Assembly: GCA_009844405.1 (NCBI GenBank)
Contig: VYBO01000060.1
Span: 1-53,957 of the forward strand
DNA from: Acidimicrobiaceae bacterium
Lineage (GTDB): Bacteria; Actinomycetota; Acidimicrobiia; Acidimicrobiales; Aldehydirespiratoraceae
Direction: 5' to 3'
DNA length: 53,957 nt
Shown: positions 1-53,957 of the stretch, one piece after another
Position numbering within the stretch: position 1 is the stretch's first letter
Layout: each line of letters begins with the position of its first letter
Notes under the pieces: generated by a model
The model's database searches: none
The model's input: the letters and a program-made list of their open reading frames with translations, nothing else
What the model was told of the DNA's origin: nothing
Position numbers and translations under genes: made by a program

Positions 1-464
1 GCAGGTGGCGGGTGGTCTGGTAGACGGTGCGGATGGCGAAGTTGGAGCGCAGCCGGGCCACGCCGGCGAGCCGGGACAGGTGCTGGTTGTGGATGCGCTC
101 GAAGTCGCGGTGGTCCTGCACGGCGAGGTGCAGCAGGTAGTCGGCGTCGCCCGCCACCAGGTGGCACGACATGACCTCCGGGCAGCCGCGCACCTCCTCC
201 TCGAAACGGCGGAGCGACTCCTCGCTCTGGCTGACCAGGGAGACCTCCACGAACACGTTCAGGTCACGGCCGATGGCCTCGGTGTCGAGGATCATGACGT
301 AGCCGTCGATGACGCCCTCGGCTTCCAGCCGGCGCACCCGCCGGTGGCAGGCCGACGTGGACAGGCCTATGCGCGACGCCAGCTCCGCGTGGGAGACCCG
401 TCCGTCGAGCTGCAGTTCGTTGAGGATGAGACGGTCGGTCGGATCGAATTCGTGCATGAACATA
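1..464 (-). CDS. Lrp/AsnC family transcriptional regulator (partial, runs off left edge)
   Basis: Minus-strand translation from ATG at 464 (or 458): MFMHEFDPTDRLILNELQLDGRVSHAELASRIGLSTSACHRRVRRLEAEGVIDGYVMILD..., AsnC-type HTH plus RAM-like domain. Missing from the ORF track because it is open at the window edge. Confidence 0.9.
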
Positions 465-604
465 TTTTGCGCTGAATCGGTGTTCATGTGCAAACAATAG
501 GCGCAATGGCAGCATTTGAGGGGAATGTTGCTCAGAATATGTCTCATCCACGCGTGTAACATTTCGGGAGTCGCATTCATGAATCGCAGGTGGAGGGGTC
601 CAGC

Positions 605-1720
605 ATGCGCATCGGGGTGCCCACGGAGATCAAGAGCGAGGAGCGCCGCGTCGGGCTGACCCCCGACAGCGTGCGCGAAGTCAGCGACCGCGGCCACGAG
701 GTGTACGTGGAGTGCGGCGCCGGCGACGGCGCCGGGTTCGACGACGACGAGTACAAGGACCGCGGCGCCATCCTGGTGCCCACCGCCGACGAGCTCTTCG
801 AGACCGCCGAACTGATCGTGAAGGTCAAGGAGCCCCAGGCGGAGGAGCGGGCCCGCCTGAGGGCCGACCACACCCTGTTCACCTACCTGCATCTCGCTCC
901 CGACCCCGACCAGGCCAACGACCTGCTGGCCAGCGGGGCCACTGCCATCGCCTACGAGTCGGTCACCGACCGCAGGGGCCGGCTCCCGCTGCTCGCCCCC
1001 ATGTCCCAGGTGGCGGGCCGCCTGGCCATCCAGGCCGGCGCCCGCTGCCTGGAGGCATCCGCGGGCGGCCGGGGAGTGCTGCTGGGCGGGGTGCCCGGCG
1101 TGGCCGCCGCCCCGGTGACGGTGATCGGCGGCGGGGTGGTCGGCACCAACGCGGTGGAGATGGCCCTGGGACTCGGCGCCGACGTGACCGTGCTGGATCG
1201 TGACATGGCCGTGCTCGAGTCGCTTGCCGCCCGCTTCGGTCCGGCGCTGCGCACGATCTACTCCAGCCCCAGCCGGCTGGCCCAGGCGGTGTTCACCGCC
1301 GATCTGGTGATCGGGGCCGTGCTGCTGCCCGGAGCCAGGGCGCCGCGGCTGATCACCAGGCAGATGGTGAAGGTCATGCGGCCCGGCACCGTGATCGTGG
1401 ACGTGGCCATCGACCAGGGAGGCTGCGCCGAGACGTCAAGGCCGACCACCCACGCCGAGCCGACCTACGCGGTCGACGACGTGGTCCACTACTGCGTGGC
1501 CAACATGCCCGGCGCGGTCCCCCGCACCTCCACCCAGGCCCTCAACAACGCGACGCTCCCCTACGTGCACAAACTCGCCGACCAGGGAGTCGTCGAAGCC
1601 ATCGCAGCCGACAAGGGCCTGCAGGACGGCCTCAGCGTGCGCCACGGCCGGATCACCGAGGCCGCAGTGGCCGATGCCCTAGGCCTGGAATACACCGAGC
1701 CCCTCGCCACCCTGGCCTGA
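605..1720 (+). CDS. ald: Alanine dehydrogenase
   Basis: [45 protein letters not shown]; Rossmann [24 protein letters not shown]; start at MRIG preferred over upstream 590. Confidence 0.93.
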
Positions 1721-1981
1721 CCCGGCCGCCCGAACCTAGCTCAATCGCCTACAACCGGCGCAATTCGGCACGTCACCGACGGCATGGGCGAGTCCGCCGC
1801 CGCGATGGACGGCCAACGGCTCACCTACCGGCAACTCACCGGATCACGCGGCTGAGGAAATTACGAGTCGCCAGACCTGTACCTGAGACGGCCAACCTGC
1901 TCATCCGTCATGCTCTGGCGAGCAGCGAACGGAAGACGGGCCAAGTCCCGATCCGCATCATCCGCCGATTTCTTTGCGAGC

Positions 1982-2093
1982 GCTTTCATGATCGCGTCAT
2001 GTCGCATGGTGTTGGGTGCGTCAGGGACGGGCCGGAGGTGCGCCCGGAACCTGGGGGCTTTCATGATCGCGTCATGTCGCATGGCGTTGGGTG
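1982..2093. repeat. Direct repeat: two 37-bp copies (1982-2018 and 2057-2093), one mismatch
   Basis: gctttcatgatcgcgtcatgtcgcatggYgttgggtg occurs twice, offset 75 bp; each copy has a catga-tcgcg-tcatg dyad. Confidence 0.85.
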
Positions 2094-2098
2094 GGCTC

Positions 2099-5000
2099 TT
2101 ACGGGAGGACGGCCATCCAGCAGACTACTCCTAGGTCGTCCTCGGTGATCTGGGGAGCTGGTGGTGGGGCGTCTACGGCTCGGAGGCCGTGGAACTCGAC
2201 GACGGCTACCACTTGATGGGCGGCTTCGTCGGCGGTAATGGCGTCGCTGTCCAAGGCGCGCTTGATGGCGGCTAGGTCGTGGCGGACGAGGCTGCTGCGC
2301 TCGGCGCCTAGGGCCTCGTAGGCGGCGGCCGCGGATGGTGGGGAGGACACGCTGGCGTCCTCCAGTAGGGCGCGGGCCCATCTCTGGACCGGTCCCACTG
2401 AGCGTTCCTCCGACAAGCGGGCGGCCTCGTTGTGCTCCTCGACAATCGAGGTGGACGCAGTCGACCATGCTGCGTCCAGGTCGACAGGCGGGTTGGGTAC
2501 TCCGGGCGCCTCGCCGGGATCGATGCGGCGCAGGATGGTTGCCGGTGCGGATGCCATGGTGTCGTCCGACATGTAGCGCCAGTAGCGGTCGCCGTTGCGC
2601 GTCCGGCAGGCAAGGAACACACCCGGCGGGCCGACATACGGCACGCCCGGACCCTGGGCGAAGGCCGCTCCGATCCCCCAGGGCAGGTTGCGCACTCTTT
2701 CGATCTCGCCCTCGGCGGCGGCCCGGCGCAATTCGGCCCGCAAGAGCTCGCCATTCACCGTCCCCGTCTCGGGTGATTCGCCGGCCTCGTCGAGCAGGGT
2801 CTCATCCCCCTCGCCGAGGCGGTGAGCGTAGGACTTGATCTCCTCGACGAGGTCGTCCTCCATGATCTCGATCTCCATACCGTAGGGACGGGCGGACACG
2901 ATCTTGCGGCGAATGGCTGCCTCGAGTTGCAGTATCAGCTCCAGGTTTCCGGGCTCGGGGAGCATTGTGATGAGCGAGACCCGATCATGCGGGCTCTTGA
3001 GCCGGAGAACCCGACCGTAGCGCTGAACCACGCGCTGCGGGTTCCAAGGCATGTCGTAGCTGATGACGGCCGCCGCCTGCTGGAGGTTCTGGCCTTCCGA
3101 GAGCACGTCGTTACTCAGCAGCAGATCCACCTGGCCGTCGGGGGGCACGTAACCGGGACGCACGACCATCTCTGGGCAGAAGCGGGCCAGCATGGCGGTG
3201 CGCTGATCTGGGTCGGTCTCGGCACCGATCACGGTCACTCGCTCTCGTTCGCCGACCCGCTCCGGCAGGTGCACGTCCAGGTAGCGCACGGTGTCGGCGA
3301 ACGAAGAGAACACGATCACCTTGTCTGAGGGCACATCGGCGAGCATTTGCCGGAGCAGGGCCAGCTTCGGATCCCCCGCGGGGTCGAGCCTCCTCAGGGC
3401 ATCGGCGCACGCAACCAGCAGGGCTCGGTCGGCGGCAACGTCCTCGCGATAGTGGGGCTCGAAGTCGTCGACGGGCTCGCTGCCGGCGTCGTCGAGATTG
3501 TCTTCCAGCCAGCCGGACAAGCCGGACTCGTCCAAGTCGAGCGCGGCCGCCTCCCGCAGCGCGTCGCCGGTCAGAACACGACCATCGTCCCATGCAGCCA
3601 GGAAAGTGTCGTGGGCCGCGATCATCCGTTCGATGGTCAGCAGGCAGGCCTGCCAACACGACTCGAACCGCTTGAGAACGGCCGACTGCAGCAGGGCGCC
3701 GAGAGCGGCCTCCCGCCCGGCCTCCTCGTCGCCGATCCGGTAGGCGCTGGGACGGTAACGGGCCATCTTCAATTGGGCGAGGTTGGCGGTGATCATCTGC
3801 ACCAGCCCGGGAAAGGCTGTGTCGAGGTCGTAGCGCTCGGTGGACAGCACCGGAGTCGGGAACGAGACGGGCGTACCGTCGGGGAAGGTCTCGTCGGGGT
3901 AGTGGCGCTGGATGAAGCGGCGATCCCGGCGGACGCTCACCATGTCGGCCAGCGGGAACAGCACGTCTGGATCGAGGTTCTCGACATCACGCTCGTTGGC
4001 TCCGGCGCGCACGAACAGGCGAGCCAGCGAGGGGATCCCCCAGGGCGCGAAGGCCCGGTCATGGCGGGCGAAGGCCATCACCAGGTGGTAGAGGTCCCAC
4101 AAGCCGTTGTTGACGGGAGTGGCAGTGAGCAGGGCCAGATCCTTCTGCACACCGCCGAGCAGGCGGGAGACGGCGCGGTACCAGGTGGTGCCGGGAGTGC
4201 GCAAGGCGTGGCCCTCGTCCACCACGACCAAGCGGTAGGCATCCTTGTCGCTGTGCAGGTGCCTCCTCGGATTCCAGGCATCGGGCCCGGCCAGCTGCTC
4301 GTCGGCGGCCAGCTGGTGGAAGCTCAAGACCTCGGCGGGAAGCCGGGCTTGCGACAACCGCTCCCGCCAGTACTCCACCAGCTGCGCAGGAGCCACGACC
4401 AGTGCGTGCAGACCCCGGCGCAGCGAGTACTCCTCGACGAGGGCTAGGCCGATCTCGGTCTTGCCGGTGCCGACACCGTCGGCGTATATCACACCGTGAT
4501 GACGCTGGAGGATCCGCAGAGCGCGGTTGAAGCCGTCCAGCTGGAACGATGCCAACTCCACCGAGCCGGGCGGTGGTCCCGATGGATCGTCCAACTCGGC
4601 GTCGAGCAATTCCAGCAGCGCTCGCAGATACACAGTTCGGGGGGCTGACCAGCCCGATGTCGGGGAACAGCAGCTCACGCAGTTCGGCCTTGAAATCCTC
4701 GCCGTTACCCCAGAGCCCGTCGAACCAGGCGAGTGCCTGGCTGGCAACCGGAGGGTTGTACTCGACGAGCCCGAGCTCCAGGTTGGAGAACAGGCCCGCG
4801 CCGGTGAGGTTGGCCGAGGTGACCAGAGCGGCTCGGGCATCGCTGGTATTGCCGAACAGGTAGGCCTTGCCGTGCAGGAACCGCTTGGTGTACCGCCGAA
4901 CCTCGACCTCATCACGGTCGAGCCACGTATCGAGCGCGATGAGCTTGGCCGCGGCCCGGCTCGGCGGGAAGCGGGACAGGTCTCGGTCGTTGCGCAGGCC

Positions 5001-5255
5001 GACCAGAGTCATCTCGAACAGCGAGTCAGGGAGCTGTGCTCCCAGGCCGGGGGCCGGGGCCGTTCCGATCAGCAGCCGGACCCGCCGGCCTCCCGAGACC
5101 GCGACCGCGACGTGATGCAGGCCGCCGAGATTGACGTAGCCGCTCGCGATGGAGAGGCCGTGGTCACTCTCTATGTCATTGAGCAGGTATGCAAGCGCGT
5201 CGGCGTGGCGGCCGTCGTCGCTGAGGTTGTCGAGGAGAAAGGGACGTCCAGCCAC
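2099..5255 (-). CDS. PLD-like nuclease domain fused to SNF2-family helicase; reading frame broken at C6 tract (4639-4644)
   Basis: Frame A (from GTG at 5255, overlapping the upstream MTase stop): VAGRPFLLDNLSDDGRHADALAYLLND...FLHGKAYLFGNTSDARAALVTSANLTGAGLFSNLELGLVEYNP (PLD HxK/N motif). Frame B: DGVGTGKTEIGL (Walker A), VVDEGHAL, LLTATPVNNG, VIVFSSFADTVRYLD, LSEGQNLQQAAAVISYDMPWNPQRVVQRYGRVLR (SNF2 C-terminal motifs). The two frames join at CAGCCCCCCGAACTG. Confidence 0.8.
4639..4644 (-). other. Frameshift site: homopolymer C6 (G6 on + strand) between PLD and helicase frames
   Basis: Minus AGC CCC CCG AAC (frame A) must shift +1 to read ACT GTG TAT CTG CGA GCG CTG (TVYLRAL, frame B). Confidence 0.8.
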
Positions 5256-5259
5256 GGGC

Positions 5260-8200
5260 TCAGCCCAGCTCTCGGAGTCGATCGATGACTTGGGCGCGAT
5301 ATCCGGATGGCACTGCGTCGTAAGTGAAGTCCATGAACATCGTCTCAAGGTCGGCGTCGGTGAGTTGCCACGCTCGGGCCACTCGGGCGTCGATCTCGAC
5401 CCGCAGCGACTGCCGTTCGGCCCTCGGCAGTCGACCGGGCTCGACCCCGACCGCGGCGGCGAAAGCAGCAAAGCGATTGTCAACGGCCGACAGCCGGGCT
5501 GCGGCCCTGGCGATATGGGTGTAGTTCTCCTCATCGAGATCGGGAATCTTGAGCGCCTCAAGGATGAAGAAATTGAGGTTGATCTCAACGTAGCGGCGGG
5601 CCTGCCAGTCGAAGGGCAAGCTGTTCATCACGCCGAGACAGGCCGCCTGGGCGATCTCGTCGCCGTCCACGAATGCCAGGTACGGCGCCTTGTTCGTCAG
5701 GAACAGCTTGGACGGGACCAAGCACGCTCTAACGGTGCGGCTGTCGTCGGAGCGAGCCACATCTCTAAACGCCACCCTCGCCTGGTCCAACGCGGTGAGC
5801 ACCGCCTGCTGGCGCTCGGACTTCTTCGTGGACTCGGCGAGGACCGAGTCCTGACCAGGGCGCGGCTTGCGGACCTTCTTCCGCAGCTTGGCACTGGTTG
5901 GGCAGGGTCGGGCAGCCGCGCCGTGGGGGTCGTACTGGTCGAAGCTCTTGCCCTTCCAGAGCGGTCGCCCCCGCTGCTTTTTCTCCCAGAAACGCTTGTC
6001 CGCGGTCTCGTGCAGCTCAGCGACCGCAAAGCACCTCCATCTCCCGCCCGGACCCATCGGGAAGCGCGGCCCGGCGCGCAGCTTGGTCAGCAACTCGGCC
6101 TCCTGCTGGGACCGCAGTCTGGGAGTCAGCCAGCCCTCAGCCAGGGACGACACTTCCACCGGCACGCCATGCGAAGCCGCCTGCTCCTCCCATGCCTCCG
6201 CTGACGCTGCGGTGCCCAGCAGGGACACGCAGTAGGCGGATTCCGGTTGACGGCGGTCCGCCACAACCAGTGACACTCCGTAACGAGGTTCGCTGTCGAA
6301 CATCCAACAGCCTCTGTTCAACAATGTGTCTACTCTCCGGGCGGTCATCTCGGTGTAGAGCCACTCCCGGAAGCCCTCCGAGCCCTTCGTCACGAACGCG
6401 GATCGGGGCAACACCACTCCGATCGCGCCTTCGGGCCGCACCAAGGTCCGGTAGCGCTGGCAGAAGTACTTGTACAGGTCCGGGTCCCCCTTGGTCGATT
6501 GGTACTCGCCCGTGGCCAGGGCGGCCCGCTCGACCTCTGCTCGCCGACGCTCGCTTCGTAGTTGCTCAGGCAACTCCGGTCGCTCCTCGACGAGTTCGGC
6601 AATGGCAACCTTGCGCTCCTTGACGCCCATGCCGTGCAGCCCCGGCTGGTGCAGCCCGTAGAAGGAGAGCTCCTCCACGGTTACCTCCTCCCAGGGGGGA
6701 TTTCCTACCACTGCATCGAAGCCCTGCCGCTCGCCGGAGAACACCCGCGGGAACTCCAGGGGCCAGTGCAGGAAGCGGTGCTCGCTGGCCAGCACGGCGG
6801 CTGCGTCTACCAGGCTCTGGCCGTTCTCGCTGTTGTCGCCCGCGATGACGTCCGGGCCGTGCTCCTCGGCGTGAACACGGGCACCCGCGACCCCGAACCC
6901 CTCGGCTGTCCACAGATCGAACAGCCGTCTCAGTCCCTCCGTGGCGACACGGGCCTCCTCGTCGGCAGCACGGCTGTCCTCAACCTGGCCGGGCGTGAGG
7001 TCATCGATCTCAGCTACCCGGGCCGCGGCCCGTGACGCCTCATCAAGAGCCAGCCGAAGCGAAGTCTCCTGGAAGGTGCCTTCGCGGACGACGGTCCCGG
7101 CCGAGGCCACTCCGATCAGCGAGTTGCCCACTACCACGTTCCGTCCCAGATAGGCAAGCGAAAGGCCAGGCACGAAGGAGGCCAGCCACAACGACAGGGT
7201 GGCGACCTCGGCGCCCATCGGGCTCACATCCACCCCGAACACGCAGTGCTTGAGGACCAGCCGCCGCAGCAGGGTCACGTCGGTGGCGTCGGCACCGGGG
7301 GCGGCCTGGCCGCGCAGCCGGTCGAGGGCTGCCTTGATGGCCGGCAGAGGGGTCGCGGCCAGGAACTCGACAGTTCGCTCGGCCAACTGCTCCGTTACCT
7401 GCACCAGGAAGTGGGCGCTGCCGCAGGCCGGATCAAGCACCGCGAACTCCAGCAGTCTTGTCGCGGCCCGCACCGGATCCGTCGCCGCGATCCCCCGGAC
7501 CTCGTCTAGATGGCGCTCGAACGCAGGCATGACCGCTTGGCGCACCAGATGCTGCACCAGCGACACCGGCGTGTAGTAGACGCCTCCGGCCTTGCGCCCG
7601 CCCGCGTGCGTCTGCCACAGGAGCGACCCCGTCCCTGCATCGGGGTTGTCGGAGTCAGCGACATACCGGTCGGTTGCGGCGTCGTAGCGCAACGGACGGT
7701 CGGCTACAACGAGCTGAAGGCTGAGAAGCGTCTCGTAGATGTGGCCGAGGTGGCCGATCTCCAGCGACGAGTAGTCCACGCCCGTCCCGGACTCGGAGTC
7801 CAAGCCCACCGCCGTCAGCACGTTGGCGAAGTTGGGGTCATCCAGTTCGAGACTCTCGAGCAGTTCGGCCCCCTCGAAGTCGGAGTCAGCGAAGAGCGCC
7901 CCGTTGTAGGCGGGTACCCCCCAGGCCGGATTGCCGGTTCGCAGCGCTCCCACCAACGTCGCAAAGTTCGACCACAGGCTTGTCGAAGCCTCGCTCAGGC
8001 GCTCTCTGGTCGTGTGGGCCTCGGCTACCAGCGTCGACAGCGACCGGCGCTTGTAGGTGGCATTGTCGGTCGGAAGGAAGCGAGAACTCTCGGCGTAGAG
8101 CACGAACAGCAGCCGGAACAGCAATGTCAACGCGGCCCGTTGCAACTCCAGGCGCTCCGAGTCCTCGTCGAGATCCACTCCCCGCCGGCGGGCCCAGCGT

Positions 8201-9198
8201 TGCAGGCCGGCGGCCAAAGCGGGAAGGGCCTCTTGGCGGATGGTGTGATCAAGCCGGCGTCTGAGCCTGGAGCCGAAGACCCTGGCGTCGTCCTGCAGTT
8301 CAGCCAAGCGACCCTCGGCCAGGTAGCTCGGGGCTAGGAGCGCCAGATACGGGCGACGGGCCTCGCCGAGCAGCTCCGCGTCGAGATCCAGCCACTCCGC
8401 CGCCGATGCGGACGGGTCGCAGTCGAACAGACGGTAGCGGTTCTGGCAGACGAGGATCCCGTAGCGGGCGCCGCGAGCCCGGCAGTCGGCCGCCAACACG
8501 CCCTCGGCAGGACGGCCGGCTTCGTCGAGGCGCATGAAGTCGCGCGGGTCTGCCTTCGGGTGCACCACAGCGGCGGGTCGTCCGTCGAATCGAGCCAGGT
8601 AGCCGCGGGGCTCCAGGCGTTCGATCTGATAGCCGAGCCCGTTCAGCACCGTGCGCCAGTCCCCATCGACACGCAGGCCCTCCAAAGTCTGGGCTGCGAA
8701 GACCTGAAAGCCGGGCTCCCCGAGCAGCCGGGACTCCAGAGTGTGCCGTGTGAGCAGCCCGTGAACGACCATGCCCCCATCGGCCAGCCGCACAACCTCG
8801 CCGCCGATGTGGCGCACGGCGTAGAGGCCGTCGAAGGCGGCGGCCTCCTCGATCACCGCGGCCAAGCCTGTGCAGTCCACCGAGCGGATCGGCTCGTCAG
8901 CGGTACTCGGGCCGAGCGCCAGCACACTTCCGGAGTTCTCAGAGTCGTCGGCGATGAGCAGGTAGCTGATATCGGAATTGCGCACTCGCGCCCGCCAGCG
9001 GGCTCGCATGTGGCGTTCGGCCGGCTCCGCCGCGGCCGCGACTTCAATGTGCTTGAAGCGCACCGCCCGCCGGATATCCGATCCCGGCTGCACATCCTGG
9101 GCCACACCGCGCGCTACTAGCCGGCTGAGCAATTCCTCAGCATTCACCAGCCTGAACCCTACGCGTACGGCCTTGACGACGGAAGCATTCGATGGCAT
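5260..9198 (-). CDS. N6-adenine DNA methyltransferase, large Eco57I/PglX-like class, restriction/defence associated
   Basis: 1312 aa; motif I FAVLDPACGSAHFLVQV; motif IV FDAVVGNPPWEEVTVEE; GGVYYTPVSLVQHLVRQAV. Confidence 0.88.
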   Translation of the reverse strand: MPSNASVVKAVRVGFRLVNAEELLSRLVARGVAQDVQPGSDIRRAVRFKHIEVAAAAEPAERHMRARWRARVRNSDISYLLIADDSENSGSVLALGPSTADEPIRSVDCTGLAAVIEEAAAFDGLYAVRHIGGEVVRLADGGMVVHGLLTRHTLESRLLGEPGFQVFAAQTLEGLRVDGDWRTVLNGLGYQIERLEPRGYLARFDGRPAAVVHPKADPRDFMRLDEAGRPAEGVLAADCRARGARYGILVCQNRYRLFDCDPSASAAEWLDLDAELLGEARRPYLALLAPSYLAEGRLAELQDDARVFGSRLRRRLDHTIRQEALPALAAGLQRWARRRGVDLDEDSERLELQRAALTLLFRLLFVLYAESSRFLPTDNATYKRRSLSTLVAEAHTTRERLSEASTSLWSNFATLVGALRTGNPAWGVPAYNGALFADSDFEGAELLESLELDDPNFANVLTAVGLDSESGTGVDYSSLEIGHLGHIYETLLSLQLVVADRPLRYDAATDRYVADSDNPDAGTGSLLWQTHAGGRKAGGVYYTPVSLVQHLVRQAVMPAFERHLDEVRGIAATDPVRAATRLLEFAVLDPACGSAHFLVQVTEQLAERTVEFLAATPLPAIKAALDRLRGQAAPGADATDVTLLRRLVLKHCVFGVDVSPMGAEVATLSLWLASFVPGLSLAYLGRNVVVGNSLIGVASAGTVVREGTFQETSLRLALDEASRAAARVAEIDDLTPGQVEDSRAADEEARVATEGLRRLFDLWTAEGFGVAGARVHAEEHGPDVIAGDNSENGQSLVDAAAVLASEHRFLHWPLEFPRVFSGERQGFDAVVGNPPWEEVTVEELSFYGLHQPGLHGMGVKERKVAIAELVEERPELPEQLRSERRRAEVERAALATGEYQSTKGDPDLYKYFCQRYRTLVRPEGAIGVVLPRSAFVTKGSEGFREWLYTEMTARRVDTLLNRGCWMFDSEPRYGVSLVVADRRQPESAYCVSLLGTAASAEAWEEQAASHGVPVEVSSLAEGWLTPRLRSQQEAELLTKLRAGPRFPMGPGGRWRCFAVAELHETADKRFWEKKQRGRPLWKGKSFDQYDPHGAAARPCPTSAKLRKKVRKPRPGQDSVLAESTKKSERQQAVLTALDQARVAFRDVARSDDSRTVRACLVPSKLFLTNKAPYLAFVDGDEIAQAACLGVMNSLPFDWQARRYVEINLNFFILEALKIPDLDEENYTHIARAAARLSAVDNRFAAFAAAVGVEPGRLPRAERQSLRVEIDARVARAWQLTDADLETMFMDFTYDAVPSGYRAQVIDRLRELG

Positions 9199-9246
9199 GG
9201 CTTTCCCCGCGGTTGAGCCAATACATGAAGGTTCCCGGAATATCTT

Positions 9247-9268
9247 ATTATATCACAGAATATGTCAA
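9247..9268 (-). promoter_or_regulatory. AT-rich candidate promoter region for the methyltransferase-helicase pair
   Basis: Minus-strand TTGACA (9268-9263) and TATAAT (9252-9247) in an AT-rich island; the spacing of these two hexamers is only 10 nt, so exact -35/-10 pairing is unresolved (TTGACA-N18-GATATT is an alternative). Confidence 0.35.
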
Positions 9269-9327
9269 TATGGGCACGCTATTGGCCGGCAACGTGATCG
9301 TCGGCGCTGATAATGCCGCCGCCTCGG

Positions 9328-10221
9328 CTATTCGTTCAGGTGCATGGCCACGGCCAGGTTCGACCCGATCACCGCGACCCCAACTGCGATCGCCACCACC
9401 AGCAGGTTGACCTGCAGCATGGCGGCGTCGTCGACCTTGAACCCGGCCAGCAGTTGCAGACCGTCGGCATCGCTGAACTGGTCGATCACGTAGTTCCGCA
9501 AGAGCGAGTTGCTGATCATGGCCACTATGGCGCCGAGCAGACCCTGCACCAGCCCCTCGAGCATGAAGGGCACGCGTATGAACCACTTCGTGGCCCCCAC
9601 CAGGCGCATGATCTCAATCTCGGGACGCCGGTTGCCGATGGCCACCGCCAGCGTGTTGAGAATCAACAGCGTCGAGGCGCCGAGCAGGACGATCGAGCCG
9701 ATGAACAGCACGCGCCCGGCCCGGTTCGACAGGTTCTGCACGTCGCGGATAACGTCACCCGCGAAGGTGACCGTGCGAACGCCGGGCTTCCCCTTGAACT
9801 GGCTGCCCAGCTCCTCCACCACGTCGGGGTCGGGATCGGTCGGCACCACCCGGTAGTACGGGGGCACACCCTCGGCGGTGAAGATCTCCAGCACCTCGGG
9901 CGTGTCCTCGAAGAACTCCTTGAACTCCTCGTAGGACTGCGCCCGGTCGACGTACTCCCACCTGTCCACGCCCGGGCTCTCACCGAGTTGGTTACGGACG
10001 CTGGAGTCCTCGTCCGTTCCGGCGTCGGTGTTCATCCACACGATGAACTCGACGCCGTCCTGCCATCGGGCCGTGGCGCTCTCGACGGCCACCTGGAACA
10101 GCATGAAGCCGCCGAACATGGCCAGCGAGACCCCCACCGTGACCACGGTGGCCACGGCCAGCAGGATGTTGCGCCACAGGTTCTGACCCGTCTCGCGCAG
10201 CACGTAGCGGAAGCTGAACAC
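9328..10221 (-). CDS. ftsX: Cell division protein FtsX (permease-like)
   Basis: MFSFRYVLRETGQNLWRNILLAVATVVTVGVSL..., four-TM FtsX architecture, directly downstream of ftsE. Confidence 0.92.
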   Translation of the reverse strand: MFSFRYVLRETGQNLWRNILLAVATVVTVGVSLAMFGGFMLFQVAVESATARWQDGVEFIVWMNTDAGTDEDSSVRNQLGESPGVDRWEYVDRAQSYEEFKEFFEDTPEVLEIFTAEGVPPYYRVVPTDPDPDVVEELGSQFKGKPGVRTVTFAGDVIRDVQNLSNRAGRVLFIGSIVLLGASTLLILNTLAVAIGNRRPEIEIMRLVGATKWFIRVPFMLEGLVQGLLGAIVAMISNSLLRNYVIDQFSDADGLQLLAGFKVDDAAMLQVNLLVVAIAVGVAVIGSNLAVAMHLNE

Positions 10222-10267
10222 CGGGGCCTACTCGCGACTGGGGGCGACGCTGAACATCGATAGGGGC

Positions 10268-10945
10268 TTACTCGTAGACGCCTCGGGCCTGGTCGCGCAC
10301 GACCATCCCCCGGTCGAGTTCGACCACCCGCTGCCGCATGCTGTCCACGATGCTGCTGTCGTGGGTGGCCATCACCACGGTCGTGCCTGTCTCGTTGATC
10401 CGCTCCAGCAGGCGCATGATGCCCACCGACGTCGTGGGGTCGAGGTTCCCGGTGGGCTCGTCGGCCAGCAGGATCAGCGGCCGGTTGACGAAGGCCCGGG
10501 CGATCGACACCCGCTGCTGCTCGCCCCCTGAGAGCTCGCGGGGGAAGCGGTCCATCTTGCGGGACAGCCCGACCAGTTCCAGGATGGCGGGCACCTGGCG
10601 GTTGATCACCTGGGGGCCCTTGCCGATCACCTCCAGCGCGAAGGCAACGTTCTCGGCCACCGTCTTCTTCTGGAGGAGCTTGAAGTCCTGGAACACATAG
10701 CCGATGTTGCGCCGGAGGTAGGGCACCCTCCATCCGCTGAGCCCGCCGATGTCGCGGCCGGCCACGAATATCCGGCCGTGCTCGGGCACGTCCTCGCGGT
10801 TGAGCAGGCGGATGAACGTGGACTTGCCGGAGCCGGACGGACCCACCAGGAAGACGAACTCCCCCTTGCCGATGTCGATGGTCACGTCGCGCAGGGCCAC
10901 CACGTCGCCCTTGAACACCTTCGTGACCTTCTCCATCTTGATCAT
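10268..10945 (-). CDS. ftsE: Cell division ATP-binding protein FtsE
   Basis: [81 protein letters not shown]. Confidence 0.95.
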
Positions 10946-10990
10946 CAGGCGTTCTCCATCTTGCTCACGGGGTGCTCTGGTGGAGGATCA

Positions 10991-12160
10991 TCAGGCGTCG
11001 CCTCCAGGGGCCTCCGGTGACGTGGCGACAGTACCAGCCCCCTCGATCGAGCCCGCGGCACCGGAGGCCCGGCTCCAACGGAGCCACGACTCCATGAACG
11101 GATCGAGGTCCCCGCCCAGCACGGCGTCGACGTTGGGGGTCTCATGGCGGGTGCGCTGGTCCCGCACCATCTGGTAGGGCTGCATCACATAGCTGCGTAT
11201 CTGGCTGCCGAAACCCACCTTCCGCTGCTCGCCCTTGATGCCCGCGATCTCGTCGGCGAGCCTCTTGCGCTCCAGGTTGAGCAGCTTGGCGGCCAGCATC
11301 TGCATGGCGCGCTCCTTGTTCTGGTGCTGGCTGCGCTCGTTCTGGCAGCTGGTGACGATCCCGGTGGGCAGGTGCGTGATCCGCACCGCCGAGTCGGTGA
11401 CGTTGACATGCTGGCCGCCGGCCCCCGAGGAGCGGTAGGTGTCGACCCGCAGGTCCTTCTCGTCGATGGCCACCTCGTCGGAGACCTCCTCGAAGAAGGG
11501 GGCCACGTCGACCGCGGTGAACGCCGTCTGGCGCTTGCCCTCGTTGTTGAACGGGGAGATGCGCACCAGGCGGTGCACGCCGTGCTCGGAGCGCATCCAG
11601 CCGTAGGCGCAGCGGCCCTTCACCAGGAAGTCCACGCTGGAGTACCCGGCCTCGGTGCCCTCCGAGAGGGCGGTCACCTCCAGATCGAAGCCGCGGCGCT
11701 CGGCCCAGCGGCGGTACATCCGCAGCAGCATCTCGGCCCAGTCCTGCGAGTCGGTCCCGCCCTCGCCCGACTTGATCTGGCAGACGGCGTCCCGCTGGTC
11801 GAACTCGCCGGTGAACAGCGACCGCAGCTCGAGCTCGTCGAAGCGGGCGGCAATGTCGGCCACCAGCCGCGCGATCTCGGCCTCCTCGGAGGCGTCCCCC
11901 TCCTCCACCGCCAGCTGGTTGAGGGTCTCGGCGTCGGAGATCCCGTCGGCCAGACGCTCGAACATGGCCAGGTCGTCGCTGATCGAGGCCAGCTCGGAGG
12001 TCACGGCCCGGGCCCGTTCGGGCTGATCCCACAGATCGGGGCGCGACGACTCAGCCTCGAGCTGGGGGAGCCGGACCCGCAGCGCGTCGATGCGAAGGTA
12101 GGCCTCGGCCTCCTCGAGGCGACCGCGCAGCCGGCGCAGATCGTCGCTGAAGTCCTGCAC
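10991..12160 (-). CDS. prfB: Peptide chain release factor 2
   Basis: GGQ loop [48 protein letters not shown] tripeptide [13 protein letters not shown] specifies RF2. Confidence 0.95.
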
Positions 12161-12166
12161 GGTTGC

Positions 12167-14908
<2,742 letters not shown>

Positions 14909-14928
14909 CGGCGGTGACCGCGCTTCCC

Positions 14929-15525
14929 TCAATCGGCCTCGTCGATGAGGCCCACGGCACCATCGTCGCGCCGGTACACCACCGCGGAGCGCCCCGTGGC
15001 CGAGTTGATGAAGAAGAAGAAGCCGTGGCCCATCAGGTCCATCTTCAGCGCGGCCTCCTCCGGATTGATCGGGCCGAGGTGGAACCGCTTGGTCTTGACG
15101 ATCTTCAACTCCGGCTCGGTGTCGGCACCGTCGACCGCGCCGGACTCCTCGGTCGCTTCGGTGACCGGCTGCACCTCGCCGTCGCTGCTGGTTCGTATCG
15201 TGTCGCCGCGGCCCCGGTGGCGGTTCTGGAGCTTGGTTCGCAGCTTGCGGATCTGGCGCTCCAGCTTGGCCTCGGCGAGGTCTACGGCGGTGAAGGCGTC
15301 GGGGGCGTTCACCTTGCAGCGCAGATGGTGGCCGTGCCCCGTCAGGGTCACCTCACAGGTCTCGCGGTCGACGATGCGGGGATTTCGGGCCTCATCGAAG
15401 TGCACCTCGGCGGTGTCCAGGTCGTCAAGGTAACGGTCGAGCTGCCCGATCTTGGATCTCACGGCCTCCTCGAGGCCCGGCGTGACGGTTGTGTGGCGGC
15501 TGCTGATCGATATCTCCACGTCCAA
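14929..15525 (-). CDS. hpf: Long-form ribosome hibernation promoting factor
   Basis: MDVEISISSRHTTVTPGLEEAVRSKIGQLDRYLDD... plus C-terminal KIVKTKRFHLGPINPEEAALKMDLMGHGFFFFINSATGRSAVVYRRDDGAVGLID. Confidence 0.93.
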   Translation of the reverse strand: MDVEISISSRHTTVTPGLEEAVRSKIGQLDRYLDDLDTAEVHFDEARNPRIVDRETCEVTLTGHGHHLRCKVNAPDAFTAVDLAEAKLERQIRKLRTKLQNRHRGRGDTIRTSSDGEVQPVTEATEESGAVDGADTEPELKIVKTKRFHLGPINPEEAALKMDLMGHGFFFFINSATGRSAVVYRRDDGAVGLIDEAD

Positions 15526-15559
15526 CCTCCCTGTGGCCTCCTGTGGCTTCGATGCGCCC

Positions 15560-16093
15560 TCATGGTAGAGGTAGCGCGACGGGCTGCCGCGGCGCCGCGG
15601 GTGCCACCGTAGCCACCAAAGCCACCACCGCCGCCGCGCCGCCGGCCCTGAGCGCAGTGGCCGCCACCCGCAGCGTCGAGCCGGTGGTGCACACGTCGTC
15701 GACGACCAGGATCAGCCCGCCCAGCCGGCCGCGCCGGACCGCCATCCTGGGGCCGGCCAGGCGCCCTTGGAGAGACCGGGAAGTCTGGGGCTCGTCGTCC
15801 AGACGGCGCAGCAACCGGCGAGCCCGCAGCCCCAGGCGCCGGGCGTAGGCCCGGGCCAGCAGCTCGGCCGGATCGAATCCGCGCTCTGAGCGGCGCGTCG
15901 GGCTGCAGGGAACCCAGGTGACCAGGTCCGGCGCCGGCCCCGCGGACGTTACCGATGCCATCCGGTCGGCGATCAGGGTGACGACGGCGGTCTTGCGTCC
16001 GTACTTGAGGGAGCGCACCAACTCGGCCGCGGCACCCTCGTGGCACCAGCCGGCCCACAGCGCGTCCACGCCGTCGATCCGCACATCCTGCAT
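15560..16093 (-). CDS. ComF family phosphoribosyltransferase-like protein
   Basis: LVRSLKYGRKTAVVTLIADRM...VPCSPTRRSERGFDPAELLARAYARRLGL...GGLILVVDDVCTTGSTLRVAATALRAGGA. Confidence 0.88.
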   Translation of the reverse strand: MQDVRIDGVDALWAGWCHEGAAAELVRSLKYGRKTAVVTLIADRMASVTSAGPAPDLVTWVPCSPTRRSERGFDPAELLARAYARRLGLRARRLLRRLDDEPQTSRSLQGRLAGPRMAVRRGRLGGLILVVDDVCTTGSTLRVAATALRAGGAAAVVALVATVAPAAPRQPVALPLP

Positions 16094-16116
16094 CCGGGCA
16101 GCCTAGCGGTGCTGGA

Positions 16117-16130
16117 TCAAGAAATCTTGA
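16117..16130. promoter_or_regulatory. Perfect dyad TCAAGA-AA-TCTTGA upstream of comF
   Basis: tcaagaaatcttga in an AT-rich intergenic stretch just 5' of the comF-like CDS. Confidence 0.4.
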
Positions 16131-16139
16131 AACATATGC

Positions 16140-16953
16140 ACATTTATTGACAGATATGAGACTGCGAAGGCGTCGCACCACGGCACCGGCATCGGCGGCG
16201 GTGATGTGCCCCTGATCGCGCATCCAGGCAATGGAGTCGGCCAGGGAGTCTGCCGTGGTGCGGAGGGTCACGCCGGTGTCCTGCTCGGTGAAGGAGTTGT
16301 CGCCCGCGCAGGTGTTGTACATGTACTCCACGCCCTCGGAGGTGAGGATCAGGTCGACGCCGAATCCGCGGGTGAGGTCGCCCATCCGGCCCCACGCTGA
16401 GGAACATCGCCTTGGGCATCGACACCGACCACGCCGTGCCCCGAGTCCTGGAGCCGCCGGGCCAGGCGCTCGCTGTCGGCCTTGGACCGCGCGTAGGGCA
16501 TGCGAGAGCTCCCCACCGGATGGTCGCCGGTCACGGGGTCGGTGCTGAACGGGAACAGCGCGGCGGTGCTGGGCACGTGCATGATCGGGTCGGAGCCGGC
16601 GTCGGCGGCGGAGCCCAGCACGTTGAGGGTGCCCGCGAAGTTGCTGGCCTCGATGTCGGCCTCGGAGCTCGGGTCAGTCCCTACCACCGCGGCCGCGTGC
16701 ACCACCGCGTCGCAGCCGTCGACCGCGTCCGCCACGGCTGCCGCGTCGGCGATGTCCCCCTCGATCGTCTCCAGCGGGGTGAGATCCACTCCCACCCGGG
16801 CAGTCACCGTCTCGAGTTTGGCCGGCGTGCGCACCAGGGCCCGCACGCTGTGGCCCGCGTCCTGGAGCGCCTTGGCCGCGTAGGACTCCACGAAGCCGGT
16901 GGCGCCGATGACCAGGACCCCCCGAGCCGATTCCTCCCCGATGAGACAGGCAT
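16140..16953 (-). pseudogene. NAD-dependent epimerase/dehydratase pseudogene (frameshifts plus internal deletion)
   Basis: N-part GVLVIGATGFVESYAAKALQDAGHSVRALVRTPAKL...MPYARSKADSERLARRLQDSGHGVV and C-part MPKAMFLSVG...MGDLTRGFGVDLILTSEGVEYMYNTCAGDNSFTEQDTGVTLRTTADSLADSIAWMRDQGHI lie in different frames, with the middle of the domain absent. 3' end approximate. Confidence 0.8.
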
Positions 16954-16958
16954 GGGCC

Positions 16959-17855
16959 TCAACCGCGGTCGTCGAGGAGGGCGGAGGCCAGAGAAGCGGA
17001 ACTCGATGGCGTGTGTTTGGACTCGATATCGCGGTGGCGGGCCGCGATGGCAGCGTCGAAGTCGCCGTCGGTGAACAGCCAGAGCTGATCGGCCCGGATC
17101 GCATCGACCACCATGTCGGCAACCGCCGAGGGGCGCAGCGCCTGGGCGTAGAGATCGCGGACCGCGGCCCTGGTCTCGGATTCGGGGCCGCCGGCGGCCA
17201 TGTCGGAGTCCCACGTGCCATCGACTCCTGGGTGGTCCTGCAGGCGTTCGGGCCGGTTGCGCTCGGAGTCCAGGATGTTGGTGGAGACCAGACCGGGGCA
17301 CAGGCAGGTGACGCCCACGCCGGTGCCCCCGGACAGCATCTCGGCGTGCAGGGTCTCGCTCAGGGCGACCACGCCGTGCTTGGAGACGTTGTAGGGGCCG
17401 ATCCCGGCCGAGGACAGGTGGCCCAGGATCGACGCTGTGTTGACGATGTGTCCCGAGCCCCGCTCGATCATCGGGCCCAGGAAGGCCTGGCAGCCGTGGA
17501 TCACGCCCCATAGGTTGACCCCCAGGCACCACTCCCACGACTTGAGGGACAGTTCCGCCATCGACCCGGTGGCGGCCACGCCGGCGTTGTTGCACAGCAC
17601 GTCGGCCGGGCCGTAGGCGTCGACGCAGGCGTCGCGCAGCGCCTCGACCGACGGCCACGACGACACGTCGCAGACGACTCCGATCGCCTCTCCCCCGCTG
17701 CCGGTGATCGACTGCACCGTCTCGTTCAGGGGCGGCTCCTCGATATCGGCCACCACCACCCTCATCGATTCGGCCGCGAAGCGCTCGGCCATCCCCCGGC
17801 CGATGCCGCTGGCACCCCCGGTGACCACCGCCACCCGGCCGGCGAGATCCTTCAT
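16959..17855 (-). CDS. SDR family NAD(P)-dependent oxidoreductase
   Basis: MKDLAGRVAVVTGGASGIGRGMAERFAAESMRVVVADIEE...NNAGVA...YNVSKHGVVALSETL; start at MKDL rather than 17957. Confidence 0.9.
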   Translation of the reverse strand: MKDLAGRVAVVTGGASGIGRGMAERFAAESMRVVVADIEEPPLNETVQSITGSGGEAIGVVCDVSSWPSVEALRDACVDAYGPADVLCNNAGVAATGSMAELSLKSWEWCLGVNLWGVIHGCQAFLGPMIERGSGHIVNTASILGHLSSAGIGPYNVSKHGVVALSETLHAEMLSGGTGVGVTCLCPGLVSTNILDSERNRPERLQDHPGVDGTWDSDMAAGGPESETRAAVRDLYAQALRPSAVADMVVDAIRADQLWLFTDGDFDAAIAARHRDIESKHTPSSSASLASALLDDRG

Positions 17856-18748
17856 GCTTCCTCCTGCGGCTCCGCCGCCCCGTCCGGTGCCAGGGCGGCC
17901 AGCGCGTCGTAGTCGACGGCGGCCGCGCCGGCTGAGGGGTGCAGAACCTGGATGCACACCTGGGTGGCCCCGGCGTCAGCGTGCTCGGCCAGCCGGCGTT
18001 CGATGGCGTCGGCGTCGCCCCAGGCCACCATGGCGTCCACGAAGCGGTCCGAGAGCCCGTCGATGTCGTCGTCGTCGAAGCCGAGGCTCTTCCAGCAGTT
18101 CCGGTAGCCGGGGGCCCGGGTGTAGAACTTCATCACGTTGCCGCCCGTCGCCCGGGCCTGCTCGGCGTCGCTGGTGAGCATCACCTTCTGCTCGACACAG
18201 AGTTGCGCACCGGGTCCCATCACCGAGCGGGCGAAGGCGGTGTGCTCCGGCGTCGTGTTGTACGGGTGGGCGCCAGCGGTGCGTTCGGCGGCGAACTCGA
18301 GCATCCGGGGTCCGAGGGCGGCCAGCACCACCGGCACCTCCTCCGGGGGCGGCACCGCGGTGTAGCGGGCCTCGTCCATGGCGTCGAGGTAGGACCGCAT
18401 GAACGACAGCGGCTTGTCGTAGGGGATGCCGCGGATCTTGCTCACGATCACCGGACTCGACACGCCGAGGCCCAGCGTGAACCGGCCGCCGGTCTGCTCC
18501 GCGACCGTGCACGCCCCCTGCTTCATCACACCCGGATGCCGGTTGTAGACGTTGGCGATCCCGCTGGCCAGTCTGAGAGTCGACGTGACCGCGCCCCAAT
18601 GCGCAGTCAGCGCGAACGGGTCGCGCCCGAGCGTCTCCGCCACCCAGAGCCGCGAGTAGCCGAGCTCCTCGACTCTCCTGGCGAAGTCGGCCACATCGGC
18701 TGCGTCCAGTGTGTCAGGCATGATCCAGCACGCCCGTTCAACCGCCAT
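17852..18748 (-). CDS. LLM class F420-dependent oxidoreductase
   Basis: ARRVEELGYSRLWVAETLGRDPFALTAHWGAVTSTLRLASGIANVYNRHPGVMKQGACTVAEQTGGRFTLGLGVSSP; ATGA overlap with the SDR start. Confidence 0.88.
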   Translation of the reverse strand: MAVERACWIMPDTLDAADVADFARRVEELGYSRLWVAETLGRDPFALTAHWGAVTSTLRLASGIANVYNRHPGVMKQGACTVAEQTGGRFTLGLGVSSPVIVSKIRGIPYDKPLSFMRSYLDAMDEARYTAVPPPEEVPVVLAALGPRMLEFAAERTAGAHPYNTTPEHTAFARSVMGPGAQLCVEQKVMLTSDAEQARATGGNVMKFYTRAPGYRNCWKSLGFDDDDIDGLSDRFVDAMVAWGDADAIERRLAEHADAGATQVCIQVLHPSAGAAAVDYDALAALAPDGAAEPQEEA

Positions 18749-18825
18749 CTGCTCTCCCTTCGACCAGCTAGCGGCCCCAACGTATCGGAGACCGCGAACT
18801 GCGTCACCGCCCGGAACCGGGGCCG

Positions 18826-19215
18826 CTAGCCGTCAGCCGGCGGGCCGGGATCGCCCAGCCTGAAGCCCCCGGGCCCCATCAGAAAGTCCTCCACCCGAGC
18901 CAGACTCTCGCGGATCTTCTGCGTCTCGCCCTGATGGTCGTCCAGTCGACCGTCCATCCGGTCCAAGCGACCGTCCATCCGGTCGAACCGCCGACTGTGG
19001 TCCTCCAACTTGGCGCTGTTCTTGATGATCTGAGCGCGGTTCTCCTTGATCGCGGCGCGATTCTCCTGGATCGCGGCACGGTTCTCCTTGATCTGATCGG
19101 TGAGTCTGATCTCTATCTGATTCATCTGGTGCAGCAGTATGCGTATGGTCGCCAGCGACGAACCCAACCCCGACACCACGATCGTCACCACCAGCGCTAC
19201 CGTCTCGGCTTGCAT
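18826..19215 (-). CDS. Small membrane-anchored coiled-coil protein with internal repeats
   Basis: N-terminal hydrophobic segment VALVVTIVVSGLGSSLATIRILL, then IKENRAAIQENRAAIKENRAQI and RMDGRLDRMDGRLDD heptad repeats. Confidence 0.65.
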   Translation of the reverse strand: MQAETVALVVTIVVSGLGSSLATIRILLHQMNQIEIRLTDQIKENRAAIQENRAAIKENRAQIIKNSAKLEDHSRRFDRMDGRLDRMDGRLDDHQGETQKIRESLARVEDFLMGPGGFRLGDPGPPADG

Positions 19216-19416
19216 TGTGCGGTTGCCTCCGTTCCATGAGAGATGATCGAGGCGAGCCCGTGATCCGAGGCTGGCAACGGATGCACTGACAATACCAAAC
19301 TTTATGTCAAATTATCAACACTCATTTGAATGCGCCCAAACATCTGGCAATGCTCTACTTCTGGACTGCGAGTGGCGCCCGCCCTCGTGACGGTCGCATT
19401 CCGATCTGCCGGTGTC

Positions 19417-19746
19417 TCAAGTCGGCGGGGACTGCGGCCAGGCGCCGACGATCGGGTGATCAGCCTCGACAGGGTCGACCCGGGCCGCACCGCCGGGCGC
19501 ATAGAGCCCGGTGATCTGGAAGAAGTCCGCGTTGACCTCTGTGAATGCCTGGTGCTCGGCTGGCAGGAACGTCTCGGGGTAGATGGCCTCGACGGGGCAG
19601 ACCGGCTCGCATGCGCCGCAGTCGATGCACTCCTCGGGGTGTATGTACAGCATCCGGCCGCCGGTGTAGATGCAGTCCACCGGGCACTCGGCCACGCAGG
19701 CCGCGTCCTTGACGTCGATGCAGGCGGGGCCGATGACGTAAGTCAC
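19417..19746 (-). CDS. Ferredoxin (7Fe/8Fe bacterial type)
   Basis: [58 protein letters not shown]. Confidence 0.95.
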
Positions 19747-20162
19747 GAGCGCTCCCGGTAGCCGGGGTGCCGGTCGTATACCCGCTCCAGCATGTCCAGA
19801 TAGTCGGATTCGACCGCCACCGACAGCGGGCTGGGCTGCTGGCCGGGATAGCCGACCAGCCGGCGCACCTCGGCGCTGAGGTAGTAGGCGCCCACGACCG
19901 TCGTGGTCAGGACGGCGAAGTCGTCGGGGCGCTGCGCCTCCAGCCCTCGCACGAAGTCGTCGAGGTCGTCAGCGGGTGCCTCGTCGAGCAGAGCCAGCAG
20001 CGGCTCGGCCAGGGCCGGAGCGGCGTCGAGGCATCGGTCCAGCAGCCCGTCCGCCACGCCGACCGCCGACGCAGCCGGCATGCCCAGCCCCTCTGCCACG
20101 AGGACGTCGGCCAGTCGCGCCAGCGTCAGGCGCTGTTCCGGCGTCGGCCCGGGACCGTTCAT
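19743..20162 (-). CDS. Putative small subunit of GMC-type dehydrogenase (gluconate dehydrogenase subunit 3-like)
   Basis: [35 protein letters not shown]...; ATGA overlaps with GMC gene upstream and ferredoxin downstream; position is typical for GMC small subunits, sequence similarity not verified. Confidence 0.5.
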
Positions 20163-21796
20163 GCCGGCACCTGCTGTGAAGCGCGCTCCTCGATCATGCG
20201 GTCGACGACCCGCAGCGCGTTGGCCATGATCGTGGCCGTCGGGTTGGCCGACCCGCCCGTCACGAACACACCGCCGTCGATCACGTAGAGATTGGCCACG
20301 TCGTGGGCGCGGCACCAGCGGTCCACCACCGAGCATCGAGGATCGTCACCCATCCGGGTCGTGCCCAGGACATGACCGATGCCGGTCGGCCAGATGTCAC
20401 GCACATAGGTTGACACCGCTCCGGCGGCCTCAGCCGCCTCGACGGCGCGAGCGACGTTGAAGTCGAGCATCCTCCGGGTGTTCTCCGACACCCGGTACTC
20501 GATGCGAGCCGCCGGCAGGCCCGAGGAGTCGCACACCGCAGGGTCGAGCACGACCCGGTTGGCGTCCTCGGGCAGGTCCTCCGCTTGGATGCCCCAGGTG
20601 AAGGCGCGTCCGAACACCTCGGCGGCCGCCCGATGGAAGGCCGGACCCCACACCGCATCGAAGCCCTCATCGCGGTGCGCCTCCTGATATTCCGCCGAGG
20701 CGAACATCGGCCCGCCGTGGGGCATGACCATCCACTTCGCGCCCCGGACGAAGTCGCGGTCCGGATGGGTCTCGGCGAACTCCAACGAGTAGATGCTCTG
20801 ACCCCAGGGACCCTGCCAGCTGTCGAGGAAATCCTCGCAGACGGCCGTGACCGTCCGGTAGGGATGTTGCATGAGCCGTCGCCCTACCAGTCCTGAGGAA
20901 TTGGCCAAGCCGTCCGGGAACCGCGGCGACGCCGACAGCAGCAGCAGACGGGCGGTTCCCACGGCGTTGGCTGCCAGGATCACCACCTGCGCCGGCTGCA
21001 GGCGCTCGACCCCGTCGCGGTCCAGGTACACGGCGCCGCGCGCCCGGCCTCGCTCATCGATGGGGATCTGCGCCACGCGGGCTCCGGTCACCAGGCGGGC
21101 ACCCGCGGCCAGCGCCGAGGGCCAGTGCGTGAGCGATGGAGTGGCCTTGGCGTTCTCGGGGCAGCCCATCATGCATGTGCCGCGCCGCTGGCAGGCCTGG
21201 AGCGAACGGTGGCGCCGCGAGGCGATGGCATTGGAGCCCGGCCACCAGTGCCAGCCGAGGCGGTCCATGCCCCGGGCGGCGGCCATCCCGATCCGGCCGA
21301 TCGGAATCGGCGGGTTGGGATAGGGCTCCGACTCGGGCAGGGCCGGGTCGCCGCCCAGGCCCGACACCGACATCTCTCGGGCCACCTGCGCGTACGGCTC
21401 GGCCAGATCCGACCAGCCGATCGGCCAATCGTCGGCTACGCCGTCGAGGGTTCGCGCCCTGAAGTCCGACGCCAGCAGCGGCTGCCACATGGCCGCCCAC
21501 TGCACCAGTCCCCCGCCGACGCCGTTGTACATGACCGGCCGCACGTCTGCCTCGCCCGTGAGCGGGTAGTCCGCCGGCCCCCGTCGGGTGTTGGGGTCGG
21601 GGCTCCACTTCTCTATCCACGCCAGTTCGGCCTCGGGTGAACCGCTCATGTAGTCCGCCGGGCCGGTCCAGTCGCCCTGTTCCAGACAGACCACCTCGAA
21701 GCCGGCGGCGGCCAGACAAGCGGCGGCTACGGCACCGGAGGCGCCTGAGCCCACGATCACGACATCGGCTGCGACGCCCGGCTGCGGCCGCCGCAT
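20159..21796 (-). CDS. GMC family oxidoreductase
   Basis: ADVVIVGSGASGAVAAACLAAAGFEVVCLEQGDW; C-terminal HVLGTTRMGDDPRCSVVDRWCRAHDVANLYVIDGGVFVTGGSANPTATIMANALR. Confidence 0.93.
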   Translation of the reverse strand: MRRPQPGVAADVVIVGSGASGAVAAACLAAAGFEVVCLEQGDWTGPADYMSGSPEAELAWIEKWSPDPNTRRGPADYPLTGEADVRPVMYNGVGGGLVQWAAMWQPLLASDFRARTLDGVADDWPIGWSDLAEPYAQVAREMSVSGLGGDPALPESEPYPNPPIPIGRIGMAAARGMDRLGWHWWPGSNAIASRRHRSLQACQRRGTCMMGCPENAKATPSLTHWPSALAAGARLVTGARVAQIPIDERGRARGAVYLDRDGVERLQPAQVVILAANAVGTARLLLLSASPRFPDGLANSSGLVGRRLMQHPYRTVTAVCEDFLDSWQGPWGQSIYSLEFAETHPDRDFVRGAKWMVMPHGGPMFASAEYQEAHRDEGFDAVWGPAFHRAAAEVFGRAFTWGIQAEDLPEDANRVVLDPAVCDSSGLPAARIEYRVSENTRRMLDFNVARAVEAAEAAGAVSTYVRDIWPTGIGHVLGTTRMGDDPRCSVVDRWCRAHDVANLYVIDGGVFVTGGSANPTATIMANALRVVDRMIEERASQQVPA

Positions 21797-21902
21797 CAGC
21801 CCTCGGTCCGCGTCATCACTTCGGCAGGCTCGCGTGGCCGCCTTGCGCGGTTGTCCTCACCACGCCGCATCGCCACCTTGAGAGCCTCAGCATATTGAAG
21901 TA

Positions 21903-21918
21903 CTATACTGTAGTGAAG
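21903..21918 (+). promoter_or_regulatory. Candidate operator/promoter motif CTATACTGTAGTGAAG upstream of XRE-cupin gene
   Basis: 15/16 identical to the motif at 25984-25999; contains TATACT and an ACTA-N5-TAGT dyad (21902-21914). Confidence 0.55.
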
Positions 21919-21963
21919 GCAGATGGTACTTTGGCGGTCGTTACATTGGCGAGGGTGACTGAC

Positions 21964-22599
21964 ATGTACTCAACCGCGCACAACGTCGCCTCGAACTGGC
22001 ACGCGCCCGCCTCCGAGGTGGGACGCCGCAGCGCCGAGCGGCCTCCCCTCACCGTGCACACGGTCGGCAAGGAGATCAAGCGGCTGCGAAAGCTCCGAGA
22101 ACTGACGCTGGAACAGCTGGCCTCGGACTCGGGGGTCAGCGCCGGGTTGCTCTCGCAGGTGGAGCGTGGGCAAGGCAACCCCTCGTTCAACACCTTGGTG
22201 CAGGTGGCCCACGCGCTGGGGATCCCGGTGGCGCGGCTCGTGGCCGGCGAGCAGATGTCCTCGCCGGTGGTCCGGCGCGAGGAGCGTCGCCGGCTCAGTC
22301 TCGGCGACGGCAAGCTCGTCCTGGCCGAGATGCTCACCCCGAGGCTCGACAGCGCCCTCGAGGCCATCCGGATCGTCACAGAGCCTGGGTACTCCAGCAA
22401 AGACACGCCGTTCGTGCACGACGGCGAGGAGTTCGGCATCGTCCTTGAGGGAACCCACGCCGTCAATGTCGGCGGCACCCACTACGTGCTGCGGGCCGGC
22501 GACTCGATCTCCTACAGCTCCACGATCCCGCACTGGTACGAGAACCCCGGCGACGTCACCTCGGTGTCACTGTGGGTGGTGACTCCGCCGAGCTTCTAG
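21964..22599 (+). CDS. XRE family transcriptional regulator with C-terminal cupin sensor domain
   Basis: HTH: IKRLRKLRELTLEQLASDSGVSAGLLSQVERGQGNPSFNTLVQVAHALGIPVARL; cupin: HDGEEFGIVLEGTHAVNVGGTHYVLRAGDSISYSSTIPHWYENPGD. Confidence 0.92.
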   Translation: MYSTAHNVASNWHAPASEVGRRSAERPPLTVHTVGKEIKRLRKLRELTLEQLASDSGVSAGLLSQVERGQGNPSFNTLVQVAHALGIPVARLVAGEQMSSPVVRREERRRLSLGDGKLVLAEMLTPRLDSALEAIRIVTEPGYSSKDTPFVHDGEEFGIVLEGTHAVNVGGTHYVLRAGDSISYSSTIPHWYENPGDVTSVSLWVVTPPSF

Positions 22600-22603
22600 G
22601 GCG

Positions 22604-23965
22604 ATGGACTGCGCCGTCACCCGACCGGCCGCCGATGCGCCCGTGGCGGCCCGCAGCGACGTGGTCGTCGTGGGTGGCGGCCCGGCCGGCCTGGCGGCGG
22701 CGGTCTCGGCCGCCCGCGGTGGGGCGAGTGTCACCCTCCTGGAACGTTACGCCCACCTGGGCGGCCTGGCCGCAGGCGGAATGGTCCTCGTGCTCGACGA
22801 CTTCGCCGACGGACCCGACGAGATCACCGTGCGCGGCCTCGCCCAAGAGATGGTGGATCGCCTGCATGTTCTCGGACTTGCGGTGTACCCGCCGCCCGGC
22901 GACCGCCTCCTCAGCAGCGAGATGTGGCAGCGATGGTCCCGCTGGGGTCTGTTCGACCTCTACGCCAAGGGACCGGAGAAGTCCATCGTCTACGCAGTGG
23001 CCTTCGATCCCGACGGCTGGAAGCGGGTCTCCAACGACCTCGTGGAAGAGGCGGGGGTCGACGTCCGGCTCCACTCCTGGTACTCGGCGCCCATCATGTC
23101 CGGCGACACCGTCGGCGGCGTGATCTGCGAGACCAAGACCGGCCCCCAGGCCGTGCTCGGCGACGTGGTGATCGATGCCAGCGGCGACGCCGACGTGGCC
23201 GCCGGGGCGGGCGCGCCCCATGTGGAGGGCTCGTACATGGTGACCACGGTCTTCCGCCTCGGAAACGTCGACACCGACACCGCGGAGCGGTTCGAGCACT
23301 CCCAGCCCGCCGAATGCCACGCGTTGAACCGCCGGGCCCGGCGCATCCTCGGCGGCTCCTGGGCCATGTGGTGGCTGAAGACGCCGCTGCGGGGGGTGGT
23401 GTGGTGCAACTGCCCGCACATGAACGGCTACGACGGCCTGAGCGTGGAGGACCTCACCGCCGCCGACCGGGAGGGACGCAAGAAGATCGCCGACCTCGTC
23501 GAATACGTGCGGGAGCACTATCCGGGGTTCGAGAATGCCGTCGTGATCGATGTGGCCCCCCAGATCGGAGTGCGCCAGTCGCGTCTGATCGAGGGCGAGT
23601 ATGTGGTGACCAAGGACGACGTGGTCAACCGGGTCCACTTCACCGACAGCGTGGCCCGGGGCCGCGGCTACTACACCCCCTACCGGGCGATGCTCCCCCA
23701 GCGCGTGGAGCAGCTGCTGGTGGCGGGCCGGCACTACTCGGTGACTCCCGAGGCCCAGAAGCTGTCCAGGGAGATCCCGCCGTGCATGTCGATGGGCGAG
23801 GCCGCTGGAACGGCCGCCGTCGAGGCGTTGGACTGCGGCGTCACCGTTCGCAAGGTCGACGTTGCGGCCGTGCAGCGGCGCCTGCGTCGCCAGGGCGCCG
23901 ACCCGGGCGACATCCCGTCGCTGCGGGCGCGTCGGGCCCGCAGCACCCCGGAGGCGAACTCGTGA
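22604..23965 (+). CDS. FAD-dependent oxidoreductase
   Basis: SDVVVVGGGPAGLAAAVSAARGGASVTLLERYAHLGGLAAGGMV; VIDASGDADVAAGAGAP; C-terminal ARGRGYYTPYRAMLPQRVEQLLVAGRHYSVTPEAQKLSREIPPCMSMGEAAGTAA. Confidence 0.9.
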   Translation: MDCAVTRPAADAPVAARSDVVVVGGGPAGLAAAVSAARGGASVTLLERYAHLGGLAAGGMVLVLDDFADGPDEITVRGLAQEMVDRLHVLGLAVYPPPGDRLLSSEMWQRWSRWGLFDLYAKGPEKSIVYAVAFDPDGWKRVSNDLVEEAGVDVRLHSWYSAPIMSGDTVGGVICETKTGPQAVLGDVVIDASGDADVAAGAGAPHVEGSYMVTTVFRLGNVDTDTAERFEHSQPAECHALNRRARRILGGSWAMWWLKTPLRGVVWCNCPHMNGYDGLSVEDLTAADREGRKKIADLVEYVREHYPGFENAVVIDVAPQIGVRQSRLIEGEYVVTKDDVVNRVHFTDSVARGRGYYTPYRAMLPQRVEQLLVAGRHYSVTPEAQKLSREIPPCMSMGEAAGTAAVEALDCGVTVRKVDVAAVQRRLRRQGADPGDIPSLRARRARSTPEANS

Positions 23966-25146
23966 GCGCCCCGGCCGCCCAGCCGCTCGCGGGGATCAGA
24001 GTTCTGGACTTCTCGCAGATCATGATGGGTCCGGTCGCCACCCAGCTGCTGGCCGACCACGGCGCCGATGTGCTCAAGATCGAGCGCCCCGGCAGCGGGG
24101 ACATCTTCCGTCAGGCCCTCGTCGACCCGGACGGTGCCGAGCATCCGGCGTTCGGCGCCCTGAACCGCAACAAGCGCAGCATGGTCGTCGATGTCCGCTC
24201 GCCCGAGGGTCTGGGGTTGATCGACGACCTCGTCGCCGCCGCCGATGTGGTGGTCAACAACTACCGGCCGGAGGTGATGGACCGTCTGGGCCTGGGGTAC
24301 GAGCGCCTGTCGGGGATCAATCCCCGCATTGTCTACGCCCAGGGAACCGGATTCGGCACGGGCGGCGTCTACGCCCGCAAGGGCGGCCAGGACATACTGG
24401 CGCAGGCCCTCACCGGTGCGATGTCGCACAAGGCCGACCCCGGCCACCCGACCGCCATCTACCCCGTCTCTCTGGCCGACTACACCGCGGGCATGCACAT
24501 GGTTCAGGGAATCCTGATGGCTCTGCTCCATCGGACCCGGACCGGCCGGGGCCAGAGAGTCGAGGTCTCGCTCTACGACTCCCTGCTCGCCATGCAGATC
24601 CTGGAGGCCACCATGGCGCTGATGGGCCGCGACCCGCTGAACTGGGCCCGAATGCCCCTCGTGGGCACGTTCGCCGCCGCCGACGGCGAGGTCGTGCTCG
24701 TGGGCGCCTTCAAGCCGAACCCCCTGCGCGACATCTGCGAGGCGCTCGATCTGGAGGACCTCTCGGCCGACCCCTCCTTCGCCACGATGGCCGACCAGGC
24801 CGCCAACCGGCCCCGCCTCCAGGCCCTGATCGCGGAGGCCATCGGCGGCTTCGCCTCCACAGAGGTGATCGAGCGGCTCGAGGCGCAGGACGTTCTCTGC
24901 GCCCCGGTGCGGACGCTCGACGAGGCCCTGCAGGACCCGCACACCGCATCCATGATCGTGGAGATGCCCCGCCCGGGCCGCGCGCCGCTGCGGTCGGTGG
25001 CTTCGCCGGTGCATCTGCCCGACACGCCGGCTGCATCGCACAGCCCGCCGCCCCCGCTGGGCGCGGGCGCCGCCGCGGCTCTGGAGGAATACGGGATCGC
25101 GCCCGAGCGTGTCGGCGCGCTGGTCGAGGCGGGCGTACTGGCATGA
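23962..25146 (+). CDS. CaiB/BaiF family CoA-transferase
   Basis: GTG start overlapping previous stop (GTGA); LAGIRVLDFSQIMMGPVATQLLADHGADVLKIERPGSGD...NRNKRSMVVDVRSPEG...VVVNNYRPEVMDRLGLGYE. Confidence 0.93.
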   Translation: MSAPAAQPLAGIRVLDFSQIMMGPVATQLLADHGADVLKIERPGSGDIFRQALVDPDGAEHPAFGALNRNKRSMVVDVRSPEGLGLIDDLVAAADVVVNNYRPEVMDRLGLGYERLSGINPRIVYAQGTGFGTGGVYARKGGQDILAQALTGAMSHKADPGHPTAIYPVSLADYTAGMHMVQGILMALLHRTRTGRGQRVEVSLYDSLLAMQILEATMALMGRDPLNWARMPLVGTFAAADGEVVLVGAFKPNPLRDICEALDLEDLSADPSFATMADQAANRPRLQALIAEAIGGFASTEVIERLEAQDVLCAPVRTLDEALQDPHTASMIVEMPRPGRAPLRSVASPVHLPDTPAASHSPPPPLGAGAAAALEEYGIAPERVGALVEAGVLA

Positions 25147-25916
25147 GCATCGATCTGGACGTCAGCGATCACGTCGCCCGGCTGACGATCAACCGTCCCG
25201 AGCGGCTCAACGCCATCGACAAGGCCCATCAGGACGATCTCAGGAGGGCCTGGGAGGCCATCGAGGCCGACCGCGCGGTGCGGGTCGTGGTGCTCACCGG
25301 CGCCGGGGACCGGGCCTTCTGCGCCGGCGACGACATGCGCGCCGAAGGTCCGACCGGCCTCGACTACTGGCTGCACGCCCGCGAGCACGGCTTCGGCCAC
25401 CTGCCGCTGCGCGACTCGCTGGACGTGCCGGTGCTGGCCCGGGTCAACGGCTACGCGCTCGGAGGCGGCCTCGAGCTGGTGGTGGGATGCGACTTGGCGG
25501 TGGCGTCCGAGGATGCCGTGCTGGGGTTCGTCGAGCCCCGGCTCGGCCGCCTGCCCCTCGACGGGGGGATCGTGTCGCTGGCTCGGCAGCTCCCGACCAA
25601 GTGGGCCATGGAAGTCCTGTTGACGGGCAGGCGCTTCAGCGCGGCCGAGGCGCTCGCCCTGGGGTTGCTGAACGAGGTCGTCCCCGCCTCCGAACTCGAC
25701 GCCGCCACCGACCGCTGGCTCGAGAACCTCTTGGCGTGCGCACCGCTGGCGTTGCGGGCCATCAAGCAGATCGTCCGCCGCACCGCCCACATGACCGCGG
25801 CCGACGCCCGCATGGCCAATCTTCCGGCCCTCGTGGAGGTGCTGGCGTCGTCCGACGGCGACGAGGGAGTCCGCGCCTTCAGCGAGAAGCGCGCCCCCCG
25901 CTGGGAGGGCCGCTGA
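25143..25916 (+). CDS. Enoyl-CoA hydratase/isomerase family protein
   Basis: DHVARLTINRPERLNAIDKAHQDDL...VVVLTGAGDRAFCAGDDM...VNGYALGGGLELVVGCDLAVASEDAVLGFVEPRLG; ATGA overlap with CaiB gene. Confidence 0.93.
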   Translation: MSIDLDVSDHVARLTINRPERLNAIDKAHQDDLRRAWEAIEADRAVRVVVLTGAGDRAFCAGDDMRAEGPTGLDYWLHAREHGFGHLPLRDSLDVPVLARVNGYALGGGLELVVGCDLAVASEDAVLGFVEPRLGRLPLDGGIVSLARQLPTKWAMEVLLTGRRFSAAEALALGLLNEVVPASELDAATDRWLENLLACAPLALRAIKQIVRRTAHMTAADARMANLPALVEVLASSDGDEGVRAFSEKRAPRWEGR

Positions 25917-25961
25917 GCCAACTCCGAAGACCGGGCGCTGGAGCCCGCGGGCAGAAGCAAT

Positions 25962-25990
25962 TGACTTCAATTTACTGATGATCTATATTG
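25962..25990 (+). promoter_or_regulatory. Sigma70-type promoter TTGACT-N17-TATATT upstream of BMP gene
   Basis: ttgact 25962-25967, tatatt 25985-25990, 17-nt spacer. Confidence 0.65.
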
Positions 25991-25999
25991 TAGTGAAGT
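25984..25999 (+). promoter_or_regulatory. Second copy of motif CTATATTGTAGTGAAG
   Basis: One mismatch to 21903-21918; overlaps the -10 of the promoter; flanked by ACTTCA (25965-25970) / TGAAGT (25995-26000) inverted half-sites. Confidence 0.55.
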
Positions 26000-26024
26000 T
26001 GCTCGATGTCCAGGGAGGATTCAG

Positions 26025-27176
26025 ATGAGAAGCCGAGTTTGTGCAGCCCTTCTGCTGGCCGGTGCCCTTGTGGCGACCGCCTGTGGAAGCGACGACAACG
26101 GCGGTGCTGCCGCTCCGGAGCCTGCACCGGCCGAGGCGCCGGCAACCACCGCCGCGCCCGAACCCGAACCCACCGAGGCACCAGCCACCACCGCCGCGGA
26201 GCCCGAACCGACCGAGGCGCCGGCAACCACCGCCGCGCCCGAACCCGAACCGGCCGAGGCGCCGACTGTCGCCCTCGTGGTGAACCAGAGCGCGGGCGAC
26301 CTCGGGCCCATCGACGACCTCGTGCGGGGCCTCGAGAGGGTGGAGGCCGACTACGGCGCCGACACCACCTTCATTGAGGCGACCGATCCGTCGACCTTCG
26401 AGACCACTCTCCGCAACCTGGCCAACCAGGGCACCGACATCATCGCGGTGACCTTCCCGCCCATGCAGGATGCCGTCGTCGCCGTGGCACCGGACTTCCC
26501 CGACGCCCGCTTCATCCACGTCTTCGGCTTCGAGGGAGGCCTCGACAACCTCGTCTCTATCGGATTCGACTACTACAAGGGCACCTACCTGGCCGGTATT
26601 CTTGCGGGCGCGCTGAACACCACCGGCAAGGTGGGATTCGTGGGCGGGGTGTCCATCCCGCCGCTCAACGCCGACTACAACGCCTTCGTGGCCGGGAGTC
26701 AAGAGCAGGATCCCGGCATCACCGGAGAAGCCGCCTTCGCTGACTCCTTCGAGGATCCGGCCAAGGGCCGGGAACTCGGGGCCGCGCTCTACGACGGCGG
26801 AGTGGACATCATCATGACCGACGCCGCGGCGACCGACCTCGGCGTCATCCAGGCCGCGGAGGAGAAGGGCGGCTACGTGATCGGCGGGTCGGTGAATTAC
26901 TTCGACAGCCCGGCCGTGATCGGAAGTGTCCTGCTGTACTGGGCGGAAGTGCTCCACACCCAGGTCGGGCACGCCCTGAGCGACGACTACACGCCCGGCT
27001 ACGTCGGCGCGGGCGTGGCCGAGGGCGGAGTGGACCTGGTCGTCAACCCCGACTTCCTCGCCAACGGCCCCGCGGAGATGGTCGAGATCATCAACGCCAC
27101 GCTCGACGAGATCGACGACGCTCGCTCCCAGATCAAGGACGGGTCTCTCGAGGTTCCCTTCGATCCCGAACTCTGA
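26025..27176 (+). CDS. BMP family ABC transporter substrate-binding lipoprotein
   Basis: Lipobox LVATACGSDD; linker APATTAAPEPEPTEAPATTAAEPEPTEAPATTAAPEPEPAEAP; BMP domain TVALVVNQSAGDLGPIDDLVRGLERVEADYGAD...GKVGFVGGVSIPPLNADYNAFVAGSQEQDPGI. Confidence 0.88.
   Translation: MRSRVCAALLLAGALVATACGSDDNGGAAAPEPAPAEAPATTAAPEPEPTEAPATTAAEPEPTEAPATTAAPEPEPAEAPTVALVVNQSAGDLGPIDDLVRGLERVEADYGADTTFIEATDPSTFETTLRNLANQGTDIIAVTFPPMQDAVVAVAPDFPDARFIHVFGFEGGLDNLVSIGFDYYKGTYLAGILAGALNTTGKVGFVGGVSIPPLNADYNAFVAGSQEQDPGITGEAAFADSFEDPAKGRELGAALYDGGVDIIMTDAAATDLGVIQAAEEKGGYVIGGSVNYFDSPAVIGSVLLYWAEVLHTQVGHALSDDYTPGYVGAGVAEGGVDLVVNPDFLANGPAEMVEIINATLDEIDDARSQIKDGSLEVPFDPEL
26129..26264 (+). repeat. In-frame ~39-42 bp tandem repeats encoding Ala/Pro/Glu/Thr-rich linker
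   Basis: About three repeats of gaggcgccggcaaccaccgccgcgcccgaacccgaac-like units. Confidence 0.8.
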
Positions 27177-27195
27177 CAACGGTAATCTCGCATCG

Positions 27196-28749
27196 ATGAC
27201 GGTGCCGAGCGGACCGGCACCCGCCGCAGTCCCGGCGGTTCGCTGCCGGTCGCTCGGTGTCTCCTTCGGCGCTGTCCGGGCCCTCCACGACGTCAGCCTC
27301 GATCTCGGCCCCGGAAGGATCCATGCTCTGGTCGGCCAGAACGGGGCCGGCAAGACCACTCTGGCCAAGGTCCTGGGCGGCCTCCAAGCCCCCGACTCGG
27401 GGGACGTCCACGTCGCAGGGCGAAAGCTCCCCTCCGGCGATGTGCGCGCCGCCAGAGCCGCCGGGCTTGCCATGGTTCACCAGCACTTCTCGCTGCCTCC
27501 CTCGTTCACGGTCGCGGAGGCTCTGGAGCTGAGCGCCTTTCGCCCTACGGGCCGACCGGTCTACCGGCGAGCCGAACTGCGCCGGCGCTGGCAGAGCGCC
27601 GCGGCCGAGATGGGCGGCGAGGCGGTGCTGTCGACGCGCGTCCGGGACCTTCCCGTCGAGACCCGCCAGTCGCTGGAGATCGTGCGAGCACTGGCCACCG
27701 ACGCACGCATCGTGATCCTGGACGAACCCACTGCCCTGCTCACGCCTGCGGCCATCGACACGCTGTTCGAGCGCCTGCGGCGTCTTCGCGACGACGGGGT
27801 CACTGTTCTCGTCGTGCTGCACAAGTTGCGTGAGGTGGCCGCCGTCGCGGACACCGTGAGCGTGCTCCGCGACGGTGAACTGGTGCTGGGCCCGAGCGAG
27901 ATGTCCGAGGTGTCCCAGGGCCGGCTGAGCGACGCCATCGTCGGGCCAGCCTCAGAAGCGGACCGAGCCGTCGGTGTGGAAACGACCGCCGACGGTGGCC
28001 GACGGACCCTGCTGGAGTTGGTGCGCGTCTCGAGCCGGGAGTCGGCCTTCGAGCCGGGCCTGCGCAGCATCGACCTCAGCGTCGAGACCCGCGAGATCGT
28101 GGGCGTCGCCGGCGTGGAGGGCAACGGGCAGCGCAGCCTCGTCTCGGTCATCGCCGGCCTCGGCGCCGTCGTCGAGGGCTCGGTGGTTCTCGGCGGAACC
28201 GAGATGACCCGCGCTCCCCCCGCCCGGCGACGGCAGCGGGGGCTGCGCCTCGTGCCCTTCGACCGCAACAGCGAGGGGATCAGCCGCGTTGCACCCGTCT
28301 GGTTGAACCAGTCGGCGCTGCGCCTCATCGGCTGGCGCCAGCGACGGCTCCCGCTCATCTCTCTGCGCTATTACAAGCGGCAGGCGGCCGAGGCGATGGA
28401 CCATTGGCAGGTCCGCTACGACTCGGTCACCCAGCCGGCCGAGAGCCTCTCCGGCGGCAACGTGCAGCGCCTGATCCTGTCGCGGGAGATGGCCCCCGGA
28501 CTGGAGGTGCTGGTAGCGGCCCAGCCGACCCGCGGCCTGGACTTCTCCGCCACCAACTTCGTGCGTCGGTCATTGCGACGGCTGCGCGACTCGGGGGCGG
28601 GCGTACTGCTGGTGTCCTCGGACCTCGACGAGCTGTTCGAACTGTCCGATCGCCTGCTGGTGATGTACGGGGGGAGCATCGTGGCACGCTTCGAGGCGCC
28701 CTACGACCGGCGCGCGGTGGGCGACGCCATGACGGGGGCCCTCCGGTGA
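27196..28749 (+). CDS. ABC transporter ATP-binding protein (duplicated ATPase, nucleoside/sugar type)
   Basis: Walker A VGQNGAGKTTLAKVLGG; second half LSGGNVQRLILSREMAPGLEVLVAAQPTRGLDF, typical of BMP-linked importers. Confidence 0.92.
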   Translation: MTVPSGPAPAAVPAVRCRSLGVSFGAVRALHDVSLDLGPGRIHALVGQNGAGKTTLAKVLGGLQAPDSGDVHVAGRKLPSGDVRAARAAGLAMVHQHFSLPPSFTVAEALELSAFRPTGRPVYRRAELRRRWQSAAAEMGGEAVLSTRVRDLPVETRQSLEIVRALATDARIVILDEPTALLTPAAIDTLFERLRRLRDDGVTVLVVLHKLREVAAVADTVSVLRDGELVLGPSEMSEVSQGRLSDAIVGPASEADRAVGVETTADGGRRTLLELVRVSSRESAFEPGLRSIDLSVETREIVGVAGVEGNGQRSLVSVIAGLGAVVEGSVVLGGTEMTRAPPARRRQRGLRLVPFDRNSEGISRVAPVWLNQSALRLIGWRQRRLPLISLRYYKRQAAEAMDHWQVRYDSVTQPAESLSGGNVQRLILSREMAPGLEVLVAAQPTRGLDFSATNFVRRSLRRLRDSGAGVLLVSSDLDELFELSDRLLVMYGGSIVARFEAPYDRRAVGDAMTGALR

Positions 28750-29792
28750 CCGGCGGACTGCAGCGCCTGGCTTCGACCATCGTTCTGGTCGGTTTCTCGT
28801 TCCTGCTGACGGCGCTGGTCCTTTGGACCAGCGGCTACGGCGTGGGCGACGTCTTCTCCGGCACCATCCAGGGGGCGATAACCGCGACGGGCGCAGCCAC
28901 CTCCACGGTCCGTTGGGCGATTCCTCTGCTGCTGATCGGCCTGGGAGTGGTGATCGGCTTCCGGGCGGGGTTCTTCAACATCGGCGGCCAGGGACAGTTC
29001 TATATGGGCGCCTGCGCTGCGCTGGTCGTCTCGCTGGGCTGGCGCGGGGGCCCGGCGACCCTGGTGATCCTGTGCGGGACGGCGGCGGCGATCATTGCCG
29101 GATCGGCCTGGTCACTGCTGCCCGGCTACCTGCGCGTGCGCTTCGGCACCGACGAGGTGCTGACCACGCTGATGATGAACTTCATCGGCGCACTCGTGCT
29201 CCAGTACCTGACCGCCGGCCCCATGCGCAACCCGTCGGGCACCGGCCAGACCGCGGCCAGCGAGCGCATTCCCGAGGCGTTCCGCATCACCGACAGCTCC
29301 GGCGTCTCGGCCACCGTCCTGCTGCTGGTCGGAGGCGTGGCCGTGCTCGTCTGGCTGCTGCTGGAGCGCACCCGCTTCGGTCTGACCATGACCCTGGTCG
29401 GACGCAACCCGACTATGGCCCGATGGCAAGGCATAGACGTGCGCCGGGTGGGCCTCGTCACTTTCGGACTCTCCGGGGCACTGGCCGGCCTTGCCGGCGC
29501 GGTGGAGCTGCACGGACCGGGGGCACGACTGGTCACCGGGTTCTCGCCCGAGGTGGGCTTCACTGCGGTGGTGGTGGCGCTCGTCGGCCTGCTGAGCGTC
29601 TGGGGCACCGTCGTGGCCGCGATCTTCTTCGGCGGCCTGCAGTCGGCCATCCTGTTCCTGCCGATCGTCACGGATCTTCCGCCACCTGCGCTGGTGCTCC
29701 TGCACGGCATGGTGGCGTTCCTGGTCACAGTCAAGTTCCGGTCGGCGCGCCGGCGGCGGGCGCCTCTCGTCCCGGAGGCCCTGGCGGACTGA
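28746..29792 (+). CDS. ABC transporter permease (BMP-associated, BPD_transp_2 type)
   Basis: GTG start (GTGA overlap); VVIGFRAGFFNIGGQGQFYMGACAALVVSLGW... multi-TM. Confidence 0.9.
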   Translation: MTGGLQRLASTIVLVGFSFLLTALVLWTSGYGVGDVFSGTIQGAITATGAATSTVRWAIPLLLIGLGVVIGFRAGFFNIGGQGQFYMGACAALVVSLGWRGGPATLVILCGTAAAIIAGSAWSLLPGYLRVRFGTDEVLTTLMMNFIGALVLQYLTAGPMRNPSGTGQTAASERIPEAFRITDSSGVSATVLLLVGGVAVLVWLLLERTRFGLTMTLVGRNPTMARWQGIDVRRVGLVTFGLSGALAGLAGAVELHGPGARLVTGFSPEVGFTAVVVALVGLLSVWGTVVAAIFFGGLQSAILFLPIVTDLPPPALVLLHGMVAFLVTVKFRSARRRRAPLVPEALAD

Positions 29793-30709
29793 TGGAACAG
29801 ATCCTCGCCACCACGCTTCGCTCGGCCGCGCCGCTGGTGCTGGTCGCTACGGCGGGCGTCTTCGCCTTCCGGGCCGGGATCTTCCATCTGGGCCTCGAAG
29901 GGCTGATGATCACCGGCGCGTTCACCACCGTGGCCGTCGGCGAGGCCACCGGATCGGTGGAACTCGGGATCCTCGCAGCCGTCGGCGCGTGCATGGCCCT
30001 CTCTGCGGTGTACTGGTGGGTGATCGGCCCCCTCGGCGCCAACGTGATCATCGCCGGGCTGGGGCTCACCTCGATCGGTCTGGGTGGCACGGCGTTCGCA
30101 CTGGGAGCGATCTTCGACTTGCGCGGCTCCATGTTCACCGACGTCGTGCTGCCGCGGCCCGTGCGCGGGATCACGTCGGGGCCAGGCGTCATCATTGCGG
30201 AACACTCAATCCTCGTCTGGCTCACGCCCCTGATCGTGCTGGCTGCCTGGGTAGTTCTTCGCCGCAGCCGTTTCGGGCTGCGCCTCGCCGCGGTGGGCGA
30301 GTACCCGTTCGCGGCGCGCACCGCGGGTGTGAACCCGTCAGTCATGAGGCTTAAAGCGCTGCTCATCGCCGGAGCGCTGTGCGCTCTCGGGGGCGCGGAG
30401 CTGTCGGTCGGAGCGCTTCACAACTTCACCGAGAACATGACCAACGGCCGCGGGTTCATCGCCTTCGTGGCGGTCATCTTCGGAGCGTGGCATCCCATCG
30501 GAGCGGCTCTCGCCGGACTGTTCTTCGGGCTCGCCGACGCCATCGGCATCCAGTCGCAGATCAACATCACGGAGCGGGTGCCCAGGGAGTTCGTCCTGAT
30601 GATTCCCTTCGTGCTCACGATCTTCGCGGTCTGGGTGGGCGGCCTCTGGAGACGCCGTTCCCTGGAAGCCGAAGCGGGCTATGCAGAACTGAGGGAGCCG
30701 GACTATTGA
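29792..30709 (+). CDS. ABC transporter permease (second, BPD_transp_2 type)
   Basis: MEQILATTLRSAAPLVLVATAGVFAFRAGIFHLGLEGLMITGAFTTVAVGEATGS...; TGATG overlap with preceding permease. Confidence 0.9.
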   Translation: MEQILATTLRSAAPLVLVATAGVFAFRAGIFHLGLEGLMITGAFTTVAVGEATGSVELGILAAVGACMALSAVYWWVIGPLGANVIIAGLGLTSIGLGGTAFALGAIFDLRGSMFTDVVLPRPVRGITSGPGVIIAEHSILVWLTPLIVLAAWVVLRRSRFGLRLAAVGEYPFAARTAGVNPSVMRLKALLIAGALCALGGAELSVGALHNFTENMTNGRGFIAFVAVIFGAWHPIGAALAGLFFGLADAIGIQSQINITERVPREFVLMIPFVLTIFAVWVGGLWRRRSLEAEAGYAELREPDY

Positions 30710-30715
30710 GGCCGA

Positions 30716-32146
<1,431 letters not shown>

Positions 32147-32192
32147 AGAAGCCTGAAGCTATCGGTGCCGAACGTACGAGCGAGACCGACGG

Positions 32193-32408
32193 CTAGTCGG
32201 TGTTGAACCACTCGTCACGACTGATCCCAGCCTCGTTGAGGATGACGCGCAACAGACCGGCGTCGATCTCCTTGTCATTCGGAATGTGCACCTTGCGGCG
32301 CCCGAGCGCCATGTAGTCATGCCGGCTCGGGATCGGGCCACGCCAGCCAAGCCTCTTCAGCCTGGCTATTAGTTCTCGCCGCTTGACGGGCCCCAACCGG
32401 CGGTTCAT
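32193..32408 (-). CDS. HicA-type toxin (YcfA-like)
   Basis: KRRELIARLKRLGWRGPIPSRHDYMALGRRKVHIPNDKEIDAGLLRVILNEAGIS; 71 aa, overlaps putative antitoxin. Confidence 0.85.
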   Translation of the reverse strand: MNRRLGPVKRRELIARLKRLGWRGPIPSRHDYMALGRRKVHIPNDKEIDAGLLRVILNEAGISRDEWFNTD

Positions 32409-32683
32409 GGCCCACGGACGAGATTGATGCCTCCCATCTCCGGGATGTCGGTGTCGCCATCGGCCAGTTTGACATCAGCCCATCCGACAAGCACCGACTC
32501 CAAGTAGGCGACCGCGTCCGCGGCGGTGGTTCCGTACGCCCACGCGCCGGGGCAGCCCTCGACGGTCGCGATCAGATACTCGGTGTCCTCCGCCTCAGCG
32601 ACGTTCGCGTGCCGGACAGCCGCGGCCGCCCATTGGCGCAGGCGTGCTGCCGTAGCGTCCTTCGAACGTGCCGTTACCGCCAT
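32405..32683 (-). CDS. HicB-like antitoxin
   Basis: DTEYLIATVEGCPGAWAYGTTAADAVAYLESVLVGWADVKLADGDTDIPEMGG; ATGA overlap with hicA. Confidence 0.75.
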   Translation of the reverse strand: MAVTARSKDATAARLRQWAAAAVRHANVAEAEDTEYLIATVEGCPGAWAYGTTAADAVAYLESVLVGWADVKLADGDTDIPEMGGINLVRGP

Positions 32684-32772
32684 ATCCCGCATCCCGCCGT
32701 CGGGGTTCGCGTGCCTGCCGGGCAAGTCTACTGGACCGACCGCCGAACGCTCGGCTCACCGTTTCCGAGGTT

Positions 32773-33301
32773 CTAGGCGGCACCAACCTCAGCGCAGAAC
32801 ACCGTGCCCCGGCCATGGAAGACAACCGAGCGCTCGCCAGCGGCCACCCAGGCCGCGGCGCCGCGGTCCAAGGTCAGCCCGTTGCCCTCGACGCAGCCGT
32901 CCGTGCACAGCAGTACCGCTGGTCCCGCAGCCACGGTGGCGGAGCCGTCCACCTCCAGCCGCTTCAAGCAGAACTCCTCCGCGGGCGAATCCCGCTTCCG
33001 CGTGCTCGGCCGAGGGGTGGGCCTGGAGCGACAGCGGCGCAGCCGCGGCCAGCACCTTGAGCAAGAACGGCAGCCGGCCGAAGCGCGACGCCACGGCCGG
33101 GCCGAGAGCCGCTACCGGATCGGCCGCTATCAGTTGGTCGAGGAGCTCGGCTCGGGCCCCCACCGTGGCCGGTGAGGCCGGATGGGCCCCGAACCAGAGC
33201 TCGGCCCATGGCTCGCCGGTTGGGGGACGTCCGAGCAGGTCTGGGATGGCTGTGAGCGACCCCCAGTCGTATTTCTTGACCGCTCCCTCAATCAGCTCCA
33301 T
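32773..33301 (-). pseudogene. manA: Mannose-6-phosphate isomerase (class I) pseudogene with internal deletion
   Basis: N-part MELIEGAVKKYDWGSLTAIPDLLGR...FLLKVLAAAAPLSLQAHPSAEHAEAGFAR joined out of frame to C-part EEFCLKRLEVDGSATVAAGPAVLLCTDGCVEGNGLTLDRGAAAWVAAGERSVVFHGRGTVFCAEVGAA; middle of the enzyme missing. Confidence 0.82.
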
Positions 33302-33324
33302 GCCTCGACCGTTCCTGGGCTGGC

Positions 33325-34287
33325 TCAGTCAGGATCCGAGATGTCACGGCCTCGCCGGGCCGCCACCGCGGCCACTGCGTCGCCCACCAGCACCAGGTCC
33401 AGCAACTGGGCCAGGGCTCCCTCACCCTGGGCCCGCACCTCGTGGAGGGCCGTCACGGCCGAGCCGAGCAGATCGACGCGGTCGGCCAGTCCCGGAGGCT
33501 CGAAGTCGTGGCGCAGCACTACCGCGACGACCCCGGCCGGGATGCCCCTGGCCAGCGTGGCCCACGTCGCAGCCTCGGCCTCGTCGGCCGGGAGGTTGCG
33601 ACGCACCGACGCCACGTCGCCGATCCGGTTGAGGCGGTTGACCCAGCGGCGGGCGGCGTGCTTGCCCACCCCGCCCGAGCCGCAGACCACAGCCATGCGG
33701 CCCGCAACCCCGTCGGCCAGCGCCTGCACCGGCCCCGGGTCGTCGTCGAGGAGCCTTCGCCGGACCTCGATCTGCTCGGCGCTGTCGGAGATCAGCCGGT
33801 TCATGCCGGACAGCGCACCGACCCGCTCCAGCAGCACGAGCACCGGCACGATGACCACTCCGAGCCCGGCCGCCGGCCCCGCGAAGGGATCCACCCTCGT
33901 GACCGGCACGCCCCACTCGGCACAGAGCCCCATCAGCTCCCCGCCCGACGTGACCGCCACCATGCGGGCGCCGCCAGCGTGCGCCATCCGGGCCGCGGCC
34001 ACCGTCGGTTGGTCGTCGCCCGACTGCGACACGGCCACCACCAGGGACGACTCCGAGAGCCAGGCCGGGCTGATACCGCCCGTGGCCAGCACCGGTACCG
34101 AGCCCTGCAGGTGAGCGACCGACTCGACCACGTCGCCGGCCACCCCTCCCCCGCCCGCTCCCACGATGACCACCTCGGAGATCTCGCCGCGAGCGGGAAG
34201 TCCCTCGACGTCGGCGGCCGCTACTGCGGCGTCGCGCACCTGGCCGGGAAGGTGCCGGAGGGCCTCCAGGAGATCGACGGCGACCAC
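33325..34287 (-). CDS. SIS domain protein, bifunctional phosphoglucose/phosphomannose isomerase-like
   Basis: VVIVGAGGGGVAGDVVESVA...LVVAVSQSGDDQPTVAAARMAHAGGARMVAVTSGG...VNRLNRIGDVASVRRNLP. Confidence 0.82.
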   Translation of the reverse strand: MVAVDLLEALRHLPGQVRDAAVAAADVEGLPARGEISEVVIVGAGGGGVAGDVVESVAHLQGSVPVLATGGISPAWLSESSLVVAVSQSGDDQPTVAAARMAHAGGARMVAVTSGGELMGLCAEWGVPVTRVDPFAGPAAGLGVVIVPVLVLLERVGALSGMNRLISDSAEQIEVRRRLLDDDPGPVQALADGVAGRMAVVCGSGGVGKHAARRWVNRLNRIGDVASVRRNLPADEAEAATWATLARGIPAGVVAVVLRHDFEPPGLADRVDLLGSAVTALHEVRAQGEGALAQLLDLVLVGDAVAAVAARRGRDISDPD

Positions 34288-34298
34288 GGCGGCTTGCC

Positions 34299-34559
34299 TC
34301 AGCTCTCGGGCCCGCCGGCGCGGTCGGCCTCGAAGGTGGGGCCGACTCCGTCGGCCTCCGCCTTGGCCAGCAGGCGTTCGTGCTCGGGATCGTCCACCGG
34401 AACGGCCTCGTCCAGCAGCATCACGGGAATCCCGTCCTCCACCCTGTAGAGGAGACGCAGCCGGGGGTTGTACAGGCCCCCCTCGTCGGGGAAGTACAGC
34501 AGCGGTCCCTTGTCGCTAGGGCAGGCGAGAATCTCCAGCAGGCGGGCTTCGAGTGTCAC
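34299..34559 (-). CDS. Trm112-like / UPF0434 small protein
   Basis: LLEILACPSDKGPLLYFPDEGGLYNPRLRLLYRVEDGIPVMLLDEAVPV. Confidence 0.88.
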   Translation of the reverse strand: MTLEARLLEILACPSDKGPLLYFPDEGGLYNPRLRLLYRVEDGIPVMLLDEAVPVDDPEHERLLAKAEADGVGPTFEADRAGGPES

Positions 34560-34603
34560 GGCAGGGCCATCTCCTCCAAGAGCGAGCCGACGGTAACCAG
34601 ATG

Positions 34604-35956
34604 CTACGGGCGAGTGCGGGTGATCAGGGCGAGAACCTCAGCGACTCGGGCTCGGACCTCGGCGGGGTCGCCGGCCTCGACGTTCAGCCGCAGCAGGGGC
34701 TCGGTGTTGGAGGGCCTCAGGTTGAACCACCAGTCGCCGCAGTCGACGGTCAGGCCGTCGAGCCGGTCCTGCGCGCAGCCCGCGAACGCGGCCGCCACCC
34801 GCTCGATCATCGCAGCCTGGTCGGGCACCTCGGTGTTGATCTCGCCCGACGCGGCGTAGCGCTCCAGCGGAGCGACCAGGTCGCTGAGGCTTCCGTCGTG
34901 CCGGCCGAGCGCCTCCAGCAGGACCAGCACCGCGATCATGGCGCTGTCGGCGCCGTAGTTGTCCCGGAAGTAGTAGTGGCCGGAATGCTCGCCTCCGAAC
35001 AGCGCTCCGCTGGAGGCCATGGCCTGCTTCATGAACGAGTGCCCCACCCGCGTCCTCATCGTTCGACCGCCCTGCTCCTCAACGATCTCGGGCAGGGCTC
35101 TGGAGCAGATCACGTTGTGCACGATCGTCGCGCCGGGCTCGCGCTCGAGCATCACGGTCGCGATGAGCGAGGTGCTCAGGGAGCCCGAGAGCGGCCGGGA
35201 CAGCTCGTCGACCACGAACACCCGGTCGGCGTCGCCGTCGAAGGCCAGTCCCGCATCGGCCGGGACGGCGCTCACCCTGCGCTGGACGTCCTCCAGGTTC
35301 TCGGGTCGGAGCGGGTCGGCCGGGTGGTTGGGGAACGTGCCGTCGAGCTCAGGATGGAGGTAATCGACCTCGAAGGGCAGCGGATCGAAGACCGCCGGAG
35401 CCACCAGGCCGCCCATGCCGTTGGCGGTGTCGACCGCCAGTCGCAGCGGCTGCAGCCCGCCGGCATCCACGAAGGACAGAACATGTTCGACGTAACGGGC
35501 CAGGATGTCGTGTCGAGTGATCGCTCCTGCGGCGGCCGTCCGCGGCGGCCGGTCGGAGGCGCGGGCCTTGATCGCCTCCAGTCCCGTGCCGGTCCCGATG
35601 GGGGTCGCGCCCGGGCCGCAGAGCTTGATGCCGTTGTGGCCCACCGGGTTGTGCGAGGCGGTGAACATCGCCCCCGGTACGTCGAAGAGCCCGGACGCGA
35701 AGTAAACCATCTCGGTAGCGCACAGGCCGACGTCCATCACGTCGACGCCGGCCGCAGCCGCGCCCCGGCAGAAGGCCGCGGACAGCTCGGGGCCGTCGGG
35801 GCGCATGTCGCGGCCGACCACCACGCGGGCCGAGCCCCGATCGCGCCCGTGGCCGCCGAAGGCCGCTCCGATGGCGAAGCACGCTTCGGCGTCGATCTCG
35901 GATCCCACGATCCCACGGATGTCGTAGGCCTTGAAGATGGCGTCGAGATCGGCCAC
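34604..35956 (-). CDS. manB: Phosphomannomutase/phosphoglucomutase
   Basis: IFKAYDIRGIVGSEIDAEACFAIGAAFG...MFTASHNPVGHNGIKLCGPGATPIG...LAFDGDADRVFVVDE...FGGEHSGHYYFRDNYGADS. Confidence 0.95.
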   Translation of the reverse strand: MADLDAIFKAYDIRGIVGSEIDAEACFAIGAAFGGHGRDRGSARVVVGRDMRPDGPELSAAFCRGAAAAGVDVMDVGLCATEMVYFASGLFDVPGAMFTASHNPVGHNGIKLCGPGATPIGTGTGLEAIKARASDRPPRTAAAGAITRHDILARYVEHVLSFVDAGGLQPLRLAVDTANGMGGLVAPAVFDPLPFEVDYLHPELDGTFPNHPADPLRPENLEDVQRRVSAVPADAGLAFDGDADRVFVVDELSRPLSGSLSTSLIATVMLEREPGATIVHNVICSRALPEIVEEQGGRTMRTRVGHSFMKQAMASSGALFGGEHSGHYYFRDNYGADSAMIAVLVLLEALGRHDGSLSDLVAPLERYAASGEINTEVPDQAAMIERVAAAFAGCAQDRLDGLTVDCGDWWFNLRPSNTEPLLRLNVEAGDPAEVRARVAEVLALITRTRP

Positions 35957-35962
35957 CGCCGC

Positions 35963-36691
35963 CTACCCGCCGTGCTTGTTCGGGTAACGGCCCAGCAGGG
36001 CCCGCATCCGGATGCGGCACATGTCGAGCACCAGCTCCCAACCGTCGCTGACGACCCGGACCGAGGACGACTGCCGGTTGACGACCTCGACCGGCAGCTC
36101 CCGCACATCCAGACCCAGGCGGTCGGCGAGCCAGAGCATCTCCACGTCCATCGAGAACCGGTCCATCACCGAGGCCCCGGCCAGCGACAGGGCGGCCTCC
36201 CGGGAGAAGGCCTTGAGGCCGCACTGCGTGTCACGGCCCGGACTCAGCCTCAGCAGCCACCGGACCCCGGCCACGGTCCGGCTCCCGGCGCTGCGCAGCC
36301 AGGACGGGTCGGTGACGGCCAGCGAGTCCGGGTGGCGACGGTCGCCAACCACCACATCGGCGCCCCGCTCCACCTCCTCCAGCAGTGTTACGAGCTGGTT
36401 GGGAGCGTAGGCGAGGTCGGCATCCGTGAAGGCGACGACCTGTCCCGAAGCGGCCCGCATGCCTGCCCTTACCGCCTCGCCCTTGCCCCGGTTCACGCCG
36501 AGTTCAACCACCACGTCGGCACCGGCGACTCGGGCGGCATCGGAGGTGCCGTCGTCGGAGCCGTCGTCGACCACCACGATCTCCGCGCCGCCGTCGGCCT
36601 CCACGCCGTCCAGGGCGATGCGCAGCGCGGCGACCGTGTCGCCAATCCGGCCGGCCTCTCGGTAGGCCGGAACGATCACCGAGAACCTCAC
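35963..36691 (-). CDS. Glycosyltransferase family 2 (dolichyl-phosphate glucosyltransferase-like)
   Basis: FSVIVPAYREAGRIGDTVAALRIAL...EIVVVDDGSDDGTSDAARVAGADVVVELGVNRGKGEAVRAGMRAASGQVVAFTDADLAY. Confidence 0.93.
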   Translation of the reverse strand: MRFSVIVPAYREAGRIGDTVAALRIALDGVEADGGAEIVVVDDGSDDGTSDAARVAGADVVVELGVNRGKGEAVRAGMRAASGQVVAFTDADLAYAPNQLVTLLEEVERGADVVVGDRRHPDSLAVTDPSWLRSAGSRTVAGVRWLLRLSPGRDTQCGLKAFSREAALSLAGASVMDRFSMDVEMLWLADRLGLDVRELPVEVVNRQSSSVRVVSDGWELVLDMCRIRMRALLGRYPNKHGG

Positions 36692-39537
36692 GGGTCGTTC
36701 GGCTCGGAGGACGGGCCGAGCTCTCCCGTCGTGTCGGTCGCACCGGTTCCGGCCCCCGGAGCCCTCCTAGAGCGCGTCAGGAGCCACACGACGGCCGCCA
36801 GTCCCACCAGGGTGACGGCCATCGAGAACCACTCCACCGGGCTGCGGCCGTAGGTCAGGCGGACCTCGGTAGCGGTCGGCACCACCACCATGAAGTTGGG
36901 CGTCGCGCGGTAGGGCCCCTGGGCGCCCGACACCGACCAGTTCGGGAAATACGAGGTTCGCACCAGAACCGGCGACCCCACCCGATCCACCGAGAACGAG
37001 ATCGAATGGTCGCCGCGGACGAGGCCGCTGACCTCTGCCGGCTCGATGTTCTCGACAGGAGCGACATCGCCGAGGACCTCCGACAGCCGCCGCATCACAT
37101 GCCGGCGGCCCAAGTCGGAGCCGGACGGGTCGTCGCGGCGCTCACCCCGGATGTCGGGCAGAGTCATCCGGGGCCAAGCGTCGGGACCGTCGGCCGCGAG
37201 CACGGGCCCGTCCCGGCCGGCAGCCAGGAAAGCCCCTACCGACGCCTCAAGCCACCGCTCGTCCGAGTCGTCGAGGCCGTCGGCCACCACCGGCAGCCTC
37301 GACAGCCCGACCGCCGGAGCGTGGCCGGACACCTCGAACACGACCCACGGGCCCAGCGGCGCCTCGCCGACCTCGGTGAGGTCCGCCGCGGCTCGGGCCT
37401 GGCGCACCGCGTCCTCTGAGAAGGCCATGTAGTAGCGCACACCCATGGCCCGCAGGTGCTCGGTCCCCCGGGCGACATCGAGTCCCGAATAGGGCAGGTC
37501 CCGCTGGGCCCTCGACGGGGCAGACGACAGCTCCGACTGCATCAGGAAATGGTACGGGACGGTGGCCGAAGCCTCGAAGTAGAGGCCCTCCATCGACGCG
37601 ATGCAGCGGTCGGTCCAGTACGGCAGCAGCATCGGCGCCATCGGAGTGCCGTAGGAGCCGAGCCGGCCGGATTCGTACTCCCAGAGGGCGGGGCCGCAGC
37701 CGTGGCTCTCACCGATCCGGTCCATCGTCGCGACGAGGTCCCAATACTCCGAGCTGCCCCCGCCGTCGGCCGTCGGTCCCCTGCCCTCGTAGCCCTCGAA
37801 GTTGTACTCGACCCAGTACGGCCCGAGGTTGGACTCGCTGGAGCTGAACGGTCCCCAATGGTAGACGTCGTCGCCGCCGACGCTTCCGCCCGGCAGCGAC
37901 CGCAGCGGCAGTCCCACCATCACCAACACCGCGGCCGCCAACACCACGACCGAGCCGCCGGCCACGATAGCTCCCGCCGATGCCCTGAATCGGCCGGCTC
38001 CGGCAGCCCCGGCGGCCTCGGCGGCCCCGGCTGGCTCCCCGGTCTCTCCAGGCTCCGCGGCCGGGGCGGTCGCAGCGCCCCGGGCCGCATGCCGGCGGTC
38101 GAGGGCCGACCGCGCCAGCCGGACCGCCTCGCCTATGCCGAGAGCTGCGGTCAGGTAGACGGTGAGGTAGTAGAAGGGCAGGATCCGGACGTTCCACAGG
38201 CGCCCCTCGGGCAGGATCAGGAAGCCCGCGGCCACGATCGCCCCGGTCAGCGCCAGGGCCATGCCGAGCCGCCCCCGCCGGAAGAACAGCAGCACCGCTC
38301 CGGCCGCCGCCAGCACCACGAACAGCTGCAACGGCGGATCGTTCGCAAGGAAGCTGTAGTCGAAGGAGCTGCGCGACCAGAGCGAGGACAGGTAGCGGCG
38401 CTCCTTGCCCCAACCCATGTCGTTCAGCAGGCCCCGGTTCCACCAGAACGGCAGCACCCACCACGCGCTGAGGGCCGCGGCCAGCGCCCCACTGGAGACG
38501 GTCCACACCAGCCGGCGTCGCCATTCGGCGGCCCGCCACGGCAGGACGAGCAGCAGGGCGGCCACCGCCGCCAGCGCGAAGAACGCAGAGAACAGGTGCA
38601 TCAGCCCGGTGAGGGCCAGCAGCGCGCCGGCCAGGATCCTGTGCCGGTCGGTCTGCATGCCGCGGACGGCGACCCCGATGTAGAGGACGGCGACGGCCAG
38701 GCCCAGCGAGTAGGCGAACTCGCCCGCCATGGTGGACATCAGGTTCCCGCCGTAGATGTTGAACGAGCGGTCGAAGAGGAACAGCAGGGTGGCCACGGCG
38801 GCCAGCGCCCGACCCTCGGCGCCGATCCCGCCCAGGCGGGCCATCGCCCACACCGCCACCGGCAGCGCCACGACCCCCGCGATCGTCACCAGCTTCAGTG
38901 ACACGCCGTACGGCATGGGGACCACGACCAGCGTCAGAACGGCCGCGGCCACCGACGCTCCCGCCCGCCCGCGGGGTCTGCGGCGCAAGCCGTACCAGGC
39001 GCACCAGGCCGCGGCGGCCGGCAGCAGCAGCCCGGCCAGGGCGCGGTCGGCCGCCGGGGCGTCGACGAACAGCTTGGCCGCACCGGCTGTCGCGGCGACG
39101 GCCGACGCGACCGCCCAGCACTGGCCGGCGGGCCGTCCCGCCCGCCGGGCCACCACCAGCGCGGCCGCACCGGCCGCGAGAGCCACCGCGAGGTGGGCGA
39201 ACACCGCCTCGTGAAGCCCGAGGCCCACGTTGATCATCACGACGAGCAGCGACGGGACCACCATGTAGAACGTGAAAGCGGGAAAGCCGGCGTACCAGTC
39301 GTGGGTCCATCCCGTCAGCCTCAGCTCGCCGATGAGAACATCGCGCAGGTAGGCCGGCGCCCACACGTGGGCTCCGAGATCGCCTCCGGTGGGCGTCGTG
39401 TCCGTGAACCAGAGCCACGGCCTCAGGTTGGCTACCAAGAACGCGGTCACCAGCACCACCACCGCGCCGACGAGTACCGACGTGAGTACGGAAGTGGTTC
39501 GCTCGCTGGGTTCCGACACGCCGTCCGGCAGCCTCAC
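36688..39537 (-). CDS. Large multi-TM membrane protein (PTPS-related/GT-C-like, ~950 aa)
   Basis: GTG start overlapping the CPBP stop; TDTTPTGGDLGAHVWAPAYLRDVLIGELRLTGWTHDWYAGFPAFTFYMVVPSLLVVMINVGLGLHEAVFAHLAVAL..., many TM helices, C-terminal extracellular region. The longer 40203 ORF start is an overlap artefact. Confidence 0.75.
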   Translation of the reverse strand: MRLPDGVSEPSERTTSVLTSVLVGAVVVLVTAFLVANLRPWLWFTDTTPTGGDLGAHVWAPAYLRDVLIGELRLTGWTHDWYAGFPAFTFYMVVPSLLVVMINVGLGLHEAVFAHLAVALAAGAAALVVARRAGRPAGQCWAVASAVAATAGAAKLFVDAPAADRALAGLLLPAAAAWCAWYGLRRRPRGRAGASVAAAVLTLVVVPMPYGVSLKLVTIAGVVALPVAVWAMARLGGIGAEGRALAAVATLLFLFDRSFNIYGGNLMSTMAGEFAYSLGLAVAVLYIGVAVRGMQTDRHRILAGALLALTGLMHLFSAFFALAAVAALLLVLPWRAAEWRRRLVWTVSSGALAAALSAWWVLPFWWNRGLLNDMGWGKERRYLSSLWSRSSFDYSFLANDPPLQLFVVLAAAGAVLLFFRRGRLGMALALTGAIVAAGFLILPEGRLWNVRILPFYYLTVYLTAALGIGEAVRLARSALDRRHAARGAATAPAAEPGETGEPAGAAEAAGAAGAGRFRASAGAIVAGGSVVVLAAAVLVMVGLPLRSLPGGSVGGDDVYHWGPFSSSESNLGPYWVEYNFEGYEGRGPTADGGGSSEYWDLVATMDRIGESHGCGPALWEYESGRLGSYGTPMAPMLLPYWTDRCIASMEGLYFEASATVPYHFLMQSELSSAPSRAQRDLPYSGLDVARGTEHLRAMGVRYYMAFSEDAVRQARAAADLTEVGEAPLGPWVVFEVSGHAPAVGLSRLPVVADGLDDSDERWLEASVGAFLAAGRDGPVLAADGPDAWPRMTLPDIRGERRDDPSGSDLGRRHVMRRLSEVLGDVAPVENIEPAEVSGLVRGDHSISFSVDRVGSPVLVRTSYFPNWSVSGAQGPYRATPNFMVVVPTATEVRLTYGRSPVEWFSMAVTLVGLAAVVWLLTRSRRAPGAGTGATDTTGELGPSSEPNDP

Positions 39538-40253
39538 GACAGCAGGACCACCACTGTGGCGGCGTTGAAGGCGACGTGCGACCACAGGGCCGCTCCCAGA
39601 CGTCGGGTGGCCAGCACCAGCAGGGCGTGCACCACCCCGATCACGAGCAGCGCCGGGAACTGCACCACCTGGAAGTGAACCACCGCGAACGCCAGCGAGG
39701 AGATCACCACCGCACGAACCGGGCCGAACCGATCGCGCAGCGCTCCCTGCAGCAGGCCCCGGAAGAACACCTCCTCCGTGAGGGGAGCCGCGATCACTGT
39801 CATGAACACCAGCATCGCGACCTCCGGCGCCGCCTCGGCCATCTCGGTCAGATCCCGGGCCGGTCCCTCCACGTCGAGGTCCTCGAAGACCTCGAGGATC
39901 GGGAGATAGAGCAGCGGGAGCAGCACGAACTGCAGCAGCAGGCCGGCGGCGACGCCGACGGGCACATCGGAGGGCCGCATTCGCCATCCCATCTGCTCGC
40001 GCCAGTTCAGACCGCGCCTTCTGGCCAGCAGCGGCGTGCCCACCAGACCGATCCACAGAGGAACCTGCAGCAGGAACAGCGGGCCCAGTGTCAACTCCGA
40101 GGACGCGCCCTCGCCGCCAAGATCCAGCCCGAACAGGGCCACAACCAACACCACGGCGGCCAGACTCCCCAAGAACCCCAGAGTCCATCCGGCCACCGCC
40201 CACTTCAGCCGGGTCGTGGCCGGCATCATCGTCGGCATGCAGCCCTCCGGCAT
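39534..40253 (-). CDS. CPBP family intramembrane metalloprotease
   Basis: FMTVIAAPLTEEVFFRGLLQGALRDRFGPVRAVVISSLAFAVVHF...WSHVAFNAATVV (EExxxR, HxxxN). Confidence 0.88.
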   Translation of the reverse strand: MPEGCMPTMMPATTRLKWAVAGWTLGFLGSLAAVVLVVALFGLDLGGEGASSELTLGPLFLLQVPLWIGLVGTPLLARRRGLNWREQMGWRMRPSDVPVGVAAGLLLQFVLLPLLYLPILEVFEDLDVEGPARDLTEMAEAAPEVAMLVFMTVIAAPLTEEVFFRGLLQGALRDRFGPVRAVVISSLAFAVVHFQVVQFPALLVIGVVHALLVLATRRLGAALWSHVAFNAATVVVLLS

Positions 40254-40394
40254 CGGTCGTCGGAAAGCATGGTCGTGACCACGATCACGGCCGACGGTCC
40301 GGCGACATGCAGGAGGGGCTTGTTCAGAATGCTCCGCTGCAGTCGCATCGTCGCTGAGGCTACATCCGGACCGTAGACGACTAGCCTGAGTCCC

Positions 40395-42398
<2,004 letters not shown>

Positions 42399-42418
42399 TC
42401 AACGACACTCAGCGGGAG

Positions 42419-43939
42419 TCAGCGAAGCCCGGCGATCGGTACCGGTTGGTCCACGGCCACTCCCAGCGATGCCGATCGGGAGGTGAGCCCGACGACCTCG
42501 CGGCCGACGACCACGGGCGCCGACGAATCGACCTCCACCACGAAGTGGCCGGAGCCCAGCCCGGACAGTGGCAGCCTCCGGCTCCGCAGGGGCCCGATCT
42601 CGATGGTGCGGGCCAGGCTGCCGGCGACGCTGACGTCGGCCCGTGCGATTCCCGCAGCCGACGGGTTGACGATCACCAGCGACCCCGTGTCGGTCCCCAG
42701 CCCGACGGCGCCTTCGGTATCGGGCGCCTCCGCGGGCACCAGCCAGCGGCGAGCAGCCCCGTCGGCGCCGATCGTCGCCGTCGACCCGGCCACCGCGGCG
42801 CTGCCGGCGGTGCCGGCGGTGCCGGCGCCGGCAGGACTGCCGGGATCAGAAGGACTGTCAGAATCAGCGAAGGCAGCCGTGACGCTGGTGATCGACGCCG
42901 CCACCGGCACCGGCGTCAGGGAGCGGACGGCCAGGCTGAAGTGGCCTATGCCGTTCAGCCGCCCCTGCTGCGACAGGTCGATGAGAGCGGTCCGGCCCGG
43001 CCGGACCGTGATCTCGATGGGACCCACCTCGAGTTGCGGATCCTCGGGAATGACCTCCACGTCGACCTCGGCGGTGTCGGTGGCCGACGGGTTGGACACG
43101 GCGACGACATCCCGGCGGTCAGCCCCGACTGCGGCAACCGGAAGGTGCCAGAGATCGGCGGCACCGGGAACTGCCGGCGCAGTCCGGATGCCGCGGCCGG
43201 CGATGAGGCCGTCCGCGACCTGTATCCACGACGCCGCCACCCGGCCGGACACCACATCGATGAAGGCGGCGACGGTGGACGCCACCGTCACTTCGGATGT
43301 GACGTCCACCGCCGCTACCCGCTGGGCGGGCACGACAAGCCCGTCGATCGAGTCGCGTCCCACATCGGCCACCAGTTCGATGTCGACCACCGCCACGTCC
43401 GGGAACGGGTTGAGCAGCATCACGACGAAGCGCTCCTGCTCAACCGCCGAGCGGGTCGCGCCGTTGGAGACGATCCAGCTCTCGGCCGTTCGGGTGAGGC
43501 AGGGTGAGCGGCCCACTCCCTCGGCGGCGGTGAGAATCTGTTCCACGACCACATCGGCACCCGTCGTCTCGACCATCACTCCCACCCATTCGGCGCCGGG
43601 CACTGCCTCGGACGGCTGCAGAAGTACGCGGCCGCGGGGCTCGATGCTCATCTCGCGGTTCGACGGGTCCTGCGGTGCGGACCCGCCTGGCAGCACGGAC
43701 ACAGTGACGGTCCGCGGCTCATCGGATCTGTTCACCATCTGGACCGTCAGCTCCGCTATGCCCGCGACACTGCTGCCGCCCGGACAGAACCAGGTGTTGA
43801 CGACGCCCGTCGGCGCCACGAGGGCCGATTCGTACTGATCAGCCCGGTGCAGGACGGCGCGATCACCGATGTCGACCAGTACGCCGGCCAGCAAGAGGCC
43901 GCCTATCGCGATGATGGCCAGGACTCGCATCGAGCGCAT
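42419..43939 (-). CDS. DUF5719-like cell-envelope protein
   Basis: MRSMRVLAIIAIGGLLLAGVLVDI...APTGVVNTWFCPGGSSVAGIAELTVQMVNRSDEPRTVTVSVLPG...; single N-terminal TM, located next to a large GT2. Confidence 0.7.
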   Translation of the reverse strand: MRSMRVLAIIAIGGLLLAGVLVDIGDRAVLHRADQYESALVAPTGVVNTWFCPGGSSVAGIAELTVQMVNRSDEPRTVTVSVLPGGSAPQDPSNREMSIEPRGRVLLQPSEAVPGAEWVGVMVETTGADVVVEQILTAAEGVGRSPCLTRTAESWIVSNGATRSAVEQERFVVMLLNPFPDVAVVDIELVADVGRDSIDGLVVPAQRVAAVDVTSEVTVASTVAAFIDVVSGRVAASWIQVADGLIAGRGIRTAPAVPGAADLWHLPVAAVGADRRDVVAVSNPSATDTAEVDVEVIPEDPQLEVGPIEITVRPGRTALIDLSQQGRLNGIGHFSLAVRSLTPVPVAASITSVTAAFADSDSPSDPGSPAGAGTAGTAGSAAVAGSTATIGADGAARRWLVPAEAPDTEGAVGLGTDTGSLVIVNPSAAGIARADVSVAGSLARTIEIGPLRSRRLPLSGLGSGHFVVEVDSSAPVVVGREVVGLTSRSASLGVAVDQPVPIAGLR

Positions 43940-46900
43940 CAGGACCGGTCCATCCGCCGGCGCAGCCACGCGAGCACCAGCACGACGGGCGCCGCCGCGC
44001 CGACCAGCTGACCACCGTGACGCCACCACGGTGCCGCGTAGGAGAGCTGCACCTCCCCCGCCTCCGAGGGCTGGTAGGCCCTCGCCCACGACAGCGCCTC
44101 CCGCCTGGGCACGGGCTCGCCGTCCACGGTCAGCTCCCAGCCCGGTCGCGGGGTGTGGCTGATGAGGATCTCGGCGTTGTCGGGAATCCTTGCCGTCCAG
44201 GGCGGACCGTCGCCGGAGAACATCGGCGAGCCGGCGTTCAACGGGCGGGCCTCGAGGTCCGTGAAGTCCTCGATGCCCTCGTCGAATCCCGGCGGGTAGA
44301 GAGCCCGCATGGGCACCCACGCCGTGTTCACGAACATGTCAACCGCGCTGTTGGTGCCTTCCACCAGCTCGAGATCCAGTTGATCGCGCATCACGGCGAT
44401 CAGGTCCGGTGGCACCGGCCGGGAGTCTTCCTCGGAGACGAACGGCGCCGGCGCAAGCCGGTGCAGCAGCACTACGTAGCGCACGCCCACACCGGCCAGG
44501 AGGCGCCCGCCCCGCGCCGTGCGTCCCTGTTCGATCTCTTCGATCGCCGTGGAGAAGAGATCGGCTCGACCCGGATCAAGCGGGATGGCGCGATCGAGGA
44601 GTGTCACCGAGTCGCCGACGGTGGACGCCCAGGCCACGCCCGGGGCCAGGCTGTGCCCTTCGGTGGCCAGAAACTCGGGCGCGCCGATCCACAGCACGCG
44701 GTAGGCGCCCTCCAGGACCGGGGGCTCGAAGCGCAGAGCCGAACGGTGATCGCTGGCAACCAGGCGCCATCGCCCGTCCTCCAGCCAGCCGATGCTGCCC
44801 ACCGCCAGCAGCAGCGACGCAGCCGCCGTCACCGGCACTAGCGCCTGCCTCCAGCCGAAGTGGCTGAAACGCAGGTCGTGCTCGATGGACAGCACGGCCA
44901 TGCCGCACAGCCCGGCTACCGCCACCGCGGCCGGGGCCAGCAGGAGATGCAAGTCGGGGAGCCCGAACGGCAACACTCCCCGCTGGGCCGCCAGGGCGAC
45001 GGCCCAGGCGACGATGGCCACCATCCAAAGGCGCACAGCCTGCTCCAGGCGCCACCCTCTCCCGAGCAGCAGCGGCACAGCCATAGGAAGCGCGAACAAC
45101 CAGACGAGCCATCCGGGATCGCTCGCCCCGACCGCGAAGCGCAGGATCTCGCCGAATGACACCACGCCGGCTGACCCGTCGCGCCCGTCGGCCAGGAATC
45201 CCCAGTCCGGGCCCGACGCCAGCAGGTCCACCACGGTCGGGAAGGCCAGGAAGGCGGCCGCCGGCACGGCCAGCGCGGTGGCGACCACCAGGCGGGGCAC
45301 ACCTTCGGGCCGGCCCGCGAGAAGGCTGCCCGCCACCAGGCCGGCTGCCAGCAGCACCACGAGTCCGGCAGCGGCCGGGACGATCAGCGCCGCGACGCCT
45401 GCAGCCGCTCCCAGCGACATGTACACCGCGGCGCGGCTCGCGAATCCCGGTGGCTCCTGGCGGAACGGCGCGGTCCGCGAGGCCCGCAGCAACTCCCGCA
45501 GCATCCACGGAGCGGCCGCGTAACCGACGAGACCGGCCAACGACCCACTCGCCACCGACGCCGGCGCGAGGGGAACCAGGAGGTAGGCGAACAGGGTGCC
45601 GGCCTGCGCCCGGCGGGAGCCGGTTGCGGACAGCAGGCGGTAGGACCCGACCAAGCCGGCAACGATCAGCGCGACGATCCCCAGGGTGCGGACCAGGGCC
45701 ATGCTGCCGAGGACCCAGCCGAGCACGCCGAGGTAGACGAGGACTCCCAGGTTCGAGGACGGCGCGCCGGCGTTGCGTTCGCTCCACCCGCCCCACCACG
45801 ACTCGAGCATGTCGGAGGCGTCTGCTCCGAACGCGGCGAAGTCCCCGACCGCGGGGACGCCCGAGGACAGGAGCCGGCGCGATCCGAACAGCACGAAGGC
45901 CAGAACCACGATCCAGGCGATCCACGCCAGCCGGTTGGTGCCGGTGTGCAGCCCCCCGAAGACTCCCCTGCCGGCGGCGCTGAGCAGCCCGGACGGCTGG
46001 GCGCCGGACCGTCTCCTCAGGAAGAACAGCAGGCGGACGCTGCCGAGGTACTGGAGCGCGGTCACGTCGGCCTGGCGCACCCGGCGAACCTGGGCGTTGG
46101 CCTTGCGGCGCTGCGACACCACGTCGAGCCGGGAGATGTTCCAGACCCAGGCCGATATCACGTCGCGTACCCGGCCGAGCCGGGCGGTGAAGACGGCCAG
46201 CACGACCTCGAACACCGCCATCAGCAGGGCAACCGGCAGGAACACGGTGAGCGAGATGCGGCCGTGGTTGACCAGCATCGCCCGCAGCGCGTGGCGGGTC
46301 TCGGTGCGCCTCGTGTCGTCGACGCCCGTACGGGACACGAGCCCTTCCCGGTGCCGGGCCACCGCTCCCCCGACGAACATCACCCGCGCCCCGGCCATCT
46401 GCGCCCGCCAGCACAGGTCCACGTCCTCGCCCCGGAAGGTCATGCCCCCGTCGAACCCGCCCAGGCGAACGAACAACTCGCGGCGGATCAGCAGCACCGC
46501 GGAGGGAAGGGCGAACACGTCGCTCACGCCGTCCAGCTGCTCCTGGTCGAGCTCGTCCGCACCGACCCGCTCCGCGGGCACGCCGAAGCGGTCGACGTCG
46601 TAGCCGGCGTGCTGGATGATCTCGGGCCGGTCCCATTCGACGAGCTTGGGACCGACGATCCCCGCGTTGCTCCTCAGCGCCTCGGCCACCAGCGCCGAGA
46701 CCGCGTCGGGCGCCAGGGCCACGTCGTCGTGGCACACCAGCAGGAAATCAGCCTCGATCCCTGCATCGAGGACGGTGTTGGCCGCCTGGGAGAACCCGGC
46801 GGTCCCGGCGCCGTCGAGGATGGCGGCGTCACCTATGACCTCCGAGACCCGGGCGCCGATCCCGGAGGAGGCCGCGTCGACGACGACCGTGGCCAGGGCC

Positions 46901-47052
46901 TCGTAGTCCTGCAGGGACAGCGATTCGAGGGTCTCGACGAACCAGCCGCCGGGCTCGTGGGCAACCACGACGGCCAGCACCGTCGGCTGCTGCTGGGCGA
47001 TGCCGTTCGCGCCCACCACGGGCGCCGCGCTGTCGACGGGAAATGCGATCAT
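43939..47052 (-). CDS. GT2 family glycosyltransferase with large C-terminal membrane domain (1037 aa)
   Basis: VLAVVVAHEPGGWFVETLESLSLQDYEALATVVVDAASSG...FLLVCHDDVALAPDAVSALVAEALRSNAGIVGPKLVEWDRPEIIQHAGYDVDRFGV...FRGEDVDLCWRAQMAGARVMFVGGAVARHREG; ATGA overlap with DUF5719 gene. Confidence 0.88.
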   Translation of the reverse strand: MIAFPVDSAAPVVGANGIAQQQPTVLAVVVAHEPGGWFVETLESLSLQDYEALATVVVDAASSGIGARVSEVIGDAAILDGAGTAGFSQAANTVLDAGIEADFLLVCHDDVALAPDAVSALVAEALRSNAGIVGPKLVEWDRPEIIQHAGYDVDRFGVPAERVGADELDQEQLDGVSDVFALPSAVLLIRRELFVRLGGFDGGMTFRGEDVDLCWRAQMAGARVMFVGGAVARHREGLVSRTGVDDTRRTETRHALRAMLVNHGRISLTVFLPVALLMAVFEVVLAVFTARLGRVRDVISAWVWNISRLDVVSQRRKANAQVRRVRQADVTALQYLGSVRLLFFLRRRSGAQPSGLLSAAGRGVFGGLHTGTNRLAWIAWIVVLAFVLFGSRRLLSSGVPAVGDFAAFGADASDMLESWWGGWSERNAGAPSSNLGVLVYLGVLGWVLGSMALVRTLGIVALIVAGLVGSYRLLSATGSRRAQAGTLFAYLLVPLAPASVASGSLAGLVGYAAAPWMLRELLRASRTAPFRQEPPGFASRAAVYMSLGAAAGVAALIVPAAAGLVVLLAAGLVAGSLLAGRPEGVPRLVVATALAVPAAAFLAFPTVVDLLASGPDWGFLADGRDGSAGVVSFGEILRFAVGASDPGWLVWLFALPMAVPLLLGRGWRLEQAVRLWMVAIVAWAVALAAQRGVLPFGLPDLHLLLAPAAVAVAGLCGMAVLSIEHDLRFSHFGWRQALVPVTAAASLLLAVGSIGWLEDGRWRLVASDHRSALRFEPPVLEGAYRVLWIGAPEFLATEGHSLAPGVAWASTVGDSVTLLDRAIPLDPGRADLFSTAIEEIEQGRTARGGRLLAGVGVRYVVLLHRLAPAPFVSEEDSRPVPPDLIAVMRDQLDLELVEGTNSAVDMFVNTAWVPMRALYPPGFDEGIEDFTDLEARPLNAGSPMFSGDGPPWTARIPDNAEILISHTPRPGWELTVDGEPVPRREALSWARAYQPSEAGEVQLSYAAPWWRHGGQLVGAAAPVVLVLAWLRRRMDRS

Positions 47053-47103
47053 CCGAGGCTAACGGCCACCCCTTCTACGGGGTGCCACCCTCGGCGCTTA
47101 TCG

Positions 47104-47772
47104 CTACGAGCCGGGTGACCCCCAGGCTTCCAACAACTCGGCTGATGTGACCACCGTGGCAACCATCGCCAGAGGGTGCTCGATCACGGCTTCCTCATAC
47201 TCGGCGGGGACGCCGGCCACGGCGTCGCGCCCCAGCACCACCTGGTAGCCGAGATCGACGGCGCTGAGGCACAGGCCCATGATTCCCACATTCACCGATA
47301 CGCCGGTGGCCACCACCGTGGTCACGCCCAGGTTGCGCAGGGTCTGATCGAGGGAGGTGGCCGTGAAGGGCGTCAGGCCGTGGCCGCGCGCCGCGATCAG
47401 GTCCCGGCGGTCATCCCCGAGCTCGGGCACGAGTCGCGCCCCGTCGCTTCCGGCAAGGGTCGGAGCGATCCCCTGCTCCCGACGCAGCTTGTCGGCCAAC
47501 CCCAGGATCCGGCAGTTGACCGCGGTGCCCGCCCCGTCGGAACGGGTGTGCACGACGCAGTGGACGACGGGTGCCCCCACACCTCGGGCCGCGTCGCACA
47601 CCGCAGCGGCGGCGCGCACCGTCCCGGCGGTCGACACCCGCTCGACGAGGGCCTTCATCATGGCGTCCGGGCCCACGACACCCCTCTGCAGCTCCATGGT
47701 CAGCACCGCAGTCGAGGACGGATCGACCAGCGCCGCCAGCCCCTCCGGCCCCCGCCCGCATGCCGCCGTCAT
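47104..47772 (-). CDS. Cysteine hydrolase / isochorismatase family protein
   Basis: TAVLTMELQRGVVGPDAMMKALVERVS...APVVHCVVHTRSDG...LDQTLRNLGVTTVVATGVSVNVGIMGLCLSAVDLGYQVVLGRDAVAG. Confidence 0.88.
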   Translation of the reverse strand: MTAACGRGPEGLAALVDPSSTAVLTMELQRGVVGPDAMMKALVERVSTAGTVRAAAAVCDAARGVGAPVVHCVVHTRSDGAGTAVNCRILGLADKLRREQGIAPTLAGSDGARLVPELGDDRRDLIAARGHGLTPFTATSLDQTLRNLGVTTVVATGVSVNVGIMGLCLSAVDLGYQVVLGRDAVAGVPAEYEEAVIEHPLAMVATVVTSAELLEAWGSPGS

Positions 47773-47776
47773 CGGG

Positions 47777-47861
47777 TCACCGTCGTCATGCGATCACCGT
47801 CGTCATTGGGTCACCGTCGTCATGCGATCACCGTCGTCATTGGGTCACCGTCGTCATGCGA
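47777..47861 (-). repeat. 17-bp tandem repeat, five full copies, forming start/stop-coupled mini-ORFs upstream of the hydrolase
   Basis: TCACCGTCGTCAT(GCGA/TGGG) alternating; on the minus strand ATGs at 47857, 47840, 47823, 47806, 47789, each ORF six codons ending in TGA within the next ATGA, the last overlapping CDS ATG 47772. Confidence 0.92.
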
Positions 47862-47933
47862 TCAAGTGTGGCACGCCCCGAACACGTATTGTGCGCGGTG
47901 ATGCGCGGTCCAGGCACCATCCGGTAGGCGCCG

Positions 47934-50836
<2,903 letters not shown>

Positions 50837-50840
<4 letters not shown>

Positions 50841-51541
50841 CTCTGGAGATCCTCGGGATCGAGGGCATCGGAGAGGTGAAGCCCGGGGACGATCTGGCCG
50901 CGCTCATCGTCGCCGCGGCCGGGCCTGACAGCCTGCGCGACCGCGACTGCGTGGTCGTCACCCAGAAGGTGGTGTCCAAGGCCGAGGGTCGGCTGGCGGC
51001 CGTCGATCCCGACGATCCTCTCAGCCACAAGCCGCTGGTGGAGGCGGAGTCGGTGCGGGTGCTGCGCCGCCGAGGTGACCTCATGATCTCGGAGACCGCT
51101 CAGGGCTTCGTGTGCGCCAACGCCGGGGTCGACCTCAGCAACGTCGAGGACGGGTATGCGGCCCTGCTGCCGGTCGATTCGGACCGCTCGGCCCGCTGGG
51201 TCCGCGACCGGATCGGGGCCCTGGCCGGCGTCGAGGTCGCGGTGGTGGTCTCCGACACGTTCGGCCGCCCGTGGCGCCGGGGGGTCACCGACACCGCCAT
51301 CGGCTGCGCCGGCATCGCGGCGGTGGTGGATCTGAGGGGCAGCACCGACGCGCTGGGCCGTGAGCTGAAGGTGACTGAGGTGGCCGTGGCCGACGAGATC
51401 GCGGCCGCCGCCGACCTGGTCATGGGCAAGGCCAAGGGCGTGCCCGTGGCGGTGGTGCGCGGCCTGGAGGAATCCTGGTTCCGCACCGGCTCAGTAGTCG
51501 ACGAGATAGTCCGCTCCCCCGCCGACGACCTCTTCCGCTAA
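50837..51541 (+). CDS. cofE: Coenzyme F420-0:L-glutamate ligase (stand-alone domain)
   Basis: LEILGIEGIGEVKPGDDLAALIVAAAG...DCVVVTQKVVSKAEGRLAAV...VVVSDTFGRPWRRGVTDTAIGCAGIAAVVDLRGSTDALGRELKVTEVAVADEIAAAADLVMGKA. Confidence 0.94.
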
Positions 51542-51566
51542 CCAACCATGTACGCGCTCAGCAGAT

Positions 51567-51977
51567 TCAGGGCCGAACTTCGATGAATCCGGCGGCGGCG
51601 AAGTCGTCGTCGAACGCCAGGGCCTCGCGTAGCCGGCGAGTACGCATCACTTCGAAGCTGGCGGCGTCCACGAAGGAATAGGGCCGCTCGTCGTGGCGGC
51701 GCAGCCATCGCCACGCCCTCGACTCCTCGTCACCAGTAACAGCCTGCACAGAGAGCTTGCCCGCGGACACCAGCACATTGATGCGGTCGAGGAAGCCAAT
51801 CGCGGCAATGTGGTTGGCCCGACGCCGAAGAAGCGTCCATGTCTCGCCCACAACGAGGTTGGTCGTGAGCACGCGCTCACCGCCGCGGATGAGCTTGCGC
51901 ATCTCCGTAGCGTCGCGGTGACGGCCGTCGGAGGGCAGGACCAGGGCCGCCCACCAACTCGTATCGGCAAACTTCAC
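51567..51977 (-). CDS. PIN domain (VapC-type) toxin
   Basis: MKFADTSWWAALVLPSDGRHRDA...TTNLVVGETWTLL...YSFVDAASFEVMRTRRLREALAFDDDFAAAGF. Confidence 0.88.
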   Translation of the reverse strand: MKFADTSWWAALVLPSDGRHRDATEMRKLIRGGERVLTTNLVVGETWTLLRRRANHIAAIGFLDRINVLVSAGKLSVQAVTGDEESRAWRWLRRHDERPYSFVDAASFEVMRTRRLREALAFDDDFAAAGFIEVRP

Positions 51978-52204
51978 GATCCGTAGACGATGTCGTCGAT
52001 CTCACCGGGCTCGACGCTCACACCGGGAGGGCCGAAACCGATCATGAACGTCCACGGGTCATCCACCTCGCGGGAACTCTCGCCGGGCAGCACCGCGGCA
52101 AGCCCGCGGCGGATCAGCTCGGACTTGGAGATTCCGAGCCGCCGCGCTTCTGCAGCCGCCTGGGCGTCGAGTTCCTCCGGCATGGTGATGGTCACCGCCT
52201 TCAT
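51974..52204 (-). CDS. Ribbon-helix-helix antitoxin (VapB-type)
   Basis: MKAVTITMPEELDAQAAAEARRLGISKSELIRRGLAAVLPGESS; ATGA overlap with toxin. Confidence 0.85.
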   Translation of the reverse strand: MKAVTITMPEELDAQAAAEARRLGISKSELIRRGLAAVLPGESSREVDDPWTFMIGFGPPGVSVEPGEIDDIVYGS

Positions 52205-52235
52205 GAGCGCATCATACATAGTGCTGTTACACCCT

Positions 52236-53723
52236 CTACAGAGTCAGTTGGCCGTTAAGGCTGCGGGCTGTGTCCGCTGCTTCAGCTCGCAGAGCGCGGG
52301 ATCTCGCCGGCGCCGCCCGGGCGGCAGCCGGACCAGGCTTCGTCGGTGGATCGCCGGGCTGTGCCTGCCGCGCTCCGTCCCGTCGGGACCCGTTCACTTG
52401 CTGGTGAGCGGGGGCGCGGGCTGCCGCCGGCATGCTCCGTGCAGGGCTGTTCGGAGACTGGACCGCGACGGGCTCGAGCATCTGGGGCTGGGCGGATGCG
52501 GCGGTTACAGGACGGGACAGGCTCGGCCGTTCAGGGGCGTGGGCGGGTCCGTAATGGACTGTGTCGGGCGGATGCAGGGTGCGGTTGCCGGGCGGGCCGT
52601 GGATCTGCCAGCCGAGGTGGTGGATCTTGTGGTGGCAGCGCCAGCAGGCCAGCACCATGTTGTCCAGGCTGGTGGCCCCGCCGTCGGAGACGGGCTTCAC
52701 GTGGTGGGCGTCGCAGATGTCGGGATGGGCGCCGCAGGCGAAGCAGCCGCCGTCGCGGGCGATCAGCAGTTGCCGCTGGGCCTTGGTGGCGCGGCGCACC
52801 GACTGGGCTCGCCATATCGGTCGGCCTCTGCGGTCATAGATCACACCGGTGAACCTGGCGTTGCAGGCCAGCTCCTCGAGCACCGACTGGGGCAGCCTCA
52901 CATCGTCGGGCAGCTCGGCGATGAGCTTGCCGGTGGCCTCATCGACGTGCGCGACCACACAAATGTCGGCGAAGGGCTTGGTCATCTGACCGTCGCCGCT
53001 GCTGGAGGTGAAGTGCTCAAGGGCGTCGGCCATGCACTGGTCGAAGCTACGCCGCGACACCGAATCGGCCGTGCCGTTGCCGGCCTGCTTGTCCGCGTCG
53101 TGAAAGCTGCCGGCGACGGCCCGCAGCCGGTTCTCGATGCGACGCCCGGTCACCGCGTCGAACTCGCCGCGCAGATGCACCATCCCGTCGTCGCCGTCCC
53201 ACACCCGCACGCAGCGCCGGGCCCGCTGGCGGGCATGCCCGCTCTCACCGCCGTCGCCCTGGCGCTCCACAGCCCAACGCCGGGCCTCCTTGGCGAACTG
53301 CTCCGGACGCATCGACTCGGCCCTGGCCAACAGATCCCCGTCAGCGTCGACATCCGCCGCGCTGGTCTTCGCAGCAGCCTCCGCAAGCCGCTTGGCATTC
53401 ACCACCGACACCCGCCCCGACTCGACCGCGTCACGCAGCCTGGGCGTGCTGCGGAGAGCCTCCGCTGTCTTGACCTGGCTTCGAGCCTCCTGCCGCGACA
53501 GCCCAGCGCCCGAAGCCAGCACCTCGGCACCGCCGTCGCCGTGACGCTCCCGGCCGGCGATGCTCGCCGCGGCCGCGGTCTGAGCAACCGAGATGACCGC
53601 GACCGCGGCCTTGAACACCTCCAGCATCGCCCGCATCTCCTCACACGAAGCATCCCCGGCATTGACAAGCGCCAGCACCTCCCTGGCAGCGGCCTCGACC
53701 CGTCGAGCAGCTTCGATCAACAT
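52236..53723 (-). CDS. DUF222/HNH endonuclease domain protein (13E12 repeat family type)
   Basis: MLIEAARRVEAAAREVLALVNAGDASCEEMRAML...CFACGAHPDICDAHHVKPVSDGGATSLDNMVLACWRCHHKIHHLGWQIH. Confidence 0.9.
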   Translation of the reverse strand: MLIEAARRVEAAAREVLALVNAGDASCEEMRAMLEVFKAAVAVISVAQTAAAASIAGRERHGDGGAEVLASGAGLSRQEARSQVKTAEALRSTPRLRDAVESGRVSVVNAKRLAEAAAKTSAADVDADGDLLARAESMRPEQFAKEARRWAVERQGDGGESGHARQRARRCVRVWDGDDGMVHLRGEFDAVTGRRIENRLRAVAGSFHDADKQAGNGTADSVSRRSFDQCMADALEHFTSSSGDGQMTKPFADICVVAHVDEATGKLIAELPDDVRLPQSVLEELACNARFTGVIYDRRGRPIWRAQSVRRATKAQRQLLIARDGGCFACGAHPDICDAHHVKPVSDGGATSLDNMVLACWRCHHKIHHLGWQIHGPPGNRTLHPPDTVHYGPAHAPERPSLSRPVTAASAQPQMLEPVAVQSPNSPARSMPAAARAPAHQQVNGSRRDGARQAQPGDPPTKPGPAAARAAPARSRALRAEAADTARSLNGQLTL

Positions 53724-53872
53724 GAACCAAGTATCCCATAGGGATATGACAACTGTCAAGCATTTCCAAGATATTTACAGTAATTATAGACCAAGCGACT
53801 TGAGACCCGCCCCATCACCGCACCGACAGAACGTCCTAACTCTCTCTCTTCGAGCGTGCGCGGATTGCTCAT

Positions 53873-53912
53873 GGTTGTGGGCTCCGGCGGTTGTGGGCTC
53901 CGGCGGTTGCGG
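53873..53912. repeat. Short tandem repeat, 16-bp unit (2.5 copies)
   Basis: ggttgtgggctccggc x2 followed by ggttgcgg. Confidence 0.75.
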
Positions 53913-53957
53913 TGGTCGATGAGTTTGGCGGTGATGATGAGGGCTATGGCGAGGGCG

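Follow-up and report, generated by a model that had tools for sequence, protein, structure and literature searches.

The 17-bp tandem repeat in front of an isochorismatase-family gene in the window, the 53,957-nt stretch of Acidimicrobiaceae DNA analysed here, is best explained as a tandem-duplicated leaderless start that acts as a serial termination–reinitiation relay filtered by reading frame, a reading to which we assign a probability of roughly 0.7. In this model, RNA polymerase would initiate with the A of the first ATG (47857) or with an adjacent nucleotide, and a ribosome would begin at this ATG without a Shine–Dalgarno sequence, synthesize a peptide of six residues and terminate at TGA. 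The same ribosome would re-initiate at the overlapping ATG, and after five repeats the last step would start the enzyme. Since 17 equals 2 mod 3, each duplication leaves the chain intact, so that the copy number can drift (0, 1, 4 and 5 units within the genus) with limited harm. Most likely, the array in the window is tolerated and is not a dedicated regulator, and its effect on the enzyme yield is probably moderate.

The array is located at 47763–47864 on the minus strand. Analysis with TRF gave a period of 17 bp with 5.6 copies, and a period of 34 bp scored better (3.0 copies, 97% matches, 47763–47864). The preferred 34-bp unit, TGATCGC ATGACGACGG TGACCCA ATGACGACGG, is present in three copies, corresponding to six 17-bp half-units, and also includes the TGATCGC located 5′ of the first ATG. 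Read from 47857 to 47773 on the minus strand, the five 17-bp units are ATGACGACGGTGACCCA, ATGACGACGGTGATCGC, ATGACGACGGTGACCCA, ATGACGACGGTGATCGC and ATGACGACGGTGACCCG, followed by the CDS (ATGACGGCGGCATGC), with few substitutions between the units. Five minus-strand mini-ORFs are formed: mini-ORF 1 (MTTVTQ, 47837–47857, ATGACGACGGTGACCCAATGA), of which the ATG is the homologue of the putatively leaderless CDS start in relatives with 0 units, mini-ORF 2 (MTTVIA, 47820–47840), which starts within the stop of mini-ORF 1, mini-ORF 3 (MTTVTQ, 47803–47823), mini-ORF 4 (MTTVIA, 47786–47806) and mini-ORF 5 (MTTVTR, 47769–47789). The five peptides listed in the earlier note are exact, and, as also stated there, every mini-ORF TGA lies within the next ATGA, with the fifth TGA overlapping the ATG of the CDS at 47772.

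The CDS (47104–47772, minus strand) encodes a hydrolase of 222 aa, and the family assignment made in the earlier note was confirmed by a match of the product to PF00857 (Isochorismatase, E 5e-26). Upstream of 47772, the CDS frame contains only seven open codons (TCG CAT GAC GAC GGT GAC CCG), none of which is a start. Because this frame offers no start codon upstream within the repeat, 47772 is the only start that gives the full Isochorismatase domain. A divergent gene for an NAD-dependent epimerase/dehydratase occupies 47934–48908 on the plus strand, indicating that the array represents the 5′ end of a transcript and not an operon junction. When the ribosome chain was simulated from the first ATG, it arrived at 47772, and entry in any of the three frames ended on a rung and was then led to 47772. 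Judged by this architecture, the unbroken re-initiation chain proposed up to the annotated start would hold. The 17-bp unit has five exact matches in the whole genome, all at the array, and four RTGA in a 17-bp register are expected by chance at most about 0.01 times per genome, as estimated from base frequencies. The assembly behind the window is a draft of many contigs and the relatives are metagenome-assembled, so that mis-assembly could have affected the array copy number. Elsewhere in the window, a 42-bp tandem repeat of 3.4 copies (26126–26264) would be Pro/Ala/Thr-rich if translated.

Upstream of the array, TGCCACACT (47865–47873, minus strand), located 7 nt before the ATG of mini-ORF 1, is probably the extended −10 element of a leaderless promoter. 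This element is identical in 12/12 genus members and is always followed by the first start codon after 6–7 nt, even though the other upstream DNA differs in three of them (G015, G002 and G001). The CACACT of the window, a moderate match to TANNNT, lies at a distance of 7 nt from the first rung, compared with 92 nt from the CDS. Among candidate starts in 317 kb of the window's genome, TANNNT was enriched at 6–9 nt before the start, with a peak at 7 nt (1.8% vs 0.0%), and Shine–Dalgarno motifs barely exceeded background (5.1% vs 3.1%). Exact TGCNACACT before RTG gave 4 matches in the window's genome and 5 in the reversed control, indicating that the motif in its exact form does not serve as a promoter genome-wide. 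Taken together, the transcript of the isochorismatase-family gene is predicted to be leaderless and to start at the first mini-ORF.

The origin of the array was analysed by comparison within the genus, in which the orthologue is present in 12 of 16 members, the species of the window included. The leader contains 0 units in seven species, one unit in two, four units in one (G004) and five units in the window. In the 0-unit relatives, the arrangement is TGCCACACT-TGATCGC-ATGACGACGGCATC, in which the ATG located 6–7 nt past TGCCACACT is the CDS start itself. In the two species with one unit, ATGACGACGGTGACCGA is inserted, forming a mini-ORF for MTTVTE. The four 17-bp units of G004 start with ATG, GTG, GTG and GTG, all of which are coupled, and the last leads to ATG. 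In G002, a diverged chain of two ORFs (MAHGCGLRRR, followed by one of three codons) leads to an ATG that is in frame with the CDS, and this species also carries an in-frame ATG seven bases past the first ATG. The unit counts of 0, 1, 4 and 5 and the shared TGCCACACT indicate that the array arose by duplication, and the retention of TGCCACACT before the first start codon in every member indicates that it was the putative leaderless start that was duplicated. As read from these leaders, it was TGATCGC-ATGACGACGG that was duplicated in tandem, followed by a further 34-bp amplification in the species of the window. The suggestion of the earlier note that the repeat is an expansion of the gene's own start is thus borne out by the 0-unit and 1-unit relatives. 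Comparison of repeat number and ATGA phase between the relatives showed that the copy number varies, and no phase-breaking unit lengths were found, the unit being 17 bp in all arrays of the genus. In the tree of the 12 orthologues, G004 is placed outside a well-supported clade that contains the window together with 0-unit and 1-unit species, and this tree fits both independent gains of the G004 and window arrays and one gain followed by losses.

A unit that contains ATGA and is 2 mod 3 in length produces a ladder automatically, so that the pattern at a single locus is by itself little informative, and its significance lies in a phase bias at the population level. We searched genomes of the class for RTGA arrays with units of 17 bp (396 genomes) and, as control lengths, of 14, 16, 18 and 20 bp (228 each) and 13 and 15 bp (about 203 each; overall range 199–396), with at most 30 loci examined per search. 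Of the 396 genomes, 24 contained four RTGA at a 17-bp register, and the end of most of these arrays coincides exactly with the start of a long, co-oriented gene. The last RTG was the start of a Pfam-supported gene in 17 of 24 arrays for the 17-bp unit (this count includes the window array), in 11 of 30 loci examined for 14 bp and in 1 of 5 arrays for 20 bp. The corresponding number was 0 of 15 arrays for 16 bp, 0 of 4 arrays for 13 bp, and 0 of 30 loci examined for both 15 and 18 bp. Grouped by unit length, Pfam-supported starts numbered 29/59 for 2 mod 3, 0/19 for 1 mod 3 (Fisher p = 3e-5 against 2 mod 3) and 0/60 for 0 mod 3 (p = 1e-11). In two length-agnostic scans of 1.4 and 1.7 Mb, all start-located repeats had units of 14 or 17 bp, none was 1 mod 3, and the 0 mod 3 matches were located inside long open frames.

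Most matches at 18 and 15 bp were rejected as start arrays, being low-complexity coding repeats or spurious frames, and an 18-bp match in hisF and some 15-bp matches were excluded because their in-frame RTGA fell by coincidence within ordinary coding sequence. Plausible in-frame start expansions numbered only two, both with 15-bp units and without a Pfam match (L255, MTGPE repeats; L271, MTRQP repeats). These look like N-terminal extensions rather than ladders, implying that in-frame duplications exist but are rarer. After a 2 mod 3 duplication, the added ORF stops within the former start codon, so that the chain survives any copy number. In contrast, a first duplication of 1 mod 3 puts ribosomes into the gene out of frame, and one of 0 mod 3 extends the protein. 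The absence of 1 mod 3 arrays at gene starts suggests that the upstream start codons are in use, and purifying selection would be the cause of the bias. The excess of 2 mod 3 over 0 mod 3 exceeds what frame safety accounts for, leaving room for a benefit of ladders or for a cost of changed N-termini. Outside the class, 14-bp arrays are rare in the phylum, with two convincing cases in 182 genomes, in front of a HAD gene (L295) and purD (L297). The 16-bp search also yielded two 8-bp RTGA arrays, again 2 mod 3 (ATGAGCGA at L170, G263:C1:141967, and ATGACCCA at L171, G239:C55:23574). Two genomes of one genus (G244 and G210) each carry several separate 14-bp ladders, and ladder formation may be especially active in this genus.

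At other loci, up to seven coupled mini-ORFs are chained. In about twenty cases, a long upstream open frame terminates at the TGA of the first rung; these operon-junction ladders include those of gatB, asd, a pyrE-like gene and the genes for APS kinase, clpS and 3-hydroxyacyl-CoA dehydrogenase. Intergenic arrays include those of proB, truB, ftsI and the window. The target genes (FtsI, GatB, GreA, ClpS, RNase PH, TruB, Asd and others) are functionally unrelated. A diverged array in front of an aminotransferase gene (MTEIAP/VTGTAP/MSGPTP) has kept its rungs, which the search itself demanded. At L119 (G354:C51), a 17-bp array runs on through two dissimilar coupled ORFs (MWTDR and MKKDGR), spaced 14 and 17 bp, and this chain leads into a gene beginning MTQRVVLAYSGGLDTS, which we take to be argininosuccinate-synthase-like. 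The same penicillin-binding-protein gene carries ladders of three and five units with different sequences in two species of one genus (L126, G062:C1:1590369-1590423; L127, G230:C144:296-384). Four loci (L046, L049, L050 and L077) belong to records titled Bifidobacterium breve MAG that contain close relatives of the Acidimicrobiia protein of the window, and these titles may be mislabelled.

We weighed these observations against other explanations. Adaptive tuning, in which the copy number of the ladder sets the enzyme yield through ribosomes lost at each hop or gathered by several starts, with slippage as a source of reversible variation, is consistent with the range of 0–5 copies among close species, with the similar arrays that precede many genes, with the preference for 2 mod 3 over the equally frame-safe 0 mod 3, and with the finding in the window that, with at least three units, ribosomes in each of the three frames finish on a rung and from there would reach the CDS. 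The lack of a common function among the target genes and the presence of a single such array, among the unit lengths searched, in the genome of the window both speak against it, and we regard tuning as rather unlikely. Somewhat less probable still is a neutral repeat in a leader that is not translated or not even transcribed, with the actual transcript starting downstream of the array. Tandem repeats are common, in-frame expansions also occur, and a 17-bp unit with ATGA is by itself enough to produce the ladder. However, if the upstream starts were unused, 1 mod 3 units should be as common at gene starts as 2 mod 3, whereas none of 19 was found at Pfam-supported starts, and the conserved putative promoter precedes the first ATG and not the ATG of the CDS.

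The earlier note also considered a translational-coupling or attenuation leader, and the two parts fared differently: the coupled architecture is present, and attenuation agrees poorly with the weak RNA structure, the CDS-derived peptides and the unrelated genes behind such arrays elsewhere. With its short ORFs opening a putatively leaderless transcript, an attenuator with threonine/valine-rich peptides that sense an amino acid would resemble the cysteine-rich uORFs proposed in mycobacteria (PMC4633059). We looked for a leader peptide combined with alternative hairpins or a terminator, and rejected an amino-acid attenuator at the window, where the RNA of the leader shows less structure than shuffled sequences (z = +2.3), with no stable structure beyond the shuffles. 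In addition, the start of the CDS (ATGACGACGGC) is the source of the mini-ORF codons, no link between the enzyme family and threonine is evident, the 0-unit relatives have no leader at all, and an identical architecture precedes many unrelated genes, making attenuation very improbable. Similarly remote is an iterated operator, in which a regulator of the divergent genes would bind the 17-bp direct repeats. The position of the array between divergent genes would suit an operator, but the unit is confined to this locus in the genome, most relatives carry none or one copy, and most other ladders are located at operon junctions. The serial relay thus remains our preferred reading.

Termination–reinitiation at ATGA overlaps has been established experimentally (PMC6728339). 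Such gene overlaps share with the window the stop/start tetramer and the presumed behaviour of the ribosome (PMC6728339, PMC10666635), but represent one hop between two genes, whereas the window contains several serial hops through six-codon ORFs. A long upstream gene overlapping the downstream start is absent from the window, where the upstream gene is divergent, and is present at many other ladders. In mycobacteria, RTGA-coupled leaderless small ORFs are over-represented, and their coupling is conserved more than their sequence (Shell et al. 2015, PMC4633059). As in the window, the small ORF is located at a predicted leaderless 5′ end and its TGA overlaps the RTG with which the main gene begins; the last mini-ORF of the window likewise ends inside the RTGA that starts the CDS. 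The mycobacterial small ORFs are single, whereas the chains in this genus consist of one to five units, and those elsewhere of up to seven, copied from the gene's own start.

MIRUs insert at start codons and carry an ORF of their own coupled at −4 spacing, probably limiting harm (PMC12548453), and the MIRU repeat of senX3-regX3 is 77 bp (PMC9392950), which is 2 mod 3 like the 17 bp of the window. MIRUs and the window array have in common tandem start-codon units with variable copy number and ORFs coupled by a −4 nt overlap. MIRUs form a dispersed, apparently mobile family with long units, whereas the ladders described here have units of 14–20 bp and are locally made. Homologous units dispersed through the genome were not found for the window, of which the exact unit occurs at the array only. 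Set apart by this genome-unique unit, the array is not a MIRU but would work like one. The claim that no leader of this form had been described was therefore too strong, given the single RTGA-coupled leaderless small ORFs and the MIRU insertions of mycobacteria (PMC4633059, PMC12548453). The relay differs from both in that it arises where the start of each gene has itself been duplicated locally, and we found no description of serial ladders of tandem coupled mini-ORFs in the open-access literature.

The presence of gatB, ftsI, asd, truB and rph behind at least three serial coupled micro-ORFs indicates that consecutive ATGA hops seem workable for important proteins in bacteria that make little use of Shine–Dalgarno sequences. 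The ladders provide ready-made constructs for determining the efficiency of re-initiation per hop, which work on coupling has yet to settle, and a unit length of 2 mod 3 offers a simple rule for locating such arrays in other genomes. More speculatively, and with a low probability in our estimate, Acidimicrobiia might repeatedly build phase-restricted RTGA micro-ORF ladders that gather ribosomes from any frame, with a hypermutable copy number that would serve as a heritable translational rheostat.
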